IMG/VR virus record: IMGVR_UViG_3300036828_000389
Coordinates: 1-64,000 of that record
DNA from: a virus
DNA: 64,000 bases
Reading direction: 5' to 3' (one strand)
Both the position numbers and the translations under genes were made by a program. Below, in pieces: positions 1 to 64,000 of the stretch (position 1 is its first letter; the number at the start of each line of letters is the position of its first letter). The notes under the pieces are model-generated. The model did no database searches. It was given only the letters and a program-made list of their open reading frames with translations, and was not told the DNA's origin.

Positions 1-96
1 GGCGTTCACCCGGCGAGCCTCAGTGAGTAGCTCCACGTAGCGCATCTTCTCCAGCCTGCGCTGATAGCCCACCAGGTCGTGGATGTCGTCACTCAT
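1..96 (-). CDS. Small protein, 3' end outside the window (partial)
   Basis: An open frame runs from the ATG at 96 leftward off the window and reads MSDDIHDLVGYQRRLEKMRY and onward, an acidic then helical, charged peptide. Its start lies in the sequence ATGAGTGA, which also carries the stop of the preceding gene. That 8-base overlap recurs between genes of this cluster and supports the start. No function can be given. Confidence 0.6.
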   Translation of the reverse strand, partial: MSDDIHDLVGYQRRLEKMRYVELLTEARRVNA

Positions 97-331
97 GAGT
101 GTGTTCGACCCAGTCGAAGCCGCCATCCCGGCCGATGATGAATCCGTGGTGGACGGGCTCATCCGATGCCTCATGGACGACGATGCAGCAGTCGCAGTTG
201 GCCCGGTGCCAGGTGGCTTCCTTGCCCTTGAACTTCAGCTTCTCGATGCACTTGCCCACAGCCTCTGCCTGGGCCCAGGGCATGGTCACGTCCCCGTAGG
301 GGGTAGGGATGGTGACCTGTAGCTCACTCAT
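89..331 (-). CDS. Small hypothetical protein (80 aa) with Cys/His pairs
   Basis: I do not recognise this protein. The middle carries a short HRANCDCC segment that could bind a metal, and the rest is mixed hydrophilic. The ATG at 331 is preferred over one eight codons upstream because GGAG precedes it at good spacing and it overlaps the upstream stop in ATGAGTGA. It belongs to a tightly overlapped minus-strand cluster of small genes. Confidence 0.65.
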   Translation of the reverse strand: MSELQVTIPTPYGDVTMPWAQAEAVGKCIEKLKFKGKEATWHRANCDCCIVVHEASDEPVHHGFIIGRDGGFDWVEHTHE

Positions 332-818
332 CCTCTGCTCCAATCTGGCGAGCATCCTGCTTGTAGGCGGCGTAGGCGGCGTTCTTACCCTCTGGAGCGG
401 CTTCTGGATCGTAAATGTTCATGACCCACTCTAGGAGCCCACAGACCTCGTCTATTCGGCCCTCGTCGGCGCGGTACTCATGGAGCAGCGAGATGGCCTG
501 CTCCAGGGCAGCCATAGGCCCCTCGACCCAGACCTGACCCTCCACCCAGTACTGACCGTCGTGGGTGTAGGTGTTACCGGAGGTGGTGAAGGACTCTTCG
601 ATGGGCTCGACCTGCCAGTCCTCGACGGCACTCATGGCGTACTCCAGGCCATTCACCACGCCCCGGCGAAACTGGCGCACCTTCTGGGTCAGGGACTCGT
701 CCTGGGCCAGGGCCGCGTCCTGATCCAACTTCTCCTTGAGGTGACCCAGGAAGGCTTCCTTGTCACCCCACAGCTTGCGGTCGAACCCCATGGTGCGGGG
801 TCCCTCAGTCTCACTCAT
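324..818 (-). CDS. Hypothetical protein (164 aa)
   Basis: Unrecognised acidic protein. It begins MSETEGPRTMGF and is predicted mostly helical in its first half (KLWGDKEAFLGHLKEKLDQD). The frame is open far upstream of 818, but that part is antisense-like shadow of the neighbouring gene. The ATG at 818 shares an ATGAGTGA overlap with the stop of the upstream gene, which fixes the start. Confidence 0.65.
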   Translation of the reverse strand: MSETEGPRTMGFDRKLWGDKEAFLGHLKEKLDQDAALAQDESLTQKVRQFRRGVVNGLEYAMSAVEDWQVEPIEESFTTSGNTYTHDGQYWVEGQVWVEGPMAALEQAISLLHEYRADEGRIDEVCGLLEWVMNIYDPEAAPEGKNAAYAAYKQDARQIGAEDE

Positions 819-1647
819 CGCGGGCGTCCATGACGGTCTTGAGTTCGGCGTCGTAGTCGAAGGAGATGCTGATCGCATTGATCTCATCCATGACCTCGCC
901 CCGGCGCTCCCGCAGGGCCAGCCATGCCTCTGCATCCTCCTTGGTCTTGAACACATCGCCCCATTGGACTTGGGTGGACGACACGACCTCGTCCTCCTCC
1001 ACGGCCCAGGGGAAGATGTGAATCTTGACCATGCGGTCCAGTTCCTTGTTGACCTCCAGGATGTCGTTGTGGACGGAGTGGAAGTTGACCCCCTCGTAGG
1101 TGACCATCCCGGCGAAGTCATCGGTATCGCTCCGGTATCTGATCTCGCCCGTCAGGTCGATGCGGTCCACCTCGTAGAAGGAATGCTCCAGGTCATCCAT
1201 CTGGTCGGTCAGGATCCGATGCTGCTCGTAGAGAGCCTGGAGGCGGCCCAGGTCACTCCGGATGCTGTAGAGGCGACTCCGCTCGACGTTGTCCTTCTGA
1301 CCGTTGTCGTAGGTGATCAGCATCTTGCTGGGGTCACCGGCATGGCGGCCACGCACCTGAATGATCTCGGTCCGGAAGATGGCGGGCACCAGGATGGGGT
1401 TCTTCTTGAAGGCCCGGCGGACGGCCTCCTCGCGGCGCTCCTCCTCCTTCTGCTCATGCCAGGCCACCACGTTGATCTTCAGCTGCCCCATGTTGGGAGC
1501 GTGGACCGTGCTGCTCAGGTTGGATGCAGCTGCGCCACGCCCCTCCATGACCCGGGCGGAAAAGTAGCGCCCGTTCCAGGTCACCCGGTGGCGGCCATCG
1601 ACCCAGATGTCACTGTCTTCGGGTATCCCCGTGATGTTGAATTCCAT
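811..1647 (-). CDS. Hypothetical protein (278 aa)
   Basis: The largest gene of the left minus-strand cluster; not recognised. The N-terminus looks beta-rich (NITGIPEDSDIWVDG), a charged helix with KEEERREEAVRR follows near residues 70-80, and the C-terminal half is acidic. A GAAGGA Shine-Dalgarno sequence seven bases before the ATG supports the start. It lies 10 bases downstream of the next gene to the right. Confidence 0.65.
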   Translation of the reverse strand: MEFNITGIPEDSDIWVDGRHRVTWNGRYFSARVMEGRGAAASNLSSTVHAPNMGQLKINVVAWHEQKEEERREEAVRRAFKKNPILVPAIFRTEIIQVRGRHAGDPSKMLITYDNGQKDNVERSRLYSIRSDLGRLQALYEQHRILTDQMDDLEHSFYEVDRIDLTGEIRYRSDTDDFAGMVTYEGVNFHSVHNDILEVNKELDRMVKIHIFPWAVEEDEVVSSTQVQWGDVFKTKEDAEAWLALRERRGEVMDEINAISISFDYDAELKTVMDARDE

Positions 1648-1657
1648 GATTCCTTCT

Positions 1658-2053
1658 CTAGTTGATTACGAATCCCCAGCCATTGGCGGTCCAGTCGGCC
1701 GCATAGCCCAGGAGCTTGTTTGCTGTTTCCTTGGCGCCCTCAGGGTCACCCGACCAGGTACCAGGCATCTCCCAACGCCAGCCACCACCCTTGTGGCTGA
1801 TGTTCAGCACCCAGTTGCGATCCTGGTTGCGGGATGCACTGGGGTTCTTCGGCGGACACAGAAAGATGTGGTACTCGATCTGATCGGTGCCCATGGTCAT
1901 GCCGGTGGGCTGGTGCCCGTGGGTTAGTCGACGGTTGTCGTGGTGATCCTTGTGGCGCAGCACCAGCTTCTGATGGGGCAGGCGCATGGCCTTGCCGGTG
2001 TCATCACCATGCTGGATGGCGAGGTGGGAGACCAGCTTCTGCTTCGGCGTCAT
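1658..2053 (-). CDS. Hypothetical protein (131 aa), His-rich N-terminal half
   Basis: Unrecognised. The first 50 residues are rich in histidine (HLAIQHG, LRHKDHHDNRRLTHGHQ), which could reflect metal binding. The C-terminal half has several tryptophans (GGGWRWEMPG, DWTANGWGF). The ATG overlaps the upstream stop in ATGA. Function unknown. Confidence 0.6.
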   Translation of the reverse strand: MTPKQKLVSHLAIQHGDDTGKAMRLPHQKLVLRHKDHHDNRRLTHGHQPTGMTMGTDQIEYHIFLCPPKNPSASRNQDRNWVLNISHKGGGWRWEMPGTWSGDPEGAKETANKLLGYAADWTANGWGFVIN

Positions 2054-2247
2054 CGCTCCGGCACATTCGGGTTGTCGGGCGAGTCCTCGATCCAGCCGTA
2101 GTCGTCGCGCTCGTAGTCGCGCTCATCCTCAGCCTGATCGATGCGGGGATCCTCATCGACGGGCCCCAGTGGCACTAGCTGCGAGCAGCCGTGCTTGTGA
2201 AACTCGATGGTGCCGATCTTCTCGGCGCCGCACTCAGGACAGGTCAT
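2050..2247 (-). CDS. Small zinc-ribbon-like protein (65 aa)
   Basis: It begins MTCPECGAEKIG, a CxxC knuckle, with one further His/Cys pair (HKHGC) around residue 20, followed by a strongly acidic tail. Such proteins are common and mostly uncharacterised in actinobacteriophages. It overlaps both neighbours by 4 bases (ATGA). The role is unknown. Confidence 0.65.
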   Translation of the reverse strand: MTCPECGAEKIGTIEFHKHGCSQLVPLGPVDEDPRIDQAEDERDYERDDYGWIEDSPDNPNVPER

Positions 2248-2429
2248 GACCGGCCTCGCAGGCTGGGCATGGTATGCCCGACGTGGTAACCACCGCAGTA
2301 CTTGCAGAGGTACACCGTGGCCTGGGAGGGCAGCGAGCCGTACATACGTTGCAGGCGCCGGGAGTGGCTCATGGCCTGACCCCGGCTCCTGTAGCGCCGC
2401 TTCTTGCCGCAGCTGCGTACCTTTCCCAT
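2244..2429 (-). CDS. Small CxxC/HxxxH zinc-finger-like protein (61 aa)
   Basis: A basic N-terminus (GKKRRYRSRGQA) is followed by YLCKYCGGYHVGH near residues 41-53, which resembles a C2H2-type metal site. Basic proteins with a CxxCxxxHxxxH element recur in actinophages. The metal and nucleic-acid binding are inferred, not shown. It ends in an ATGA overlap with the next gene. Confidence 0.65.
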   Translation of the reverse strand: MGKVRSCGKKRRYRSRGQAMSHSRRLQRMYGSLPSQATVYLCKYCGGYHVGHTMPSLRGRS

Positions 2430-2433
2430 GCCA

Positions 2434-2754
2434 TCACCTTACACCCTCTGGAGGAGGAGTGCAACTCATCTCCAGAAGTGCCTTGTGTTGCGCCTGAAGT
2501 GCGGGCACCGCATCGAAACGGGTGCGGAAATAGCCCAGGAAGGCTGTCTCGCGGTCGATGGCGTGCCACTTCAGCTGCATCTCAGGCGTGTCTGAGGGGT
2601 GCCAGGGGGCCCGCTGAATGAGCCAGCCCACGAATATGTCGTTGACGTACACCCGCTCCACCCGGCCGTTGCCACAGCGCTCAAACCGCCAGTGGTCACC
2701 AGGGGGGACGCCATCCCAGTGCATGGCGTCCCCGAAGTCGTCGTCCCAGGTCAT
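2434..2754 (-). CDS. Hypothetical protein (106 aa)
   Basis: Unrecognised protein starting MTWDDDFGDAMHWDGV. The centre (NGRVERVYVNDIFVGWLIQ) looks like a small beta-sheet. Its ATG sits in an ATGA overlap with the upstream gene. No function can be assigned. Confidence 0.6.
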   Translation of the reverse strand: MTWDDDFGDAMHWDGVPPGDHWRFERCGNGRVERVYVNDIFVGWLIQRAPWHPSDTPEMQLKWHAIDRETAFLGYFRTRFDAVPALQAQHKALLEMSCTPPPEGVR

Positions 2755-3104
2755 GACTTCGGCACCTTGACGTAGTCCTCTTTAGAGGCTGGCGCACCGA
2801 AGTAGTTTCGGTAGCACGCCGGACACATGAACATGGGCTCGCCGTTCCACATCATGCCCACCCGGCGAGGGCTGTGGAATGGCGGCGTGCCGCACTGGTC
2901 GTAGTTCCTGTCGTAGCGCAGGGGCGGCGGCTCCCACGCCTTGATCTCAGCCCGGTCAGCGGGCGTGATGTCGTCACGGTAGACCCAGCCCTTGGAGGGC
3001 ACCCAGTAGGGGCACTTGCCGGGATCTGAGCATGCGTGGAACTGTGTTGCCGCCACGCACCCGCAGTTGGGGCATGCGGCGGTCTGTGGGTCGAGATCGG
3101 TCAT
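2751..3104 (-). CDS. Cysteine-rich zinc-ribbon-like protein (117 aa)
   Basis: Cysteines lie in two regions, N-terminal CPNCGC with HACSDPGKCPYW, and C-terminal MFMCPACYRNYF, consistent with two metal knuckles. Sequence between them is Pro/Arg/Tyr-rich. ATGA overlaps on both sides place it in the left operon. Function unknown; nucleic-acid or protein binding would be typical for such folds. Confidence 0.6.
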   Translation of the reverse strand: MTDLDPQTAACPNCGCVAATQFHACSDPGKCPYWVPSKGWVYRDDITPADRAEIKAWEPPPLRYDRNYDQCGTPPFHSPRRVGMMWNGEPMFMCPACYRNYFGAPASKEDYVKVPKS

Positions 3105-3406
3105 TTGCGAAGCCTCCAGACTTCATCGGCGCCCAGCTGCTCCGCGGCCTTCAGCGACTCACAGACCTGGGCGTTGATGAGCCCGGAGCCCAGGCGATCC
3201 ACGCACCACTGGGTCATGTCCCGGGGCACCACCGCGACCCACACTGGGTCATCCTCGTACACCGCGGAAATGGTGCAGAGGTCCGGCAGGTAGCGGGCGA
3301 TCTTCGTGGTCGTGTCGACGCGGGGCGTACCGCTGACCAGGAGGTAGCTCACGCCCCCCTGGTACAGCTGGTCGAACAGTTCCTGTTGGTCTTTGTCGAG
3401 GATCAT
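3101..3406 (-). CDS. Hypothetical protein (101 aa)
   Basis: Unrecognised, apparently a compact alpha/beta protein: SYLLVSGTPRVDTTTKIARY and VWVAVVPRDMTQW look like strands and helices in alternation. It starts with ATG in an ATGA overlap. No catalytic motif was identified. Confidence 0.6.
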   Translation of the reverse strand: MILDKDQQELFDQLYQGGVSYLLVSGTPRVDTTTKIARYLPDLCTISAVYEDDPVWVAVVPRDMTQWCVDRLGSGLINAQVCESLKAAEQLGADEVWRLRK

Positions 3407-3690
3407 GGCTGCGGCATCCCCAGGGCTTCAGCCCCACTCGATCCGACGGCCCGCAGGGCCACCGCGAGCCTGCTCTGTACGTCTGACAGTTCGCCGTCGC
3501 TGGGCCGGTCCTTGTCCAGGCTGCGATACACAGCCACGTAGGCGGCAGCGAGAGCCTGGCGGACAACCTCTTGGCTCCCATACACCCGCAGCACCTCGAT
3601 GGCCCGGATCAGACCGGCTCGCTCCTGGTGAGGGGTGGGCAGCTGCTGGAGCAGTTCCTCCAGCACCATGATGTTGGCGCTCTTGCTCAT
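3403..3690 (-). CDS. Hypothetical helical protein (95 aa)
   Basis: Unrecognised and predicted largely alpha-helical (EELLQQLPTPHQERAGLIRA, VRQALAAAYVAVYRSL). ATGA overlaps on both sides support both ends. Function unknown. Confidence 0.6.
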   Translation of the reverse strand: MSKSANIMVLEELLQQLPTPHQERAGLIRAIEVLRVYGSQEVVRQALAAAYVAVYRSLDKDRPSDGELSDVQSRLAVALRAVGSSGAEALGMPQP

Positions 3691-3989
3691 GCCTGCACCC
3701 CGTTGATCTGCACCTTCCAGCCGAAGCTGGCCCAGCGGGCGGGCGTGGGGGGCTTAAGACCCTTCAGCTTGATGCCGTGGACTGACACCCGGTTGGTGAA
3801 CGTGGCTGCGAGGGTGGTGGCGTTGAGTTCGCTGGCGGGCCAGCACAGGTCGTAGCGCAGCATGTCGATGGGGAATGGCCCCTCACCGAACACATCGAAT
3901 TCGATGGCGTCCTGGGCGGCCTCGATCAGCTTGTCCAGCTGACGCTGGCTCTTGCGGATCATCTTGATGCTCCTGCTTGGAGTGGTCAT
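3687..3989 (-). CDS. Hypothetical protein (100 aa)
   Basis: Unrecognised. A basic N-terminus (RSIKMIRKSQRQLDKLI) is followed by a mixed region with LRYDLCWPASELNA. It starts in an ATGA overlap with the preceding gene, the first gene after a dedicated promoter at about 4.2 kb. Confidence 0.6.
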   Translation of the reverse strand: MTTPSRSIKMIRKSQRQLDKLIEAAQDAIEFDVFGEGPFPIDMLRYDLCWPASELNATTLAATFTNRVSVHGIKLKGLKPPTPARWASFGWKVQINGVQA

Positions 3990-4174
3990 GACGGTGTCCT
4001 CTCTATGTTGAGATCCTCGCCCCAGCCGATCCCGACGGTGACTTCACAATCGAAGGTGTAACGGAACATGCGAACCTCGATGATGCTCGCACCGATGCGA
4101 ACCTCTCGGACGCTGCCATTCCATTCCTGGACGTAGTCCCCGGCACGGAGCTTCTGGGCCTTGATCTTCTGCAT
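3986..4174 (-). CDS. Small SH3-like hypothetical protein (62 aa), leaderless start
   Basis: MQKIKAQKLRAGDYVQEWNG and the following REVRIG resemble a small SH3/KOW-type beta-barrel, where GD.V and a second G..V turn are typical; this is a weak fold guess. The frame is open 13 codons further upstream, but the ATG at 4174 sits six bases after a TATGAT hexamer. That geometry is shared with the plus-strand genes at 6320, 7499 and 11942, so a leaderless start here is far more likely. Confidence 0.65.
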   Translation of the reverse strand: MQKIKAQKLRAGDYVQEWNGSVREVRIGASIIEVRMFRYTFDCEVTVGIGWGEDLNIERTPS

Positions 4175-4180
4175 ACCCCC

Positions 4181-4208
4181 ATCATACACCCGGGCTGAGA
4201 CAATGCAA
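4181..4208 (-). promoter_or_regulatory. Leaderless-type promoter (TTGCAT-N16-TATGAT) for the 4174 gene
   Basis: On the minus strand the conserved box AGAAATGACTTGCA contains the -35 TTGCAT (4203-4208). Sixteen bases later comes TATGAT (4181-4186), then GGGGGT and the ATG. It is one of eight copies of this promoter type, lies inside the gap between the genes ending at 4216 and starting at 4174, and would drive the genes from 4174 leftward. Confidence 0.7.
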
Positions 4209-4215
4209 GTCATTT

Positions 4216-4569
4216 CTAGACGAGGACTGCTTCCCTGGCAGCTGTCTTGGCCGCTCTGGGCTTGTACGTCCTGATCAACAGCGAGCGCCGGATCAGTTCA
4301 CCGCGTAGGTTGGGGCGGCTGCCCTGGCCCACGATGGTGTTGTACAGCCGGGGGTAGCGGTAATAGCGCTGGAGGATACGCATGTTCGGCCCGATGTAAT
4401 CGAACCGCTCCGTGGTACACCTGGTGCAACGCAGGCACAGCACGCCCGTGGCGGTCCGGAACAGGTCTGAGTTCACCTCCGCGGTGGGGTTGTCATCCCA
4501 GCTGTGGCCCACGGTCCGGCACAGGACGTAGTCATCGGCCAGTTCCGTGATATCAACGCGCTCAAGCAT
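4216..4569 (-). CDS. Zinc-ribbon-like protein (117 aa) of a common actinophage type
   Basis: The order C17 (DDYVLCRTVGHSW), then LCLRCTRC near residues 44-49, then a tail rich in Arg, Tyr and Pro (LQRYYRYPRLYN) matches a family of small zinc-binding proteins seen in many actinobacteriophages as far as I recall. Its function is unknown. It overlaps the upstream gene by 8 bases (ATGCTTGA), and the stop is just before the 4.2 kb promoter. Confidence 0.65.
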   Translation of the reverse strand: MLERVDITELADDYVLCRTVGHSWDDNPTAEVNSDLFRTATGVLCLRCTRCTTERFDYIGPNMRILQRYYRYPRLYNTIVGQGSRPNLRGELIRRSLLIRTYKPRAAKTAAREAVLV

Positions 4570-4879
4570 CTCTCACCTTTTCTGCTATCCAAATGGCTCC
4601 CTCTTCGTCCACGATGACCTTCATGCCGTCAATCTCCTTGAAGCTGGCGGACTTCGGCCGGGCGGGCTTGGGGATGGGGACTAGCTCCTGGGACGTGACC
4701 CGCTCAGCTGCCTGGATCTCCTTGATGGTCGACGCCTTGCGCTTGTGGTCGTAGCGGGGGTCGCGGCGCTTGATGCCGGTGGCGCCCCCGTAGAGCTTGT
4801 GCGTTTCTCGCATGTGCTGATACAGGTACGGCACGCCCAGTACGCGACCGCATGCTGGGCATGGCTCCTTCGTGGCCAC
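4562..4879 (-). CDS. C2H2 zinc-finger-like protein (105 aa)
   Basis: Residues 7-26 contain CPACGRVLGVPYLYQHMRETH, i.e. C-x2-C then H-x4-H, a classical C2H2 arrangement. A basic linker (KRRDPRYDHKRKAST) follows, then a beta-rich C-terminus. The GTG start directly follows the upstream stop. DNA binding is a reasonable inference but untested. Confidence 0.65.
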   Translation of the reverse strand: MATKEPCPACGRVLGVPYLYQHMRETHKLYGGATGIKRRDPRYDHKRKASTIKEIQAAERVTSQELVPIPKPARPKSASFKEIDGMKVIVDEEGAIWIAEKVRDA

Positions 4880-5089
4880 TCACTCACCCCACAGTTCTGG
4901 GTTCTTGGCCCTGCTCAATGCAGTCTCCATCGCCCGCTCAGCCTGGTTGGCGTGGTCGTATGCCTCAGCGATATCGGAGTCCAGTAGAGCCTCCCCGTCG
5001 AGTGCCTCCAGGGCAGCGATCAGGGTGACGGTCTTGCGGTGGATGGCGCCCACTTGGGCGCGGATGGCGACAATCTCAGGTCCGGTCAC
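4880..5089 (-). CDS. Small helical hypothetical protein (69 aa)
   Basis: Predicted all-helical, with Ala-rich segments (VTLIAALEALDGEALL, AYDHANQAERAMETALSRA). I chose the GTG at 5089 because it overlaps the upstream stop as GTGA, the usual junction here; a second GTG one codon upstream is possible. Function unknown. Confidence 0.55.
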   Translation of the reverse strand: MTGPEIVAIRAQVGAIHRKTVTLIAALEALDGEALLDSDIAEAYDHANQAERAMETALSRAKNPELWGE

Positions 5090-5424
5090 CACGCCACCTT
5101 GTCCCCGTCGTACCAGCGCAGCGAGTAGGTGGTCCCACAGCCCTTGCGGACGGCCTCAGCGGTGTCGTGATCGCCCTGGGCCTCGTATTCATCAGCGAGC
5201 CGGTCCTCACCCGAGCAGCGAGCCACATAGCCAGCGGGTGCGTCCCTGCGCCCCAGTTGGTTGGCCTTGCGCTCGATGGTGTAAGCGGAGCAGCCGCAGC
5301 TATCGCACTGCTCGCCCCCCCACTCCTCGCCCACCATGCCCAACAGCTGCTCCATGTCCTCAGCGACCAGCTGAGGGGAGTCCACCTTGCGGACGTGTAC
5401 CCCTATGACCAGGTCTTCACTCAT
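5086..5424 (-). CDS. Cysteine-containing hypothetical protein (112 aa), first gene of left operon
   Basis: Cysteines occur as EQCDSCGCS (residues 38-45) and later C70 and C96, consistent with a zinc site. The ATG at 5424 follows GGAGAGTA. The frame is open much further upstream, but that part runs through the divergent promoter region and is not credible. It would be the first gene transcribed leftward from the promoter at 5464-5491. Confidence 0.65.
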   Translation of the reverse strand: MSEDLVIGVHVRKVDSPQLVAEDMEQLLGMVGEEWGGEQCDSCGCSAYTIERKANQLGRRDAPAGYVARCSGEDRLADEYEAQGDHDTAEAVRKGCGTTYSLRWYDGDKVAW

Positions 5425-5463
5425 TACTCTCCAGTTCCTCTCTTGGTTGACGGTTCGCCCCCC

Positions 5464-5491
5464 ACTATACACCCATGACGGGCCTGTGCAA
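5464..5491 (-). promoter_or_regulatory. Leftward promoter of the divergent pair (TTGCAC-N16-TATAGT)
   Basis: On the minus strand TTGCAC (5486-5491) is followed after 16 bases by TATAGT (5464-5469). The upstream part, AGATTTGGCTTGCAC, is a diverged copy of the box found at the other promoters. Unlike most of those it leaves about 35 bases of leader with a Shine-Dalgarno sequence before the 5424 start. Confidence 0.65.
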
Positions 5492-5509
5492 GCCAAATCT
5501 AGAAATGAC

Positions 5510-5537
5510 TTGCGGATGGCGTCGCCGGGTGTATAGT
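5510..5537 (+). promoter_or_regulatory. Rightward promoter of the divergent pair (TTGCGG-N16-TATAGT)
   Basis: The box AGAAATGACTTGCGG gives the -35 at 5510-5515, and TATAGT follows at 5532-5537 after 16 bases. About 30 bases of leader with AAGGAG separate it from the 5572 start. It faces away from the leftward promoter 20 bases to its left, so one region could control both the minus and plus early operons. Confidence 0.7.
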
Positions 5538-5571
5538 GGGGGCACATCGTCAACGAGTAAGGAGCATGGCA

Positions 5572-6006
5572 ATGGCAGTGAGCTACGAGGCCCAGGTGGA
5601 GCGCCGGGCGGGACAGAACTACATGGTGATCAAGCGCACCGTGACCATCACGCCCAAGAGCGGGCGTGGGCGGGAGTGGAGCAAGCAGGAACGGGAACAC
5701 CAGATCCAGGTGCTGCCCCTGCTGGAGGTCAGCGACCTCATGACTGCGCTCAGCAATGGCTTTCTCTTCGCTGTGCCCGACCCTGCTGGCCACCCGGATG
5801 AGAGCGGCCCTACCGACCTGGGTACTGAGCCCAGCTACCTGCTGCGGGACACGGCGGACAGCGAGCCTATGCCCTTCTGGTCTTACGACGAGGCTATGGC
5901 CCACGTCTTTGAGATGCGCCGCGAGGGCCGTCATACCAAGGGCTGGCGTATCAGCCGCATCGAGGCGGACGGCAGCGAGGACATGCTGAACGTGGTGCAG
6001 GCATGA
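5572..6006 (+). CDS. Hypothetical protein (144 aa), first plus-strand gene
   Basis: Unrecognised. It begins MAVSYEAQVERRAGQNYMVI and is predicted alpha/beta. The ATG at 5572 lies seven bases after AAGGAG; an ATG two codons upstream is too close to it. The C-terminal stretch EAMAHVFEMRREGRHTKGW looks helical. It ends in an ATGA overlap with the next gene. Confidence 0.65.
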   Translation: MAVSYEAQVERRAGQNYMVIKRTVTITPKSGRGREWSKQEREHQIQVLPLLEVSDLMTALSNGFLFAVPDPAGHPDESGPTDLGTEPSYLLRDTADSEPMPFWSYDEAMAHVFEMRREGRHTKGWRISRIEADGSEDMLNVVQA

Positions 6007-6284
6007 CCAGGCGCACCAGGCGTGGCACGGGCACCAAGCGTCCGTGGCACGTCTTCGTGCGGGACATCGGACCCACGTTCACCTACGCCACGGAGGAGCG
6101 GGCCCGCGCCAAGGTGGAGGAACTGCGTGGGGAGTACGGGTTCATCGTCCTCACGGGCCCGTGCCCCCGCGCCGTGTATGGCTGGGAGCGCACCAACTTC
6201 GTGTACGGGCGGGAGCCCTACGTCGAGGTGCTGACCGATGGCGAGGGCTGGGTCCAGGTCCGTACAGGTCAGATCCAGAAATGA
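6003..6284 (+). CDS. Basic hypothetical protein (93 aa)
   Basis: A basic N-terminus (TRRTRRGTGTKRPWH) precedes a compact domain with several aromatic residues. Its stop codon TGA lies inside the AAATGACTTGC box of the next promoter, so coding and regulatory sequence are interlocked. Function unknown. Confidence 0.6.
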   Translation: MTRRTRRGTGTKRPWHVFVRDIGPTFTYATEERARAKVEELRGEYGFIVLTGPCPRAVYGWERTNFVYGREPYVEVLTDGEGWVQVRTGQIQK

Positions 6285-6285
6285 C

Positions 6286-6313
6286 TTGCAACACAGAGCC
6301 AGAGGGGTATGAT
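6286..6313 (+). promoter_or_regulatory. Leaderless-type promoter (TTGCAA-N16-TATGAT) for the 6320 gene
   Basis: The -35 TTGCAA (6286-6291) sits in CCAGAAATGACTTGCAA. TATGAT (6308-6313) follows after 16 bases, then GGGGGT and the ATG at 6320. The short distance leaves no room for a ribosome binding site. Confidence 0.75.
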
Positions 6314-6319
6314 GGGGGT

Positions 6320-7219
6320 ATGAGTAAAGACCTGACCACGCAAACCCCTGTCGAGATCGACACCGAACTGGCCCGCATCTGGAGCCTGATCGACCGGGCC
6401 GATGAGGCCATCGCCCACATCAAGCACGACCTGGCCCGCAAGCTGACCTACGGGCTCCGCAAGGGTGAACTGGCCCTGGTCGGGGCGAATCGGGAACTGG
6501 CTGAGGCCAACCTGGCCCGCTACCAGGAGGCTCTGGTTGCCCTCCGGGCCGAAGCTGCCCCCTTCAACGCTGAGTACGACCGCCGGGGTCGCTGGCACCG
6601 GTACTTCCTGGTGGACAACACCAACGGCCATGTCCATCGTGACATGGGCTGCTCAACCTGCTTCCCCACCACCCGCTACAAGTGGCTCATCGAACTGGCT
6701 GACTGCAACGAGGACGCCATGATCGAGGAGTGGGGCGAGATGGCCTGCACCGTTTGCTTCCCCTCCGCTCCCACCAACCCCCTGTACAACCGGCCCAGCC
6801 GTCGTGACCGCGAGGCCCAGGAGGCCCGTGCCGCCGAGAAGGCTGCTCGCCAGGCCGTCAAGGATGCCAAGGGCATCACCGATGTCGACGGCTCGCCCCT
6901 CCGGGGTGAGTACGGGGTCATCAAGACCAAGGTGGCCGCTCGCAACGAACTGTCCAGTGCCTTCAGCAGCCTGGCCTGGTACGGCCTGGATCACCCCCAG
7001 GACTTCGCTGCCAAGATCCGCCACCTCATCCCTGCCCTGGAGGCAGCTGGTGTCGATTGGCGCAAGGCGGCCACCAACGCGATCAAGAGGACCGCCAAGG
7101 AGATCAACCAGCCCAACCCCTATGCCCACCAGCTGACCGCTGAGCAGGTCGCTGAGACCGCCGCCAAGCAGGCTCGCAGCCTGGCCCAGGCCCAGGCTCT
7201 GCTGGCAGAGGTGCTGTGA
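6320..7219 (+). CDS. Zinc-binding-motif protein (299 aa), leaderless
   Basis: Residues 1-80 are helical and probably coiled (ELARIWSLIDRADEAIAHIK). A central domain near residues 92-152 has W.RYFLVDN, H..RDMGCSTCFPT and MACTVCFPS; this H/CxxC/CxxC block occurs in other actinophage and actinobacterial proteins of unknown function. The C-terminal half is Ala/Lys-rich and helical. The ATG six bases after TATGAT fixes the start. Confidence 0.7.
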   Translation: MSKDLTTQTPVEIDTELARIWSLIDRADEAIAHIKHDLARKLTYGLRKGELALVGANRELAEANLARYQEALVALRAEAAPFNAEYDRRGRWHRYFLVDNTNGHVHRDMGCSTCFPTTRYKWLIELADCNEDAMIEEWGEMACTVCFPSAPTNPLYNRPSRRDREAQEARAAEKAARQAVKDAKGITDVDGSPLRGEYGVIKTKVAARNELSSAFSSLAWYGLDHPQDFAAKIRHLIPALEAAGVDWRKAATNAIKRTAKEINQPNPYAHQLTAEQVAETAAKQARSLAQAQALLAEVL

Positions 7220-7491
7220 TGACCGGGCCCCGCCATTGCGGCATCCATGGTGACGACACCACCAGTGGACGCTGTGCGTCCTGTGACGCCGCTGAGGCGC
7301 ACAACCACATCTTCCGCACCTTTCTCGGTCTGCCCCCCACCAAGGGGGACAGGCCGGTCTGTGGCGCCCTCCTGCCCGACAGCTGGGACTTCCCAGGTCA
7401 TGAGCGCCCAGCATGCCCCCACTGCATGACCTGGGCCACCTCACAACTCTCGTCTGGAAATGACTTGCAAGTCACTGAGCCAGGGGTATGA
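7219..7491 (+). CDS. Small Cys/His-rich protein (90 aa)
   Basis: Pairs of metal ligands are visible: CGIHGDD, CASCDAAEAHNH, VCGALLP and CPHCMTW, enough for two zinc sites. The ATG overlaps the preceding stop by one base (TGATG); a GTG one codon earlier is also possible. Its stop TGA lies within the -10 hexamer TATGAT of the next promoter, so the C-terminus is encoded by promoter DNA. Confidence 0.6.
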   Translation: MTGPRHCGIHGDDTTSGRCASCDAAEAHNHIFRTFLGLPPTKGDRPVCGALLPDSWDFPGHERPACPHCMTWATSQLSSGNDLQVTEPGV

Positions 7492-7492
7492 T
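7465..7492 (+). promoter_or_regulatory. Leaderless-type promoter (TTGCAA-N16-TATGAT) for the 7499 gene
   Basis: TTGCAA (7465-7470) within CTGGAAATGACTTGCAA is followed after 16 bases by TATGAT (7487-7492), then six bases and the ATG. Apart from the spacer it is nearly identical to the 6286 promoter. It lies entirely within the 3' end of the preceding gene. Confidence 0.75.
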
Positions 7493-7498
7493 GGGGGT

Positions 7499-8497
7499 AT
7501 GGACTTGAGCAAGGAGATCGAGATGACGCCCGAGCAGGAGTACGAACTGGTGTACCAGGGCATCGTGGCCGTGGCCGCCCACTGTGACGGGGCCCAGAGC
7601 CTCGACTACATGGGCTTCGATGGCCAGGACACGCACTACGGGCGCCGGGTGGCCGCGGCCACCTTCGATGCCTGGACCCCTGACGTTCGCCAGGAGTGCG
7701 CCCGCATCGCCAACAAGTATCAAAAGCAGATCCTGCGCTGGACCGGCATCGACGTGACCACTCTCCAGGTGGTCAGGGATGCCCTGGGCAAAGACACCAA
7801 CCGCGCCGCCCGCGACATGGCTCGCACCTACGAGCGCCGGGCCCAGGGCGCCTCCGAGATGTCCAAGCGTCGCGTCCAGGTCGAGAACGGCAAGCTGACC
7901 GTGTCCTGGGCCAGCCGGGGCCCGGGGAGCAAGGGTGATCCTGATTTCTTCGCCCTGGTGGATCTGGTCAAGAAGCTGCCGGGCCGGTTCTGGAATGGCC
8001 ACAGCAACGAGGTCAGTGTCTCAGCTGAGCTTGAGGTCTTCATCAACGAGTGGGACTTCACCGTGAGCCCGGAGGCTGAGGCCATCCTGAGCCAGCCCGT
8101 GGCGCCTCACTTCGACGTGGATGTCCACCCGAACGGTGAGCAGATCGTGATCGACACTCAGCTGACCGCATACGAGCCCGGCCTGAGCATGGTCAAGGCT
8201 CTGCCTGGTCGAGCCTTCAATCCGGCCAACCGCACCAACCACGCGGCCATCAATCCCGCCGTGATCCCCTTCGCCCAGCGTCTGGGGCTCTCCATCAGCC
8301 CTGAGGCTCTCCAGGCGTGTCAGAACGCGGAGGCAGCCCTCCGGGCCACGGAGACTCGCAAGCTGGCTGAGGGTGACATCAAGACCGTTATGGCTCATGT
8401 GAGCCGGGCCGAAGGGCCCCAGGATCTACCGCCAGCATTCATCGAGATGCTCCGTCCGGTGCTGGCCCGCTACGGAGCAGAAGGAGCAATCCAATGA
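7499..8497 (+). CDS. Tandem HARP-like repeat protein (332 aa)
   Basis: Residues 127-197 and 207-275 look like two copies of one domain. Each has a short beta hairpin, a VKxLPGRxxN turn (residues 157-166 and 232-241), then a helix ending in a (D/G)(F/L)(T/S)(V/I)SPEA motif. This pattern resembles the HARP-type DNA-recognition domain found in front of SMARCAL1-like SNF2 helicases. Here it has no helicase attached; the SNF2 motor is two genes downstream (9044). The N-terminal 120 residues are a separate domain of unknown role containing HCDGAQSLDYMGFDG. The function as a DNA-binding partner of that helicase is inference. Confidence 0.65.
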   Translation: MDLSKEIEMTPEQEYELVYQGIVAVAAHCDGAQSLDYMGFDGQDTHYGRRVAAATFDAWTPDVRQECARIANKYQKQILRWTGIDVTTLQVVRDALGKDTNRAARDMARTYERRAQGASEMSKRRVQVENGKLTVSWASRGPGSKGDPDFFALVDLVKKLPGRFWNGHSNEVSVSAELEVFINEWDFTVSPEAEAILSQPVAPHFDVDVHPNGEQIVIDTQLTAYEPGLSMVKALPGRAFNPANRTNHAAINPAVIPFAQRLGLSISPEALQACQNAEAALRATETRKLAEGDIKTVMAHVSRAEGPQDLPPAFIEMLRPVLARYGAEGAIQ

Positions 8498-8985
8498 TTG
8501 GGAAGGTGTATTGGCAGCCTGGTGGAGTAACACCACACAACACCATGGCTGATGGCCCCTGTGGCATGTGCTACGCCCGGGGCTTCATCTACGAAGAGGA
8601 CGCCTGGGGCCGCCCCCTGGGCCAGATGCCATGCCCGTACTGCCACGGCACCAGGGACAACTCCTGGGAGAAGGAGCAAGCCTGGCAGGAGCAGCAGAAG
8701 CGGGACAAGAACAAGGGCATCCGCGTTGGTGTCCTGGTGGGTGCCGTCTGCTTGTCCGTGATGGGCTGGCAGCATGACTGGAATGGCTGGGGTGCCGTGG
8801 TCTGGTTCCTTGGCCTGGTTGTCGCCTACTGCGCCCTCCGCTACCACATGGCCCGGTCGCGCTCCGAACAGCCGCCGGATCCCTTCATGACTGAGAACGA
8901 GGCCAAGAAGGTGCAGCAGGCCCACATGGCCGCCAACCTGGGCGTGCTGCTGTCCATCATCCTGCACCAGCACCGACGCCGGTAG
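8494..8985 (+). CDS. DnaJ-type zinc-motif membrane protein (163 aa)
   Basis: Two CxxCxxxG-like knuckles (CGMCYARG at residues 23-30 and CPYCHG at 47-52) resemble half of a DnaJ cysteine-rich domain. A charged linker follows, then two hydrophobic stretches near residues 77-94 and 100-117 that are probably membrane helices. It overlaps the previous stop in ATGA and has AAGGAG upstream. The gene sits between the HARP-like protein and the SNF2 helicase; its role is unknown. Confidence 0.6.
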   Translation: MIGKVYWQPGGVTPHNTMADGPCGMCYARGFIYEEDAWGRPLGQMPCPYCHGTRDNSWEKEQAWQEQQKRDKNKGIRVGVLVGAVCLSVMGWQHDWNGWGAVVWFLGLVVAYCALRYHMARSRSEQPPDPFMTENEAKKVQQAHMAANLGVLLSIILHQHRRR

Positions 8986-9007
8986 ACAAGGCTCGTCTGG
9001 AAATGAC

Positions 9008-9036
9008 TTGCATGTCTACACCCATGGGGGTACTGT
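9008..9036 (+). promoter_or_regulatory. Leaderless-type promoter (TTGCAT-N17-TACTGT) for the SNF2 gene
   Basis: GGAAATGACTTGCAT contains the -35 (9008-9013). TACTGT (9031-9036) follows after 17 bases and the ATG at 9044 comes seven bases later. A near-palindrome TACACCCATGGGGGTA (9017-9032) fills the spacer and touches the -10, where a repressor could act. Confidence 0.65.
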
Positions 9037-9043
9037 GATGGTG

Positions 9044-10516
9044 ATGACTTACACCGTGAACTTCGACAGCTGGCTTCCCGACAAGGTGAGCCTGTACGAC
9101 TACCAGACCGCAGGCGTGGCCTACGCCCTGTACGCCACCGCTGGTGGCAAGGGCGCCTGGATCGCGGATGAGCAGGGGCTGGGCAAGACCATGCAGGCCA
9201 TCGTGGCCGCCAAGGTGCGGGGCTGCAAGAAGATCGGCATCTTCGTCAAGGCCAGCCTGAAGGCTGTGTGGGTCCGTGAGCTTGAGCGCTGTGCCCCTGA
9301 GTGGAACGTCCAGGTGCTGACCGGCAAGCGGCCCTACGAGGCCACCGCTGAGGTCTGCATCATCCAGTTTGACCTGCTGCATACCTGGGCCGACGCCCTC
9401 GTTGCGGAGCAGTTCGATTGCCTCATCATCGATGAGAGCCACTACGTCAAGGACACCAAGGCGCAGCGGACGCGGGCCGCTCTCAAGGTGGCCGCGGATG
9501 TCCGCAGCCGCCGGGGCATGCTCCTGCTGCTCACCGGCACCCCGCTGCTCAATCGTCCAGTGGAACTGGTGCCCCAGCTGATGATGATGGGCCGCCTCCA
9601 GGACGTGTCCCCCCCGCCCCGCTACGGCACCTCCGAGCGCGACTGGGAGTACGCCTTCAAGAACACCTACTGCTTCAGTGAGCAGAACAGCTACGGGACC
9701 AAGTACAACGGGGCCCGCTGGACCGACCTGCTGAACACCCGCATGCGGAACAGCTGCTTCGTCCGCCGTCTGCGCCGCGACGTGCTGGACATGGCTGACG
9801 CTCACCGCGTCGCCACCCCGCTGAGCCTCAACGGCGCCCTGGACCGCTACTGGGATCTGGAGAAGCACTTCGTGTCCAAGAAGCCGGAGAGCTACTGGCT
9901 GGAGCTTCTGGGCGCCCTCCGCAAGGAGGTGGGCCGGGCCAAGGTGGCCGGTGCGGTCGACTGGGTCAAGGACTTCCTGGAGGAGACCGAAGAGGATGGC
10001 AAGAAGGTGGTGGTCTGGACGTGGCATGTCGCCGTAGGTGACAGCATCGCCAAGGCTTTCCCGGGCTGCGCCAACATGCGGGAGTTCCGCTCCGGCAGCC
10101 CTGAGTTCATGGCTGAGATGGACCGGTTCAACACCGACCCTGAGTGCCGGGTGATCGTCTGCTCGCTCAATGCTCACCGCGAGGGCCTGACCCTCGTCGG
10201 CAACGGTCACAACGTCACCGACACGCTGTTCTGTGAGCAGCCCTGGCACCCTGGTGCTGTGTCCCAGGCAGAGGATCGGATCAGCCGCATCGGCCAGCTG
10301 GCCCAGGAGCGCTTCACCACCACGCTGCAAGTCCCCGGCACCGTGGATGAGTGGCTGGCCAACCTCATCGCTGAGAAGTGGGAGACCTTCAAGGGCGCCA
10401 TCGATGGCACCGTGGTCGAGGCCCAGTCCGACAACATGCAGGCCATCGTGGCTGCCCAGCTGAGGGACTCTGTGCTGGCCAAGGTGGGCCCCAACCCCGA
10501 GATCGGCCGAGTGTGA
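9044..10516 (+). CDS. SNF2-family (SMARCAL1-like) DEAD/DEAH helicase (490 aa)
   Basis: Helicase motifs are clear: the Q-type entry YDYQTAGVAY (17-26), Walker A DEQGLGKT (42-49), Walker B DESH (130-133), motif III LTGTPLLNR, and in the C-terminal lobe a Q-x-EDRISRIGQ-type motif VI. The SNF2 order and the RISRIGQ box place it in the SNF2/SMARCAL1 group, which remodels or anneals DNA using ATP. The protein begins almost at the first helicase motif and lacks an N-terminal HARP domain; HARP-like repeats are encoded separately at 7499. The start at 9044 is chosen from the leaderless promoter; ATG 9038 is in frame too. Confidence 0.85.
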   Translation: MTYTVNFDSWLPDKVSLYDYQTAGVAYALYATAGGKGAWIADEQGLGKTMQAIVAAKVRGCKKIGIFVKASLKAVWVRELERCAPEWNVQVLTGKRPYEATAEVCIIQFDLLHTWADALVAEQFDCLIIDESHYVKDTKAQRTRAALKVAADVRSRRGMLLLLTGTPLLNRPVELVPQLMMMGRLQDVSPPPRYGTSERDWEYAFKNTYCFSEQNSYGTKYNGARWTDLLNTRMRNSCFVRRLRRDVLDMADAHRVATPLSLNGALDRYWDLEKHFVSKKPESYWLELLGALRKEVGRAKVAGAVDWVKDFLEETEEDGKKVVVWTWHVAVGDSIAKAFPGCANMREFRSGSPEFMAEMDRFNTDPECRVIVCSLNAHREGLTLVGNGHNVTDTLFCEQPWHPGAVSQAEDRISRIGQLAQERFTTTLQVPGTVDEWLANLIAEKWETFKGAIDGTVVEAQSDNMQAIVAAQLRDSVLAKVGPNPEIGRV

Positions 10517-10776
10517 GCCCCATACCCCCAGCAGCCCCCCAGGAGCCCCTCAGGGGGCTTCTGGCGCGTCTGGAGCCCATCCTGGTCAGCTTCTCTGTCC
10601 TGCTCACGCCACGCCGGGGCTCGCCGGGCCCAGGGCTGGTGGACCGTGACCATGTGGAGGTGCGCCCCACCTACGCCTCCCAGATTCCCAGGATCATGCG
10701 CCTGCTGGAGCAGGAGGGCTGGCAGACCTACGACCAGGGCTGGTGCGTGACCACCTGGCCCCAGACACAGTTCTGA
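10513..10776 (+). CDS. Hypothetical protein (up to 87 aa), start uncertain
   Basis: The C-terminal half (VEVRPTYASQIPRIMRLLEQ and on) reads like genuine protein, but the first 20 codons lie across a strong hairpin at 10539-10564. A GTG in a GTGA overlap with the SNF2 stop gives the 87-residue form; a GTG at 10639 would avoid the hairpin and give 45 residues. Function unknown. Confidence 0.4.
   Translation: MSPIPPAAPQEPLRGLLARLEPILVSFSVLLTPRRGSPGPGLVDRDHVEVRPTYASQIPRIMRLLEQEGWQTYDQGWCVTTWPQTQF
10539..10564 (+). terminator. GC-rich hairpin after the SNF2 gene
   Basis: CCAGGAGCCCC pairs with GGGGCTTCTGG across a TCAG loop, 11 pairs with one wobble, 22 bases after the SNF2 stop. There is no U-tract. 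Similar GGAGCCCC hairpins follow the genes ending at 11788, 12892 and 14801. Confidence 0.55.
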
Positions 10777-10788
10777 TCCAGATATGAC

Positions 10789-10816
10789 TTGTGCAACCAT
10801 CCCATGGGGGTATAGC
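10789..10816 (+). promoter_or_regulatory. Leaderless-type promoter (TTGTGC-N16-TATAGC) for the 10826 gene
   Basis: The box AGATATGACTTGTGC gives the -35 at 10789-10794, and TATAGC (10811-10816) follows after 16 bases. The spacer ends in the partial palindrome ATCCCATGGGGGTAT. ATG codons occur 0 and 9 bases after the -10; the second begins the same MTSIP peptide as the gene at 11942. Confidence 0.65.
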
Positions 10817-10825
10817 ATGCCTGAC

Positions 10826-11788
10826 ATGACATCGATTCCCGAGACCTTCACGGTCAAGCTGACACCCAACCAGGCGTACCTCCTGGACGACATGCGCGTG
10901 GCTGGCTCCGACAGCTACCACGAAGCCCTGGACGCCGGGGCCCGGGTCGAGGGGCTCAAGCTGATCATCCCGGTCGCGGCCGTCGAGCCCCTGGGCACTG
11001 CCATTGGCATCCGGGCCGACATTGCCGACGAGGGCAACTACGACATCGGGGAGCGGTCCAGCTGGCTGGGCCTGGCCAAGAAGGTAGCCAAGGCCACCGG
11101 CAATCGCCGGGCTCTGCCCCTCCAGCCTGCTGATGTCATGCCCGCCTCCCAGCCTGCTGAGTGGGACGACAACGAGCAGCCGCCCCCTGGCTACGGCCCC
11201 TCAGTCGTCCTGCATCGCCTGGCCGATGAGCCTGAGGCCCAGGACGAGCGTGAGTTCGAGATCACCCACGGCATGTGGACCGCCAGCCAGATGCAGGCTG
11301 AGCCGGAAGTCGTCGCTCAGGCCCAGGCCCATCGCATGATGGATCGCCTGGATGTCGAGGAGGACGACGCCATCCGCGGTGACCTGATCACCGACCTCCA
11401 GGACATGGCCGACGCCCACCCTGAACTCAAGGACGAGATCCGGGCCTACGGCATCCCGGTCGAGTCCGCTCCTGAGCCCACTCAGCCCAGGCCAGCCCAC
11501 TTCCGGGCCCCGGCCAAGGCATTCGACGCCCAGGGTCGCCACACGGGCCCAGGGGAGTGGCTGAACCTCATCCACGCTGTGAACCGGGCCGCCAAGGAGG
11601 CCAACCTGCCCATGCTGTTCGGCACCCCTGACTCCACGGGTGACTGGTGGGCCGGTGGCTACGTCGAGGAGTACTTCGACGCCCGTGTCCTGCACCGCAC
11701 CGATGAGACCGTGTCCATCATCAGCAAGACCGACCGCGGCGCCCACTTCATGCGGCTCGTCGCCCAGGCCAATGGCTGGGAGGTCTGA
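10826..11788 (+). CDS. Hypothetical protein (320 aa)
   Basis: Unrecognised. Residues 8-90 appear to be a folded alpha/beta domain, the middle (residues 100-180) is rich in Pro, Gln, Glu and Asp and is probably flexible, and residues 225-320 form a second domain (GEWLNLIHAVNRAAKEANLP, FMRLVAQANGWEV). It starts MTSIP like the downstream PAPS-reductase-like gene, and the first bases and promoters of both genes are alike. A 10-11 bp hairpin follows its stop. Confidence 0.65.
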   Translation: MTSIPETFTVKLTPNQAYLLDDMRVAGSDSYHEALDAGARVEGLKLIIPVAAVEPLGTAIGIRADIADEGNYDIGERSSWLGLAKKVAKATGNRRALPLQPADVMPASQPAEWDDNEQPPPGYGPSVVLHRLADEPEAQDEREFEITHGMWTASQMQAEPEVVAQAQAHRMMDRLDVEEDDAIRGDLITDLQDMADAHPELKDEIRAYGIPVESAPEPTQPRPAHFRAPAKAFDAQGRHTGPGEWLNLIHAVNRAAKEANLPMLFGTPDSTGDWWAGGYVEEYFDARVLHRTDETVSIISKTDRGAHFMRLVAQANGWEV

Positions 11789-11824
11789 TGACCACATGAC
11801 CCCACCAGCACCCCACAGCTGACC

Positions 11825-11850
11825 ACAGGAGCCCCTCCGGGGGCTCCTGT
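11825..11850 (+). terminator. Perfect 11-bp GC hairpin after the 11788 stop
   Basis: ACAGGAGCCCC and GGGGCTCCTGT pair perfectly across a TCCG loop. It lies 37 bases after the stop and is followed by TTGCATG rather than a U-run. It probably separates this gene from the next, which has its own promoter. Confidence 0.6.
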
Positions 11851-11906
11851 TGCATGTCCGGGCCCGGGTCACACTGGGAGGCACACAGGTCTCGTCCAGA
11901 GATGGC

Positions 11907-11935
11907 TTGCATAGCAGTCAGCCTGGGGGTACGGT
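11907..11935 (+). promoter_or_regulatory. Leaderless-type promoter (TTGCAT-N17-TACGGT) for the 11942 gene
   Basis: AGAGATGGCTTGCAT holds the -35 (11907-11912). TACGGT (11930-11935) follows after 17 bases, then GGGGGT and the ATG at 11942. The arrangement matches the 6286 and 7465 promoters. Confidence 0.7.
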
Positions 11936-11941
11936 GGGGGT

Positions 11942-12892
11942 ATGACATCGATACCGGCTCCCAACGCCGACGCCATGGCCGCCCTGCCCAATGCTGACTG
12001 GATCGTGGTCAACACCAGTGCTGGCAAGGACTCGTCCGTGACCCTGGACTACACCCTGGAACTGGCCGACAGCCTGGGCATCGACCACAGCCACATCGTG
12101 GCCGTCCACTGTGACCTGGGCCGGGTGGAGTGGGAGGGCACGCCGGAGTTGGCCGAGCGCCAGGTGGACCGCTACGCCGACATCCGCTTCTTCAAGGTGG
12201 CTCGCGACGGCACGGTCCGCAAGGATGGCAAGGTGCTGGGTGACCTGGTCGACCAGGTCTGGGAGCGCCATGAGGCCAACCAGGAGAAGGCCAAGACCGA
12301 CCCCCGCTACGCCAACCGCTCGCCCTGGCCCACGACCGCCAACCGCTGGTGTACCAGTGACCAGAAGGAGAGCCAGGTCACCAAGCTGATCACCCAGCTG
12401 GTGGACGACATCCTGGTGGGTGGCACCCGGAAGGACCGCAAGGACGCCTGGGTCCGCGAGGCCGACGGCACCTACACCCAACGCCCCATCCGCATCATCA
12501 ACGTGATGGGCATGCGGGCTGAGGAGTCCGAGAAGAGGAGCCAGATGCCCGAGTGGAGCCTGGACGAGTCCGCCAGCAACGGCAAGCGCACCATCTGGAA
12601 CTGGCTGGCCATCAAGGACTGGTCTGAGGAGCAGGTCTGGGACCGCATCCATGCCCAGGGCATTGAGTACCACTGGGCCTACGACAAGGGCATGGAGCGG
12701 CTCAGCTGCTGCTTCTGCGTCCTGGCCAGCCCCAAGAACTGGGCCATCGCCCTCCCTCACAACCGCCAGCTGGCTGAGTCCTACGCCGAGATGGAGCGCC
12801 GCACCGGCCATGCCATGGTGGAGCGGGCCAACGGCACCAAGGTCAGCATCCAGGACATCATCGACGCCGCTGATCGAGCAGCTGCCGCCTGA
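11942..12892 (+). CDS. PAPS-reductase-like (N-type ATP pyrophosphatase) protein (316 aa)
   Basis: Residues 24-33 carry the PP-loop NTSAGKDSSV that binds ATP in N-type pyrophosphatases. Later blocks typical of the PAPS reductase/DndC-like superfamily are RWCTSDQKE, NVMGMRAEES.KRS, WLAIKDWSEEQVW and RLSCCFCVLAS. The family activates or reduces sulfur compounds; phage members are suspected of modifying nucleic acid or sulfur metabolism. No DndB, D or E partner is visible nearby, so phosphorothioation is not supported. It has its own promoter and a terminator-like hairpin. Confidence 0.8.
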   Translation: MTSIPAPNADAMAALPNADWIVVNTSAGKDSSVTLDYTLELADSLGIDHSHIVAVHCDLGRVEWEGTPELAERQVDRYADIRFFKVARDGTVRKDGKVLGDLVDQVWERHEANQEKAKTDPRYANRSPWPTTANRWCTSDQKESQVTKLITQLVDDILVGGTRKDRKDAWVREADGTYTQRPIRIINVMGMRAEESEKRSQMPEWSLDESASNGKRTIWNWLAIKDWSEEQVWDRIHAQGIEYHWAYDKGMERLSCCFCVLASPKNWAIALPHNRQLAESYAEMERRTGHAMVERANGTKVSIQDIIDAADRAAAA

Positions 12893-12915
12893 GCCCTCCA
12901 GCCAGCTGTACCCCC

Positions 12916-12940
12916 GGAGCCCCCCACCACGGGGGGCTCT
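12916..12940 (+). terminator. GC hairpin after the PAPS-reductase-like gene
   Basis: GGAGCCCCCC (12916-12925) pairs with GGGGGGCTCT (12931-12940) over a five-base loop, 23 bases after the stop. No U-tract follows. It belongs to the same hairpin series as those at 10539, 11825 and 14806. Confidence 0.55.
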
Positions 12941-12954
12941 GTCGCGTCCAGGGC

Positions 12955-13086
12955 TCACCGGTCCACCAGCCAGCCCAGGAGAGGCCAGCCGCCCCGCCAG
13001 TCGCCATGAGCCCGGCAGAACCAGCCTGGCTCCGTGAAGCAGTGCCAGACCGCCACCAGCTGGCCACAGTCCCGACACCGGAGCAT
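12955..13086 (-). CDS. Tiny zinc-ribbon-like protein on the minus strand (43 aa)
   Basis: The frame encodes MLRCRDCGQLVAVWHC, then FCRAHGDW, ending LLGWLVDR: two CxxC/CxxH-like knuckles in 43 residues, like the small metal proteins of the 2-5 kb cluster. The ATG follows TAGCTT by six bases (GGGGGC), the leaderless geometry seen elsewhere, although no TTGCA -35 is evident. It is isolated on the minus strand within a plus-strand region, so it remains tentative. Confidence 0.4.
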   Translation of the reverse strand: MLRCRDCGQLVAVWHCFTEPGWFCRAHGDWRGGWPLLGWLVDR

Positions 13087-13164
13087 GCCCCCAAGCTACC
13101 CCCAGAGAGCCCGAATCGCTCCCAAGGCTCCAGGAGGCCATAGCCGGGCCGGAATGGGTGCATG

Positions 13165-13180
13165 TACCCCTATGGGGGTA
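13165..13180. promoter_or_regulatory. Palindrome TACCCC-TATG-GGGGTA (operator-like)
   Basis: A perfect inverted repeat of six bases around TATG. Versions of it overlap the promoters at 9008 and 10789 and occur again at 13773, 13910 and 14898. Here no gene starts immediately downstream, so a free-standing protein binding site is plausible. Confidence 0.5.
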
Positions 13181-13399
13181 TAGACGCTCCTGGAGCCCTA
13201 CAGGCCCCTCTCCTGGCCGCCAGCACCCAACCTGGCCTGGAATCCGGCCCCCAGAGCCCTCCCACACGTCTGAGGGGGTATGGAATGCGCCCATAATCAA
13301 GTGGTCATTTCGCAAAACAGCCTCCAGAGAGCCCAAAAACGGCCTCGCGACCCTCCCCAGGACCGGACAATCGGGCCCGATCCGACGTACAGCCAGGGC

Positions 13400-13597
13400 A
13401 TGTACACCGAAGCCAAGACCCTCATCCCGCACGGCATCGACGCCCAGGAGCTACGCCTCCTCCTCAGACGCGTCCAGCAGCAGGGCATGCCCTACACCAA
13501 CCGGGCCACACGTCGCAGAGCCAGCCAGGCCGCCCGCCAGGCCCGAGCCAAGAAAGCGGCCCAGCACCCCCATGTAGAGAGCTACCCAGTCAGCTGA
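13400..13597 (+). CDS. Small basic protein (65 aa)
   Basis: MYTEAKTLIPHGIDAQELRL is followed by an Arg/Ala/Gln-rich helical tail (RRRASQAARQARAKKAAQ), probably nucleic-acid binding. The frame is open upstream to an ATG at 13280, which follows GGGGGT, but residues encoded there look random. No clear ribosome binding site precedes 13400. Function unknown. Confidence 0.45.
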   Translation: MYTEAKTLIPHGIDAQELRLLLRRVQQQGMPYTNRATRRRASQAARQARAKKAAQHPHVESYPVS

Positions 13598-13772
13598 CCA
13601 GGCCATGCATGCACGCACCCATGCACCCATGCCAGCACCAGGTAGCAACTACCCCAGCACTCCACTCCCTCTCTAGCCTGGCAGCCCCCACGCAGAGTGA
13701 CCACCACTGTGGGTGTACACAGGGTGTATGCATATGCAGGGGTATGCAGGGGGGATACTCCAAACCATAAAC

Positions 13773-13790
13773 TACACCCATGGGGGCATA
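13773..13790. promoter_or_regulatory. Near-palindrome TACACCCATGGGGGCATA (operator-like)
   Basis: It matches the site in the SNF2 promoter (9017-9032) except that the right arm reads GGCATA. It sits in the gene-poor region, away from any start codon. Confidence 0.45.
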
Positions 13791-13909
13791 AACACAGCCA
13801 CCAGGGAGAAACCCTTACGTAGCAAGGGAAACAGGGCTCAGGGAGGGGGATTAGCAAACGAGTTTATGAGTTTATGGGGGTACGCCATACACCTATTCAC
13901 GCCAGTGCA

Positions 13910-13923
13910 TACCCATGGGGGTA
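13910..13923. promoter_or_regulatory. Palindrome TACCC-ATGG-GGGTA (operator-like)
   Basis: A 14-bp perfect inverted repeat, shorter arms than 13165 but the same sequence logic. A further half-like copy, TTATGGGGGTACG, is 38 bases upstream at 13872. Confidence 0.5.
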
Positions 13924-14005
13924 CAACCACCCAGAGTACCCCCACCCTTAACCACGCAGAGTGGCCAGGGGGGTCCAGGACACAGGCTCTCGTAGGAGGA
14001 AGAAG

Positions 14006-14044
14006 GGGTCGTAGTACCTGGGAGAGAGGGTCGTAGTACCTGGG
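14006..14044. repeat. 17-bp direct repeat with 22-bp period
   Basis: GGGTCGTAGTACCTGGG occurs at 14006-14022 and again at 14028-14044. The 22-bp period is about two helical turns, so proteins binding both copies would lie on the same face. It ends the gene-poor region. Confidence 0.65.
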
Positions 14045-14139
14045 GGCGATGGGGTTCTTCTACATAAGTGCTGGTCAGAGCAGGTAAACAGCGCTACAGG
14101 CGTGCTGTGAAGGCTGCCAAGCGGGGGTATGCTCGGGGT

Positions 14140-14403
14140 ATGAAACCACTGGATGAAGAGGCTGCTGACTACCTGGGTACGCACCCGGAGGCTCGCCACG
14201 CCATGCTCAAGCACAACCACCGGCTGCTCTACCGCATCAACCCGGACGGCAGCGTGACCCGGGGCCGGGAGCTTCTGGCTGAGGTGGTGAAGGGTGCAGT
14301 GCCGGAGGGCGGGGTGTACCAGTTCGATACCGACGAGGAGCATCGGCGGCTCTCGGAGCATCTGGACGTGGCCTTCAAGCGTCAGGAGGGGCGCAGCAAC
14401 TAG
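14140..14403 (+). CDS. Small hypothetical protein (87 aa), probably leaderless
   Basis: It begins MKPLDEEAADYLGTHPEARH and is predicted alpha/beta with a charged C-terminus (DEEHRRLSEHLDVAFKRQEG). The ATG at 14140 follows TATGCT by six bases (CGGGGT), the same geometry as the strong leaderless promoters, with a poor -35 (TGTGAA). The frame is open 24 codons upstream, and a longer basic N-terminus cannot be excluded. Confidence 0.6.
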   Translation: MKPLDEEAADYLGTHPEARHAMLKHNHRLLYRINPDGSVTRGRELLAEVVKGAVPEGGVYQFDTDEEHRRLSEHLDVAFKRQEGRSN

Positions 14404-14444
14404 GTGTACGGTGTACGGCGTACCTGCGAGAAAGAGGTGACGCT

Positions 14445-14801
14445 ATGGAGGCGAATCAGCTGCCAGGGGAACTGGCGCCCCTGGTGAAGGCGTGGGACGA
14501 CGACTGCTGGGCCCAGCAGGCCCGGGTGAACCGGGAGAAGGGCTACCCGGCTCCCTGGTGGTGCAACGCCATGCGAGCCCGGGGGGCGCTCCAGGCCGCT
14601 CTCAACCTCCTGCGGGAGGGGGAGAGGGCCGGGCAGCCCCAGCAGGGCTATCTGCACATGCTGGAGATCGGGGAGGTGAAGGCCAGCGTGGAGTACGGGG
14701 TATGCCGGGAGGAGTGGGCGCCGATCTGGGCCTACTTCCCCGCTGAGGTGCGTTGGGCCCGGAAGGTGTTGCGCTTGAGCGGCATCGACCCGCCGTCATG
14801 A
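14445..14801 (+). CDS. Hypothetical protein (118 aa)
   Basis: Unrecognised, rich in Trp and Ala (PAPWWCNAMRARGALQAALN, EEWAPIWAYFPAEVRWARKV). AGAGGTGA precedes the ATG at a suitable distance. It ends five bases before a strong hairpin. Function unknown. Confidence 0.6.
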   Translation: MEANQLPGELAPLVKAWDDDCWAQQARVNREKGYPAPWWCNAMRARGALQAALNLLREGERAGQPQQGYLHMLEIGEVKASVEYGVCREEWAPIWAYFPAEVRWARKVLRLSGIDPPS

Positions 14802-14805
14802 AAGT

Positions 14806-14837
14806 CGAGAGCCCCCCTGGCGGGAGGGGGGCTCTCG
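14806..14837 (+). terminator. Perfect 12-bp GC hairpin after the 14801 stop
   Basis: CGAGAGCCCCCC pairs with GGGGGGCTCTCG over an eight-base loop. It is the strongest of the GGAGCCCC-like series and again lacks a U-tract. Confidence 0.6.
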
Positions 14838-14897
14838 TAGCGCCCGGGAACTGGTCCCAGCGCAGGTCGCGGGGCGGTTCCGCGACGCCGCATAGCA

Positions 14898-14919
14898 TAC
14901 ACCCACGGGGGTGTAGGAT
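14898..14919 (+). promoter_or_regulatory. Perfect palindrome TACACCCACGGGGGTGTA overlapping a -10 (TAGGAT)
   Basis: The arms TACACCC and GGGTGTA are exact (14898-14915). TAGGAT at 14914-14919 overlaps the right arm, and the ATG at 14927 lies seven bases later, so this looks like an operator on a leaderless promoter. No TTGCA -35 is seen, which may mean the promoter needs an activator. Confidence 0.5.
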
Positions 14920-14926
14920 CCCGGTC

Positions 14927-15121
14927 ATGGCGAGGTATCGGGTCCAACAGAACCGCTCGGGCTGGCTGGTGCTGGACGGCAACACCCCGGTCAACTTCTT
15001 CTCAGCTGTAGATCCGGATCAGGGTCACGCCTCTGCCACCAGGTGGAACGTGGCCTACCAGCGGGCCCAGGACGAGGTCGACTGGCTGAATGCCCAGGAG
15101 GCGCCAGCCCGTGATCGGTGA
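14927..15121 (+). CDS. Small hypothetical protein (64 aa)
   Basis: It reads MARYRVQQNRSGWLVLDGNT and then a helical stretch (ATRWNVAYQRAQDEVDWLN). The start is placed by its position after TAGGAT and the palindrome. Function unknown. Confidence 0.55.
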   Translation: MARYRVQQNRSGWLVLDGNTPVNFFSAVDPDQGHASATRWNVAYQRAQDEVDWLNAQEAPARDR

Positions 15122-16079
15122 GAGCCTGCGGCCCCGGGATGTAGCGTATCTCCGCGGTCAACTACGGGACTGGTGGGCCATCCCGGGCGAGTTACAGTAC
15201 AAGCTGGCCATGCACGGGCGCCGGGACATGCCCGGCTGGAAGATGTCCGGCGACGAGACCGAACAGACCCGCCAGCACTACGCCTACGCCCTGGCCAAGG
15301 CCGATCTGTACTGGATATCGCCCGACATGAGTGACATGGTGGCCACTCTGGCTCCTTCTATACCGGATTGCATGCCCTACCCGCCCTGCCCCTGCGGCTT
15401 CGCCCTGTTCGCTCGCTCCATCCCCGGCATCGACGCCGTGGACGGCAACCAGATCTACACCACCGGCTTCCTGTGGGCCCAGATCAACCTGGCCAACCTG
15501 GGTGACTGCCTGGCCGTCACCACCTACAGCTGGCGGGGCCTGGTGAAAGCCTTCGACCAGCTGAAGAAGGAGAACCGGCGCCGGGAGGCGGAACTGGATC
15601 GCAAGCTGTCGGAGGTCATGCCCACCCAGCTGTTCCCGACCGGGGGCTGGGAGTGGCCGGAGGGGCACATGATGGAGGACTTCTCCAGCCTGCCCCCCAG
15701 TAGCGCCATCATGGAGGCGTCGATCCTGGAGGATCGCCGGATCCTGTCAACCTTCTGGACCCTCTGCTCGCAGAAAATCACCGTCGAAACAAGAGCCCAG
15801 CCCTCCAGGAATGAAATACGGGCAGCCACCCGGAAACGGCTCCCCGTACCAGTCGATGAGGTCCGCGTCATCAACCTGCGAGAGGTCGAGACGCGGCATC
15901 CAGGTCAGAATGGGCGGGATATCGATTGGCAGTATCGCTGGATCGTGTCGTCGCATTGGCGGAACCAGTATTACCCTTCCCGGGGCGAGCATATGCCCAA
16001 ACTGATCGACGCTTACCAGAAGGGGCCGCCGGATCGCCCCCTCAAGGTCCGCGACACCGTGAAAGCGCTGGTGCGCTGA
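15111..16079 (+). CDS. Hypothetical actinobacterial/phage protein (322 aa)
   Basis: The C-terminal 60 residues (DWQYRWIVSSHWRNQYYPS, then a KGPPDRPL element) match a domain that, as I recall, recurs in actinobacterial and actinophage proteins of unknown function, where W.V.GHWR.Q..PS is typical. The rest is mixed, with PPCPCGFALF near residue 90. GTG 15111 is preferred because AGGAGG lies about ten bases upstream; an in-frame ATG at 15090 is the alternative. Confidence 0.6.
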   Translation: MIGESLRPRDVAYLRGQLRDWWAIPGELQYKLAMHGRRDMPGWKMSGDETEQTRQHYAYALAKADLYWISPDMSDMVATLAPSIPDCMPYPPCPCGFALFARSIPGIDAVDGNQIYTTGFLWAQINLANLGDCLAVTTYSWRGLVKAFDQLKKENRRREAELDRKLSEVMPTQLFPTGGWEWPEGHMMEDFSSLPPSSAIMEASILEDRRILSTFWTLCSQKITVETRAQPSRNEIRAATRKRLPVPVDEVRVINLREVETRHPGQNGRDIDWQYRWIVSSHWRNQYYPSRGEHMPKLIDAYQKGPPDRPLKVRDTVKALVR

Positions 16080-16109
16080 TCATGATCGATCCAAAAGAAA
16101 GGAAGCACC

Positions 16110-16793
16110 ATGACCACCACCCCTGAACCATCCGTTAACGACCTGAGTCCGATCTCCAAGGCGGGCCCAGCCAACCTGGAACCGGCCTTCCTGATCGACA
16201 CCAGCGGCTCCATGAGCTATCCCACCACCGCTGATGGCAAGGTGGAGCGCCGGGAACTGGTCGGAGAGGCCATCCCCTTGATCGTGGCCGGGCTGGAGGG
16301 CTTCGACGCCCAGGCGGCCAAGGAGACTGAGGCTGCGGGCGAGGAGGAGGGCGGCGTGATGACCGTCACCTTCGCGTCGGAGGCCGTGGTGGTGGGCGAC
16401 ATCAACTCCGGCAACGTCCGCGACCAGTGGAAGGCCATCCGCTGGGGCGGGGGCACCAACATCGTGCCCGGCTACCAGCTGGTCTTGTCCAACTATATGG
16501 AGGAGTTTGGCGACGAAGACCCGACCTCGCGGCCCGCTCTGCTGTGCATGGTCATCACCGACGGCGAGGCCGCCGACGAGGCCGAGTTTGAGCAGCTGCT
16601 GGAGAAGTCCAAGGGCGGCACCTACGTGGCCGTAGCGGTGGTGGGCTACGGTCCGGAGCATGATGCTGCCTTCAGTCAGTACCAGCGCATCGCCGGTAAC
16701 AACAACCACGTCCGGGCCCTGTCCTTCGCGGACGCCACCGACCCCAACAGCCTGGCTACCTCTCTGCTGGCCATGTTCGGCGGCACCCCCTGA
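16110..16793 (+). CDS. von Willebrand factor A (VWA) domain protein (227 aa)
   Basis: The metal-ion-dependent adhesion site is complete: DTSGS at residues 30-34, Thr116 in RWGGGTNIV, and Asp151 in MVITDGE. The order and the Rossmann-like core fit VWA proteins that bind partner proteins through a divalent metal. Residues 66-82 form an acidic insert (QAAKETEAAGEEEGG). AAAGGAAG precedes the ATG. No AAA+ MoxR-type partner is next to it, so what it binds is unknown. Confidence 0.75.
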   Translation: MTTTPEPSVNDLSPISKAGPANLEPAFLIDTSGSMSYPTTADGKVERRELVGEAIPLIVAGLEGFDAQAAKETEAAGEEEGGVMTVTFASEAVVVGDINSGNVRDQWKAIRWGGGTNIVPGYQLVLSNYMEEFGDEDPTSRPALLCMVITDGEAADEAEFEQLLEKSKGGTYVAVAVVGYGPEHDAAFSQYQRIAGNNNHVRALSFADATDPNSLATSLLAMFGGTP

Positions 16794-16796
16794 CGT

Positions 16797-17153
16797 ATGA
16801 GTGAGCCTCCCCATCGTTGGTGGTACTGCGTCAGCTGCTTTGCCATCAACGATGGCCTGGAGGAGGCCCGGTGCTGGAACTGCCAGACCGCTTTCCCTAG
16901 TCGCCACAAGCACAAGCCCTGGTGCGAGATGGGCCGCCAGCGCTGCGACGTGTGCCGTAAGTACTACGTGACCTGGACGCTTCCGGCCGGGACCACCTTG
17001 ACCATCCCTGACGTGTTGGGATTCTGCCCCTTCTATTTTGAGCATTACGGCGACGACGCCTATTTCCCACCCATGCTCCCAGCCATCTACGTCCTAGAGG
17101 CCAATGGTTACAGCTACAACGAGAAGCGAAAGAAGCTGGAGAAGATCAGGTGA
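16797..17153 (+). CDS. Zinc-finger-like protein (118 aa)
   Basis: Residues 9-29 (WYCVSCFAIN, then ARCWNC) look like a RanBP2-type or related CxxC-CxxC finger. A second pair occurs in RQRCDVCRKYY near residue 50. The C-terminus is basic (NEKRKKLEKIR). It starts three bases after the VWA stop and ends in a GTGA overlap. Role unknown. Confidence 0.6.
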   Translation: MSEPPHRWWYCVSCFAINDGLEEARCWNCQTAFPSRHKHKPWCEMGRQRCDVCRKYYVTWTLPAGTTLTIPDVLGFCPFYFEHYGDDAYFPPMLPAIYVLEANGYSYNEKRKKLEKIR

Positions 17154-17353
17154 GCGACCTGCCGCTTGAAGGAGATAACGAGGTGGTGGTCACGGGCGCT
17201 TTGTTGATGCTCGTCGGCGCACGCTTCAAGACCGAACCTGTAACTACGGAGGAGAGACAGGCCACCAATGAGCTTTACGTTTGGCCTGAATTTATGAAGT
17301 CCCGTTACCGCATCACAGTCACACTTGATCCCGAAGGAAAGGAAGAGCAATGA
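17150..17353 (+). CDS. Small hypothetical protein (67 aa)
   Basis: The GTG start overlaps the previous stop (GTGA) and the end overlaps the next start (ATGA), so both ends are well placed. A hydrophobic segment (VVVTGALLMLVGARF) is short for a membrane helix. Function unknown. Confidence 0.6.
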   Translation: MSDLPLEGDNEVVVTGALLMLVGARFKTEPVTTEERQATNELYVWPEFMKSRYRITVTLDPEGKEEQ

Positions 17354-17619
17354 CAACACTGGTGCAAGAGGCCAACCGTATCGAGGACAGCGAGGTTGGC
17401 GTGCTGGTCATCCTGGACCGCAGCGGCGACACCCGGCACACCTGGGACCGGCGCAACGAGGACGAGGTGCAGGTCATCCGCGACCTGTTCGGCCGCATGA
17501 TCGACAAGGGCTACCAGGCGTGGTCGGTGACCCGTAAGGGCGACAAGGATCAGCGCATCACTGAGTTCGACCCCCAGGCTGAGAAGGTGATCTTCGCCCC
17601 AGCGCTGGTGGGTGGTTGA
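17350..17619 (+). CDS. Small hypothetical protein (89 aa)
   Basis: It contains VGVLVILDRSGDTRHTWDRR and a helix with VIRDLFGRMIDKGYQAWSV, an alpha/beta pattern. GGAAAGGAAGAGCA precedes the ATG. It lies directly upstream of the 17619 gene. Function unknown. Confidence 0.6.
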   Translation: MTTLVQEANRIEDSEVGVLVILDRSGDTRHTWDRRNEDEVQVIRDLFGRMIDKGYQAWSVTRKGDKDQRITEFDPQAEKVIFAPALVGG

Positions 17620-18233
17620 TGCCCCAGCAGCTGTACTACCAGCAGTACTGCAACACCACCGCGACCACGAACTACTACGTCCCCACCTGGGGGAGCAACA
17701 ACGCCACCATCACCTATCAGCAGGGCATTCCAACCAATCAGTACTACGCGCCCATCATCACCAGCACCAGCACTGATCAGATCTGGCAGCAGTGGGTGAT
17801 CATGGGGAACGGCACCATAACCACCAGCGGTACGCCCACCACCTTCTGGCAGGAGACTGCGGAGCAGATGGAGGCTCATCGCGAGCAGCGGGAGCGGGAG
17901 CGGGAGGAGCGGGTGGCCGCTCGGACCCGGGCCCGGGTGCTGCTGGAGGACTTCCTCAACGACGAGCAGAAGGTGGAGTTGGAGCGCCATAGTCGCTTCC
18001 ACGTCACCGGGTCGCGGGGACGGCGCTACTGCATCCGCACCACCGGCCAGGCTGGCAACGTCGACCTGCTCAAGGACGATGGACAAGTCCAGGCTCAGCT
18101 GTGTTGCCATCCCCGGGGCTACCTGCCCGATGGGGACGCCTGGTTGATGCAGATGATCGAGCTACGTCACGACGAGGATCACTTCCTGGCCACGGCCAAC
18201 GTCCACCGGGGGGCGCTCCCCGCAGCCGCATGA
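17619..18233 (+). CDS. Hypothetical phage protein with conserved C-terminal domain (204 aa)
   Basis: The first 75 residues are rich in Tyr, Gln, Thr and Asn and look unstructured or fibrous. A charged coiled stretch (MEAHREQREREREERVAAR) leads to a C-terminal domain of about 95 residues with F.VTGSRGRRYCIR, LCCHPRGYLPDGDAWLMQ and DEDHFLATAN. I recall that domain from many phage proteins without a known role. The ATG overlaps the previous stop by one base. Confidence 0.6.
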   Translation: MPQQLYYQQYCNTTATTNYYVPTWGSNNATITYQQGIPTNQYYAPIITSTSTDQIWQQWVIMGNGTITTSGTPTTFWQETAEQMEAHREQREREREERVAARTRARVLLEDFLNDEQKVELERHSRFHVTGSRGRRYCIRTTGQAGNVDLLKDDGQVQAQLCCHPRGYLPDGDAWLMQMIELRHDEDHFLATANVHRGALPAAA

Positions 18234-18472
18234 GCGATGAACTCGACCCTGGCTTCATCGCCATTGAGCAGCAGGTAGATCTCGGTGGCCAGGTGCTGAG
18301 CCTGACCGGCAAGGTGAACCTGATCGGCCTGTCCGCGGCCCAGCGTGAGGTGCTGCTCGACATCCTGGACGCCTTCGCTCGCCTGGGCTCCAAGACCCGC
18401 ACGCGAGAGAGGGTGCGAGCCACGCGGGCCCGTACTGCCGTTCCTCAGGAGGAAGAGGAGGGAGGGGAGTGA
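18230..18472 (+). CDS. Small hypothetical protein (80 aa)
   Basis: MSDELDPGFIAIEQQVDLGG begins it, a helix (AQREVLLDILDAFARLG) follows, then a basic and finally acidic tail (QEEEEGGE). It is joined to its neighbours by ATGA and GTGA overlaps. Function unknown. Confidence 0.55.
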   Translation: MSDELDPGFIAIEQQVDLGGQVLSLTGKVNLIGLSAAQREVLLDILDAFARLGSKTRTRERVRATRARTAVPQEEEEGGE

Positions 18473-18609
18473 CTTGCGGTCACCGCTGGCCGCTCCTCGA
18501 CCCCAACGAGGATGACCGGGTCAATGGCGTCACCCATAAGTGCAGTCGTGAGCCTGGACATGGTGATGATCATCTGTGCGTCTGTGGGGCCCGGCCGGGG
18601 GACGACTGA
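18469..18609 (+). CDS. Tiny Cys/His-rich protein (46 aa)
   Basis: Starting with a GTG that overlaps the previous stop, it reads MTCGHRWPLLDPNEDD and later KCSREPGHGDDHLCVCG. Four Cys and three or more His in 46 residues suggest a single zinc site. Purine-rich GGAGGGAGGGGA upstream can serve as ribosome binding site, and the stop overlaps the next ATG. Confidence 0.55.
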   Translation: MTCGHRWPLLDPNEDDRVNGVTHKCSREPGHGDDHLCVCGARPGDD

Positions 18610-18803
18610 TGCCCCCCCACTTCGACAACCCCACCAACGCCCTGGCCGAAGATATCGCCATCTGGCTTGCTGACGGGCACGGGGACGTGGAGGATTACAT
18701 CCAGGATGCCTACGACCTCATCAGAACCCTGCGGGCCCGGGGGTGGCAGTTCTCTGTCGCTCTCGGGCGCGCTGACTCCACCGGACGAGTCCCGCTGCGG
18801 TGA
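18609..18803 (+). CDS. Small hypothetical protein (64 aa)
   Basis: An acidic helical protein (ALAEDIAIWLADGHGDVEDY, IRTLRARGWQFSVALG). TGATG and GTGA junctions define it. Function unknown. Confidence 0.5.
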   Translation: MPPHFDNPTNALAEDIAIWLADGHGDVEDYIQDAYDLIRTLRARGWQFSVALGRADSTGRVPLR

Positions 18804-19039
18804 AGAACTGCGCTGGTCCCTGGCGTTGGTATTGCCGGTGGTGTGGGGCGAAAGAGCAATATGACGATCCCGCTGAACGGGATCGTTCTGCGTATGAACA
18901 CGTTGTCTTGATTCACCCTGGCCCTGACTATGTGGTCAGATCAGCCTCATTTGGGCACCTTCTGCATGTGTGGCCCATCCCTTCAAGTCTTTCTGACGGC
19001 ACAGAGCGTGCCTACCCTGGCGTCGATGCCCCTGAGTAA
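18800..19039 (+). CDS. Small Cys/His protein (79 aa)
   Basis: The N-terminal half KNCAGPWRWYCRWCGAKEQY, with AYEHVVLIHP after it, provides a CxxC pair and two histidines. The C-terminal part is less convincing. GTG start in a GTGA overlap. Function unknown. Confidence 0.5.
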   Translation: MKNCAGPWRWYCRWCGAKEQYDDPAERDRSAYEHVVLIHPGPDYVVRSASFGHLLHVWPIPSSLSDGTERAYPGVDAPE

Positions 19040-19496
19040 CCTGCCCGGTCCCTGGCGTTGGGAGAAGCGCAACGGGTTCTGGTGGCGGATTCACGATGAA
19101 CTGAGGATCGAGGACGGGCCCCATGAGTGGAACGAACTCAACATCGGCCTGGGTGGCTACGGGGAGGGCAGCCGTTGGCTCGACCGGGACGGCGAACCTA
19201 TTCCAGTCATAGTGGCGAGCGACCTCCTGGCTGACCCGGACTACAAGGTCATCGCCAAGGACGTGTTCATCTACGACGACACCCCCATGGAGGTCTCCAC
19301 CGTCTGGCTCGGGCTGGATCACAACTGGTGGCCTGATCGCTCTCCTCAGATCTTTGAGACCATGATCTTCGCCCCTGGCACTGACTGGGATCTCAACCTG
19401 TGGCGCTACAGCACCGAAGCTGAGGCTCGCGAAGGACATACTGAGGTGTTGGCTATGGTAAAAGACGCGGAGCAGCACCGAAGGAGGAACTTGTGA
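19026..19496 (+). CDS. Conserved phage hypothetical protein (156 aa)
   Basis: The central block VSTVWLGLDHNWWPD, IFETMIF, then WRYSTEAEAREGH belongs to a short protein family I recall from many bacteriophages, where V.TVWLG.D.....IFETM and RY.TE.EA..GH are conserved. Its function has not been established. ATG 19026 overlaps the previous gene by 14 bases. Confidence 0.65.
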   Translation: MPLSNLPGPWRWEKRNGFWWRIHDELRIEDGPHEWNELNIGLGGYGEGSRWLDRDGEPIPVIVASDLLADPDYKVIAKDVFIYDDTPMEVSTVWLGLDHNWWPDRSPQIFETMIFAPGTDWDLNLWRYSTEAEAREGHTEVLAMVKDAEQHRRRNL

Positions 19497-19529
19497 GTCA
19501 GTATTCGGACATGACCGGGGAGGGCTGAC

Positions 19530-19796
19530 ATGGCCAAGGTGGATGCGGTCAGCTGCGATACGTGCCAGCGGGTCGAGCGTCCCGCAGAGGGGGCCCAGCT
19601 GCCCCTGGAGTGGTATCAGGCCACGGTCTTCCAGCAGGGCTCCGGCGAGGTGCTGAGCGACAGCACCTTCTGCTCCTGGGACTGTGTGAACCTGGCCATG
19701 AAGCAGGAGCCGGAGGTCAAGGTCCGCCGGAAGCGTCGGACCCGGGAGCAGATGGAGGCGGACGCGGCGGCAGCTGCTGCGACCGCCAGTGCCTAG
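19530..19796 (+). CDS. Zinc-ribbon-like protein (88 aa)
   Basis: CDTCQRVERP near residue 9 and TFCSWDC near residue 47 make a two-knuckle zinc site. A basic segment (KVRRKRRTREQ) and an Ala-rich tail follow. Function unknown; 33 bases separate it from the previous gene. Confidence 0.55.
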   Translation: MAKVDAVSCDTCQRVERPAEGAQLPLEWYQATVFQQGSGEVLSDSTFCSWDCVNLAMKQEPEVKVRRKRRTREQMEADAAAAAATASA

Positions 19797-20112
19797 TGAC
19801 CCCTGGCAGGATGCCAGTGCTAAAGCCTGGGTTCGCAACGTCCTCAAGAACATGCTGCCCAAGCTGGAGGGTTCCTCCTGCACCATCTCCCTGGTGCCAC
19901 AGGACAGGGAGGGTGATGTCAAGTTCTGGGTGGAGCTAGGGGCCTCGATCATGCTCGACAAGCCCTTGATCGCCGTCCTGTTGGGCGACGCCCCCTGTCC
20001 CCGCAAGCTGGCCCTGGTCGCGGATGAGATCGTCAGGTGCCCGGATGGCATCGATCCGGCCAGTAGCGAGGAATTGGCTGCGGCCCTCAGGCGAGTGTTG
20101 GGTGATGAGTGA
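19789..20112 (+). CDS. Small Rossmann/TIR-like hypothetical protein (107 aa)
   Basis: The segment FWVELGASIMLDKPLIAVLL, then VADEIVRCPDGIDP, resembles short actinophage proteins in which an Ala-helix is followed by DKP(I/L)I.V and an ADE/H(I/V)V element, as in nucleotide-binding TIR or deoxyribosyltransferase-like folds. No catalytic Glu can be named with certainty. GTG start overlapping the previous gene by 8 bases. Confidence 0.5.
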   Translation: MPSDPWQDASAKAWVRNVLKNMLPKLEGSSCTISLVPQDREGDVKFWVELGASIMLDKPLIAVLLGDAPCPRKLALVADEIVRCPDGIDPASSEELAAALRRVLGDE

Positions 20113-20278
20113 CACCCCGGAGAACCTGGAGGCATTCCCCCCGGTCCCCGAACTGGGGGGCGCCATCGGCCGGACAGCGTCTGACGCCTGTCGTCAGGGC
20201 CAGCATGATCTGTGCAAGGACGACACATGCATGTGTCGTCACCATGAGCGCTTGTGGTACGACCAGGTACTGAGGTGA
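20105..20278 (+). CDS. Tiny Cys/His-rich protein (57 aa)
   Basis: ACRQGQHDLCKDDTCMCRHH carries four Cys and three His in 20 residues, enough for one zinc. It starts in ATGAGTGA, overlapping the previous stop by 8 bases, and ends in GTGA. Function unknown. Confidence 0.6.
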   Translation: MSDTPENLEAFPPVPELGGAIGRTASDACRQGQHDLCKDDTCMCRHHERLWYDQVLR

Positions 20279-20790
20279 ACCACCAGGACACCTTTGATGA
20301 CCTGTGCATCCTGCTGGAGCAGCACCTGGGTCGCGGCATCGATGACGTGGCCACCGAGATCATGGCCTTCCTGGACATCACCAGCGAGGTGATCCTCTCG
20401 GAGCGGGATCCGCCGCCGGGCCTACGCCGCTGGCTGGCCTCTCACGGACTTGTCCTGGTGGCCGCCGCCGAACCCACGCCCACCCACGTCATGGATCTGA
20501 TCGATGAGGACGACGACGTGGTCGAGGCTGAGGTGTCCACCCAGGAGAGGGCGGGGGGGAGTAGCCCTCTCCTGGGCGTGGGGGACTACGTACAGTACCG
20601 CACCGCTCCGATGGGTCCGAACAACATGAGCCAGCTGGGCTCGGGCACCGTCGTCGGCGTCCACACCGAGAGCATCGAGGTGGAGTTCTCCCCGAACGGG
20701 GGCCGGATCGTGCTGTTCCTTGAAGCCGACACCATCCAGGTGATCCGGTCTAGCCGCGACGAAGACGCCGGGTCGGAGCAGCTGCTGTAG
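20275..20790 (+). CDS. Hypothetical protein with SH3/Tudor-like C-terminus (171 aa)
   Basis: The first 65 residues are helical. A linker with acidic residues (LIDEDDDVVEAEV) leads to a beta-rich C-terminal domain (GDYVQYRTAP, GSGTVVGVHTESIEVEF) that looks like a small SH3/Tudor barrel. It is the last plus-strand gene before the convergent tail module, and its final 41 bases overlap the minus-strand gene at 20750. Confidence 0.55.
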   Translation: MNHQDTFDDLCILLEQHLGRGIDDVATEIMAFLDITSEVILSERDPPPGLRRWLASHGLVLVAAAEPTPTHVMDLIDEDDDVVEAEVSTQERAGGSSPLLGVGDYVQYRTAPMGPNNMSQLGSGTVVGVHTESIEVEFSPNGGRIVLFLEADTIQVIRSSRDEDAGSEQLL

Positions 20791-21700
20791 CTGGCTCGGG
20801 AGCCGGAGCAGGCGCCCCGCCTTGGCGAGGGACGGCCACCTGGATCTCCACCTTGTCCAGGCGGGTCAGGAAGTCATCGAATTTGCCGCCCAGCTGGTTG
20901 GCCCACTCATCCAGACCTGACAGGAAGCTCTGTAGGGTGGCGGACACGTCCACCGCTGTCTCTACCACGGCAACGGCAGCTATGGGCTCCCCTGGGGGTA
21001 CAGGCGCCTCCTGGGCCTCCTCAGGCTCTCCCTGGGCGGCCAGGATGAGATCCACCATGGCCTGGCGGGTCTTCTTCGGCGGCACGCCCAGCTGGGCCCC
21101 GATGTCCTTCAGATCGTCCATGGACATCTTCTCCAGGTCGGTGCGAGCGAAGATCTCCATCTCCTCCGTGGCCTCGCCCTCGTCCTCGTCGGCAGCTGCC
21201 GCGGGCTCAGCCTCCTCCCCGCCTTCAAAGCTCATGGGGATGAGCCCCTCCGTCAGTTCCCGCACGTCGAGCCCGGCGTCGATGAAGCTGGAGAACATCT
21301 CCTCCTGCTCGGACGTGTCCCGCTCCTTGTCCCACAGCAGGAACAGGGCGGACCGGGGCGCCTCCTTGAGGCTCTGCTCCAGCTGGAGGATGGGATCCTC
21401 GACGTTGATGACCTTGGCGGCGTCGTTGGCCATCTCCACGAAGGCCCGCTTGGAGGTGTCGCTGGAGCGGGTGATGACCTCGTAGACGATGTCGGAGGAC
21501 TTGGCGATGGCGACGTACTCCGTCAGGGTGGCTGTGAACTCGCCGTCCACCAAGACGAACATCCACTTGACCGACTCTGAGGGCTTGATGTTGGCGTCCA
21601 GGTACTCCTGGATCAGCACCATCCCGGCATCCACGTCCATGGCTCCTGTGCCCAGGAAGCCGATGGTGATGCCTTCGGGTGTACCGCGGCGGGGGGGCAT
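20750..21700 (-). CDS. Protein with Rho-N/SAP-like motif and Arg-rich C-terminus (316 aa)
   Basis: Residues 10-150 form an alpha/beta domain (ITIGFLGTGAMDVDAGM, WMFVLVDGEF). Near residue 200, LEKMSMDDLKDIGAQLGVPP resembles the helix-extended-loop-helix motif of Rho N-terminal, SAP or HeH domains, which bind nucleic acid or proteins. A long helix and an Ala/Pro-rich tail follow. The end reads TRRLRRG, like the RecA C-terminus here. GGAGAAGGAG precedes the ATG at 21700. Role unknown. Confidence 0.65.
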   Translation of the reverse strand: MPPRRGTPEGITIGFLGTGAMDVDAGMVLIQEYLDANIKPSESVKWMFVLVDGEFTATLTEYVAIAKSSDIVYEVITRSSDTSKRAFVEMANDAAKVINVEDPILQLEQSLKEAPRSALFLLWDKERDTSEQEEMFSSFIDAGLDVRELTEGLIPMSFEGGEEAEPAAAADEDEGEATEEMEIFARTDLEKMSMDDLKDIGAQLGVPPKKTRQAMVDLILAAQGEPEEAQEAPVPPGEPIAAVAVVETAVDVSATLQSFLSGLDEWANQLGGKFDDFLTRLDKVEIQVAVPRQGGAPAPAPEPATAAAPTRRLRRG

Positions 21701-21770
21701 GCGTTCTCCTTCTCCTAGCTCAGGAGGACACCCAAGCAGCCCCAGTCCGCCAGACCAAGCCGAAGTGAGA

Positions 21771-21804
21771 AGAAAAAACAGCGCCCCGGGATCAGCCCCG
21801 GGGC
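21771..21804 (-). terminator. Intrinsic terminator of the tail module
   Basis: On the minus strand an 8-bp stem GCCCCGGG/CCCGGGGC (21783-21804) is followed by GCTGTTTTTTCTTCT. Hairpin plus U-run is a textbook rho-independent terminator. It lies 65 bases beyond the 21869 stop and would end the leftward tail transcript. Confidence 0.8.
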
Positions 21805-21868
21805 ACCGTTCTGACACCGTCAACGCGTCGGGGTCAGTGTAAACTACATCCGCCCTGAACGCAAATAA

Positions 21869-22177
21869 TCACCTTGTTCTTCGGGGCTGGCGCCCGACCA
21901 CCTCAGATATCGCCTCATCTCTGTACCCACGCATCAGCGACTCCAAACCATGTGCCAGCATGGCCAAGCCCGACGCGGCCAGGGCGATGAAGATGCGGGC
22001 CTCAGCTGACCGGTTCTGGACGAGCAGCACCAGGAGGACACAGCAGAGCAGGTTGATGAAGCTCTTCCACCAGGCTGGTTGGAAAAGCCCGATCCGGCGG
22101 GTGATCTCTTTGTACAGCTGCGTAATTCGTACCGACCCCAGCCCGATCAGGATCACGTACCCCAGGTCTACGGCCAT
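21869..22177 (-). CDS. Small membrane protein, holin-like candidate (102 aa)
   Basis: Hydrophobic segments at about residues 5-20 (GYVILIGLGSVRI), 38-55 (SFINLLCCVLLVLLVQ) and 62-78 (IFIALAASGLAMLAHG) suggest two or three membrane helices, with a charged C-terminus. Size and position at the end of the tail module fit a holin, but no lysin is adjacent, so that remains a guess. The start overlaps the stop of the tail protein upstream. Confidence 0.55.
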   Translation of the reverse strand: MAVDLGYVILIGLGSVRITQLYKEITRRIGLFQPAWWKSFINLLCCVLLVLLVQNRSAEARIFIALAASGLAMLAHGLESLMRGYRDEAISEVVGRQPRRTR

Positions 22178-24681
22178 AGGGTCTGATCGATGGGCGGGAT
22201 GACGTTGCCGGACTCAAAGGTCAGGGTGTAGGTGGAGGCCATCGGCAGCCAACGGTACAACTCGGTCCGTAGGCGGAAGGACCGGTTGGTCATGCCCCGA
22301 AAGTAGTAGCTGGAGCCGTCGTTGCCCACCTGGTAGTCGAAGTTGCCGTAGTAGGCCGGGAGGTGGGCGTCGAGGAAGGGCGGCGGGCCCGTGGTGAAAC
22401 TGCCGGGCGCGAGCATGGCCGAGTTGAACACGAAGTTGGCGGACTGGGCGGTCGGGAACCGGATGAAGGGGTAGAAGAAGACCGCCGGGAGACCAGTGGA
22501 CTGCTCGACCGGCGTGATGCTGCGGATGCTTTGGCCTGCGGGCGGGAAGCTGAACCGCTGCCAGTCGTTGGTCAGGTAGTCGGTGTCCCAGTCCTCGTAG
22601 AAGGTGCCGTCAGGGAAGTACCAGCGCAGGCCGATCTGGATCTGGGCGTTGGAGGGATCCTGGACGATCATGTACCGGCCGTAGACGCTGAAATTGAGCA
22701 TCTGACCCGGGAAGGCCGTGAAGTAGAAGACATTTCCGGCTTGGGGTGGCTGAGGCTGGGCGAACCAGTCTCCACCTCCGACCACACCGGACAGGAGGTT
22801 GAAGTACAGCAGGTTGATGAAGAACCAGCTGTTGGCCGGGCGGGACGTGTCCGGGGGATCCATCCAGGGTCGTGGCGGGCCCAGCTGAGGCACGGCGCCG
22901 TTGAACCAGTCCGGCGGCTGAGCCGGAGTGGAGTTGGTGTAGTCGATGAACCAGCCGCTGGGGATGGACACAGGCGGGGAGAAGCTGGTGACGGTGCCGC
23001 CCCAGATCACAGCGTTGGCGCCCTGAGTCGGGCTGACCTGTAGTGAAGCCCAGCCGTTGACGGCGAAGAGGGCAGAGGGGTCGTCCGGAGTTTCGTAGTG
23101 GATGTACATGCTGGTGCTGTAGTTCTGCGTGGGATGGGTCGGATCGTTCGCAGAAGTCCAGCCATCGAAGCCGTTCGGGAACGTGGTCAGCGGGTTGGCC
23201 ATCAGGTTGGTGGCCTGGGGCGCCAGGGCGATCTTCACGTCGCGGGGATAGTCGTAGGTGGTCGGGATCTCCTGGCCGATCTGACTCGGCTTGGCCGCCC
23301 ATATCATGCCGAAGGTCAGGTAGCAGCTGACCCCAAACGCCGGGCCATAGATCCGCACCCGGGGATAGATCCAGTAGTAGGCCGGGATCTGGGCGTTGGC
23401 CGGGGGGGTCACGTTCTGGTAGTAGGGGTTGATGTTGGCGGTACAGGTGTACTGCTTCCAGTTATTGGCCGTCATCGCGGTCGTGGTCGTAGCCGCGATC
23501 TGGATGGGAGTGCCGTTGCCCGCGTCCCCCCACAGGGAGATGTCCATGGTGTACGCAGCAGTACTGAGTACCTGGATCTGGAAGGTGATGTTGCCGGGCC
23601 CGTCGGTCTGTGACAGGAAGTCCAGGACCGGAATGGCTCCGGTGCAGATATCGATGTTGCTGGCCGGATGACCGCTGGCGGGGTTGGCGGTATAGACCCC
23701 GATGCCGGTGTTGTTGTACGGCGGCGGGTTGGGGACGAATCCGATGATGGTCGCGGGGTTGGGCCCGTTGGCCAGCAGGTTGGGGATCTGGGCGAAGTGG
23801 AGGCCCACGTTGGCCCCAGCTGGGGCGGGGAAGCTGGTTCCTGGTGGTGGCCAGGCTTGCCAGGTGCCAGTGCCCTGAGCCCCCACGCTGTCGTCCAGGG
23901 TCAGCATGAGGTTGTAGCCCTTGTGGGCCGTGATGGCGGCCGGGTAGCCGGTCATGATGCTGGAGAAGTCGGTGATGCCTCGCGACGAGCCCTTGAGCTT
24001 GTAGAGGTGCATGGCGTTGCTGATCAGGATGCGTTCCTGGGCCATGCCGATCTCGGGATCGTTGGGTAGCCCGAACTGGTAGGCCAAGAGCGGCAGCAGG
24101 GCCCCGGAGACATGCTTGGCGTCATTGACGGAGAGCAGTGACTCAAGCTCGGTGCGGATGAAGTCCATCTCAAACCCCAGCAAATTCAGGAAGCTTTGCA
24201 GGGGTGGCGTGGGCAGGTTCGGCGTGATCCAGGGGTTGTACGGGTTGACCAGGATGGAGTCGAGGTCGCGATAGGCGAGGGGCAGGAGGTTGTAGTACCT
24301 GTTCCCATAGCCCCACGGCAGCGGCAGCAACGCGATCAGGTCGGTGCAGCGGATCCACAGCTGATCATGGGTCGAGAACCCCCACATGGTGTAGTAGTTG
24401 AATCCGGGCGAGCAACCGTCGTCGGTGAAGCTCTGCAACGAAGAGGTGGGCAGGGTGAAAAGGATGGTCCCGTCGGTCTCATCCTGGGGGATGTTGAAGA
24501 CATTCCTGACCAGCTGAAGGTTGACGCAGTCATCGGATGGGGGCTTGCTCCAGGTTAGGAACAGGCTCTGGTAGTCCAGGGGAGTGAACTCAAATGGTGA
24601 CACCGAGAAGTCTGGCCGTGACAGCGTGGGGTCGCGTCCGAACCTGGTGAGTGAGTAGTAGTCGATGCCGTAGACGCCCAT
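22168..24681 (-). CDS. Large tail protein, P2 gpI-like N-terminal region (837 aa)
   Basis: Residues about 120-245 (LLPLAYRDLD, LGFEMDFIRTELESLLSVND, LLAYQFGLPND, LYKLKGSSRGI) match the tail protein I family, which sits at the baseplate and links tail fibres. The long remainder is beta-rich with aromatic and Asn/Pro-rich segments, like carbohydrate-binding or fibre-type domains. It follows the paralogous fibre-like genes and baseplate J gene, as is usual for contractile phages. Confidence 0.7.
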   Translation of the reverse strand: MGVYGIDYYSLTRFGRDPTLSRPDFSVSPFEFTPLDYQSLFLTWSKPPSDDCVNLQLVRNVFNIPQDETDGTILFTLPTSSLQSFTDDGCSPGFNYYTMWGFSTHDQLWIRCTDLIALLPLPWGYGNRYYNLLPLAYRDLDSILVNPYNPWITPNLPTPPLQSFLNLLGFEMDFIRTELESLLSVNDAKHVSGALLPLLAYQFGLPNDPEIGMAQERILISNAMHLYKLKGSSRGITDFSSIMTGYPAAITAHKGYNLMLTLDDSVGAQGTGTWQAWPPPGTSFPAPAGANVGLHFAQIPNLLANGPNPATIIGFVPNPPPYNNTGIGVYTANPASGHPASNIDICTGAIPVLDFLSQTDGPGNITFQIQVLSTAAYTMDISLWGDAGNGTPIQIAATTTTAMTANNWKQYTCTANINPYYQNVTPPANAQIPAYYWIYPRVRIYGPAFGVSCYLTFGMIWAAKPSQIGQEIPTTYDYPRDVKIALAPQATNLMANPLTTFPNGFDGWTSANDPTHPTQNYSTSMYIHYETPDDPSALFAVNGWASLQVSPTQGANAVIWGGTVTSFSPPVSIPSGWFIDYTNSTPAQPPDWFNGAVPQLGPPRPWMDPPDTSRPANSWFFINLLYFNLLSGVVGGGDWFAQPQPPQAGNVFYFTAFPGQMLNFSVYGRYMIVQDPSNAQIQIGLRWYFPDGTFYEDWDTDYLTNDWQRFSFPPAGQSIRSITPVEQSTGLPAVFFYPFIRFPTAQSANFVFNSAMLAPGSFTTGPPPFLDAHLPAYYGNFDYQVGNDGSSYYFRGMTNRSFRLRTELYRWLPMASTYTLTFESGNVIPPIDQTLWP

Positions 24682-25548
24682 TTACCGTCCTATCGCCAAC
24701 CAAACCATGCAGACCAGGGCCCGCCGATCCACCTGGATGTCTTCAATGAACTGGATCCAGGCGCCCTGGTTGTTGAGTCCGACCAGGGTCAGCTGATCCT
24801 CCATGTACTGATAGGCGTACCAGCCCAGCATGGAGAGCCCCGGGAAGGGCATCTTCATGTAGACGAAGCTGTACAGCTGATGGAACCCGGCCCCGAAGGG
24901 CACATAGAGGTTGCCATAGCCGTCGGTGTAGCCCTGCGCCACCCCGCCCATGAGAACCAGGGGGCCCCCTCTGGCCTCGTTGACCAACTCTGCGTTGATC
25001 ATCGCCTCGATCTGGCCGATGGTGAGACCTTGCGGTACGTCCATGAGCCGGATCAGCTGGTTGACGTGGATGTTGGGGTAGCCGGAACCAGTCCTGGGAT
25101 CGGGGTAGAAGCCCTGCACGGGCCTGGTGAAGCCCCGGCTGGCGTTTCTCGGGACGTACACAGGATGACTGTCGGCGCTCAGGTCAGTCAGGAAGTGATG
25201 AACGTGGTTGTGCCCGATCCACGCCTTGTAGAGATAGAGGTACTGGATGGTGGCGCCCAGAGTGGCCTTGGCAACGGTGGTGCCGGTTACTGGGAGCTTG
25301 CCAGTTAGGGGGATGAGAACCCAGGGATTGATCCCCAGGGTGGTCTCGATGCTCCTGATCTCGGTGTGCAGATCGTTGGTGATGGTGGCCGCGTCGATGG
25401 TCAGGTCGATCATGTTGGGCGTGCCGTCAGGATTGACGCCAGCCTGGATCCACTTCGTGCCGTCCTGAGGCTGATCGGCGTAGGTGCAGAAGTCGCGGAT
25501 CGCTACGGGGTAACGCTGGGTGGAGTCAACCGGCGGCGGGACTGGCAT
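24682..25548 (-). CDS. Tail fibre-type protein, paralogue A (288 aa)
   Basis: The N-terminus (YPVAIRDFCTYADQPQDGTK, then TEIRSIETTLGINPW) and the last residues (CMVWLAIGR) are shared with the adjacent gene at 25549. The middle has HNHVHHFL and a domain likely to adopt a beta fold. Phage proteins with this start-and-end pattern attach to the baseplate; the exact role is unknown. The gene directly abuts both neighbours. Confidence 0.6.
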   Translation of the reverse strand: MPVPPPVDSTQRYPVAIRDFCTYADQPQDGTKWIQAGVNPDGTPNMIDLTIDAATITNDLHTEIRSIETTLGINPWVLIPLTGKLPVTGTTVAKATLGATIQYLYLYKAWIGHNHVHHFLTDLSADSHPVYVPRNASRGFTRPVQGFYPDPRTGSGYPNIHVNQLIRLMDVPQGLTIGQIEAMINAELVNEARGGPLVLMGGVAQGYTDGYGNLYVPFGAGFHQLYSFVYMKMPFPGLSMLGWYAYQYMEDQLTLVGLNNQGAWIQFIEDIQVDRRALVCMVWLAIGR

Positions 25549-26358
25549 CTACCATCCAATCGCCAACCAGGTCAGAGCTACGTTCATGTAGGGCTGCCAG
25601 GAGTAGTCGTGGGAGAACTGCACCACGGCTCCTCCCAGAGAGGCGCCCAGGAGGGTGATCTGGGTCTCGATGTGGTTGTAGTCCCCGTTGGGCGCCGGGG
25701 CGTAGCCGGGGCCGGGACGGACCGGGATCTTGGTGCAGGCCACGGCTACCACGCCGCTCGGGTAGCCGGAGCCGAAGGAGAGATGGATGATGCCGCTACC
25801 GTCGGTCCAGCCGAATGGAAAGATGCCACCCTTGATGATCCAGTTCGGGTGAGGTGGCGGGTAGCCGAAGGGAGCGTAAAGGGGTGGGCCTCCATAGGCG
25901 CCCGTCACCAGGTTGGCGACGGCGTTGTCGATCAGCTGCTCGACCAACGCCGTGTTGGCGTAGTTCAGGCTTTGCAGCTGGCCCAGAGTCACCAGGTCGT
26001 TGGGGTTGTTGCCTGCCACCCCCGTAACCGGCGCCGTGAAGGACCGGGCGCCGTCGGCGCGGATGTAGAGGACGTGGTCATCGATGAGCAGGTCTTGCAG
26101 GAGGTGATGGTCGTGAGTGTGGTTCGACGGAGCCTTGTTCACCCAGAGATCCTGGACGGCCCCACCGAAGGTGCTGTAGGGCGTGCCCTGGAAGGGATTG
26201 GTCCCCAGGGTCCGCTCGATGACTGAGACCTCCACGTTGACCTCGTTGATGCTGCGGGCCCAGATGATGTCCGTATAGTCCTGGTAGGTCGTGAAGACCT
26301 TGATGGCTCGCGGATATATAGGCGTAACGGGGATGTTGGTCGGAGGTACAGCCGTCAT
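25549..26358 (-). CDS. Tail fibre-type protein, paralogue B (269 aa)
   Basis: Same plan as the gene at 24682: YPRAIKVFTTYQDYTDI, VSVIERTLGTNPF, then HTHDHHLLQDLL, ending LTWLAIGW. The central domains differ, so the pair probably arose by duplication and diverged. It overlaps the baseplate J gene by one base. Confidence 0.6.
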   Translation of the reverse strand: MTAVPPTNIPVTPIYPRAIKVFTTYQDYTDIIWARSINEVNVEVSVIERTLGTNPFQGTPYSTFGGAVQDLWVNKAPSNHTHDHHLLQDLLIDDHVLYIRADGARSFTAPVTGVAGNNPNDLVTLGQLQSLNYANTALVEQLIDNAVANLVTGAYGGPPLYAPFGYPPPHPNWIIKGGIFPFGWTDGSGIIHLSFGSGYPSGVVAVACTKIPVRPGPGYAPAPNGDYNHIETQITLLGASLGGAVVQFSHDYSWQPYMNVALTWLAIGW

Positions 26359-28280
26359 TAAGGAATTCCTCCGGATGGGGTCACAGTGACGGTGTTGGCC
26401 TGGGGGATCTCGTAGGCAGCGCAGACGATGTCACCAGCTGAGGGCACTGCCTCGTTGCGAGCCAGCACGCTGATATTGACGTAGTCCACTCCTTCGACAG
26501 CCTGGATGGCGTGATAAACGCTCGACAGACTGATGCGGGTGCCGAAGTCCACCCCGTCGAAGCGGAACAGGTTCCGAATGATCGACTGGACGTTTTGCTG
26601 GACCGTGGTCATCTTGTATTGGGTCAGTACCTGGATGCCGACACTCACGTTGACCGGCACATAACCCAGGGAGAGGATCCCATTCTTGTTGTACTGGGGC
26701 CCCAGGATGGCCACGGAGACCGTGGCCACCTTCCTGGTGTCGAGGTAGCCGGTCATAGCTGAGTTGGTGATCAACGGGGTGATGTTGTTGACGGCTGACT
26801 GGAGAGCCGCGAGCCCAGCTGGGGTGTTGGGCCAGAAGGATCCCGATGGGTGGATGTAAAGGTTGACGGCGTTGTGGTAGAGCGCAGAGGCGGCGGCCTT
26901 GGCGATCTGGGGGATGTTCAGGATGAGCGCTGCGTAGTCGTCCAGGGTCACGGCGCGGTTGATGGCAGTGATGGATAGTGGGGCATGGATCCGGATGTGG
27001 TCAATGCTCTCGGCATCGGCACCACCGAGAGCCGGAGCCGTGTTCGTTACGGCCAGGACTCCTGGAATGGCTATGCCCACGTTCACCAGGGTGTTGGTCG
27101 CCACGTTCCCAGATGAGCCGCCGCCCGCGACGTAGCTGGCTGTGATCTGGGCGCCGGAGATCGGGACACGTCCGTTCGTGTTGTCACCGAAGATGATCGA
27201 CACGATCCCATTGGCGTCAGTGTTGGTGGTATATGCCATGTCGGTGGCCATGGAGTCCACCAGTCGCTGGAAATACTGCCAGACGTTGTTGGTGCCGCCC
27301 TCGTTCACAGAGATGATCACGCTGCCGTCCAGGACCGGAGTCCGGTACAGGGTGAATGTCTGAGCGGGGGTGCCGGAAGAGGTTCCCACGTTCTCATTAC
27401 TGACCTGGTTCCCGTGGACCGCAGGTACCGATCCGCCGTACATTCCGGGTGCCGCCGGTTGGTACGTGATCACGATGGCTGCGCCTACCGCAGGAGCCAT
27501 TCCCTGGCCTGCCCCGCTGAGGCCGTTGCCGAACTGGACCGTGTTGCCGTTGATGACGGTGTAGACCTGGGCGTTCCACAGCTGACCAGCGAAGGGGGGT
27601 GTGTTCGCGGGCGGCGGCGGCACATACGTCCAGGGTGTGCCGTTGACCGTGACATGCTGGTTCACGGACCCCAACCAGATGTAGGTGGGGTAGGGCTTGC
27701 CCCCCATGTAGGGGAAGCCGTCGGTGCCCAGCAGGATCTGTTGGTAGGCCAGCCCCGTCCCGGTCGTATTGATCGTGCCGCTGACCGCGTCACCGTAGAT
27801 CCACAGGCTCTGAGTGGTCTGGAAGGTGATGGGGCTGGCGCCGTTGGTGTTGGTGGTGACCAGTGTTGGGCCACCAGAGTCTCCAGGGCCCGGGATCAGT
27901 ACCGGTGGAGAAGGGTTGGTAATGGTGAACTGCAATGTGGTCGTAGCGGCGGTATTTCCATGCGGGGTGTAGTCCAGCATGCTGGCGATGTTCAGGACCG
28001 ACTGTCGCTGCTGAGCCGTGGCCAGGAAGGCTTCGTTGGCGATGCGGTCGCTGTAGAAGTTGATGATGTCGCCTACGTAGCAGAACAACTCCATCAGCAC
28101 GATGCCGAAGTCCCCGGGGCTACGGTCAGTCCACTCGGGCAGATAGGTCGGGATCAGGTTGACCAGGTCGTTGAGGATCGAGGCGTAGTCACGGCTGGTG
28201 TAGTCAACCGACGGTATAGAGAGGGTGCTGGGGACGACATCGGAAATGGTGCCGCTGATGGAACTCGGGACCATGGTCAT
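26358..28280 (-). CDS. Baseplate J-like protein (640 aa)
   Basis: The region near residues 25-110 (YTSRDYASILNDLVNLIP, WTDRSPGDFGIVLMELF, VGDIINFYSDRIANEAFL) is the typical N-terminus of baseplate J/gp47-family proteins, which form the wedge of contractile tails. The central part is beta-rich and the C-terminus (FRFDGVDFGTRISLSSVYHA) is also family-like. Adjacent gp25-like and gpI-like genes support this. Confidence 0.85.
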   Translation of the reverse strand: MTMVPSSISGTISDVVPSTLSIPSVDYTSRDYASILNDLVNLIPTYLPEWTDRSPGDFGIVLMELFCYVGDIINFYSDRIANEAFLATAQQRQSVLNIASMLDYTPHGNTAATTTLQFTITNPSPPVLIPGPGDSGGPTLVTTNTNGASPITFQTTQSLWIYGDAVSGTINTTGTGLAYQQILLGTDGFPYMGGKPYPTYIWLGSVNQHVTVNGTPWTYVPPPPANTPPFAGQLWNAQVYTVINGNTVQFGNGLSGAGQGMAPAVGAAIVITYQPAAPGMYGGSVPAVHGNQVSNENVGTSSGTPAQTFTLYRTPVLDGSVIISVNEGGTNNVWQYFQRLVDSMATDMAYTTNTDANGIVSIIFGDNTNGRVPISGAQITASYVAGGGSSGNVATNTLVNVGIAIPGVLAVTNTAPALGGADAESIDHIRIHAPLSITAINRAVTLDDYAALILNIPQIAKAAASALYHNAVNLYIHPSGSFWPNTPAGLAALQSAVNNITPLITNSAMTGYLDTRKVATVSVAILGPQYNKNGILSLGYVPVNVSVGIQVLTQYKMTTVQQNVQSIIRNLFRFDGVDFGTRISLSSVYHAIQAVEGVDYVNISVLARNEAVPSAGDIVCAAYEIPQANTVTVTPSGGIP

Positions 28281-28957
28281 GAGGAGATCTCGACTCCTTG
28301 GCCTCCCAGTGAGAAGCTGATGTTGTGGACGGATTGGCTGACGCCGACGCTGAACTGGATCTCTATCTGGAAGATGCCGGTATAGGGCTCCTGGGCCACC
28401 AGGTCACACCTCTGGATGGTGATGCTCGGCTCGTAGAGGCCGATCTGGGCCTGGACGTTGGCCACGATGGTCTGCTCGGTGAAGAGGTCGTTGGACTCAA
28501 AGACGTACCGGAGCATCCCGGCGCCATAGCCGGGCCGCATGACGCGCTCTCCTGGGCTGGTCAACAGGATTGACAGGATGTGGTTGCGAGCCCAGATGAC
28601 TGGATCCAGGTCGGAGGCAACGGATCCGGAACTGACCACTGGAGGGATATTCGTCCAGGGGTAGATCGGATTACCGTTCTGGTCCGGCAGGACATTACCG
28701 GTGCTGTCGGTGAGGGGCGTACCCGGAGCGGTGCCGATATTGCCGATCAGGCACTGCCAGCCCATGTTGAGGTAGTACACCGCGTCGTTCTGGTTGTACC
28801 CGATGGTGGGATCCCACCCTGATGGTGAGTACCAGTTGAAGCCAGGGCTGGTATTAGGCCCGACTGTCGATCCACTGGCGTCGATGCGGAACGGCAGGGA
28901 TAGCTCTTCCGACTGAGGCAGGAAGCGGAAGGCCGGAATGGTGGTGAGGAAGGTCAT
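28277..28957 (-). CDS. gp25-like baseplate protein with inserted aromatic module (226 aa)
   Basis: The C-terminal half (IWARNHILSILLTSPGERVM, RPGYGAGMLRYVFE, QTIVANVQAQIGLYEP) matches T4 gp25/W-type baseplate wedge proteins. Residues about 47-80 contain W, GYNQNDAVYYLNMGWQCL and NIGTAPGTP, a pattern close to small chitin-binding modules (CBM5/12), placed before the gp25 core. The start at 28957 overlaps the upstream stop (ATGA). Confidence 0.75.
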   Translation of the reverse strand: MTFLTTIPAFRFLPQSEELSLPFRIDASGSTVGPNTSPGFNWYSPSGWDPTIGYNQNDAVYYLNMGWQCLIGNIGTAPGTPLTDSTGNVLPDQNGNPIYPWTNIPPVVSSGSVASDLDPVIWARNHILSILLTSPGERVMRPGYGAGMLRYVFESNDLFTEQTIVANVQAQIGLYEPSITIQRCDLVAQEPYTGIFQIEIQFSVGVSQSVHNISFSLGGQGVEISS

Positions 28958-29868
28958 CTCGACAATGCCCTCACTGAGAAGAAGGCACGATCCATACCTG
29001 TCAGTCCTTGCAGCCCAGTGGTGGAACACCAGTGCTGGATGTAGATCGGGTCGCCCCCTTTACAGGCGACGATGTCACTGACCGGCAAAGTTAGTACATT
29101 ACCTGCGTAGGGAGCGTTACAGCCATACGTAGCGACGACGGTGCTGCCGTGGACGATTCTTACATTCGCCCACTGATTCGGACCGGTGGAAACGAAGCCT
29201 ATCTGGGCCTTCACGAAATAATCGTCGGAGTAGGGGCAGTAAAAAATATAGCTACTGAAGAACTCTGCTCCGAAGGACACCGTGTCGAAGCCATAGTTGT
29301 TCAGGGCAGTGCTTGTGCTATAGGCACCGTAACGCCATAACCGGCCTCTGGCGCAGTAGTTGCTGTTGCTGTATGGACGAGTTGCATTAGCCCCCGCAGG
29401 ACCGGTGGGAACTGGTGGGCGGTAGTTGTCGTTGGTGGCGGTAGCCCACTGGCGCACGTCGTTGAATGCCGTAGCGGTGGTGATGTAGTACAGCGGGATC
29501 TCGTAGGTGCCGGTTGACACGTTTGGTGCTGGTTGGTGCGGTAGTACGGTTCCTTGAGCGCCAGGCAGATAGAAGAAGCCGATGGTTCTGGCCGCCGGGT
29601 CTGCCCGCAGCACGACCAAGCCTGGCCCCAGCCCCGCGCTGCTGACGGTGTGGTTGATAGTGGTCTCACCGTAGAAGCCGTCAACCCATACTGCTCCAGG
29701 CTGGATGGTAATGACGCCGACTGCGATAGTGGCAGCGAACTGGGTGGCGAAGCCGGGGATGATGCCATTCCACTGGAAGTCTCTCGACATGGAACGCCAG
29801 CGCGGCAGGGTGGCGTTTACGCCCGGCCCTGCATCGAATGGGATGTAGGTCTCGGTTAGGTTGCTCAT
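28954..29868 (-). CDS. Tail fibre/receptor-binding-type protein, paralogue C (304 aa)
   Basis: The first 150 residues share a plan with the gene at 29966: YxPxDxGxG, RWRSMSRDFQWNGII, then TIQPGAVWVDGFYGE, EIPLYYI and DVRQW. The C-terminal 120 residues are a separate beta-type domain with several Cys and Tyr, likely exposed at the fibre tip. A receptor-binding role is inferred from position and build. Confidence 0.6.
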   Translation of the reverse strand: MSNLTETYIPFDAGPGVNATLPRWRSMSRDFQWNGIIPGFATQFAATIAVGVITIQPGAVWVDGFYGETTINHTVSSAGLGPGLVVLRADPAARTIGFFYLPGAQGTVLPHQPAPNVSTGTYEIPLYYITTATAFNDVRQWATATNDNYRPPVPTGPAGANATRPYSNSNYCARGRLWRYGAYSTSTALNNYGFDTVSFGAEFFSSYIFYCPYSDDYFVKAQIGFVSTGPNQWANVRIVHGSTVVATYGCNAPYAGNVLTLPVSDIVACKGGDPIYIQHWCSTTGLQGLTGMDRAFFSVRALSR

Positions 29869-30062
29869 TCGACCGGCCTCCCCAGGTGTTGTGTCCAGAG
29901 ACTTGCAGGCAGTGTGTCGCTAACCATGGGTTCGCTGGGGGGTTGTTCTGTGTCCAGGTCGATGCTTACGACGCTGTTTGTGTTCCCAGGTGAACCTGGT
30001 TGATCAGCATCGTCAGCGGACCGAACAGAATCTGCGGGCCGGTCCCCGCTGTCACTAGACAT
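29865..30062 (-). CDS. Small acidic protein (65 aa), overlaps upstream gene
   Basis: A Ser/Asp-rich sequence (MSSDSGDRPADSVRSADDAD) that begins inside the 3' end of the gene at 29966 (97-base overlap) and ends in an ATGA overlap with 28954. AGGAAAGAAGAG precedes the ATG. The long overlap makes it doubtful; a later start is possible. Confidence 0.35.
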   Translation of the reverse strand: MSSDSGDRPADSVRSADDADQPGSPGNTNSVVSIDLDTEQPPSEPMVSDTLPASLWTQHLGRPVE

Positions 30063-30811
30063 CCAATGCTCTTCTTTCCTGTGGTCACGGGTAAGGAGGC
30101 TGACAGTGAGATCGGCACGGAGATGGGCACACCCGACGGACCGCCACCAGCTGAGGCTGGGGTGACTACCGGTGTGAGGCTGGTCTGGTTGTCAGACTGT
30201 CCGTACTCATAGCTGATCTGACAGATGGCTGACTGCGCCGAACTGGCGTCGGTGAAGGTGATGGCTCCCGTAGCTCGCAGCTGTACCTGGGCCGGGTAGG
30301 AGAACCGCGGGTACATGAAGTTGAAATTGATCGTGAGTCCGCTGTTGACCGGCTGCTGGGTCATGGTCCCAGACCAGCCCACAGCACCCCCGCCACTGAT
30401 AAAGCAACGCAGGTCTGTCAGCGAGCCGGAGCTAACCAACCAGAGTGGGATCTCCCAGGCATGAACATCTTGCTGGTAGCCGTTGTAGTCCACGGCACCG
30501 CTGTGGAAGATGATGGAGCAAACCTCGTTGTCGAGATCGGCCCTGGCCACGATGGTGCCACTGGCTCCCACAGGGACGGCTTGTTGGGCGAAGATCTCGG
30601 CGTAGTACCCGTGAATGAAGCAGGCACCTGGGGTGACTGTGGCAGTTCCGCCAGACAGGGTGGCGCCCAGTCCCCAACCACTCTGGCCGACGGGATAGTT
30701 GGCTACGACACCATCAGGGGCCCACAGCTGTGCCATCTTGCGCCAGCGCGCCGAGTTGGCTGCCGAACCGAAGCCCTTGTCCCAGGGATAGTACTCATCG
30801 AAAGTCCCCAT
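29966..30811 (-). CDS. Tail fibre-type protein, paralogue D (281 aa)
   Basis: YYPWDKGFGS, ARWRKMAQLWAPDGVV, TVTPGACFIHGYYAE, VARAD and WEIPLWLV parallel the gene at 28954, so the N-terminal virion-attachment part is duplicated. The C-terminal half is Ser/Thr/Val-rich and beta-like. Probably a short fibre or spike. Confidence 0.6.
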   Translation of the reverse strand: MGTFDEYYPWDKGFGSAANSARWRKMAQLWAPDGVVANYPVGQSGWGLGATLSGGTATVTPGACFIHGYYAEIFAQQAVPVGASGTIVARADLDNEVCSIIFHSGAVDYNGYQQDVHAWEIPLWLVSSGSLTDLRCFISGGGAVGWSGTMTQQPVNSGLTINFNFMYPRFSYPAQVQLRATGAITFTDASSAQSAICQISYEYGQSDNQTSLTPVVTPASAGGGPSGVPISVPISLSASLPVTTGKKSIGCLVTAGTGPQILFGPLTMLINQVHLGTQTAS

Positions 30812-30812
30812 C

Positions 30813-31517
30813 TCAGTCTGGTGACCCCTGGACTCCCGGCGGCCCTGGTGGCAGCTGCTTGGTCAAGGTCTGCCAGGCATAGCGGTGCTGGGCCCTCACG
30901 TCCGTGCGGCCCTGAGGCGCGGTGGGCGGCATGGGTGACCCTCCCCCGGGCGTTGGTGCGCCGTGACCAAGCAGATCGTCCAGGGTCCGGGGCGCTGCGT
31001 GGGCGGGCCCGGGTGGCTTCGCTCCTGCTGTCTGATCTCTCTGCTGTTGGTTCTGTAAGGAGTTGATGTAGTCGTTGACGTGAGAGGGCACCGCTTCCAT
31101 CCCGATGGTGTGTCGTAAAGCGGCGGCGATACCGGCGTTTTTGAAGTGAGTGTGGTACATATTCGTTAAAAGGATCTTTCGCATCGCAGCCATGGCGGCG
31201 TTGGTCCCGGTCTGTTTCCAGTTGAGGGTCCAGTTCGCCCCAGCTGGTGGCGGGTTCGGACCCATGGGCCTCGTCGGACCCCAACGAGGTGGTGCCCCTG
31301 GTTGTGGTCGCCAACCGGGCCCTGGGCCACTCGGACCTCTCGGGCCGCTTCCACGCCCACCCCCACCTGGAGGAGGTCCGTTTCGACCTGGCATTGGGGG
31401 CATTGTTGCCGGGGGCGCTCCCCTGGGAGGAAACAGGGGAGGCATTCCGCCCCCTCCACCCGGAGCGGTCCGCGGAATGGTCCGCGACTTAACGGTGATG
31501 GGGTCTTGCTTGGCCAT
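30813..31517 (-). CDS. Pro/Gly-rich structural-type protein (234 aa)
   Basis: Residues 15-95 are mostly Pro, Gly and Arg (PGGGGGMPPLFPPRG) and must be disordered. A helical middle (AAMAAMRKILLTNMYHTHFK, AGIAAALRHTIGMEAVP) and a Gln/Pro-rich tail follow. The start at 31517 is chosen because the frame upstream is shadow of the next gene and GAGG precedes the ATG. Role unknown; position suggests a tail or head-tail accessory. Confidence 0.55.
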   Translation of the reverse strand: MAKQDPITVKSRTIPRTAPGGGGGMPPLFPPRGAPPATMPPMPGRNGPPPGGGGRGSGPRGPSGPGPGWRPQPGAPPRWGPTRPMGPNPPPAGANWTLNWKQTGTNAAMAAMRKILLTNMYHTHFKNAGIAAALRHTIGMEAVPSHVNDYINSLQNQQQRDQTAGAKPPGPAHAAPRTLDDLLGHGAPTPGGGSPMPPTAPQGRTDVRAQHRYAWQTLTKQLPPGPPGVQGSPD

Positions 31518-31522
31518 GTTCC

Positions 31523-32065
31523 TCAGTACCTTCCTCGCAACCAGGAGATGTGAGCTATCCGCGCATCGGCTGCTTCTTGGTAAGGAGTCTTGCGATCCAT
31601 CTCGGTCGCCACCGCTCCTACCGCCGCTGCCGCACGTATGAATCCTCTGGCGAATGGGCGTTTCCACCGTGGCATAGCAGAAATCTGCTCATGAACACCC
31701 TGCATGCGCTCACCCACTGGGTCGTACTGAGGCTGGGGTGGAGGTTGCTGGGGCTGGTTGAACTGGGGCCCCAGGTTGGGGTTGACCCTGTCAGATCCCG
31801 GCACGTTCCGAGTCTCAGAGCCCGCTCCGGTCCGCGAATAAACGCCCCGGTTCGGTGGCCTGGGCACGTTCTGAGTCTCCTGGTCTACTCCGGTTCGTGC
31901 ATAGGTGCCCTGCCGCGCTCCGGGCACGTTCTGAGTCTCCGGATCTCCACCAGCCCGTGCATAGGTGGTCCGGGGACCGGCCTTAGCTCGGGATGCCCTG
32001 GGTGGCTTGGTGCTGTACTCGCCCCACTTCACACCACCGGGGATCCTGGGTTGTCGAGTCGGCAT
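31523..32065 (-). CDS. Repeat-containing basic protein (180 aa)
   Basis: Residues about 34-95 hold three imperfect 20-21-residue repeats of the form (T/V)Y(A/S)R(A/T)G followed by ET(Q/R)NVP. The segment after them is Pro/Gln-rich, and the C-terminal third is helical (WKRPFARGFIRAAAAVGA). Not recognised. It may be a flexible structural or DNA-associated protein. Confidence 0.55.
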   Translation of the reverse strand: MPTRQPRIPGGVKWGEYSTKPPRASRAKAGPRTTYARAGGDPETQNVPGARQGTYARTGVDQETQNVPRPPNRGVYSRTGAGSETRNVPGSDRVNPNLGPQFNQPQQPPPQPQYDPVGERMQGVHEQISAMPRWKRPFARGFIRAAAAVGAVATEMDRKTPYQEAADARIAHISWLRGRY

Positions 32066-32067
32066 GG

Positions 32068-32571
32068 CTATCTCCAGGGCGGCGCGAGCTTGCGTAGCTG
32101 GGTGGTGCGCCCGATGCCAGGATCGGCGCCCATCATGGACTGCTGGCGTGGACTGTACATGGGCATCAGCTGAGACTTGGGTGCCGCCCGGGGCACCAGG
32201 ATCACCGTGTCGAAGGGAACCCCCTGGGACTCCCGGGTCAGCCCATCGGTGGGCTGCAACTCGGCCGGGAAGTAGTAGTCAGCCGGGTCTATGCGCTCAC
32301 CCTTATGAACACCCCGAACGTAGGAGCGTTGGTTCTGCCGCGTCTTGAGGCTGTCGAGGAGCCGGTCTCCGCGCCTGGTGTTGATCGTCCCCAGGTACCC
32401 GTCGGGGTACATGGCCTCTGGCGTGCGGTTGTACATGGACCGCCGGGCGTCCATAGCATCCCGAAAGTACGGCCCGATTCCGCCGCCGCCCCCGACGGTG
32501 TTCGCATTGCCAGGCGCCCCCTGGTTGTACGGAGGCAGGAACTCCCATGGCGTGAAGACACCGCGGGGCAT
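32068..32571 (-). CDS. Hypothetical structural-region protein (167 aa)
   Basis: Gly-rich N-terminus (NANTVGGGGGIGPYF), then Tyr/Arg-rich sequence (MDARRSMYNRTPEAMYPDGY) with little sign of a compact fold. It starts in a TAATG junction. Unrecognised. Confidence 0.5.
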   Translation of the reverse strand: MPRGVFTPWEFLPPYNQGAPGNANTVGGGGGIGPYFRDAMDARRSMYNRTPEAMYPDGYLGTINTRRGDRLLDSLKTRQNQRSYVRGVHKGERIDPADYYFPAELQPTDGLTRESQGVPFDTVILVPRAAPKSQLMPMYSPRQQSMMGADPGIGRTTQLRKLAPPWR

Positions 32572-32813
32572 TACCCGATCACGCTCGTAGCGTCAAAGAA
32601 GGAGCGCACCTCCTCAGAGCGCGAGTGTGACACTGGCAGCAGCTGGCCGGTCCAGTGTGGATCCTGGGCGTCGGGCACCTCGCCGGTCTTCTCGGACATG
32701 ACCATGTCGTAGGTGGGCCCGTGCGGCTCCTTGAGGACGTGATCGGCGTACTCATAGCCACCCTGGCCACCGCTGGTGGGAGCCGGGCCCTGGAAGACGC
32801 CGCGGTTACCCAC
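32571..32813 (-). CDS. Small hypothetical protein (80 aa)
   Basis: I place the start at the GTG at 32813, which overlaps the upstream stop by 8 bases (GTGGGTAA), the usual junction. It reads VGNRGVFQGPAPTSGGQGGY and then a charged C-terminus (HSRSEEVRSFFDATSVIG). Function unknown. Confidence 0.5.
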   Translation of the reverse strand: MGNRGVFQGPAPTSGGQGGYEYADHVLKEPHGPTYDMVMSEKTGEVPDAQDPHWTGQLLPVSHSRSEEVRSFFDATSVIG

Positions 32814-33288
32814 TGTAGGCACTCTGCTGCCCGGCCCCGAACATCGCCGTGCGCCCAGGAGAGGACGGAACCGGATACCCACCACCCTGGGTCGGAACCG
32901 GCGACTCCTGGGGCATTTTCATGCTAGGAGACACGGTGAGCCGGGCACCAGCTGATTCGCCAGCAGACAACCGACCGCGATGGGCAGTCGGTTCGTGGAC
33001 GGTGTCACGCACACCGCTGACAAAAGCTGCGTTGTCGCGAGCCAACGGTGGCCCGCTTCCCCGGCCGTAAGTGTCGCTGCCGGTCTCATACGTGTCAGGA
33101 ACGCCCTTGAGGCGCCCACCGGTCGCACCCACCTCCCCGCCCAGGCCGGTCGGCGTACCGACCATGCCCGGTTGGGGCCCAGGAGGATACCAGATGCCCG
33201 ACCGGGCCTGACCCAGGTGACTTGAATTGGCACCCATCCGACGCCGAATGGCGTGCCCGACTCTTCGCTGATCAGCCATGACGCCCAT
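32806..33288 (-). CDS. Hypothetical protein (160 aa), low complexity
   Basis: Rich in Gly, Pro, Ser and Arg (TGLGGEVGATGGRLKGV, SGPPLARDNAAF) with no visible domain. The ATG at 33288 lies 12 bases after the upstream stop; an ATG three codons later is possible. Likely structural by position, but unproven. Confidence 0.5.
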   Translation of the reverse strand: MGVMADQRRVGHAIRRRMGANSSHLGQARSGIWYPPGPQPGMVGTPTGLGGEVGATGGRLKGVPDTYETGSDTYGRGSGPPLARDNAAFVSGVRDTVHEPTAHRGRLSAGESAGARLTVSPSMKMPQESPVPTQGGGYPVPSSPGRTAMFGAGQQSAYSG

Positions 33289-33300
33289 GCTAGGGCTGGG

Positions 33301-33897
33301 CTACTTGGCGGGCCGGACCAGGCGACGCCCGCTCAGTGGTACCCATTCCGTATGTCCCTGGAGCGCGGCGATGACATCCTGCTGGAACCGCGGCATTTCC
33401 GGTTCAGCTGCAAAGGCGTAGGCGAGGCGAGCCAGGGCGTAGGCGTCGGCCTTGTTGGGGTCACTGAAGTCCTCGTTCCACCGCTTGAGGATCTCCTTGG
33501 TCATCTGATCCTTGCGGGTGTTGCCGTTGCCGGTGGCGAACTTCTTCAGCTGCTGAGGCTGGACGATGAGGGGGTAGGCCCGCCGGTCCTGGGAGTCGAA
33601 GAGAGCCAGGATGGTCATCTTGATGCAGGCCCCCACCTCGCCGGAGGCGTGCTGGCCGTACTTCTCAGCCATGCTGTAGCCCTCCATGGCGATCTGGAGG
33701 ACTTGTCCCCCTGGCTCCAGACTGGCCAGCCTGGTGAACTCGTTAGTGATGCCCACCATGAGCATGCGGAGCCGTAGCACTCCCTTTGGGATCTGGCCTT
33801 TGGGCTTCCAGCTGCTGACGATGCCCCGGGTGGGGCTCCAGGTCACCATGGCGCAATTGGCCACCCCGGGATCGATGCCCACGTAGAGATCAGTCAC
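33301..33897 (-). CDS. RuvC-like Holliday junction resolvase (198 aa)
   Basis: LYVGIDPGVANCAMV has the RNase H-fold first catalytic Asp (D9). MEGYSMAEKYG (E72) and NKADAYALARLA (D151) supply the other acids, in the order and spacing of RuvC family resolvases. These cut four-way junctions during recombination or before packaging. The GTG at 33897 overlaps the upstream stop (GTGA); the frame further upstream is shadow. The protein ends SGRRLVRPAK, related to other terminal Arg motifs here. Confidence 0.8.
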   Translation of the reverse strand: MTDLYVGIDPGVANCAMVTWSPTRGIVSSWKPKGQIPKGVLRLRMLMVGITNEFTRLASLEPGGQVLQIAMEGYSMAEKYGQHASGEVGACIKMTILALFDSQDRRAYPLIVQPQQLKKFATGNGNTRKDQMTKEILKRWNEDFSDPNKADAYALARLAYAFAAEPEMPRFQQDVIAALQGHTEWVPLSGRRLVRPAK

Positions 33898-34115
33898 GTC
33901 TTGTGCCAGCGCTCTCGCATCTCGGTGGTGGCCGCAGGCTCGGGTGGGGCCTTCTTCGGCTTTCGCCGTTCGGCGGGCAAGTAGCCCTGATAGAGCCGCT
34001 CTCCACAATCAGCGCAGTACACGCACCGGCCGGTCTGTTGCCAGGTGTGGTCTTCATGGAGAGCTAGTTGCTGATCGAAAGCCTCCAGCGCTTGCCTGAT
34101 CTGGGTCTCATCCAT
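33894..34115 (-). CDS. Small zinc-ribbon-like protein (73 aa)
   Basis: CVYCADCGERLYQGY near residues 31-45 provides a CxxC-x-x-C group. Helical N-terminus and basic Pro-rich tail. It overlaps the upstream gene by 8 bases (ATGGATGA) and the RuvC-like gene by GTGA. Function unknown. Confidence 0.6.
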   Translation of the reverse strand: MDETQIRQALEAFDQQLALHEDHTWQQTGRCVYCADCGERLYQGYLPAERRKPKKAPPEPAATTEMRERWHKT

Positions 34116-34329
34116 GAAGGTTGCGAGCGATGTGGGCGTGAACCCAGAACGTGCATTCCTCCAGTGTGGTTAGTGCCAGAGCCTTCTCCCGCGTGTCGCC
34201 ACCTGGAAGATCATTGATGTGATCGGCGTACCAGCGTTCGTGGGTGCGCCACTCATCGTGGAGGGCGCGGGTGACCTCGTCCGGCGCATGGTAGGTATAT
34301 CGGCTGTCAAGTTCCTCGCTGTTCGGCAT
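34108..34329 (-). CDS. Acb2/Tad1-like small protein, possible anti-CBASS sponge (73 aa)
   Basis: The order YTYHAPDE, then a helix with Arg/Trp, LPGGDTREKALALTTLEECT and a final HAHIARN closely follows a widespread phage family in which a YH.P..... start, P...E...A...LEEA and (N/H)A.IAR end are conserved. That family includes Acb2, a hexameric protein that binds cyclic di- and trinucleotides and blocks CBASS immunity. Assignment rests on pattern memory only. It sits among small accessory genes near the replication block. Confidence 0.55.
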   Translation of the reverse strand: MPNSEELDSRYTYHAPDEVTRALHDEWRTHERWYADHINDLPGGDTREKALALTTLEECTFWVHAHIARNLHG

Positions 34330-34570
34330 TCGTTATCCTTTCGACCTCCCGGTTGACGTACCAGGCTGCCTTTTTGAGATCCTCCACCGGGTCAGTGCCC
34401 TTCTTGAGGCCCGCCCGCCACAGGTATTTGATGGCGTTGCCCACGTTGAAGTTGTACTGCTCAGCGATGACGATGCACTCCACCCCGGAGGGATGGGCGC
34501 TGTAGTGATGCGGGTGGTAAACAGCGTCGAACTCTTCGTCGGTCACTTCGGTGTAGTGAGGGTGATTCAC
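34307..34570 (-). CDS. DUF3310 protein (87 aa)
   Basis: YHPHHYSAHPSGVECIVIAE, then NFNVGNAIKYLWRAGLKKG and a final DLKKAAWYVNREVER are the signature of DUF3310, a phage family sometimes fused to or annotated as nucleotide-kinase-like proteins; its biochemical role is not settled. GTG start in a GTGA overlap with the preceding gene. Confidence 0.8.
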   Translation of the reverse strand: MNHPHYTEVTDEEFDAVYHPHHYSAHPSGVECIVIAEQYNFNVGNAIKYLWRAGLKKGTDPVEDLKKAAWYVNREVERITNAEQRGT

Positions 34571-34737
34571 TTCTTCACCGGGGGTGGGCCCACCTCTTTG
34601 ATGGCGGCGATCAGGGCGTCGATCTCATCCTGGGGCCGGTCGAAGAGCAGCTGGGTGAGACAGCGCCCTCCGTCCACGTCATCACGAATGACCCGTAGTA
34701 GCTCCAGCAGAAGTCGGTGTTCTGAGTCACCAGCCAC
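34567..34737 (-). CDS. Tiny helical protein (56 aa)
   Basis: From GTG at 34737 it reads MAGDSEHRLLLELLRVIRDD and later FDRPQDEIDALIAAIKEVG, ending PPPVKK. It fills the gap between the DUF3310 gene and the small zinc protein upstream with 4- and 11-base overlaps, so it is likely real. Function unknown. Confidence 0.55.
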   Translation of the reverse strand: MAGDSEHRLLLELLRVIRDDVDGGRCLTQLLFDRPQDEIDALIAAIKEVGPPPVKK

Positions 34738-34876
34738 GCTGACTCCGTAGCTCTTCGGTGTCCTGCTCAGTTTGTGGCACTAGTCGGCGTACCGTCGACA
34801 CGTCCTCCCGCTCGATCACCACCAGGATCGGTCCCTGGCAGTGCGGGCAGTTGATCTCCACCTCGCTCTTGTTCAT
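34727..34876 (-). CDS. Tiny CxxC protein (49 aa)
   Basis: MNKSEVEINCPHCQGPILVV carries one CxxC pair and is followed by a charged helix (EREDVSTVRRLVPQTEQD). The ATG overlaps the upstream stop (ATGA). One CxxC alone might pair with another chain for metal binding. Confidence 0.55.
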   Translation of the reverse strand: MNKSEVEINCPHCQGPILVVIEREDVSTVRRLVPQTEQDTEELRSQRGW

Positions 34877-35439
34877 GGCGCTCCTCGATCTGCTCGCGCC
34901 CAGCCCGGGTTCTTGGCATCGGTCCGCCGGGTGAGTTCGCGGCTCACCACGGACGCGTCCCGCTCAGCTGACTCGTAGAGCATCTGCTTGAGCTTCCTCC
35001 TGGCGTAGATGATCTTGGCTGAGTCCCGGGCCCGCTGGATCTCGGGGTCGGACTCCATCTGGGCCCGCACCCAGGTGACAGCTTCAGTGACCCGGTCCGG
35101 CTTGTTGGCTGCCATGTACAGCCCTTCCAGGCGACGGACCTCAGCTTCGGCGTAGCGCTCGGACACGTCCTCCCCGGCGAACTGGGCCTGGAAGAAGTCG
35201 GTCCAGCGTGTCAGCTGCACGAAGAGGTTCATCAGCTGCTTGTCGGTCAGGTCATCGATGTCCTGGGGCAGCGGAGGCAGACCGAACTCTGGCGAGGAAA
35301 TCGGCTCGACCTGTAGCTCTTCGTAGGCCCGATCCCAGAGTTTCCCCCGTAGATCGCTCAGATGTTCTTGCAGGGTTCTAGGACGCTGAAGTCGATGGCC
35401 TTCGGAGGATTCTCCGCTGCGGCTGGGGGCTTTCTTCAT
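34873..35439 (-). CDS. Hypothetical helical protein next to Cas4-like nuclease (188 aa)
   Basis: From ATG 35439 the protein is charged and mostly helical (LTDKQLMNLFVQLTRWTDFF, AEVRRLEGLYMAANKPD, IYARRKLKQMLYESAERD). The frame is open far upstream but only as shadow of the nuclease. It overlaps the nuclease by 62 bases; a start within or after that overlap is possible. Its position directly after the Cas4-like gene suggests a recombination role, unproven. Confidence 0.6.
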   Translation of the reverse strand: MKKAPSRSGESSEGHRLQRPRTLQEHLSDLRGKLWDRAYEELQVEPISSPEFGLPPLPQDIDDLTDKQLMNLFVQLTRWTDFFQAQFAGEDVSERYAEAEVRRLEGLYMAANKPDRVTEAVTWVRAQMESDPEIQRARDSAKIIYARRKLKQMLYESAERDASVVSRELTRRTDAKNPGWARADRGAP

Positions 35440-36337
35440 ACCGTTGACAGTCTGGGCACCCATCGAAGGGGCATCGGGGGATCTTGCCACCGTCCAGAGC
35501 AGAGCAGATGGCACGGCACTGATCCAGCCGATCTGAGATGCGCTCCTCCTCGTAATGCACGACCATCTCCTTGACCCGCTGGTTCCACTTGCACTCGTAC
35601 AGGTAGATGAAGGTCTCCGGCGCTCCCAGGTAGCTGTAGAAGTGCCCCTGGCGGATGTGGGAGGGGAACGGGATGCGGATGGCGCTCCACAGGGCGTCGA
35701 GGTCGATGAAGGTGCGATCCTTGCCGTTGAGCCGGACCTTGTAGGTGTGTTCCTCCAGCAGCCGGGGGTTCTCAAACCGCAGGGTGTTGATGCCCACGGA
35801 CTTGATCTCGATACCGGCCTGGTCCCCGTCGAGCCCGTCGGCGTGCCCGGCCATACGGAGGTGCTGGTTGTAGAGCGGCACCTCGTCAAAGCGAAGGAAG
35901 CTGCGGTCAGCCTGGCACTCCTCGCACTTCTCCGGTGCGGTACCCATCCAGGCTGAGTGACAGCTGGTGCAATAGAATTGCCCCCTGAGGCGGCCCAGAT
36001 CCCAGATCCGGCTCTGCCATTTACGGTGGATCTCCTTGCCCTCATCGAAGATCATCTGCATCTGCCAGTGGGTGATCGGCGCCTCACTGGCGGGGCGGTA
36101 CCCGGCTAGTTCGTAGTAGTTAGCTCGCGGGCACCAGTCGTTGTGGGAGACCCGGGAGGGATGCAGTACACCGCTCCTGGGCCCGTCGTCGTAGGACGGC
36201 TGCAACAAGAGCCTTTGAATGTCCCCAAGGAGCCGGGTCTCTTGCTTGGACGTTTCCAGCAACGCCCGCAGGTTGGGATCGATCAGCGGCGGCCTGAGAG
36301 ATCGCGATGATCTTGCCGGTGGCGAGGGCATCTTCAC
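35378..36337 (-). CDS. Cas4-like PD-(D/E)XK exonuclease with zinc-knuckle insert (319 aa)
   Basis: The nuclease core is AGHADGLDG (D167) followed by GIEIKSV (E177, K179). C69 in HNDWCPRANYYEL together with C289, C294 and C297 near the end (RCPFDGCPDC) would bind the iron-sulfur cluster of Cas4-type enzymes. Between them C123, C126, C138 and C141 form a zinc-ribbon-like insert. Such enzymes resect DNA ends. The start GTG at 36337 overlaps the WhiB gene by 218 bases, but the protein is conserved-looking from about residue 15. It ends QRRILRRPSTSAS. Confidence 0.8.
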   Translation of the reverse strand: MKMPSPPARSSRSLRPPLIDPNLRALLETSKQETRLLGDIQRLLLQPSYDDGPRSGVLHPSRVSHNDWCPRANYYELAGYRPASEAPITHWQMQMIFDEGKEIHRKWQSRIWDLGRLRGQFYCTSCHSAWMGTAPEKCEECQADRSFLRFDEVPLYNQHLRMAGHADGLDGDQAGIEIKSVGINTLRFENPRLLEEHTYKVRLNGKDRTFIDLDALWSAIRIPFPSHIRQGHFYSYLGAPETFIYLYECKWNQRVKEMVVHYEEERISDRLDQCRAICSALDGGKIPRCPFDGCPDCQRYEESPQPQRRILRRPSTSAS

Positions 36338-36641
36338 GACGGCGTTGCCGCTTGATCCGGCGTCTTTCTCTTTCGCTTGATCCCCCCCAGACGCCCCACT
36401 TCTCGCCGTTGGCGAGGGCGTACTCTAGGCACTCGGTCAGGACCGGGCACGCTCCGGGGTGGTCCGGGTGGGTTCCCAGGCAGACGGCCTTGGCTTCCTG
36501 CACCTGACCGTTGTGCTGGTGATCGGCGTAGAAGAGGTTCCCCGTGTCGAATGCGTTGACGCCCAAGCACTTTGCCCTGTCGAACCACTCCGGCCGGGCC
36601 CGTTCGTGGACCGGCGGCAGCACCAGATCCACGTCCACCAT
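36120..36641 (-). CDS. WhiB-like protein with long Cys2-Cys3 spacing (173 aa)
   Basis: Cysteines 25, 54, 65 and 71 and the turn KWGVWGGSSERERRRIKRQR identify a WhiB-like iron-sulfur regulator, a family confined to actinobacteria and their phages. The usual C-x2-C-x5-C is here C54-x10-C65-x5-C71, with LGTHPDHPGA inserted. The ATG at 36641 starts the domain; sequence upstream is shadow of the resolvase. The C-terminal 70 residues overlap the nuclease frame and may carry no constraint. Confidence 0.75.
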   Translation of the reverse strand: MVDVDLVLPPVHERARPEWFDRAKCLGVNAFDTGNLFYADHQHNGQVQEAKAVCLGTHPDHPGACPVLTECLEYALANGEKWGVWGGSSERERRRIKRQRRREDALATGKIIAISQAAADRSQPAGVAGNVQARDPAPWGHSKALVAAVLRRRAQERCTASLPGLPQRLVPAS

Positions 36642-36942
36642 CAGCCAGTTGGAAGTACTCCCGTTCTGGGAGTACGACAAAGTCTCGGCCTCCCAGCTGA
36701 AATCCGAGAACAGGGCGGCGAGACTCTGCCAGGGCGTGCCGCTCCAGGTCGATGAGGTCGTCAAGTTGGAGCGTAATTGAGCTTCGGTTATCGGTGCGCT
36801 TGAACTCGATAAGTTCAGAATCGGTGCGACCGTCGTTGCGACGGTCCCAACGCGCTCCCGAACGAGGATTACACGCCCCGTCGAACCGCTCCATTCCTTC
36901 CCGCTCCTGCTGCCGCGACAACAGAAGGCGCCGATCCCTCAC
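36334..36942 (-). CDS. Hjc-like PD-(D/E)XK Holliday junction resolvase (202-aa frame)
   Basis: The first 100 residues have the archaeal Hjc-type pattern: SRQQEREG (E13), then SGARWDRRNDGRTD (D37), LIEFKRTD (E46, K48) and a helix plus PVLGFQLGGRDFVVL. This is typical of small junction resolvases in phages. The frame continues for another 100 codons across the WhiB gene; that tail looks non-coding. One base away a TGA overlaps the WhiB ATG, so a frameshift or indel near 36640 could give the expected end. GTGA overlap with RecA upstream. Confidence 0.7.
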   Translation of the reverse strand: MRDRRLLLSRQQEREGMERFDGACNPRSGARWDRRNDGRTDSELIEFKRTDNRSSITLQLDDLIDLERHALAESRRPVLGFQLGGRDFVVLPEREYFQLADGGRGSGAAAGPRTGPAGVVRQGKVLGRQRIRHGEPLLRRSPAQRSGAGSQGRLPGNPPGPPRSVPGPDRVPRVRPRQRREVGRLGGIKRKRKTPDQAATPS

Positions 36943-38039
36943 GCTCGTCGGAGGCGTCGGCCGGAGGCAGGAGGACTGACCTCAGGGCGGCGTCCCTTAG
37001 TAACTACGTCCATGACAGCATCCTGCAAGGTCTGCCTCAGAGTCAAGTCCCATCTGACCTGCTCTTCCAGGGCCGTCCGGCCATGCCAGGACTCGTCCCC
37101 GTGGTAGTAATAGGCGCCCTTGGTGGTGATCACATCGTAATAGATAGCCAAGTTAAGTATCTCCTTGGCCGGATCATACGAGCCGGGTGAGACACCCACC
37201 TCGTTGTGGTCGAAGTAGAAGTCGAAGGCTGCCACGCGCTCGGGTGGGAACCCCTTGTTCTTCTTGATCAGGCACTTGATGGAGAGCCCGACCTTGCGCT
37301 GGTTTCGCTTTTCGCCCTCTGTGAGCCATTCGTCCCGCTTTAGCTCCACTCGCGTGAAGTACCAGTAGTTCTTGGCCCTCCCACCAGGAGTTACGCGAGG
37401 ATCGCCCCAGGTCAGGCCGATCTTCTCCCGCCACTGGTTGACCATGAAGCAAGTCACCGGCCGGTCGGTCTCCACCATGGACCGCTTCATAGCGGTGTAC
37501 GCCTTGCGGAAGAACTTGCCCAGGAGCCGCGCTGCCAGACCCACCTGGGTGTCGTCCATGGAGCCCTCCGACTCGCTGACGGGGCTGAGGGCGGGCAGGC
37601 TGTCGATCACCAGGGCGTCGACCGTGCGGCTCTCCAGCACCCGGACGGCGGCGTTGGTGGCCTCCTCCAGGACGTTGGTCTGCATGACCACGATGCGGTC
37701 GGTGTCGCAGCCAAGCTCGCGGGCCCAGCTGGGCACGAAGTCCTCCGCGGCGATCCAGAAGACCGTCCAGTTGGGGTCGGTGGCCTGGTGGGCGGCGATG
37801 GTCTTCAGGATGATGGTGGTCTTCCCGCTGGACTCGTCCCCGTAGATCTCATGCCAGCTGTTCACCGTCCAGCCGCCACCCAGGGCCACGTCGAGGGCCA
37901 GGGAGCCGGAGGAGATCCTGGGGATCTCGGAGAACCGGATCTGGCTGCCCAGCACCACGGTCTCGGGCCCGTACTCCTTGTTGATCTCGTCTATGACGGC
38001 GCCGATCTGGCTCTTGGGGTCCGCCTTCTTGGTTGGCAT
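36939..38039 (-). CDS. recA: RecA-like recombinase (366 aa)
   Basis: Walker A is GDESSGKT at residues 67-74, Walker B lies in VDALVIDSLPAL, and SSGSLALDVALGGG and VNQWREKIG are RecA-family blocks. It would coat single-stranded DNA and promote strand exchange, alongside the nearby Cas4-like nuclease and resolvases. ATG 38039 overlaps the previous stop by one base (TGATG), and GAGGAG precedes it. The C-terminus SGRRLRRA is unlike the acidic tail of bacterial RecA and matches other Arg-rich termini in this phage. Confidence 0.9.
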   Translation of the reverse strand: MPTKKADPKSQIGAVIDEINKEYGPETVVLGSQIRFSEIPRISSGSLALDVALGGGWTVNSWHEIYGDESSGKTTIILKTIAAHQATDPNWTVFWIAAEDFVPSWARELGCDTDRIVVMQTNVLEEATNAAVRVLESRTVDALVIDSLPALSPVSESEGSMDDTQVGLAARLLGKFFRKAYTAMKRSMVETDRPVTCFMVNQWREKIGLTWGDPRVTPGGRAKNYWYFTRVELKRDEWLTEGEKRNQRKVGLSIKCLIKKNKGFPPERVAAFDFYFDHNEVGVSPGSYDPAKEILNLAIYYDVITTKGAYYYHGDESWHGRTALEEQVRWDLTLRQTLQDAVMDVVTKGRRPEVSPPASGRRLRRA

Positions 38040-38581
38040 CACTCTCCTCGTCGGTCGTGGAAGATGTCGCGCCATGCGCTGATCTCGTTTTCGCCCTCCT
38101 CAGGACTCCAGCGCATGGCGTCCGGACTATCCAGTTCGGCGGGTGGAGCGTGTACCGGTCTGGCAGGGCCCCATCCGCGCCCCGGGGTCCAGGCCGCGGG
38201 GGCACCCTCAGTGACACGACGGAGCGCTCGGGCACTGGGGCTTCGGTACTGATCGAACCCTCGTTCGCTGGCCTGCTCGGCTCTGGCTCGATATGTGTTA
38301 CGGGGAGTTAGCTCACCCCGGGCGATGACGCCCATGTTGCCCTCCGCATCTCGCACGGTGGTAAATCGCCGGGACCAGCCCCTCACCCCGGAGTTCATCT
38401 GCCGGTTGTGTTCACTCAGCTGCTGGACCGGAGATCCCGGTGGGATGCGGGTACGGCCCATGCCGACGACATCAGGGGAGTAGTCGTGGCTGTGCCGGAA
38501 GGGCCGGGCTAGTTCGTTCTGAAGCCGCTCCGCGGTCTCTTCCCGGGCGGTACGCGGTCTGCGTCGGGGCTCGTCAGGCAC
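38039..38581 (-). CDS. Small protein with shared C-terminal tag, copy 1 (180 aa)
   Basis: Arg/Ser-rich and probably flexible, starting MPDEPRRRPRTAREETAERL. Its last 29 residues (DAMRWSPEEGENEISAW, then RDIFHDRRGE) recur in the genes at 38574 and 39287. I chose GTG 38581 because it overlaps the upstream stop by 8 bases (GTGCCTGA). It directly precedes recA. Function unknown. Confidence 0.6.
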   Translation of the reverse strand: MPDEPRRRPRTAREETAERLQNELARPFRHSHDYSPDVVGMGRTRIPPGSPVQQLSEHNRQMNSGVRGWSRRFTTVRDAEGNMGVIARGELTPRNTYRARAEQASERGFDQYRSPSARALRRVTEGAPAAWTPGRGWGPARPVHAPPAELDSPDAMRWSPEEGENEISAWRDIFHDRRGE

Positions 38582-38906
38582 CTCTCCTCCGATCATGAAA
38601 GATGTCGCCCCAGGCACCGATCTCATGCTCCCCAGCTGCGGGGCTCCAGGACATGGCATCGCCTGGGTCGGGCTCGGCAGGCAGGTTCCACCGCATGGGA
38701 TCGCGGCCCGGGTGGCCGTGAGCGGTCTCCATGTAGGTGTCCATGCCCAGCCGGTCACTGGCTACATACTCGGGATCGTGTTGCAGGTCGTGGATCATCT
38801 CGGCGTAGCCCCGGGAGACACGGAAGGCGGGGTTGGTCGAGCGGGGCGGCTTGTACCCGTGCATCTCACCCAGATGCGCCAGCAGATCCTTCTTGTTCCT
38901 AGCCAC
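38574..38906 (-). CDS. Small protein with shared C-terminal tag, copy 2 (110 aa)
   Basis: A basic N-terminus with LLAHLGEMHGYKP, a helical middle (YAEMIHDLQHDPEYVASD), then RDPMRWNLP and the tag DAMSWSPAAGEHEIGAW plus GDIFHDRRRGA. GTG start three bases after the previous stop. The N-terminal part is unlike those of the other two tag proteins. Confidence 0.6.
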   Translation of the reverse strand: MARNKKDLLAHLGEMHGYKPPRSTNPAFRVSRGYAEMIHDLQHDPEYVASDRLGMDTYMETAHGHPGRDPMRWNLPAEPDPGDAMSWSPAAGEHEIGAWGDIFHDRRRGA

Positions 38907-38909
38907 GGT

Positions 38910-39152
38910 TCATTTCTTCTTGGCGGGCTTGCTCACCTGGATGCTGGGGTACTTCTTCGACACCCTGGACCGGACAGAGGACTTCTCAGCTGAGGTGCCG
39001 TGCTGGCTCACCCGGGAGAGGGCGTTGGCGGCCCGCTTCTTGGTGTCGATGGGGTAGTTGCCGGGCTCCCCCTTCTCCTTGCCCTTGGCCTTGGACGGGA
39101 CGCCGAAGTCGCTCTTGGGCAGGCTCTCACGCTTCGCCTTGCTGATCGCCAC
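38910..39152 (-). CDS. DUF6582-like small basic protein (80 aa)
   Basis: The order RESLPKSDFGVPS, then NYPIDTKKRAANALSRVSQ and a final VSKKYPSIQVS matches a short domain common in actinobacteria and phages, in which LP...F..P, YPI.D..HA..AL.R...G and V..K.P.I are conserved. Its function is unknown. GTG start overlaps the preceding TAG by one base. Confidence 0.65.
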   Translation of the reverse strand: MAISKAKRESLPKSDFGVPSKAKGKEKGEPGNYPIDTKKRAANALSRVSQHGTSAEKSSVRSRVSKKYPSIQVSKPAKKK

Positions 39153-39286
39153 TACTTCCCCCTGCTGGTCTTCTTGGCTGCCTTCTTCGCCGGGGCCTTC
39201 TTGGCCTTGTCGTCCTTGTCGTCATCCTTTTGGCCGAACGGCTTGGCCTGCTTGCCCCCGAACGGATCCTTCTTCGTGGTTGCCAT
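39152..39286 (-). CDS. Tiny Lys/Asp-rich protein (44 aa)
   Basis: MATTKKDPFGGKQAKPFGQK, then DDDKDDKAKKAPAKKAAKK and a short end: a histone-tail-like basic peptide with an acidic stretch. It fits exactly between the flanking genes (TAGTGG junction downstream, ATG one base after the previous stop). Possibly a DNA-associated or scaffold peptide. Confidence 0.55.
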   Translation of the reverse strand: MATTKKDPFGGKQAKPFGQKDDDKDDKAKKAPAKKAAKKTSRGK

Positions 39287-39679
39287 CTATTCCTCTCTTC
39301 TGTCGTGAAAGACTGACTGCCACTCTCCCATTTCCTTCTCACCGGCCTCAGGGCTCCAGCGAGCCGCATCGCTACCCGACTCCGTCCATCGACGCTGACG
39401 GCCGACGGTGGGGTCATGTCCGCCCGGGTCGTGCCCCATCAAGTCGGTGTACTCCTGACGGTTGGCCCGGTGCCGCCAGAGCCCGTAGCGGATGGTCTGG
39501 CGCCGGATGGCTGGGGTCCAGGACTCGCCCTGCTTCCCACTAGCCGCTTGGTCGATAGCTCCCTGGATCTTTTCATGGACTTCGGCATCGGGTGTGCCGA
39601 CGTGGGTGCGCCCCAGCATGCGGTCGATTGATCTGGTGGGGACCAGGGGGTCCACCTGGGGCTTACGTGGCTTTGCCAC
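39287..39679 (-). CDS. Small protein with shared C-terminal tag, copy 3 (130 aa)
   Basis: Basic start (MAKPRKPQVDPLVPTRSIDR), helical centre (VHEKIQGAIDQAASGKQG, RRQTIRYGLWRHRANRQEYT) and the tag DAARWSPEAGEKEMGEW plus QSVFHDRREE. GTG start overlaps the preceding gene by 17 bases. Function unknown. Confidence 0.6.
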   Translation of the reverse strand: MAKPRKPQVDPLVPTRSIDRMLGRTHVGTPDAEVHEKIQGAIDQAASGKQGESWTPAIRRQTIRYGLWRHRANRQEYTDLMGHDPGGHDPTVGRQRRWTESGSDAARWSPEAGEKEMGEWQSVFHDRREE

Positions 39680-39872
39680 GCTTGGGCTGGGGTTCGCGCC
39701 CGGTCTCCCGGGTCTTGGCGGCCTTCTTGGCCATTTGGCTACGTCGCTTGGGGCCCTGGGCGGATGCGTTGGAGATGGCGGCAGCCTTGGACTTGGAGTA
39801 GCCCTCGTCCTTTAAATCCTCGTACAACTTTGGCCGTTTAATGCTGGGCCCAGGATCTTTACCGCCCGGCAT
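39663..39872 (-). CDS. Small basic protein of a conserved phage/bacterial type (69 aa)
   Basis: IKRPKLYEDLKDEGYSKSKA followed by AAISNAS resembles short proteins with K...LYE.L...G.SKEKAARI.NA, as far as I recall widespread in phages and bacteria and uncharacterised. The rest is Lys/Arg-rich (KKAAKTRETGREPQPKRGK), so nucleic-acid contact is possible. Confidence 0.6.
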   Translation of the reverse strand: MPGGKDPGPSIKRPKLYEDLKDEGYSKSKAAAISNASAQGPKRRSQMAKKAAKTRETGREPQPKRGKAT

Positions 39873-40182
39873 GATTCCTCCTAAGGATGATTCGTCTAGG
39901 GGGTGTGGCTTTCCAGACCCTTTGGCCCCGACCAGATAGTCCTTGGCGTTTTCGATCCGTTTCGATCACGAAGCCCTTACGAACCAAGGGCCGGAGCCGT
40001 GGAGATATCGTCACCTTGTCCAGGCCAGTTGCTCGGGTGATGTCGTCCAAGATGGCACCCTGCTCGCCGGTCGCTTGCACGACATCGAACACCATGTTCT
40101 CCAGGTAAGTGGCGTTGACTGACTGAGCAGCGTCAACCGCTGTCTCTATATCGCGACGCCGATACGCTCCCGGTTCGCTCAT
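39859..40182 (-). CDS. Winged helix-turn-helix DNA-binding protein (107 aa)
   Basis: Residues 40-90 (GAILDDITRATGLDKVTISP, RLRPLVRKGFVIET, then GRGQRVW) form a winged helix: two helices, recognition helix, then a beta wing. It could regulate transcription or act in replication. It overlaps both neighbours (ATGA at 40182). The end reads PPRRIILRRNHAGR. Confidence 0.7.
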   Translation of the reverse strand: MSEPGAYRRRDIETAVDAAQSVNATYLENMVFDVVQATGEQGAILDDITRATGLDKVTISPRLRPLVRKGFVIETDRKRQGLSGRGQRVWKATPPRRIILRRNHAGR

Positions 40183-40691
40183 CTCACGTTGGCCCAGCTG
40201 AAGTCGGTGTTCCCGGCCAGGCTGGCGTCGACCTCAAAGTGCTGATCGCCCCTGGGATTGTCACTGCGAGCGAACTGGGTGGGCCCGGAGGACTTCATGC
40301 CGATGGCGTTGAGCATCCGGCCCGACTGCTCAAACAGGTCGCCGTTGTAGCCGCAATCGGTGCAGAGCGGGGCGCACTCGGCGTTGGCCCAGCGTCGACT
40401 GAAGTAGTTGCCACCACCGCACTCCGGGCAGCGACTGACCTTGCCGATGTTGCCTGGCGCCTTGGCGACGTATCCCTGGGTGTGGACCCGTTGCCAGTTA
40501 GCGTCGTCACTGCCCTCCGGCTGGACGTTACCCACCTCCTGGCGCGGACCAGTCGGAGGGTACGACTCCCGCCAGCGCACGGCTTTGGCAGGATAGGAGC
40601 CCGGTACAGGGGCAGCTGGGGGCGTCGTGACCGGTGCCTCCGGCGCTCCTGTCCGCCCCAGGTGTCGTTGCCACCAACCGTTATCACTCAT
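40179..40691 (-). CDS. Zinc-ribbon protein (170 aa)
   Basis: Cys pairs CPECGGGNYFSRRW (about residue 88) and CAPLCTDCGYNG (about residue 106) make a zinc ribbon. The first 75 residues are Pro-rich and probably disordered, beginning MSDNGWWQRHLGRTGAPEAP. The C-terminal end is also Gly/Asn-rich. It lies just downstream of the polymerase gene. Function unknown. Confidence 0.6.
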   Translation of the reverse strand: MSDNGWWQRHLGRTGAPEAPVTTPPAAPVPGSYPAKAVRWRESYPPTGPRQEVGNVQPEGSDDANWQRVHTQGYVAKAPGNIGKVSRCPECGGGNYFSRRWANAECAPLCTDCGYNGDLFEQSGRMLNAIGMKSSGPTQFARSDNPRGDQHFEVDASLAGNTDFSWANVR

Positions 40692-40697
40692 AAATCG

Positions 40698-42935
40698 TCA
40701 CTTACACTCGGCCCAGTTGTTTCCAACACTGATATTTGCGATCAGAGGTATGTCGAGGACCGGGTGGCCATCCAGCCGGACATCCTCCATAGCCTCACGC
40801 ACCAAGGGTAAAGCCTGGTCGACCACGTCTTCGGCACACTCGATGACGAACTCATCGTGGATCTGGAGAACCAGGTGGGCGTCGAGCCCGGCCAGGGCCC
40901 GGTGTACCTGGACAAGTCCGATCTTGGCTATGTCCGCGGCCGTGCCCTGGATGGGGTGATTGACGGCCTGGCGCTCGCTGTAGAACTTGAGTCCGTTATC
41001 GGAGGAGTTGATCTCTGGCAGCCGCCGTTTGCGGCCATATAAGGTCTCGACGTAGCCATTCGACCGGCAGAACCGCTTGACCGAATAGCCCCAGCGCTTG
41101 ACCCCTGGGTAGGCCCGGTGCCAGGCTTCCCAGACGGCTTCAGCCTCTCGCTCAGAGATGCCGGACATCTCCATGACCCGGCCGGGGCCGCCCTCAAAGG
41201 CGAAGTTGAAGTTGCTGTTCTTGGCGATGGCCCGCTGCTCGCCGGAGACCTGGGTCTCGGGGATCCCCCAGATCAGAGCGGCGGTCTGGAGGTGCAAGTC
41301 CAGGTCATGGGTGTAGGCGTAGAGCAGGCGCGGGTCTCGGGTCTGGTAGGCCAGGATCCGTAGCTCGATCTGGGAGTAGTCGGCCACGATCAGCCTCTTG
41401 CCCGGTGGGGCCACGAACAGCTGGCGGATCATGGTGGCCTCAAAGCTCTCCTTGTGGCGCGCCGGGATGTTCTGGAGGTTCGGACCGCTACAGCTGAGCC
41501 GCCCGGTCTTGGCCACGGCCTGGTTGAAGCTGGCCCGGATGCGGGCGTCCTCACCGATGTGAGGCATGAACCCGACCACGTAGGTGGACAGCAGCTTGTT
41601 CACGTCCTTGTACTCCAGGAGCCGCCTGGGTTCCTTGTGGCGTCTTGCCAGGCTCTTGAGAGCGGGAGCCGCGGTGGAACGCTGGCCCGTATCAGTCAGG
41701 ACGGTGCAGCGCAGGGGAGGGTCCAGTTCGTCATAGAGCCACTTGCCCAGCTGCTGGGTGCTGTTCAGGTTGATCTCATGGCCCACCATGGACCGGATGT
41801 CGTCACCGATCTCGGTCAGCTGGGCCTCCAGCTGGGGTCGCAGGATTCCGAATCCCGTGACATCAACATGGGCTCCCTGCTGACGCATGTCGAGCAGTAC
41901 CCGGAGTACATCCATCTCCAGGTCGAAAAGACTGGCCAGCTTCGGCTTCTTCTTCAGGACGCGATGGATTTTCCACCACAGCATCCAGGCCATCTTGGCG
42001 TCGGTGATCGAGTACCTCATGGCCCGCCGCCACTCGACGTTGTACGCCTCCTCACCCAACTTCTCGACGTAGGTGAATCCGATGTAGGTCTGGGCCAGAG
42101 CCCCCAACTTGTAGCTATCCAGGTTCTCGTTGAGTAGGAACACCATCATCATCACGTCGGCGTAGGGCGGCGGCGGGATTTCGCCGTAATACTTGGCGAT
42201 GGATAGCAGGTCGAAGGCCACGTTCTGATTGATCTTGCGCCGGTCGGAGAAGAACAGCGGCTTCAGGGCGGCTAAGACTTCGGTGCGGTCCAGCTGACGG
42301 CGTTTGTCGGGATGTCCCATGGGTATGACGTGCGACACGCCCGGACCCGCGAGGGATAGGCACCAGACTTTGTTGGTCCGGGTGTCCAGGGCCGGTTTAT
42401 CCTTATCAGCTGCCTTCCGGCAGAGATCAGAGCAGTAGGCGCGGCGCTTGGAAGGGATGGGTAGGCCACAGGCCAGGCAGGGAGTGGTCCCCTCCCGGTG
42501 CCTCGTCAGCACCTTGCGACCGGATTGCAGCATGCGGACCGGTCGGTCCCCACGGGTCTCGACATCGAAGGCGAACTCCGAAAAAGCCGAGTAGACGCTG
42601 ACGACTTCTTCTAGCTCATCCCTGGTGGTGATGGTCTTAACGGGACTGACGTTCTGATCAGTCTGGCGCAGCACCCAGGATTCAAACTGCTCGTAACCGG
42701 CGACGTGGCCAGGCGGCTGAGGGCTGCCCAGCCGCCTCCACGTCTTCTCCACCTTCGTGGAATACTCGATGTCGGCGTCAGTGAATTTGCGGCCGCCATG
42801 GGTGCCATCGGTCTTCTCGGTGCGATGTGCTTCCTCATGGTCAGCGTCGAGGGCGCACAGCCAGGTGCCCCGGTAGTCCCAGCGACCGTCCTTCTCCTTG
42901 CGGGGTTCCCTGCGCCGGGCAGGGCATTTGGCCAC
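40698..42935 (-). CDS. Family A DNA polymerase with 3'-5' exonuclease and zinc-knuckle insert (745 aa)
   Basis: Polymerase motif A is VADYSQIELR (D519), motif B QRAIAKNSNFNFAF (K572), motif C IHDEFV (H693-E695). SCSGPNLQNIP is also diagnostic. Exonuclease residues are D124 and E126 (FDVET), D242 (NVAFDL) and Y308/D312 (YSITD), so proofreading looks intact. Between Exo I and Exo II a segment with C153, C156, C168 and C172 (CLACGLPIPSKRRAYCSDLC) looks like an inserted zinc finger. There is no 5'-3' exonuclease domain. GTG start. This is the phage replicative polymerase. Confidence 0.9.
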   Translation of the reverse strand: MAKCPARRREPRKEKDGRWDYRGTWLCALDADHEEAHRTEKTDGTHGGRKFTDADIEYSTKVEKTWRRLGSPQPPGHVAGYEQFESWVLRQTDQNVSPVKTITTRDELEEVVSVYSAFSEFAFDVETRGDRPVRMLQSGRKVLTRHREGTTPCLACGLPIPSKRRAYCSDLCRKAADKDKPALDTRTNKVWCLSLAGPGVSHVIPMGHPDKRRQLDRTEVLAALKPLFFSDRRKINQNVAFDLLSIAKYYGEIPPPPYADVMMMVFLLNENLDSYKLGALAQTYIGFTYVEKLGEEAYNVEWRRAMRYSITDAKMAWMLWWKIHRVLKKKPKLASLFDLEMDVLRVLLDMRQQGAHVDVTGFGILRPQLEAQLTEIGDDIRSMVGHEINLNSTQQLGKWLYDELDPPLRCTVLTDTGQRSTAAPALKSLARRHKEPRRLLEYKDVNKLLSTYVVGFMPHIGEDARIRASFNQAVAKTGRLSCSGPNLQNIPARHKESFEATMIRQLFVAPPGKRLIVADYSQIELRILAYQTRDPRLLYAYTHDLDLHLQTAALIWGIPETQVSGEQRAIAKNSNFNFAFEGGPGRVMEMSGISEREAEAVWEAWHRAYPGVKRWGYSVKRFCRSNGYVETLYGRKRRLPEINSSDNGLKFYSERQAVNHPIQGTAADIAKIGLVQVHRALAGLDAHLVLQIHDEFVIECAEDVVDQALPLVREAMEDVRLDGHPVLDIPLIANISVGNNWAECK

Positions 42936-42942
42936 GGGGCGC

Positions 42943-43683
42943 CTACTGGGTCGACTGGTTGGCTACGTCCTGAAGCTCGGCCCGGGTGGACTTCTCCACC
43001 GACTCCTCGTCCCAGCACTTCTGTTGCCAGGCCACGATGTCGTCGTCGGTCAGGGGCTCGACCTTCCAGTCCTCCAGCACGTCGCGCCGCTTCACCTGGT
43101 GGATCTGGGTGCGCTTGCTCTTCTTCGGGCCCTTCATGGCGATGGCCCAGTACGTCCCGGCCAGCCCCCTCTCACCAATGTCATCCTCGATGGTCTGGGC
43201 GATGGTGATGCCGGTCTCCAGGGTCTCCAGCAGCGGTGGCTCAGCTGACATATTCATGACGTTGAACCGCACTCGGGCTGAGGGATCCTGCACCTTGCAC
43301 AGCGGGCAGTCATCCGGCCGGAGGCAGACGTAGCTCATCTTCACTCCCCGGGCCACCCAGTCGGCCCAGTGCTGAAGGAAGCTGGCGTAGGGGGCATCCT
43401 CCAGGAACAAAATTAATTGCTCCTGGTCTTGTACCTTGTACATCTTCGTCCATTTACTGGGCGCCGCCGCCTTGGTGCGGTTGTAGCCACCCCAGCCGGT
43501 GGCGACGGTACCGACCTTCAGGTCGTCGTCATCGTCACCAGGACGGGCCGTCGGGTGGGGGTGAGGAGAGCGGAGGGTGGTCGATGGCTCATGCCGTCTG
43601 AGAGTCGGCCGGGCCTCTTCTTCGTATTCTTCGGCTGGCCGGGGCCGCCGTATGAGTCGTCTTCCCGTCTGTTGATCTGGCAC
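42943..43683 (-). CDS. Candidate single-stranded DNA-binding protein (246 aa)
   Basis: After a disordered N-terminus with GRRLIRRPRP and an acidic run (DDDDD), the core reads FLEDAPYASFLQHWADW, MSYVCLRPDDCPLC (zinc-like pair), then a beta-rich domain, and an acidic C-terminal region. Actinophage proteins with a QHW...CP(L)C pattern beside the polymerase are, as I recall, candidate SSBs; that is inference. GTG start at 43683 overlaps the upstream gene by 95 bases. Confidence 0.5.
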   Translation of the reverse strand: MPDQQTGRRLIRRPRPAEEYEEEARPTLRRHEPSTTLRSPHPHPTARPGDDDDDLKVGTVATGWGGYNRTKAAAPSKWTKMYKVQDQEQLILFLEDAPYASFLQHWADWVARGVKMSYVCLRPDDCPLCKVQDPSARVRFNVMNMSAEPPLLETLETGITIAQTIEDDIGERGLAGTYWAIAMKGPKKSKRTQIHQVKRRDVLEDWKVEPLTDDDIVAWQQKCWDEESVEKSTRAELQDVANQSTQ

Positions 43684-43948
43684 GTTGGTCCCTTTGCACG
43701 TAGGTAGATAGGTAATTGTCAGCAAGATTGGGGTGGATCTCCGACCACCGGGTGGCATTCTCCAGTTCGGCCCGGAGCAGTGTGTCCAGCTGGCGGCTGA
43801 GGATCAGCTGCATGTGGTTCATGGTCGTGTCCAGGTCAGCCGGTCTCTTGTCGAGATCCTCGTCGCTGATCTCGGCGCCCACCTCTACCTGGACGGTCTC
43901 GTAGTCGCGGATCCGCACCAGGATCCGGAGGTGCTTCTCAAGCTTCAT
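43589..43948 (-). CDS. Hypothetical protein (119 aa)
   Basis: MKLEKHLRILVRIRDYETVQ begins a beta-strand-rich half, followed by a helix (MQLILSRQLDTLLRAELENA). ATG 43948 shares ATGA with the previous stop and has GGAGGG eight bases upstream. The last 30 codons overlap the candidate SSB start in another frame, so the apparent SRRIRRRG tail may only be shadow. Confidence 0.6.
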   Translation of the reverse strand: MKLEKHLRILVRIRDYETVQVEVGAEISDEDLDKRPADLDTTMNHMQLILSRQLDTLLRAELENATRWSEIHPNLADNYLSTYVQRDQRARSTDGKTTHTAAPASRRIRRRGPADSQTA

Positions 43949-44421
43949 GTCCATTCCCTCCAGCTGGCGATGACCCGTTCGGTGAATCTGGTGTTGGTCA
44001 TTAATGGTGGGATCTCGTCAAGCAGTCCCTCCTCCTCCGCTATTTTCTGCATGCCTTCGATCTGCTTGCGGTTCCACAGCCGCAGTCCGGCGTCGCCGCG
44101 GGTTCCAGCCCTGCCCCTGGTGACGTACCCGGCCTTGGGGATCCAGCCCTTGTCGATCCAGCTGCGGATGGTGACCGACCGCCGTCCCAGAGCCTTGGCC
44201 AGGGCGCCGATGTAGAACAGTTCCAGGCTCTCACCGGTCGCCGGGTTCGTCCACACCTTCGGGTGGGCGTCCCAACCCTCTTCGGCGCGGATGGCCTTCC
44301 TCTCCTGCTTCATGCGAGCCCGCCGCATGTCGCGGGACTCGCGGCGCCGCTGGGTCGAGTGGGGGTAGAACTCGTCCTCCATGCCCTTGAGGTCTTCAAA
44401 GCCTCGCAAGAGGTCGCTCAC
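43945..44421 (-). CDS. MerR-like helix-turn-helix DNA-binding protein (158 aa)
   Basis: Residues about 65-125 (LELFYIGALAKALGRRSVTI, RSWIDKGWIPKAGY, then RLWNRKQIEGM) have the winged-helix pattern of MerR-type domains: helix-turn-helix, a wing, and a final helix. The N-terminus is very basic (RRRESRDMRRARMKQERKA). Phage proteins of this type regulate transcription or help in DNA handling. GTG start in a GTGA overlap. Confidence 0.7.
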   Translation of the reverse strand: MSDLLRGFEDLKGMEDEFYPHSTQRRRESRDMRRARMKQERKAIRAEEGWDAHPKVWTNPATGESLELFYIGALAKALGRRSVTIRSWIDKGWIPKAGYVTRGRAGTRGDAGLRLWNRKQIEGMQKIAEEEGLLDEIPPLMTNTRFTERVIASWREWT

Positions 44422-44885
44422 GACACCGGCTTCCCGTTGTCATCCAGGAGGATGAAGCTGAAGCTGACGGTCTCGGGGAACATCATCTTCAACTCGTCTT
44501 CGGTGATGTCGCCGTCGTAGAACCCGGCAAAGATAGCGTCGGAGTCGGGGACCACGATGGTCTTGGTCATCTTCTCCCACAGCCCCTTCTTCTGGAGGAT
44601 CTTCTGTATGACCTCCTCGTTGGCGCTCGGGGTGACGGCCCGCTGGTTCTTCAGCTGGCTGATCTTGCGGTCGCCTACCGGCTCACCCAGGTCGAGGAAC
44701 AGGGAGCCGGTGGTGGGATCCTTCTGGCCGAACCGCTGCACCAGTTCCTTGAGCTTGCCCTTACCCTCGTTCAGCTTGGACTGGATGAGGGCGCCCTGAC
44801 GCTTGACCGCGTACCAGGCGTCCACCTGGTCGCGGAGTTGCTCCAGGTCGAGGTCATCAGCAGCTGGCCTGCGTAGCGTCGGCAT
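44418..44885 (-). CDS. Hypothetical protein (155 aa)
   Basis: Begins MPTLRRPAADDLDLEQLRDQ. Helical (GKGKLKELVQRFGQ, NEEVIQKILQKKGLWEKM), ending in a beta-type segment (SFSFILLDDNGKP). ATG 44885 lies seven bases after TACCCT, which could be a leaderless -10, though a -35 is not clear; a GTG two codons upstream is possible. Similar proteins occur in actinophages without known function. Confidence 0.6.
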   Translation of the reverse strand: MPTLRRPAADDLDLEQLRDQVDAWYAVKRQGALIQSKLNEGKGKLKELVQRFGQKDPTTGSLFLDLGEPVGDRKISQLKNQRAVTPSANEEVIQKILQKKGLWEKMTKTIVVPDSDAIFAGFYDGDITEDELKMMFPETVSFSFILLDDNGKPVS

Positions 44886-44915
44886 ACCCACCAGGGTAAG
44901 CCGGGGGTGTGACCG

Positions 44916-45284
44916 TTATGAAGCCGGTGTGCGATCCCGGGGGGGCGGCTTCGGCCGATGGTAGGTGCTGACGCAGTAGACGGGGATACCGGCCCAGCTG
45001 GCCTGGTTCAGCCAGTCCTGGACGTGCCGGTCATGCTCCAGCCGGTCCATGAAGGCGAATACGATATTCGCCCGGGTCCACGACCGTACTTGCCGGCGAG
45101 TCAGGTATTTAAAGTGATCGACCTCATGCTCCAGGCCGGGCATGGTGCCGTTGTCCAGGATGGTCAGTTCCTCATTCCACTGCCGGGCCCAGGTGTTGAG
45201 CGACTCCAGCACCAGGCGCGGCATGTAGAGGTCGGTGTCGAGCGGTGTGCCCAGGAAGAGATAGCGCGGCCCCTGCGTAGTCAC
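44916..45284 (-). CDS. Rossmann-like hypothetical protein (122 aa)
   Basis: YLFLGTPLDTDLYMPRLVLE, then TRANIVFAFMDRLEHDRHVQ and AGIPVYCVSTYHRP show an alternating alpha/beta order like nucleoside deoxyribosyltransferase or related nucleotide-binding folds; no catalytic residue is certain. Start could be GTG 45284 or GTG 45305. It follows a bidirectional hairpin at 45307-45339. Confidence 0.55.
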   Translation of the reverse strand: MTTQGPRYLFLGTPLDTDLYMPRLVLESLNTWARQWNEELTILDNGTMPGLEHEVDHFKYLTRRQVRSWTRANIVFAFMDRLEHDRHVQDWLNQASWAGIPVYCVSTYHRPKPPPRDRTPAS

Positions 45285-45306
45285 AGATCGGCCAGGGTAG
45301 CGCACG

Positions 45307-45339
45307 TCAAAGAGGCCCCCCCGAAGGGGAGCCTCTTGA
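45307..45339 (-). terminator. Hairpin after the 45404 stop
   Basis: TCAAGAGGC pairs with GCCTCTTTGA (one bulge) around a C-rich/G-rich inner stem. Read on the minus strand it ends in CTCTTTGAC. It separates the gene ending at 45404 from the next leftward gene. Confidence 0.55.
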
Positions 45340-45403
45340 TTGACCAGCCTGCCTGGGGGTCATCCTCTGCGCCGCGTGGGCCTTCAGGAATCAAGCGCAG
45401 GCG

Positions 45404-46099
45404 TCAGCTGACCAAAGCCAGTTCCAGGGCTTCCAGAGCCTTGGAGACAGCAATCGTGGGGCCCAGAAGCATGTTCCGAATTAGCTCCTTGACGGGCCCG
45501 GCGGGCACGCTCTCAAAGAGCATTTTCAAATGGTACGCACCGTCGGTGGTGCTTTCCAGTGTGGCCTGGTAGGTCTTGATCAGTTTCAACATCCACTGAG
45601 TGTCGGACGCATTGGCCAACTCGTCGGCCTCCCGCTTGCGGTCCTGGGCCGCGGCGTGGGCAGCGTTGGCCACGATGGTCAGATTCTTCTTCCGCTGACC
45701 GCGCATGGCGACGCCAACCGCATCGATGACCGCACGGTCGACGTAATCCGACTGGTTCCTCCACATGCGCCGGGCCGCGATCAGCTGCTTGGCATTGAGG
45801 TTTGACTGGGCGAACGGATCAGCGTCCTCCTCGCCCAGCAGGATCCTCAGAGCCTGCTTGACGTTGTAGTGATCACGCTGGGGGTCGCTGGCGTACAACG
45901 CCCTCCTGTGTTCCTCCCAGGACTTATCCGGCACCACCAGGTCGGGGGTGAAGTGCCAACCTACGATCCACCACTCCTTCATCCGGTTGATGGATATCTC
46001 CCGGCCCAAAGCGGCCTGATCTACGGCCAGCTGCTGGAGCCGGGTGCGCTGCTCGGTCTTGGCCGCCCGGCTGGTGTCCAGGGGCGTGCAGGGGTGCAT
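45404..46099 (-). CDS. Hypothetical protein (231 aa, start uncertain)
   Basis: Unrecognised helical, charged protein (MKEWWIVGWHFTPDLVVPD, LIAARRMWRNQSDYVDRAVI). The frame extends to a GTG at 46225 that overlaps the upstream stop (GTGA), giving 273 residues. That extension crosses a perfect 11-bp hairpin and has random-looking sequence, so I prefer ATG 46099. No ribosome binding site is clear at either start. Confidence 0.55.
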   Translation of the reverse strand: MHPCTPLDTSRAAKTEQRTRLQQLAVDQAALGREISINRMKEWWIVGWHFTPDLVVPDKSWEEHRRALYASDPQRDHYNVKQALRILLGEEDADPFAQSNLNAKQLIAARRMWRNQSDYVDRAVIDAVGVAMRGQRKKNLTIVANAAHAAAQDRKREADELANASDTQWMLKLIKTYQATLESTTDGAYHLKMLFESVPAGPVKELIRNMLLGPTIAVSKALEALELALVS

Positions 46100-46155
46100 C
46101 AAGGGAACCAGGGCGTGGTGGCCCAGGCTCCAGGTGGCGCCGCTATCGGGCGGAA

Positions 46156-46184
46156 GGCCCGTGGTGCTGAGAACACCACGGGCC
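46156..46184 (-). terminator. Perfect 11-bp hairpin after the 46222 stop
   Basis: GGCCCGTGGTG (46156-46166) and CACCACGGGCC (46174-46184) pair exactly with a seven-base loop. It lies about 40 bases beyond the stop of the gene upstream, the same spacing as the plus-strand GC hairpins, and has no U-run. Confidence 0.5.
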
Positions 46185-46221
46185 CCCACTAGCCCTGGGC
46201 GATCCGGAAGATCGCCGGTAC

Positions 46222-47094
46222 TCACCCGTTCAGCTTGCCCTTCGGAGCCTTCTCCAGTTCACCGGATGACCAGCTGGCGGGAGTCAAGCTGAGCCCGGCC
46301 TGCTGATAGACCGGCGCCAGAACCCCACTCACCTGGGTGGTGGTTGCCTGCAACAGGCCGATGAACATGGCCTGGTCCGCAGGATCAGGGAAGGTGCCCA
46401 GGTCCGCCGTGATCTGCTTGGCGAATCTGAGCAGGCTGCCCACGGCGCGCTGGGCCGCCGGATTGGAAACGTAGCTGAGCGCCCGTTCCGGCACGTTGGT
46501 GGCAAACCGGACCTGGACTTTCATCGAGGTCTTGGTGCCATCGGGGTTCACCACGATCCGGGTCAGCGCCCCGGTCACGTTCGGCGCCTTGCTCTTCAGG
46601 TGCTTCGGTGACTCCACCATCACGGTGTGTGCCGGGAGCTTCCCCGACTTGGCCAGGGCGCCCTTGTTGGTCAGGAGGGGCCAGACCAGATCGGTGAGGA
46701 AATCCCACTCGACCGGGAAGTCTGACTTGTCCTCCTCAGACAGTCCCCAGAAGGTGCCGTTGACATCCTCCTGATCGATGCCAAGCTCGGCCACCAGGGG
46801 CAGATTGGCATCAGTGACCATCCGGGGCAGCACGATCCCGGCAACGTGGTCGAGCATCCGCTCACCGTTGATCATGATGGGCTGGTCCCCGTTGGCGGGG
46901 ATGTCCAGCAGACCCCGGCTCTCCAGCACGAACCGCGTCATCTGGGAATCGCGCCAGATGAACCTGGCCGGTGGTGTCGGCAACGGGAATGCCGTGCCCT
47001 GGAACTCGGACAGATCCAGTTCCAGGGGTGGGGGTGGGGCTCCGGGCGTCGCCGCCGGAACCTCCTCCTCCACCGTAGTGGGTGTATCGGTCAT
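46222..47094 (-). CDS. Hypothetical protein (290 aa)
   Basis: Acidic Pro-rich N-terminus (TTVEEEVPAATPGAPPPPLE), then an alpha/beta domain (FIWRDSQMTRFVLESRG, DHVAGIVLPRMVTDANLPLV) and a C-terminal helical part. AAAGGAGAAG precedes ATG 47094 at a suitable distance; sequence upstream in frame is shadow. It has a strong promoter about 90 bases upstream. Role unknown. Confidence 0.65.
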   Translation of the reverse strand: MTDTPTTVEEEVPAATPGAPPPPLELDLSEFQGTAFPLPTPPARFIWRDSQMTRFVLESRGLLDIPANGDQPIMINGERMLDHVAGIVLPRMVTDANLPLVAELGIDQEDVNGTFWGLSEEDKSDFPVEWDFLTDLVWPLLTNKGALAKSGKLPAHTVMVESPKHLKSKAPNVTGALTRIVVNPDGTKTSMKVQVRFATNVPERALSYVSNPAAQRAVGSLLRFAKQITADLGTFPDPADQAMFIGLLQATTTQVSGVLAPVYQQAGLSLTPASWSSGELEKAPKGKLNG

Positions 47095-47187
47095 GCTGTT
47101 CTTCTCCTTTACCTTGTCCCCTATGAGCCGTAGCTGGCGGGGTTGTGGTCTGCGTTTGATGACCCAGCCGCAAACTGGGTGACAACA

Positions 47188-47216
47188 CTTATACTCCCAT
47201 TGTGGGGTGCCGTCAA
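47188..47216 (-). promoter_or_regulatory. Sigma70-type promoter TTGACG-N17-TATAAG
   Basis: On the minus strand TTGACG (47211-47216) and TATAAG (47188-47193) are 17 bases apart, close to the vegetative consensus. It lies at the 3' end of the helicase gene and would give a leader of about 85 bases to the 47094 start. The same -35 appears at 52973. Confidence 0.7.
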
Positions 47217-48772
47217 GGCGTGTGGTCAACCAGGTATCCCGACAGGCTCTGGAGGTCGAGCTTCAGGCGCCCCCGGGCGTCGATGCCCTGGCCGTCGATC
47301 ACCGCGGCCGCCACCTTCGCCTTCTGCTTCAGCAGGGCATGCTGATACTGCTCGATGCTGTCCTCGACCTGGAGGCTGATCAGGGTGACGGTGCGGAACC
47401 GGGAGGACAGCCGGATGATGCGCGCCTGGCGTTGGGCGTAGGCACCAGCGCTCCAGGGCAAGTCATATGAAATGAGGTAGTTAGCCATGGGAAGGTCTAG
47501 ACCGACACCACCAGCATCAGAACTCAGGAAGAGCCGGGTCTCGGGGTCGACGGCGAACTGAGCCTTGGCGGCGTCGCGGTCCCGCTGGCTGACTCGGCCG
47601 GTGAACATCACCGACTTGGTCAGGGTGGCGGTCTCGGCCGCCAGCATGTCGAGGGCGTCTATAAAGAAGGAGAAGAGGACAACCTTGTTCCGGGGGCTGG
47701 CCCCCAGGATGTCGATCAGCATCTCCATGGTGGCCCGGAGCTTCGGGGACTCGTCCAGGCCGTCCAGGTGGCCGCCCTCCCATAGCTCCTGGGCGTACTC
47801 GGAGCCGCCCCGGCGCCCGTCCCTGATCGCACCGCGGAACCGACCGGCCGAGTTGGCCAGCAGCTGGGGATGATCGCACAGCATCCTGAGGGCCAGCAGC
47901 TTGGCCATGATCCGGCCGCGGGCGTCGCCGCTGTCGTCACCGTGGTAGAAGGCGAACACGTTGAAATTCCCGAACGTGTACATCACCTCTTCGATATCGT
48001 GCTGGAGGTCGGACACAATGTGCCGGTAGAGCTTGGCCCCCGCCCGGTCGAGTTCTACCGGCACGACCTGTTCGGTCACGGCGGGCAATTGATCGGCTAC
48101 CTCGTCCCTGGTGTGGCGGATCATGTTGTCCGACAACAGCTTGTGCAACGTCGGCAGGTTCCGGTAGGTGCGGACGCGGCCCCAGTGATCCCGAACGATA
48201 AATGCGCGGTCGAAGATGTCCCACCGGCCCAGCGCATCCGGCTTTACCCATTGCATGATGCTGAAGACCTCTTCGGCGCGATTCTCAACGGGCTGGCCGG
48301 TCAAGCCCCATTGAAACGTGGCCTTCAGCTGCTTGAGGCGGCGCGACCGCTTGGCCTTGAACCCCTTGGCCCAGGTCACCTCGTCCGCGATGATGAAGTC
48401 GCGCGGCAGCTTGGAGATGACCTGCCAGTCCGACAGGAACAGGTCGGGGTTGAAGATCAAGTACTCACCGCGCCCGGCCTTGTAGTCGCTGTAGTAGCTC
48501 AGCCGCTCCCGGGGGTCGCCCTCCACCAGGATGACCTTGGCGTCGCCTCCGGTGAACTCCTCCAGCATCTGGCGCCACTGTCGCTTGAGGCTGGCCGGGC
48601 AGATGATGAAGCCGCCGCCGATGTCACCCTGGTCGAACAGCTGCTCCGTGGCCGCGATGGACACGACCGTTTTGCCCAGACCCATGTCCATGGCCAGGAG
48701 CAGCTGCCGTGCCGCGATCATACGCTCGACGGCGGCAGCCTGGAAGGGGTACAGCTGGCCCTTGAAGCTCAC
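47213..48772 (-). CDS. SNF2/DEAD-type helicase (519 aa)
   Basis: Walker A MDMGLGKT (28-35), Walker B variant IADEVTW (130-133 DEVT rather than DEAH/DESH), motif III-like LTGQPVEN, and a C-terminal lobe with FLSSDAGGVGLDL and QRQARIIRL-type motif VI. It resembles phage-encoded SNF2 helicases near replication genes. It is distinct from the SMARCAL1-like protein at 9044. GTG start in a GTGA overlap with the primase gene. Confidence 0.85.
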   Translation of the reverse strand: MSFKGQLYPFQAAAVERMIAARQLLLAMDMGLGKTVVSIAATEQLFDQGDIGGGFIICPASLKRQWRQMLEEFTGGDAKVILVEGDPRERLSYYSDYKAGRGEYLIFNPDLFLSDWQVISKLPRDFIIADEVTWAKGFKAKRSRRLKQLKATFQWGLTGQPVENRAEEVFSIMQWVKPDALGRWDIFDRAFIVRDHWGRVRTYRNLPTLHKLLSDNMIRHTRDEVADQLPAVTEQVVPVELDRAGAKLYRHIVSDLQHDIEEVMYTFGNFNVFAFYHGDDSGDARGRIMAKLLALRMLCDHPQLLANSAGRFRGAIRDGRRGGSEYAQELWEGGHLDGLDESPKLRATMEMLIDILGASPRNKVVLFSFFIDALDMLAAETATLTKSVMFTGRVSQRDRDAAKAQFAVDPETRLFLSSDAGGVGLDLPMANYLISYDLPWSAGAYAQRQARIIRLSSRFRTVTLISLQVEDSIEQYQHALLKQKAKVAAAVIDGQGIDARGRLKLDLQSLSGYLVDHTP

Positions 48773-49662
48773 CAGAATCCAGCCAGGATGGCGTCATCGA
48801 CGGCCTTGGCCACCTGGTCAGCATCGCACTCACCCGGATCCTTCTTCCCCGGGGCGTGGATGTAGTTGAAGACGGTGGTGGGCAAGCGGTGATGCCAGCG
48901 CTCGTCCAGGATGGCTCGGGTGGCCTTGATGCCAGCGGTGTCGTTGTCGAGCGCCAGGATCACCGAGTGGAAGTGTTCCACGATCAGGTACATCTGCCGG
49001 TCGCTCACGCTGGCGCCGAAGCTGGCCACGGCGGGGAAGCCCAGGCCATGAAGGTAGACCACGTCCAACGGCGACTCGACCAGTAGTACCTGGTGGGTCT
49101 CGTCCTGCTCCAGGCGATGGAGCCCGAACAGGGTGCGGCTCTTCTTGATGCCGGGCGGGTGGTTGCGGACGTTCTCCCCCTTGGCCTGGTAGCCCCACAA
49201 GTCCCCTACCGGCCCGAAGATAGGTAGTACCCACTCGGCCAGTTCGTAGTTCCAGAGCAGCCCGAAGTGGATGCACGCCTCCAGGGTCAGCTGGCGCCGA
49301 TCCCGGGCCCGGCGCGGCGGCTCCGAGAAAGCGCGCAGCTGATCCTCGATGTCTGTACTCTCCGGCGGCTGCCAGGTCTCCCAGTTGCTGTCCGAGACCA
49401 GATCTACGTCGTGGTCGCGCAGGAGCTTATGGGCCTCCCACACGCCCAGCTGGGTCTGCTCGATGATGAGCCGGACCAGGGAGCCCTTGTACTCGCAGCT
49501 GAAGCAATGGTGCTGGCCGGTGCGCCTGTTGATCGACCAGTGCCGCGGCCTCTGCTCCCGCTGGCCGGTCCGGCGCTCATGCTCTGGGCACCGGCCCTGG
49601 ATCTCGTCCCCCATGGAATGAAGATCCAGGATGCCGATCTGATACAAGAGATCCTCAAGCAT
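48769..49662 (-). CDS. DnaG-like primase (297 aa)
   Basis: An N-terminal CHC2 zinc site (C25, H28, C53, C56; RCPEHERR and HHCFSCEYKG) and a TOPRIM domain with VLLVESPLDVV (E196) and ILALDNDTAG (D239, D241) are in the order of DnaG primases, though it is about half their length and lacks the helicase-binding C-terminal domain. ATG 49662 overlaps the helicase stop by 8 bases (ATGCTTGA). Confidence 0.85.
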   Translation of the reverse strand: MLEDLLYQIGILDLHSMGDEIQGRCPEHERRTGQREQRPRHWSINRRTGQHHCFSCEYKGSLVRLIIEQTQLGVWEAHKLLRDHDVDLVSDSNWETWQPPESTDIEDQLRAFSEPPRRARDRRQLTLEACIHFGLLWNYELAEWVLPIFGPVGDLWGYQAKGENVRNHPPGIKKSRTLFGLHRLEQDETHQVLLVESPLDVVYLHGLGFPAVASFGASVSDRQMYLIVEHFHSVILALDNDTAGIKATRAILDERWHHRLPTTVFNYIHAPGKKDPGECDADQVAKAVDDAILAGFW

Positions 49663-50914
49663 TGTTTTCGTCGTCCTCGTCAACGACATCGTCGCGCCCG
49701 TAGACCACCTCGTCCATCTCCGTGATGGTGCCGTTGTCCCAGTCGAACCGGAGCCGGATCTCCTTGGTCGATGAGTGGCGCGCCGCGATGATCTTCAGCA
49801 CCCGCTCCTCCGGGTTGTCGCCCTTCTCGACCCCGAAGATCACGTCGGAGTCCTGGCCGAAGCTGCTGCTGTAGCCCACCGAGTTAAGGCTCAGCTTGCC
49901 CTTACGGGCCTTCCAGGTTAGAGCCTGGGTGGTGATCACGATGGGGATATGGGCCCGCTGAGCCAGCCGCTTGAGGCTCCTGGTGATGCTGGTAAGAGCC
50001 TGGGCGGACCCTGGCTCCGTGTCGGTTAGTTCGGCGTCCATCATGTAGGCGCCATCCACGAAGACCACGTCGGGCTTGTGCTGGGCCACTTTGGCGGCCA
50101 GGCCGGACACTGTGGTGGTGCTGCTGGCGTCGTGGACGAAGACCATGGGCGCCATGTCCTGCATGGCATGCATCGTCTTCCGCAGTCGTGACCACTCCTG
50201 GCCGGTCAGCTTGCCGTTGGCCAGTCGGTTGTAACTGACCCCGGCGCGGAAGGCACTGTGGCGCATGGCCTGCTCCTCGTTGCTCATCTCAAAGGTGACG
50301 AAGAGGGTCTTCCGTCGAGCGTTATGGGCGGCGATGGCCATACACAGCAGGATCATGGACTTGCCGTCCTTGGGCAGCCCCACCAGGGACACCAGCTGCT
50401 CCGGCTGGAGTCCGGCGGTAGCCAGATCCATGCTGGGGAACCCGGTGGTGATGCCACGGAGCCCGTGGTCGCTGGTCAAGGTCTTGCAGTAGGCCAACCA
50501 TGCCTCCGTGGTCTGGGTGAAGTCGGTGTCGGACAAGTCCGAGACCTCCGTGTGGGCGGTCTCGACCCCGTGCGCCATGATCCGCAGGACCGTGGCCGCG
50601 TCACCTTGCTTGAGGGGATCCTTGACCTGGTCGAGCATCTCTGCCACCAGGGAGTAACGGTGCCGGGCCCGTAGCTCCTGGAGATACCAGGACATGGGCT
50701 CCGGCGTTTCGATCAGGTCATAGGCCGGGAACAGGTGGTGTAGGACAGCCTCTGTGGGGCTGGCGTTGTGTTCGGACCAGTAGTCCAGCATGGCGTTGAA
50801 GACATGCACGTTGTCCAGGTCTGAGAAGTAGCTGGCCGTGATCCTGGCGTCCAGTAGTGACCGGAAATCACTGGTCTCTACCGCTTTACAGAGGGCGGCC
50901 CATTCGATATCCAT
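49655..50914 (-). CDS. DnaB-like replicative helicase (419 aa)
   Basis: An N-terminal helical domain (residues 1-100) is followed by a RecA-type ATPase with Walker A GLPKDGKS (179-186), FEMSNEEQ, Walker B VVFVDGAYMM and the sensor-like ITTQALT. This is the hexameric helicase fold. It stands between the loader and the primase, so the three probably act together at the fork. Confidence 0.85.
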   Translation of the reverse strand: MDIEWAALCKAVETSDFRSLLDARITASYFSDLDNVHVFNAMLDYWSEHNASPTEAVLHHLFPAYDLIETPEPMSWYLQELRARHRYSLVAEMLDQVKDPLKQGDAATVLRIMAHGVETAHTEVSDLSDTDFTQTTEAWLAYCKTLTSDHGLRGITTGFPSMDLATAGLQPEQLVSLVGLPKDGKSMILLCMAIAAHNARRKTLFVTFEMSNEEQAMRHSAFRAGVSYNRLANGKLTGQEWSRLRKTMHAMQDMAPMVFVHDASSTTTVSGLAAKVAQHKPDVVFVDGAYMMDAELTDTEPGSAQALTSITRSLKRLAQRAHIPIVITTQALTWKARKGKLSLNSVGYSSSFGQDSDVIFGVEKGDNPEERVLKIIAARHSSTKEIRLRFDWDNGTITEMDEVVYGRDDVVDEDDENNA

Positions 50915-51363
50915 CAGCTGACCGTGATGGGTTGGTCGGGATCGAGGTAGTACCCGCGCGGCCCGTAGCTCCAGCGTTGCTCCTCGACGCCGTAGTACAC
51001 CCGGTCGACATCCGGCATCTGGGGCAGCATGCGGCCCAGGTCAGACGGGGTCTCGCTGTAGACGTAGCGGACTGGTAGGTTGCGCCGCTCTATCCATCTG
51101 GCTACGGCCAGGGCGAAGTTCGGGCCCCGGGTGGTGAGGCACACGTCCAGGCGCATGTCGGTGCGCTGGAAGAGTGACCACATGAGGGCGACGGTGCGCT
51201 CCTGGATCTCCCAGTAGCCCACGGCGGCGTCCCAGAGCGCCATGCGACGTTTGATGTCCTCCAGCAGCCGGATCGTCCTGCTGTCGGGCAGGATGGCTAT
51301 CGTGCCCTCCCAGATAAAGATGATCCGGCGCGGGCTGAAGATGCCTAGCTGTCCTTTTTCCAC
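50914..51363 (-). CDS. Hypothetical alpha/beta protein (149 aa)
   Basis: IIFIWEGTIA at the start and LDVCLTTRGPNFALAVARWI in the middle recall HAD-type hydrolases, but the nucleophile motif DxDxT is absent (FIWEGTI), so an enzyme role is doubtful. It lies between the loader and the helicase gene, overlapping the former by 19 bases. GTG start. Confidence 0.55.
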   Translation of the reverse strand: MEKGQLGIFSPRRIIFIWEGTIAILPDSRTIRLLEDIKRRMALWDAAVGYWEIQERTVALMWSLFQRTDMRLDVCLTTRGPNFALAVARWIERRNLPVRYVYSETPSDLGRMLPQMPDVDRVYYGVEEQRWSYGPRGYYLDPDQPITVS

Positions 51364-52007
51364 TGTTCGATCTTGTTGTTCATAGCGATCTGGTCCCGGT
51401 AGTCGTCACCTACGATCCCGACCATAAAGGAGCATTCGGTCAGCACACTGGTGAGTCCTTCGGTGTAGCGGTTGTCCAGTTCACTGAGGCGTAGGTTGCA
51501 GGTCACCAGAGTGGGTAGGCGGCGGTTGTAGCGAAACCGGACCAAGTCGAAGAGTTGCTGACCTGACCAACCGGACTCAGAGGCGTACTCCCGGCCCACG
51601 TCGTCCAGGAGCAACCAGTCGGCACCTTGCTTGGGGGAGCGCCCCTGCCCCTGGATATAGCGCAGACGGTCATGCACCTCATCTGCTTGCTCGCAGTATT
51701 CCTCGTAGTCCTCTCTCGTCAGGTTGTCGAGCCGCCAGCTGTCCTTGATCAGCTGCACGTAGGCGGACATCTCGATGGACTCCACCCGGTAACCCTTCTC
51801 CCGGGCGGCGCTAATCACCACACTGGCCAGCGTGGTCTTGCCCACGCCGATGGGGCCCATGAAGGTAATCCCTTGACCTGCTACACGGTGGAGTTCTAGG
51901 TCTTCGATATAGACCCGCACTATCTCCTTGGCGTCATGTTGAGTTTCGTGCGTCGGCTGGTAGTCGTCCAGGGTCTGGCCGCGGTACCTTCTGAACACGC
52001 CCTTCAT
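51345..52007 (-). CDS. DnaC-like AAA+ helicase loader (220 aa)
   Basis: Walker A GPIGVGKT (51-58), Walker B WLLLDDVGRE (about 132-140), then LPTLVTCNLRLSEL (sensor I-like) are typical of DnaC/IstB-type ATPases that load replicative helicases. It precedes the DnaB-like gene in the same operon. The start overlaps the WhiB stop (ATGA). Confidence 0.8.
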   Translation of the reverse strand: MKGVFRRYRGQTLDDYQPTHETQHDAKEIVRVYIEDLELHRVAGQGITFMGPIGVGKTTLASVVISAAREKGYRVESIEMSAYVQLIKDSWRLDNLTREDYEEYCEQADEVHDRLRYIQGQGRSPKQGADWLLLDDVGREYASESGWSGQQLFDLVRFRYNRRLPTLVTCNLRLSELDNRYTEGLTSVLTECSFMVGIVGDDYRDQIAMNNKIEQWKKDS

Positions 52008-52384
52008 CGTTTCCCCTTTCGTCGGTCCACGCCTGGCGTCCGGCTACGACGTTCCCTCAGCCTGGCGATAATGGTGGTGTAGGTAGCGGTTGACCAGTTC
52101 TGCCTCCAATCCTTAAAGCGCTTCTTGCCGGTGGCGATGCGGTGCCGCTCCTGTTCGGTATAACCGGCGAAGATGCCAGCCTCTTCTGGGTGAGCGATGC
52201 CGTACCGGGCACACTGCTCAAACACCGGGCACCTACCACAGGCGTACTGACGGATCCAGGCCAGGTCATCGATCTCGTAGCTGAACCAGAGCCCGGGGTG
52301 ATCCTTACATTTCCTGGAGGGATCCGACATGAAGCTGTTGTCAGCCCGGCCGTAGGCCCACAGGTGAGTGGTTGGAGCGGTCAC
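52004..52384 (-). CDS. WhiB-like transcription regulator (126 aa)
   Basis: Cysteines 26, 49, 52 and 58 in the canonical order (YACGRCPVFEQC is C-x2-C-x5-C) and the turn AGIFAGYTEQER identify a WhiB-like 4Fe-4S protein. The C-terminus is basic (RLRERRSRTP, DRRKGKR) for DNA contact. It is the second gene of the rightmost minus operon and starts at a GTG overlapping the preceding stop. Confidence 0.85.
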   Translation of the reverse strand: MTAPTTHLWAYGRADNSFMSDPSRKCKDHPGLWFSYEIDDLAWIRQYACGRCPVFEQCARYGIAHPEEAGIFAGYTEQERHRIATGKKRFKDWRQNWSTATYTTIIARLRERRSRTPGVDRRKGKR

Positions 52385-52887
52385 CGGTCGAACCAGTACT
52401 CCAGTGAAGACCTGTCCACTCTGACCTGTCCAGCCCTGTTGGGGGTATACTGTACGCCCTCCGTCTGGGCAGACCTCTCGCCGGAAAACCTGAGGCTCCT
52501 TCCGCCTCCGCTGCGCTCCGGCTCAGGAGCAGAAGTGTGCTGGCCACCCCAGTGCCCTGTGGGCACTAGACTATCCTGCCTGCCGAAAAATTTTCTAGTC
52601 GAAGTGAGATTTCGGCCTTTGACCAGGGGTGGAGGAGGGCAGGAACAGGAAACCAGGATCTGAAATCCTCCTGTGTCCAGTCCAATGATGGCGTCGTTGT
52701 CTATTAATTGCTTTATGAGATCCCGGGCTCTGCCCATGGAGTTGTGGGAGTTATAGACGTAGCGAGCCAAATCGTCCGCGACTTCTGATGGCGTCCAACG
52801 CAACACTCCCTTCCGTGTGGCCTTCCGGCTCATGCGGCTCAAAGCGCGGTGGAGCGATGTTTGTTCAAGCTCACGACAGTTCTCCAT
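52381..52887 (-). CDS. Probable DNA-binding protein, first gene of replication operon (168 aa)
   Basis: Residues 30-75 (RWTPSEVADDLARYVYNSHN, RARDLIKQLIDNDAI, GLDTGGFQILVS) look like a winged helix. The rest is Ser/Pro/Gly-rich and less convincing. AAGGAGGG precedes the ATG at nine bases, and the stop overlaps the WhiB start (GTGA), which supports the frame over a competing plus-strand frame. A regulator role is inferred. Confidence 0.6.
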   Translation of the reverse strand: MENCRELEQTSLHRALSRMSRKATRKGVLRWTPSEVADDLARYVYNSHNSMGRARDLIKQLIDNDAIIGLDTGGFQILVSCSCPPPPLVKGRNLTSTRKFFGRQDSLVPTGHWGGQHTSAPEPERSGGGRSLRFSGERSAQTEGVQYTPNRAGQVRVDRSSLEYWFDR

Positions 52888-52949
52888 GAGCGCCGCCCTC
52901 CTTGATTGTTGACGGTGTTACGTCCCGGTCCCTGCCGGGAGGTGGTTCG

Positions 52950-52978
52950 GGTGTACTACCGCCAGTCGACCGCGTCAA
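52950..52978 (-). promoter_or_regulatory. Promoter TTGACG-N17-TACACC for the replication operon
   Basis: On the minus strand TTGACG (52973-52978) is followed after 17 bases by TACACC (52950-52955), about 60 bases upstream of the 52887 start. The -35 and spacing equal those at 47188-47216. The remainder of the gap 52888-53067 shows no gene. Confidence 0.55.
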
Positions 52979-53041
52979 GCTGATGCGGGAAGTTGTCGGA
53001 GATCCCCAGGTTGTCCCCAGTCAGGGGTGGTCGCGGTGGAC

Positions 53042-53066
53042 AAAGCCTTGGTGCATAGGCTTTTTT
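53042..53066 (+). terminator. Hairpin with U-run directly before the terminase start
   Basis: AAAGCCT and AGGCTTT pair across an eight-base loop (TGGTGCAT) and run into TTTTTT, a classical intrinsic terminator shape. It ends one base before the GTG of the terminase gene. TAGGCT inside it also stands six bases before that GTG, like a leaderless -10. Confidence 0.5.
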
Positions 53067-53067
53067 C

Positions 53068-54720
53068 GTGACCTATGTGGACGATCCGCGCCTGGACGAG
53101 CCTGAGTCTGATGGTGAGGAGGAGGGGGCTGAGCTTTCCGATGAGCTACAGGATCTGGCCCCTGCTGTCCTCGACCCAGGTGACCAGCAGTTTGTAGATC
53201 GCCTGGTAGATAAAATCTGGCAGTTCACCCTGGAATTCAGCGGCGTCGCCATGTTTCCGTACCAGGCTGCTCTCGGTCGACGCATCATTGAGTCGGTGGT
53301 AGGTAGCGACGGCTCCACCATCACCGGAGAGTTCTCCCGCCAGTCGGGCAAGACGGAGGTGGTGGCCAACGTGGCCGCCAGCCTCATGATCCTGCTGCCC
53401 AGGTTGGCCGCCATGTTCCCAGAGTTCGGGCCCCTCCAGAAGTATCTCCGCGGCGTCATGGTGGGATGCTTCGCTCCAGTTGAACAGCAGGTAGAGACCC
53501 TGTTCGGCCGGGTGGTCGACCGGCTCACCAGCGACCGGGCCCTGGAGCTACTGGAGGATCCGGACATCGATGACGAGGTCCGTCCCGGCTCCCGTAAGGT
53601 CCGCCTGAAGAAGTGCCAGAGCTTCTGCGCCATGCAGACCGCCAACCCCCGGGCCAAGATCGAGTCGAAGAGCTACCACATCATCTTCATCGATGAGTCC
53701 CAGAGTGTGGACGAATATACTCTGAACAAGAGCATCGGACCCATGGGCGCCTTCTATTTAGCAACCATGGTCATGACCGGCACCCCCGATGTGACCAAGG
53801 GCGTGTTCTACAAGACCATCCAGCACAACAAGAGGATGGAGCTACGCCGGGGCGGCCGGAAGAACCACTTCCACTTCGACTGGAAGTACTGCGCCCGGTA
53901 CAACCGTAACTATGCGGCTTATATTCGGGGTGAGGCTCTACGGATTGGTGAGGACTCTGACGAGTTCCGGCTCAACTACAAGCTGGAGTGGCTGCTGGAG
54001 CGGGGCATGCTCATCACCGAGTCCCGGTTGGATGAGCTTGGTGACCCCAGCATGCCCATCGTCCAGAGCTACTGGAAGAGCCCGCTCATCGCCGGGATCG
54101 ACTTCGCCCGCAAGATGGACTCGACCGTCGCCACCGTGGTGTGGGTGGATTGGGACCGGCCCGATGAGTTAGGGCTGTACGACCATCGTATTTTGGGATG
54201 GCTGGAGATGCATGGGGAAGAATGGGAGACCCAGTACTGGCGACTTGTGGACTGGTTCTCCAATTACTCCGTGATGGCTATCGGCGTCGACGCGCAAGGC
54301 GTGGGTGACGTAGCAGCTGACCGGCTGAAGCGACTGCTTCCGAACATCCAGGTGGAACCACTGTCGTCGCAGATCGCGGATCAGTCCATGCGGTGGAAGC
54401 ACCTTCAGCAGCTGCTACAACGTGGCCTGCTGTCCTGGCCCGCCCACCCAAAGGCCAAGAAGACCAAGAACTGGCGCCGGTTCCGCCAGCAGATGATCGA
54501 CGTGGAGAAGAGCTACAAGGGCGCCCACATGATGGTGGAGGCCCCCAACGAGGCCGGGGTCCACGACGACTACGTCGACAGCCTGGCCTGCGCCACCATC
54601 ATGAGCCGGACGTTGATGGTGCCGGAGGTCGAGATCATGACCACTCCGTGGTCGCCGTCACCTCGACACGGAGAACGGGTCCGCCGCCCCCGGGCTAGGG
54701 CCGGAGTAAGCCTGGGCTAG
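53068..54720 (+). CDS. Large terminase subunit (550 aa)
   Basis: The ATPase has GEFSRQSGKTE (Walker A) and YHIIFIDESQS (Walker B); MVMTGTP is the coupling motif. The nuclease has IAGIDFARKMDST, AIGVDAQGVGD and VHDDYVDSLACA, with Asp residues suited to two metals. It packages DNA into the prohead. The N-terminal 35 residues are acidic. The start is GTG 53068 without a clear ribosome binding site. It ends ERVRRPRARAGVSLG. Confidence 0.9.
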   Translation: MTYVDDPRLDEPESDGEEEGAELSDELQDLAPAVLDPGDQQFVDRLVDKIWQFTLEFSGVAMFPYQAALGRRIIESVVGSDGSTITGEFSRQSGKTEVVANVAASLMILLPRLAAMFPEFGPLQKYLRGVMVGCFAPVEQQVETLFGRVVDRLTSDRALELLEDPDIDDEVRPGSRKVRLKKCQSFCAMQTANPRAKIESKSYHIIFIDESQSVDEYTLNKSIGPMGAFYLATMVMTGTPDVTKGVFYKTIQHNKRMELRRGGRKNHFHFDWKYCARYNRNYAAYIRGEALRIGEDSDEFRLNYKLEWLLERGMLITESRLDELGDPSMPIVQSYWKSPLIAGIDFARKMDSTVATVVWVDWDRPDELGLYDHRILGWLEMHGEEWETQYWRLVDWFSNYSVMAIGVDAQGVGDVAADRLKRLLPNIQVEPLSSQIADQSMRWKHLQQLLQRGLLSWPAHPKAKKTKNWRRFRQQMIDVEKSYKGAHMMVEAPNEAGVHDDYVDSLACATIMSRTLMVPEVEIMTTPWSPSPRHGERVRRPRARAGVSLG

Positions 54721-54879
54721 TACGGCAGCCAGGTTCTTCTGAATCTCGTCCTTGCTGTTGCCACCCAGCTTGTCGCCCTGGGCGATATACCGATCAGCTG
54801 GGCCCCGCCGTCGTTTCATCGGCACGGTACCGGTCGCACGCTGCATGGCGCTCAGCTGAGCCCGCTCCTGGGACGCCAT
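54658..54879 (-). CDS. Small basic protein on the opposite strand (73 aa)
   Basis: MASQERAQLSAMQRATGTVP, then MKRRRGPADRYIAQGDKLGG and a helical tail. Codon choice resembles real genes, and it fills the gap between terminase and head genes, overlapping the terminase 3' end by 63 bases antisense. The ATG follows TACGCT by six bases, the leaderless layout. Function unknown. Confidence 0.45.
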   Translation of the reverse strand: MASQERAQLSAMQRATGTVPMKRRRGPADRYIAQGDKLGGNSKDEIQKNLAAVLAQAYSGPSPGAADPFSVSR

Positions 54880-54992
54880 GGCTCAAGCGTAACCGATAGC
54901 AACTACATGGTGCCCTATCGCCGGGTGGCCGCGGTGTGAACCGGAGGCGTCACTAGCGTTCATGGAAACACCATAGAAGGAGCGCGTGCCGT

Positions 54993-55394
54993 ATGAGCAT
55001 TGCCCCCGACCCAGGATTCCCAGAGCGCGGCATGTACCGCTACGAGGAGACCATGGCCCCGGCGCGGCCGGGAGGTCGTGGCCCGCTCCGCTTTGAGGAA
55101 GGTTTGGCCACCGACACTGATGTCCCCGACGACTTCACCAGGGGGATGTTGGAGCCGATGATCCCTGCCCCGGGGAGGCTGAACCACGTCAACCCAGCCA
55201 TACAGTTCAAGATGCCGGAGGAGACCATCCAGGAGCGGGTCCACGTCGGCTCCGCGGCCTGGGTCGACGCCCCCACCATGTTGGGGGAATTTGCTCATGG
55301 GAGCTTCACGGATCAAGCCGAAGTCCGCTACGAAGAGGTGGTCCGCAACGGTCGCAACCAGAAGCGTCGGGCTCCTGAGGTCGTCACCGACTGA
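54993..55394 (+). CDS. Head-region hypothetical protein (133 aa)
   Basis: Pro/Gly/Arg-rich start (MAPARPGGRGPLRFEEG), then NHVNPAIQFKMPEETIQERV. GAAGGAG precedes the ATG by about ten bases. It sits between terminase and portal, so a head-associated role is possible. Confidence 0.55.
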   Translation: MSIAPDPGFPERGMYRYEETMAPARPGGRGPLRFEEGLATDTDVPDDFTRGMLEPMIPAPGRLNHVNPAIQFKMPEETIQERVHVGSAAWVDAPTMLGEFAHGSFTDQAEVRYEEVVRNGRNQKRRAPEVVTD

Positions 55395-56413
55395 TGCCGC
55401 GGCGGGCGTCCGGCCTGGAGGTGCCGCCCAGCGCTGGGCGGGCCATCGTAACGGCGCGCCCTAACCTATGGATCCCGCCGCCGCCGGAGGAGGCGCCGGT
55501 ACGCACTGCGTCGGGTGGCGTGAGCCATGCGGGCTGGTCGGAGCGCTACCCGAAGTGGGACTTGTCCCAGGAGGAGCAGCGCCAAGCTGCCGTCCAAAAC
55601 CTGACCACCTTTCATGACGTACTCCGGCGCCATGCTCCTGAGAGCTTGGAAGAGGGGCGTCGCTGGCACGAAGAGGCCCACCTGGGCGCCAGCGCAGCCA
55701 TCCGCGGTAGCCGGAAGATCCGCAGTACCAGTCGCCGGAGCGCCCATGAGGCCGCCTCTGGGACGCTGGCCATCCTCAGCCCGGCCATGGACTGGAAGGC
55801 GGGCAACGTCCCGGCCCTGCACGCTGCCCTGCAACTCAGGCCCGAACACTGGAAGACAATTGAGCGGGCCCACAAGGCGGGGGGTGGTCGCTCAGCTGAG
55901 GTCACCGCTATCACCAAGGGCAGCCCTCTCGACCAGGCCACCACCAGTGCGCTCTACAAGACGCACCAGATCCTGCATGGGGGTGCCCATCCCCTGGACG
56001 TGATCAGTGCCCAGACCTCACCCAAGGAGTGGCACTTCTATCACGACCTGGAGTTCCCCACCGAGTCGCACGGGGAAGGCGCCACCATCGACTACCGGGC
56101 CCACGACGTGGCCATCAACCGGATGTACCCGCCTCGCTACGGCCGGGGCCTGGAGGCAGGGTTCACCAAGACCGGTAGGACCGCTACCCGGTACCAGCAC
56201 TTCGCCCGCGCTTACCAGACGGCGAGCGAGGCGAAGGACTTTGAGCATCCGAAGCACTTCCAGGCTGCGACTTGGCTGGGCGGTAAATACGTAGAGACCC
56301 TGCCCCCGAAGAAGGGCGGGGGCCAGCGGAAGGTTGGCGTCCCTCGCCGGAGCCAGCCTTACTTCTTGTCGCCCGGCGAGGAGGGGTATGAGCGTTGGGG
56401 TCATGCTGGATAG
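55394..56413 (+). CDS. Conserved phage protein, DUF7178-like (339 aa)
   Basis: The blocks ASGTLAILSPAMDWKAGN, TSALYKTHQILHGG, SPKEWHFYHDLEFP and ATIDYRAHDVAINRMYPP, then RYQHFARAYQTAS and WLGGK follow a phage family I recall with ..SP...W..N, K...I.G, K...F...... and .T.D.H...... . Its function is unknown. One-base overlap with the gene before it; the 3' end overlaps a minus-strand frame. Confidence 0.6.
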   Translation: MPRRASGLEVPPSAGRAIVTARPNLWIPPPPEEAPVRTASGGVSHAGWSERYPKWDLSQEEQRQAAVQNLTTFHDVLRRHAPESLEEGRRWHEEAHLGASAAIRGSRKIRSTSRRSAHEAASGTLAILSPAMDWKAGNVPALHAALQLRPEHWKTIERAHKAGGGRSAEVTAITKGSPLDQATTSALYKTHQILHGGAHPLDVISAQTSPKEWHFYHDLEFPTESHGEGATIDYRAHDVAINRMYPPRYGRGLEAGFTKTGRTATRYQHFARAYQTASEAKDFEHPKHFQAATWLGGKYVETLPPKKGGGQRKVGVPRRSQPYFLSPGEEGYERWGHAG

Positions 56414-56576
56414 CCAGCGTGTAGCCCTGTTCGTGCGCCGCCTCCTGGAGGGTCGCCCAGAGCCGGTCTCCCATCTTGATGGTCTCGGCCATCTCGCTGG
56501 GATCGCTGAAGCCATGCCGCCGGTCCAGGTAGTCCCAGAGCAGGGCGAAGTACTCGTCCGACAACTCGATACCCAT
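56184..56576 (-). CDS. Small minus-strand gene, 3' part antisense to its neighbour
   Basis: From ATG 56576 the first 65 residues (MGIELSDEYFALLWDYLDRR, then EMAETIKMGDRLWATLQEA) read as a normal helical protein. The rest of the frame lies opposite the end of the 55394 gene for 230 bases and looks like shadow. The ATG follows TACGAT by seven bases (leaderless geometry). Without this gene 56414-56652 would be empty. Confidence 0.45.
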   Translation of the reverse strand: MGIELSDEYFALLWDYLDRRHGFSDPSEMAETIKMGDRLWATLQEAAHEQGYTLAIQHDPNAHTPPRRATRSKAGSGEGRQPSAGPRPSSGAGSLRIYRPAKSQPGSASDAQSPSPRSPSGKRGRSAGTG

Positions 56577-56652
56577 AGCACCCATCGTACCGTAAATGGC
56601 TGCTCCATGGGCGGGTTCGCCCCACCACCCCGTATTTTCTGTCGGAGGCACC

Positions 56653-56868
56653 ATGGCTGACAAGCCGTACATCCAGAACGTGCCGGTCCCGTACATGGAC
56701 GTGCAGACTCTCTGGAACGACCGCCGCGACCCCCACGCCAGTCCCCTGAGCAGTGCGCCGCGGCGGGAGTCGGCGCGCACGGCGCCCGGCAACCTGCACC
56801 GCATGGTTGACGAGATCTACACGGGCGTCCCTAACCCGGGTGGCAAGCCTGCCGGGAGCGAGAGGTAA
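56653..56868 (+). CDS. Small head-region protein (71 aa)
   Basis: MADKPYIQNVPVPYMDVQTL begins it, with an Arg-rich middle. GGAGG stands five bases before the ATG. It ends in a TAATG junction with the next gene. Function unknown. Confidence 0.55.
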   Translation: MADKPYIQNVPVPYMDVQTLWNDRRDPHASPLSSAPRRESARTAPGNLHRMVDEIYTGVPNPGGKPAGSER

Positions 56869-57065
56869 TGGGGACTGACGCCAACCCCATGGCTGTGTCC
56901 CAGCTGCATCGATTCCGGCCCCGGTACGCAGCCAAGGCCGCCGGTACGCCTCAGCAGCGCTATCAGAACTCGGTTGTCGTCCAGTTCCAGTCGACGGCTA
57001 AAAAGCGGCGCCTGCCGAAGACTCAGCAGCAGCTGGAGCAAGAGCGACGGGCGCAGCGACGCTGA
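56868..57065 (+). CDS. Small basic protein (65 aa)
   Basis: Arg/Gln/Lys-rich (LHRFRPRYAAKAAGTPQQRY, KKRRLPKTQQQLEQERRAQR). It is linked to both neighbours by one-base overlaps. Nucleic-acid or scaffold contact is possible but unproven. Confidence 0.55.
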   Translation: MGTDANPMAVSQLHRFRPRYAAKAAGTPQQRYQNSVVVQFQSTAKKRRLPKTQQQLEQERRAQRR

Positions 57066-57481
57066 TGGCGGGTGAGAGGTTCTTCGGCCGCGCCGCCCAT
57101 GACGGCAAGTACATCACCGGGGTGGAGCGTCATCCGCCTTCCGATATCGAAGGCACGTCCGGGTCTCGCGGCCCAGCTGAAGTCGCCTTTCACCCTGAGT
57201 TCGTCCACCCCAGTGTCTGGCGCTCCCAGGTCTACTGGGACCGGCGAGAGGAGGGACGGCGCCCGAACCCCACCTGGGTCCGTCCGTTCCAGCAGTCCGA
57301 GCATATGCGGGAGTTCCCCCCGGGATCCGAAGAAACGGGGATGCGAGGTGGGAAGCCGGAGCAGAAGTCGGACATTTTTGAGCCCCTAGCTCACCGCTTC
57401 CCGGGAGAAATGAACAAGCTGTACATGCCCTTCCAGCCTGGTATCGACCCACTGCCACCCAACCCACCCATGTACCAGTAA
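57065..57481 (+). CDS. Head-region hypothetical protein (138 aa)
   Basis: A Pro/Arg-rich, poorly structured sequence (FHPEFVHPSVWRSQVYWDRR, FQPGIDPLPPNPPMYQ). The ATG overlaps the previous stop by one base, and the portal gene follows without a gap. Function unknown. Confidence 0.55.
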   Translation: MAGERFFGRAAHDGKYITGVERHPPSDIEGTSGSRGPAEVAFHPEFVHPSVWRSQVYWDRREEGRRPNPTWVRPFQQSEHMREFPPGSEETGMRGGKPEQKSDIFEPLAHRFPGEMNKLYMPFQPGIDPLPPNPPMYQ

Positions 57482-59254
57482 ATGGCCATACAGTTCCAGT
57501 CCCCCAGCTATCGGGCAGCTAGTTCCGACCTCACCATCCAGATCTCTCCCCTGGGTCTGGTGGAGCTTGCCGACGAAGAATTTGAGGTTCACGGTCCCCG
57601 GTTGAACCGGTACGCCATGAACTGGGCCTTCTACCTGGGATACCACTGGGCCCAGCGACCGGACCTGGGCGAGCCCCAGCTGACCTTTAACTATGTGCGC
57701 GCCCTGTCGGACTTCACCACCAACTTCGTCTTCGGTAAGGGCATCGGGTTCCGCACTCCGGACGCCACCGGAGCGATAATACCGACGCGGCTCCAACGTA
57801 TCTGGGAGAAGGACAACAGCAAGGACTCCCTCATCTGGGAGGCCGGGTCCATGGGGTCAGTGTCAGGTGACTGCTTTGTCAAGGTGGCTTACGAGGAGCC
57901 GTGGGAGGATCCCTCCGGCATGCCTCACCCCGGACGTGTCCGTATCCTGCCCCTGAATGCTGCGTTCTGTTTCCCTGAGTGGCATCCCCATGACCGCAAG
58001 CGGCTGATCCGCTTCAAGCTGAAGTACCGCTTCTGGGGCACGACCCAGGAGGGAACAAGGCAGGTATTCACCTACACTGAGTTGTTGACCGAGAACTTCA
58101 TCGAGGAGTACGTCAACGACGAGTTGATCGACCAGCGTGAGAACCCGCTGGGGGAGATCCCCGTCGTTCACATCTCCAACCTGCCCATCGCTGGCTCTCC
58201 CTGGGGGATGCCCGACATACAGGACATCACAGTCCTCAATCGGGAACTGAATGAGAAGGCCACGGATATCAGCGACATCATCAATTATCATGCTGCGCCG
58301 GTCACGGTGATCACGGGCGCGCGTGCCTCCAACCTGGAGAAGGGCACCCACCAGACCTGGTCGATCCCCAACAAGGAGGCCAAGGTCACCAACCTGCTCT
58401 TCGATCCCCAGGGCATCGAGATGTCGCTTAAGTTCCTGGAGTTCGTCAAGCAGGCCATGCACGAAATGACCGGGGTTCCTAAAAGTAGTTTAGGCGACGA
58501 GCAGCCGATTTCTAACACCAGTGGCGTGGCCCTGGCCATTCAGTACCAGCCGTTGATGAACCGGTTCAAGCTCAAGGCCACCCAGTACGGGGAGGGCTTC
58601 GCGGAGGTCAACCGGCTGGCCCTCAAGACCCTGTTCATGAAGGAGCCCGAGACTCTGGTGTACAACCCAGAGTTTGATCCGCCCCTCCAGGATGACCAGC
58701 TGCCGATGTTGGATCCGATGGATCCGATCACCTACGAGTCGACAGTTCACTTCCAGCCGCCCCTGCCGGTCGACCAGCTGGTGAAGCTGAACGAGCTACA
58801 GGTGAAGATGGCCCTGGGCCTGGAGTCGAAGAAGGGGGCCCTGCGTGAACTGGGCGAGGAGCAGCCGGACGAGAAGCTGAGCGAACTCTTCCACGAACTG
58901 ATTGATGATGCCGAGCAGCAAGCTGCTCTGGACTTACTGCGGTCCCAGATCGCTGGCTTCACCGTGATGCAGACCGGCATGGTGCCACCAGAGGGACCAC
59001 AGCCCATGCCCCCGCCCCCGGCTAACGGGAACGGGAACGGCAAGTCCAAGAGCGGCGGTAGCTCCGGAGGAGTGAAGTCAGCTGGTGGGCCTAACGTCAA
59101 CGTGGCCCCCGGATCCAAGCCGCCCCCTGGTGTCCTGCCTGGTCTCGACCTCACCAGTTCGGCGGATGTCAAGAAGATGTTCGACCGAGTGGTGGCTCTG
59201 AGCCACGGCACCGTGTTGCCACAACGACGTAAACCTGAGGAGGATGAACCTTGA
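57482..59254 (+). CDS. Portal protein (590 aa)
   Basis: The order MNWAFYLGYHW, QLTFNYVRALSDFTTNFVFG, GSMGSVSGDCFVKVAYE, DIQDITVLNRELNEKATDIS and EMTGVPKSSLGDEQPISNTS is that of SPP1-like portal proteins, which form the dodecameric DNA gate of the head. The C-terminal 100 residues are Gly/Asn/Pro-rich and flexible. It follows terminase and precedes the scaffold and capsid genes. Confidence 0.85.
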   Translation: MAIQFQSPSYRAASSDLTIQISPLGLVELADEEFEVHGPRLNRYAMNWAFYLGYHWAQRPDLGEPQLTFNYVRALSDFTTNFVFGKGIGFRTPDATGAIIPTRLQRIWEKDNSKDSLIWEAGSMGSVSGDCFVKVAYEEPWEDPSGMPHPGRVRILPLNAAFCFPEWHPHDRKRLIRFKLKYRFWGTTQEGTRQVFTYTELLTENFIEEYVNDELIDQRENPLGEIPVVHISNLPIAGSPWGMPDIQDITVLNRELNEKATDISDIINYHAAPVTVITGARASNLEKGTHQTWSIPNKEAKVTNLLFDPQGIEMSLKFLEFVKQAMHEMTGVPKSSLGDEQPISNTSGVALAIQYQPLMNRFKLKATQYGEGFAEVNRLALKTLFMKEPETLVYNPEFDPPLQDDQLPMLDPMDPITYESTVHFQPPLPVDQLVKLNELQVKMALGLESKKGALRELGEEQPDEKLSELFHELIDDAEQQAALDLLRSQIAGFTVMQTGMVPPEGPQPMPPPPANGNGNGKSKSGGSSGGVKSAGGPNVNVAPGSKPPPGVLPGLDLTSSADVKKMFDRVVALSHGTVLPQRRKPEEDEP

Positions 59255-60051
59255 CCGTTACCGAGCCTGATCCGACACCGGACCCCGGGTCTCAGCCGTC
59301 GGATTCTGGTGACCCCAACAGCATCACCATTCCGGCGCCACCGGAAGCCCCCACGCCCCCGCCACGGACCCAGCGCGGCTCCGATCCCCAGTCCTTCACC
59401 CAGGAGGACATCGACCGTATCCGCCAGGAGGAGCGGGCCCGTGTGGCTGCTGAGCAGCAGCGCGCCGACGCCCTGGACGCGGAGTTAGCCAAGTACCGCC
59501 AGTCCGATGAGGAGCGGCAGAAGGCTGAGGTCAAGGCTCAGCGGGATGCGGAGCGGGCCCAGAAGAAGAAGGAAGAGGAGGAGATGGAACTGCGGGATCT
59601 CATGACCCGCAGGGACGCGGAGTGGGAAGAGAAGCTCAACGCCGAGCGGGCAGAGCGGGAAAAGGCTCTGGCCATCCTGGAGCAGGAGCGGCGCCACGCC
59701 CACCTTCAGACCTATCTGGCTGGTCGCATGGCCAGTGAGGCCGAAGAGATCATGCCCGAGCTACGGGACATGGTCAGCGGTAACTCTGAGCAGGAAATCG
59801 ATGCATCCATCGAGTTGGCCAAGAACAAGTCCCAGGCAATTATGGGTCAGTTCAACATGAACATGCAGCAACAGCGGGCCCAGGGTCGCACAGCCAGTGT
59901 GACCTCGCCGCCCGTTGGCCCCCCGGAGATGGCCGGGGGTACGACGCGGTCCTACAACGCTGATGACCTCAAGGCTCTAACTGCTGAGGAATACGCTGCT
60001 ATTCGTGAGGATCTGCACCGGGCTGCTTCGGCGCAATATCGCAACAGGTAG
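59251..60051 (+). CDS. Scaffolding-like coiled-coil protein (266 aa)
   Basis: Pro/Thr-rich N-terminus, a long charged coiled coil at about residues 45-155 (RIRQEERARVAAEQQRADAL, EERQKAEVKAQRDAERAQKK), then a helical C-terminus. This build and the place between portal and major capsid protein are typical of scaffolds. The start is TTG at 59251, overlapping the portal stop (TTGA), with AGGAGG upstream. Confidence 0.75.
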   Translation: MTVTEPDPTPDPGSQPSDSGDPNSITIPAPPEAPTPPPRTQRGSDPQSFTQEDIDRIRQEERARVAAEQQRADALDAELAKYRQSDEERQKAEVKAQRDAERAQKKKEEEEMELRDLMTRRDAEWEEKLNAERAEREKALAILEQERRHAHLQTYLAGRMASEAEEIMPELRDMVSGNSEQEIDASIELAKNKSQAIMGQFNMNMQQQRAQGRTASVTSPPVGPPEMAGGTTRSYNADDLKALTAEEYAAIREDLHRAASAQYRNR

Positions 60052-60105
60052 TACCCCAAACCCAATGGAAGGCCGGAAATAGGCCCAAACACTAGGAGGT
60101 AGGCA

Positions 60106-61095
60106 ATGCCTTCCGCGATTACCGGCACTCCACTCTTGAGCGCCAGCCCAACCGGGTACCCCGGTACCAACTCACAGCTGTCACCCGCCATTCAGGTCAT
60201 CTGGTCGAAAGAAATTTTGTTCCAGAGCATGCCCGTGCTGAGGTTTGAACAGTTCGCGGTCAAGAAGACCGAGTTGGGCATCCAGCCCGGACTGCAAATC
60301 AACTTCATGCGGTACAACAACCTGGGTGACGCTACGCAGCTGGTCGAGGGTGTCCGCATGCAGACCGCTGCTCTCACGGCCAGCCAGTACGCCATCACGG
60401 TGGCTGAGCAGGGCTTCGCCGTGGCTGTGAGCGAGCTACTGCTCAACTCGTCCTTCGATGACGTGATGGCCTCATCCTCGCGACTCCTGGGCCGCAACAT
60501 GGCCAAGTACCTGGACGGGTCCGCCCGCAACACCTTGATGAACGCGTCGTCACTGCTCTTCGGCTATGCCCTGCCGACTGGCACCATCACCCCGATCTCG
60601 CCTTACGACCAGGGCGTGGTGGCCACCAGCGACGCCGGGCTGACTGGCACCCAGTACATGAGCGTGAACGTCACCAAGGACGCCGTCGAGACATTGGCCA
60701 CCAAGAACGTGCCTCGCATTGGTGAGACCTACGTGGCGTTCATTGACCCTCACCAGTCCCGTAGATTGCGCGATAATCCCGAATTTATCGAGATTACTAA
60801 ATATGCAGCAGCAGGCAACTTTATGCTAGGCGAAATCGGGCGCCTGAATGACACCGTGTACATCGAGACAACCCAGATCGTTCAGGCTCCCTACCAGGGC
60901 ACGCCTGGCAACCCGGTCATCCACACGGCTATCTATCTTGGCGACAATGCCTTCGGACACGCCATCTCTTTGCCGGTTGAATTGAGGGATGGTGGCGTGC
61001 TGGACTTCGGTCGTGAACACGCTCTCTGCTGGTATGCGATTTGGGGCTTCGGACTGATCACAGATCAGGCTGTAGTCCTGGCCCACACCAACTAA
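60106..61095 (+). CDS. Major capsid protein, N4 gp56-like HK97 fold (329 aa)
   Basis: VIWSKEILFQSMPVLRFEQF, then MRYNNLGDATQLVEGVRMQT, AVSELLLNSSFDDVM and YVAFIDPHQSRRLRDNPEF match the N4 gp56 family of HK97-fold capsid proteins. AGGAGGT six bases before the ATG is the strongest ribosome binding site in the window, as expected for an abundant protein. A long imperfect stem (61098-61143) follows the gene. Confidence 0.85.
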   Translation: MPSAITGTPLLSASPTGYPGTNSQLSPAIQVIWSKEILFQSMPVLRFEQFAVKKTELGIQPGLQINFMRYNNLGDATQLVEGVRMQTAALTASQYAITVAEQGFAVAVSELLLNSSFDDVMASSSRLLGRNMAKYLDGSARNTLMNASSLLFGYALPTGTITPISPYDQGVVATSDAGLTGTQYMSVNVTKDAVETLATKNVPRIGETYVAFIDPHQSRRLRDNPEFIEITKYAAAGNFMLGEIGRLNDTVYIETTQIVQAPYQGTPGNPVIHTAIYLGDNAFGHAISLPVELRDGGVLDFGREHALCWYAIWGFGLITDQAVVLAHTN

Positions 61096-61165
61096 ATCTG
61101 GGGGGGATGTCGAAATCTCTTGGCAGTTCGGCATCCTCCCCCTCCAAATGCCAAGAGGAGAAGCA

Positions 61166-61696
61166 ATGCCGCGACCCACATCACAAAGAGGTGACTTCAC
61201 TGGCCAGGAGCGCGAGCGGCTGGCCCGCGAGAAGGCGGACGAACTGGTCGAGCGCCAGAAGGAGATCGGCCTGGTGAACCAGGTGGACATCGTGGTGGAG
61301 GAGGAGGGCGTCTTCGACCCGAGCAGCGGGGCCCTCCTGGAGGTGTCAGACCAGGGTAGGCAGCGTATCGGCCAGATCAACGAGCCGGTGATGGTGGACG
61401 AGGATGAGATCTTCGACCCCTCCCAGCCCCAGCCGCCCAAGCCGCCGCCACCCACCCAGGTCACCGAGACCCAGCAGGTTCCCAAGCTGACACGTCCCAA
61501 TGCCCTCCAGGTGGAAGACCTGGGTGCCGAACCCATGGTGGTCGACCAGGAGTGGCGGGTGATCCGGGTCAACACCGACATCGAGCAGATGACCTACGGG
61601 GCCGGGAATGACCTGACCTTCCTGCGAGGGCGCCGCTATAGGGTGCCCCGAGATCTATACGACTGGCTGGAGAGCAGAGGGGTGGTGTACCACTGA
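61166..61696 (+). CDS. Head-associated hypothetical protein (176 aa)
   Basis: A charged N-terminus (RERLAREKADELVERQKEIG), a Pro-rich linker (PSQPQPPKPPPPTQ), and a C-terminal domain (WRVIRVNTDIEQMTYGAG, then FLRGRRYRVPRDLYDWLESR). Proteins with this C-terminus follow capsid genes in related phages, as I recall, but their role is uncertain. AGGAGAAG precedes ATG 61166. Confidence 0.6.
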   Translation: MPRPTSQRGDFTGQERERLAREKADELVERQKEIGLVNQVDIVVEEEGVFDPSSGALLEVSDQGRQRIGQINEPVMVDEDEIFDPSQPQPPKPPPPTQVTETQQVPKLTRPNALQVEDLGAEPMVVDQEWRVIRVNTDIEQMTYGAGNDLTFLRGRRYRVPRDLYDWLESRGVVYH

Positions 61697-62037
61697 TGAC
61701 GGACGTAGAGCGAGTGGAACGAACGTGTGCGACGTGCGGGGTGACTGATTCGCATGCCCACCACGTTCAGTACGTGGCCTTTAACCATCCGGTTAGCGGC
61801 ATGGGTGTGGACTTGTCCGTGAGCAAGCATGTGCAGTGCTGTGCCGACGACGGTGATCCTATTTGTCAGAGCGCCATGAAGTTTGCCCGTGATGCTCTGG
61901 ACGATTACAGCCCCTCAGACCGGTTCAACGAGTTCATACAGAACCCGCCTCGCGAATACCTACAGGAACTGTTTGAGGTTCACGGCATCACTTCCCCAGA
62001 GTTTGATTATCCGAAGATGGAGGGAGAGAGTGGCTAA
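61696..62037 (+). CDS. Zinc-motif protein (113 aa)
   Basis: CATCGVTDSHAHH near residue 11 and CCADDGDPIC near residue 48 supply Cys and His ligands, as in HNH-like or zinc-ribbon proteins, but no HNH catalytic trio is evident. The ATG overlaps the previous stop (TGATG). Function unknown. Confidence 0.55.
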   Translation: MTDVERVERTCATCGVTDSHAHHVQYVAFNHPVSGMGVDLSVSKHVQCCADDGDPICQSAMKFARDALDDYSPSDRFNEFIQNPPREYLQELFEVHGITSPEFDYPKMEGESG

Positions 62038-62425
62038 CCTGGTCACGACTGAAGCAAATAACCTTCTGAACGCATCGTCTGGACAGGCTGCCTTCACTGC
62101 TGTGTCTGGAGGGGTGGGTACTCAGCTGGTGGCCTTGACGACAACCGCTACCGCCAGCACTGCGACAGCGGCGGGCAGCGAAGTCACGGGCGGCAGCTAT
62201 GCCCGCAAGACCATTACCTTCGCGGCTGCCTCCGCTGGTTCGATCTCGTCAAACATTGCCCTGACGTACACGTCGATGCCTGCCTGTACCGTCGGGGGTG
62301 TGGACGAGTATGACGCCAATGGAACCACTCGTCGTTGGTTCGGGCTGTTGTCAGCGTCGAAGACTGTCAACGCGGGTGACACTTTCAGTATTGCTTCGGG
62401 GTCGTACACCAAGACGCTGTCGTAA
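62030..62425 (+). CDS. Structural fibre/decoration-type protein (131 aa)
   Basis: A Thr/Ala/Ser-rich beta protein (LVALTTTATASTATAAGSEV, TGGSYARKTITFAAASAG, AGDTFSIASGSYTKTL). The GSEVTGGSYAR and NAGDT elements occur in phage tail or head fibre proteins. GTG 62030 overlaps the previous stop by 8 bases (GTGGCTAA) and GGAGGGAGA lies upstream. Confidence 0.6.
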   Translation: MANLVTTEANNLLNASSGQAAFTAVSGGVGTQLVALTTTATASTATAAGSEVTGGSYARKTITFAAASAGSISSNIALTYTSMPACTVGGVDEYDANGTTRRWFGLLSASKTVNAGDTFSIASGSYTKTLS

Positions 62426-62434
62426 GGGGCGGGC

Positions 62435-64000
62435 GTGGCCTACGCCCTCGTCGGAACCATCGGTGCGGTATCGCAGGGGGCTGCATCCGCAGCTGTAACC
62501 GCGGCCTGGGGTACCAGCGAGAACCGCACTGCTAACAATCTGCTGACCTGTTCGGTATCGGGCACAGGCATCGCCACGCTGCCCACCACGCCCGCAGGCT
62601 GGTCGATAGGGGTCCAACGGGCTGGTACCAGCTGTAGCGTCACCGTCTACTACAAGGTGGCTGCTGGAGCGGACGCCGCCCCGACCATTGCTGCTGTTAC
62701 CAGCGCGGTGTGGGCGGTACAACTGGCCGAGTACTCCGGTGGTGCGGCCAGTCCGGCGGACCAGTCGGGTGGTAACAGCGCCACCACCAGCCCGCTGGTG
62801 GCAACCTGTGGTGCTGCGGATGCCGGAGCCGGGGACTTGGTCATTGGTTGCCAGGCTCTCCTCAACTCAGCGGCTCGTACCAACGCCACCTGGTCCCCGG
62901 CCTTCAACAACGGGGCCACAGCCACCAGCAACGTCAACAACGCCGCCACCTCCACCGCTAACCACTACGGGTTCGTCTACGGCACTACCACTGGTAACGC
63001 TGCCGCCGACACCCATACCCTGACCTTCACCACCACCAGCGTCACTGGCTGCGCGGTGGCCATGGCCAGCTTCAAGCTGACGCCTGTGCAGGCCGGTACG
63101 GCGACGCTGTCAGCTACAGCTGGTATGACGGTCGCTGGTACGAGCCCTCGTCCCTACCTGGTGGCTCAGGGCCCGATCAATCAGGGTACGGGGACACTCG
63201 CTCCGACCTTCGGGCAGCCCACCACCGCAGGCAACCTGCTGGTGTGCCTGATCTCTGAAAACGCCAACTCGCCCATTGTCACCAACCCCAATGGTGCCTG
63301 GGTGCTGGCAGGTAGACAGGCTCAGAACTACGGCATCATCTACTACCGGCCGAACTGTCTGGCCAGTGAGTCGCCGCCCACCTTCACTGATGGTTCATGT
63401 GGTGGCCAGGGCACAGCCATATTGCTGGAGTTCGGGAACGTAGCTACCAGTAGTCCTCTTGACTTGACTACTAACACTCAAGGCTCATCAAACCCCTACA
63501 CCCTTACCCAGGGGGCTCCTAGCGCAGCCCCAGGTGAGCTTCTAATAGCTGTCGCTGGTGCTAGTGCTTCCGAAGCCTCAGGCAGCCTTACGTTCAACAA
63601 CGCCACGGCTGTCAACATCGCCAGCAATACGGCTCACGTAGTGAACTACCAGATGGTCTACGGCATTGGCACCACTAACGCCACCGCAGACTCGACCACG
63701 GTCACCTACTCCGCTACCCCTGGGGTGTATGGAGCCGTTTTCGTTTCGTTCAAAGGGACCGGCCCGTCCACAATTGTAGGTGCAGTTGCACTACACGCTA
63801 CTGCTGGGATGACGGCGATTGCCACGACGGTGTCCGGCTCAGCATCGTTCAGCACTCTGGCGGATGACTTCAACTCCGGATCAATCAACAGCACCACCTG
63901 GACGAACGGATCACCTAGCCAGATCAGCGTGGTGGCTGGGCAACTTCAGGTAGCCACTGTGACGGCGGCGCAAGAGAACCAGTTATATACGAACAGTTTC
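62435..64000 (+). CDS. Large modular fibre-like protein (partial, runs off window)
   Basis: From GTG 62435 the frame stays open to the end (522 codons). It is Ala/Thr/Ser/Gly-rich with two similar modules of about 200 residues, each beginning with AG(W/N)-type strands, including VQLAEYSGGAASPAD or LLEFGNVATSSPLD, and ending (G)ATLSATAGMTV or ALHATAGMTAI. The last part (FSTLADDFNSGSINSTTW, then GQLQVATV) looks like the start of a concanavalin/laminin-G-like domain. Probably a head or tail fibre that binds surfaces. Confidence 0.65.
   Translation, partial: MAYALVGTIGAVSQGAASAAVTAAWGTSENRTANNLLTCSVSGTGIATLPTTPAGWSIGVQRAGTSCSVTVYYKVAAGADAAPTIAAVTSAVWAVQLAEYSGGAASPADQSGGNSATTSPLVATCGAADAGAGDLVIGCQALLNSAARTNATWSPAFNNGATATSNVNNAATSTANHYGFVYGTTTGNAAADTHTLTFTTTSVTGCAVAMASFKLTPVQAGTATLSATAGMTVAGTSPRPYLVAQGPINQGTGTLAPTFGQPTTAGNLLVCLISENANSPIVTNPNGAWVLAGRQAQNYGIIYYRPNCLASESPPTFTDGSCGGQGTAILLEFGNVATSSPLDLTTNTQGSSNPYTLTQGAPSAAPGELLIAVAGASASEASGSLTFNNATAVNIASNTAHVVNYQMVYGIGTTNATADSTTVTYSATPGVYGAVFVSFKGTGPSTIVGAVALHATAGMTAIATTVSGSASFSTLADDFNSGSINSTTWTNGSPSQISVVAGQLQVATVTAAQENQLYTNSF

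Follow-up and report, generated by a model that had tools for sequence, protein, structure and literature searches.

Background

Genes without a leader are commonplace in Actinobacteria, and phages with repeated promoter cassettes have already been described in clusters K (the ESAS) and O. In the Streptomyces phage phiC31, several early genes are preceded by near-identical lytic promoters that carry conserved inverted repeats; we liken this phage to the present locus by description only. To our knowledge, the leaderless host genes of Actinobacteria have no common upstream box. The leaderless signature, present in >20% of actinobacterial genes, is a TANNNT situated some 12 bp ahead of the start (PMC3160421), and about a quarter of mycobacterial transcripts are leaderless, with no Shine-Dalgarno (SD) site (PMC3160421; PMC4633059). 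The ESAS of cluster K is a repeated 46-47 bp cassette with a SigA-like -35 and -10, found before several unrelated genes of a single genome (PMC3203893; Adephagia, PMC11373665), and its inverted-repeat sequence differs between subclusters (PMC3203893; PMC11373665). It lies upstream of a 13-bp SAS, GGGATAGGAGCCC, which is 3-9 bp from the start codon, so these genes are leadered (PMC3203893). Transcripts from the cluster O promoters PL1, PR2, and PL2 are predicted to be leaderless, +1 falling on the start codon (PMC4351075), and the middle and late mRNAs of Thermus phage phiYS40 are leaderless, their translation being helped by changed IF2 and IF3 levels (reviewed in PMC3594737).

We analyzed a window of 64,000 nt, the whole stretch of DNA taken from IMG/VR virus record IMGVR_UViG_3300036828_000389, which represents a soil-type phage. 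As in the TA-led genes of Actinobacteria, a TANNNT lies some 12 bp ahead of the ATG in seven of the nine promoter copies of the window, and an SD core is mostly lacking there. In mycobacteria, leaderless genes have no preferred sequence following the start codon (PMC3160421; PMC4633059), whereas the window and its relatives have ATGGCW or ATGACATC starts. The likeness to the start-associated sequences of some mycobacteriophages drawn in an earlier note on this DNA was apt for cluster K, the ESAS promoters being the closer match; there too a SigA-like promoter is repeated before several unrelated genes. However, a direct reading found no SAS 13-mer in the window, where the -10 instead lies 6-7 nt before the ATG; the inverted repeats of the ESAS also appear to be absent, a palindrome lying at some copies only where the ESAS promoter has a 17-bp imperfect inverted repeat. 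Cluster K phages are, moreover, siphoviral and temperate. Cluster O shares with the window predicted leaderless SigA-like promoters, including one divergent pair, but it is an unrelated phage group with few such promoters and with a separate repeated 17-bp palindrome that is not tied to starts. phiYS40 is likewise a phage with a whole gene class leaderless, although host and phage are different and the comparison covers the leaderless gene class. The window has a set of near-copies of one promoter lying tight against the start codons of non-structural genes, a layout that relatives keep while the box turns over.

Promoter copies in the window

Eight copies of a promoter had been listed previously, each with a GA(A/T)ATG(A/G)CTTG box containing the -35, a 16-17 nt spacer, and a -10. 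All eight were present, and our motif search of the contig added a ninth, on the minus strand at 2472, that had been missed, with none outside 2.4-12 kb. Comparison with 200 dinucleotide shuffles excluded chance: GAWATGRCTTG occurred 6 times (0.09 expected), the box plus -10 5 times (0 in shuffles), TGRSTTG-N19/20-TANNNT 8 times (0.3 expected; all within 2.4-12 kb and 0 in the other 63 kb), and [CG]TTG-N19/20-TANNNT-N6/7-ATG 6 times (0.28 expected). The box of the 5464 (minus) copy, GATTTGGCTTG, is one position off the pattern listed. The description of the promoter as strong gained no support from the match to consensus: TTGCAN agrees with TTGACA at 4/6 positions, and the geometry of two hexamers with the sigma-70 spacing of 16-18 is present, but a generic sigma-70 scan picked up only two sites, with no excess over shuffles.

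The layout itself was as described, every copy consisting of TTGNNN, a spacer of 16-17 nt, and TANNNT/C. The ninth copy (2429-2472, minus) reads GAGATGAGTTGCAC, 17 nt, TAAGGT, GATGGC, and ATG, and serves a gene at 2244-2429. The copy at 4174-4216 (minus) has the box GAAATGACTTG at 4206-4216, -35 TTGCAT (4203-4208), a 16-nt spacer, -10 TATGAT (4181-4186), GGGGGT, and the ATG at 4174. Those at 6278-6322 and 7457-7501 (plus) have -35 TTGCAA, spacer 16, -10 TATGAT (6308-6313 and 7487-7492), GGGGGT, and ATGs at 6320 (299 aa) and 7499 (332 aa), and that at 11899-11944 (plus; box GAGATGGCTTG) has -35 TTGCAT, spacer 17, -10 TACGGT (11930-11935), GGGGGT, and the ATG at 11942 of a PAPS-reductase-domain protein. 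The order -10, GGGGGT, ATG is exact in the four copies with ATGs at 4174, 6320, 7499, and 11942, in agreement with the earlier reading. The two copies with an ATG 7-9 nt away also agree with that reading: at 9000-9046 (plus; -35 TTGCAT, spacer 17, -10 TACTGT at 9031-9036), the ATG of an SNF2-like helicase follows after 7 nt at 9044, and at 10781-10828 (plus; box GATATGACTTG), read as TTGTGC-16-TATAGC or alternatively TTGTGC-18-TAGCAT, the ATG is 7-9 nt downstream at 10826. Overall, the distance from the end of the -10 to the ATG is exactly 6 or 7 nt in 7/9 window copies. A leader with an SD site is present in the other 2/9, which are divergent and have a TCTAGA centre in common: the leftward copy (5424-5499, minus; box at 5489-5499, -10 TATAGT at 5464-5469, ATG 5424) and the rightward copy (5502-5574, plus; box GAAATGACTTG, -10 TATAGT at 5532-5537, SD AAGGAG, ATG 5566/5572).

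An operator-like palindrome, TACACCCATGGGGGTA, at 9017-9032 runs into the -10, and further copies lie at 13165, 13773, 13908, and 14898. A leaderless start without the box is predicted at 14124-14142 (plus; GGGGTATGCTCGGGGTATG); it has the 11-bp-spaced GGGGTA(T/C) direct repeat also found at 6304, 7483, and 11926 (4 observed versus 0 in shuffles).

The promoters had been proposed to drive individual genes. This fits the units at 9044, 10826, and 11942, behind which lie GC hairpins with 11-bp stems that are possible terminators (plus strand: 10539-10565, 3' of the helicase gene, z -3.4; 11825-11850, 3' of the gene at 10826-11788, z -3.7; 12915-12941, 3' of the gene at 11942-12892, z -2.3), but the copies at 4174, 5424, 5572, and 6320 head short operons. 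No promoter copies were found near virion genes. The genes served, which include the helicase, the PAPS-reductase-domain protein, and, in relatives, an ArdC-like anti-restriction protein, plausibly form an early regulon.

Leaderless layout in related phages

A megablast search against phage records gave no match, exact composite patterns searched in viral contigs gave none, and the exact box was not found in 20 terminase relatives; this lack was at first taken for absence, a view corrected by the comparison of orthologous genes. About ten relatives from IMG/VR keep the promoter-ATG layout on orthologous genes. In the pooled set (11 sources, 602 candidate ATGs), the end of TANNNT was 6 nt from the ATG in 44 cases, 7 nt in 29, and 5 or 8 nt in 0, against a background of about 1.8 TANNNT ends per position at other distances and a shuffled sum for 6 and 7 nt of 7.1 on average (maximum 15). 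The first T of TANNNT is thus 12-13 nt upstream of the start at these 73 pooled starts, as it is in 7/9 window copies. An SD core was found at 13/73 of the leaderless starts versus 211/411 elsewhere (Fisher 5e-8), and 6/7 of the box-driven leaderless starts in the window lack one, the exception being 2429, where the core overlaps the -10.

The 73 leaderless-start proteins fall into 38 homology groups. Orthologs of the 7499 gene and of the 9044 helicase each have leaderless starts in 8 relatives (9 phages with the window), and the helicase start at 9044 aligns residue for residue with that of the ortholog in G002. The fixed -10-to-ATG distance, the SD depletion, and this start alignment strongly support the leaderless starts predicted earlier. 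The nearest box in relatives is CTAGnnnTGACTTGCAT, ahead of orthologs in L107. At such sites the promoters of G001, G002, and L110 have no recognizable TTG -35, so the two-hexamer sigma-70 reading does not apply clade-wide. BRock, a Streptomyces phage of known host tested as a relative, showed no 6-7 nt peak, and the layout therefore does not reach it.

Concerted change of the boxes

Box sequences turn over from phage to phage, each phage group having its own version. In any one genome, the promoters of unrelated genes are more alike than are those of orthologous genes from different genomes (permutation test of promoter likeness, 0/5000 by genome and 848/5000 by gene). Between phages the boxes differ strongly, but the -10 and its distance to the ATG do not, and conservation of the cassette is patchy: the spacer is free and the core, -10, and ATG are fixed. 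The first codons are also common to the set (ATGGCTACC, ATGGCACATGAC, ATGACATC, ATGGCW); GCT or GCA stands at codon 2 of 44/73 leaderless starts, whereas the alanine codon favored in the genomes is GCC.

Evolution of the boxes in concert within genomes points indirectly to the single shared recognition factor suggested earlier, but no such factor was found in the genome: its contig, which may lack some 40 kb if the genome is, as is likely, close to 115 kb, gave no match to sigma region 4 or to a recognized DNA-binding family. A candidate regulator at 15090-16079 gave an unusable structure prediction (pLDDT 34). Searches of genome contigs for the host gave no match for the terminase and only distant matches (31% or less) for the helicase. 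A SigB/SigF-type -10 (GGGTAT) was set aside; four copies have GGGTGTA and the relatives lack the GGG.

Discussion

Considering their sequence, spacing, conservation in relatives, and concerted evolution, the nine dispersed copies are probably sigma-70-type promoters, most of them giving leaderless mRNA, and are probably co-regulated by one phage-lineage factor. They would lie ahead of single genes or short operons among the non-structural genes of a tailed phage whose host is presumably actinobacterial. The host housekeeping RNA polymerase would contact the TTGCAN and TANNNT hexamers, and at the seven copies with a -10 6-7 nt before the ATG the RNA would begin at or within 1-2 nt of the start codon and then be translated as leaderless mRNA. 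One lineage-specific DNA-binding factor, whose existence and sign of effect we infer, may read GTCTRGAAATGACTTGCA, just upstream of and into the -35, and probably also the GGGKG/palindrome at the -10, and would co-regulate the whole set. We propose that the boxes are alike within a genome and replaced together between genomes because one factor reads them all.

If the boxes were simply strong housekeeping promoters that carry an A-rich UP-like stretch, need no phage factor, and are alike through cassette duplication and recombination, this would also account for the TTGN3-16/17-TAN3T geometry, the A-rich GAAAT adjoining the -35 in the box, and the shared first codons, in bacteria where leaderless genes are common (PMC3160421). 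Neutral copying, however, poorly explains the patchy conservation and the turnover of the box with a fixed -10 and distance, and we consider this account somewhat unlikely. Recognition of the box by a sigma factor, or by a sigma-appropriating protein, that the phage itself encodes in place of the host factor would agree with the concerted divergence of boxes between phages, and a 328-aa protein of G002 has a sigma region-4-like helix; nevertheless, Sigma70_r4 gave no match in G000, G001, and G005 and a sub-cutoff match in G004, and the window hexamers already fit the housekeeping pattern, which makes such a protein distinctly improbable.

The boxes and palindromes might instead be temperate-phage repressor operators overlapping promoters, like cluster A stoperators or the phiC31 inverted repeats. 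The palindrome TACMCCCATGGGKGTA, found both at a -10 and in the array at 13-15 kb, the 11-bp-spaced GGGGTAT repeats, and a palindrome centred on CATG that immediately precedes the -10 in G001 and G002 are consistent with this, but the box itself is non-palindromic, no PF00589 integrase was matched in this genome (an incomplete contig) or four relatives, and no repressor-like protein was seen among 39 early proteins of the incomplete contig; we regard operators as an unlikely explanation. Chance resemblance combined with annotation error, the true starts lying elsewhere, is extremely improbable: a simple gene finder often picked upstream starts (6281, 7460, and 10784), but the shuffles, the distance histogram, and the alignment of ortholog starts exclude it.

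A bolder version of the lineage-factor model, to which we give little credence, is that each lineage's own factor reads a combined element of box, -10, and first codons (ATGGCW, ATGGCACATGAC, ATGACATC). If so, box and first codons would change in step throughout the set of unrelated leaderless genes, and the regulon would have its transcription and its leaderless translation under a single control.

These findings suggest that an uncultured phage clade has placed a non-structural gene set on leaderless promoters with a spacing fixed within one base. The recognition sequence, turning over as a set, would give ready-made variants with which to look for the box-reading factor and to ask if leaderless mRNAs follow sequence rules of their own, and misplaced start codons in such genomes could be corrected simply from the layout.

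Promoter copies and start codons in the window

Reading of the sequence bore out, each in its proposed place, the eight near-identical boxes described in the earlier note, with spacers of 16 or 17 when the -35 is taken as TTGNNN. GAWATGRCTTG occurs six times in the window against 0.09 expected from 200 dinucleotide shuffles, and GAWATGRCTTG-N19-20-TANNNT, which includes the -10, five times against 0; the looser TGRSTTG-N19/20-TANNNT was found eight times (0.3 expected from dinucleotide shuffles), always within 2.4-12 kb. One of these eight is a ninth copy, on the minus strand at 2472, ahead of gene 2244-2429, where GATGGC separates the -10 from the ATG.

RNA normally starts 6-7 nt past the -10 hexamer. 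The ATG occupies this position in seven of the nine copies (genes starting at 2429 and 4174 on the minus strand, and at 6320, 7499, 9044, 10826, and 11942), so these transcripts would be leaderless or nearly so; the proposal of leaderless starts does not extend to the divergent pair 5464/5532, which has leaders and SD sites. The boxes of this pair (5486-5515) are 2 bp apart with a common TCTAGA centre, and two polymerases could hardly bind simultaneously. The published signature of leaderless genes, commonest in Actinobacteria, is a TANNNT approximately 12 bp upstream of the start (PMC3160421).

The presumed host is actinobacterial. The window spans the opening 64 kb of an IMG/VR record of 75,516 bases (63% GC) and encodes terminase, portal, and contractile-tail baseplate proteins. 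The terminase shows approximately 50% identity to those of Streptomyces phages of the BRock group and 80-85% to those of several uncultured contigs.

The layout in related contigs

Among 602 candidate ATGs from 11 sources, TANNNT ended 44 times at 6 nt and 29 times at 7 nt upstream of the ATG, never at 5 or 8 nt, and approximately 1.8 times per position farther away; the count is generous, since every candidate start up to 75 nt from the called one was tried, with all distances handled alike, and the pooled figures describe a clade of non-independent contigs rather than independent events. When the last 25 nt were shuffled, the 6- plus 7-nt total averaged 7.1 and never exceeded 15. An SD core preceded 13 of the 73 starts at 6-7 nt vs 211 of 411 others.

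Exact boxes were absent from 20 terminase relatives. Early genes orthologous to those of the window, in the related contigs G001 (114.5 kb) and G002 (93.6 kb), have another upstream element, yet the same TANNNT-N6/7-ATG. Further contigs were gathered in scans for the helicase and for the 7499 protein, and the layout was present in nine of ten loci examined, the exception being the small fragment L111. The closest box, CTAGnnnTGACTTGCAT, in a 117.5-kb contig (L107/L120), has TGACTTGCA in common with the window box, CCC or GGG replacing GAA/AAA. The boxes of L118, L119, and L121 are CCTGACTTGCAT or CCTGACGTGTG; G001, G002, and L110 carry different, partly palindromic upstream sequences without a clear -35. 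In terminase relatives at approximately 54% (loci L013-L081), the 6-7 nt peak was less pronounced, with counts of 25 and 15 vs 9.5 per position, and a TAGGATAAAACATGGTACG start recurs in them.

The 73 proteins with such starts fall into 38 homology groups; a leaderless start is predicted in nine phages for the helicase and likewise in nine for the 7499 protein. The helicase N-terminus MTYTVNFD (start 9044) equals in length the MAHDINFD of G002. First codons track the phage more than the gene, with MAHD in G001, G002, and L110, MAT in L118, L119, L121, L125, and L126, and MTS at window 10826 and 11942 and in L107. In the pooled leaderless starts of L107, L118, L119, L121, L125, L126, G001, and G002, non-homologous genes within a phage group have their first 3-5 codons in common (ATGGCTACC, ATGGCACATGAC, ATGACATC). 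At codon 2, 44 of the 73 starts have GCT or GCA and two have GCC or GCG, against a 56% share of GCC among all alanine codons; the mycobacterial precedent, in which leaderless translation requires no preference after the start codon (PMC4633059), does not account for this bias.

Transcription units and gene functions

That the promoters drive individual genes, as had been proposed, is supported for three units (9044-10516, 10826-11788, and 11942-12892), because each ends in an 11-bp GC hairpin, without a U tract. GGGGTANNNTNGGGGTAT at 11-bp spacing occurs four times against 0 expected from shuffles, once (14124) without a box. The palindrome TACMCCCATGGGKGTA is found at the 9031 -10 and in four more copies at 13.1-14.9 kb; these four, with several GGGGTAT repeats, lie in a long, weakly coding region (12900-14930) that may serve as an array of operators or as an origin of replication.

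Window genes under such promoters encode an SNF2-like helicase and a PAPS-reductase-domain protein, and in a relative an ArdC-type anti-restriction gene (L107:4295-5251, minus strand) follows a leaderless promoter arranged in this way; these predicted products would fit early functions. G002 encodes a 328-aa candidate regulator (L105:1063-2049) that has both a helix resembling sigma region 4 and a second, resolvase-like helix-turn-helix, adjoining the ortholog of window gene 14140-14403; no counterpart of it was found in the window.

Known systems and concerted evolution

Among known systems, the nearest parallels are two from mycobacteriophages, the ESAS promoters of cluster K (PMC3203893, PMC11373665) and the leaderless SigA-like promoters of cluster O (PMC4351075), together with host leaderless genes and the Thermus phage phiYS40 (PMC3594737). 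In none of these does a repeated box occur together with both a fixed -10-to-ATG fusion and turnover of the boxes as a set.

In 38 promoters from seven orthologous gene families, upstream similarity was 0.476 for different genes within a genome, 0.394 for orthologous genes from separate genomes, and 0.373 for the remaining pairs. Permutation of genome labels reached the observed difference in 0 of 5000 trials, and permutation of gene labels in 848 of 5000. On these comparisons, the boxes of one genome evolve as a set.

From sequence, we hold the promoter and leaderless assignments with high confidence. On the favoured interpretation, the host housekeeping polymerase would act at the repeated leaderless promoters, and a lineage-specific factor would co-regulate them through the box. 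Our confidence in a single shared factor is moderate. For use of the housekeeping sigma it is also moderate, because TTGCAN is a weak match and is lacking in some relatives. Evolution of the boxes as a set would be expected if one factor reads the sites, or if cassettes have been copied repeatedly.
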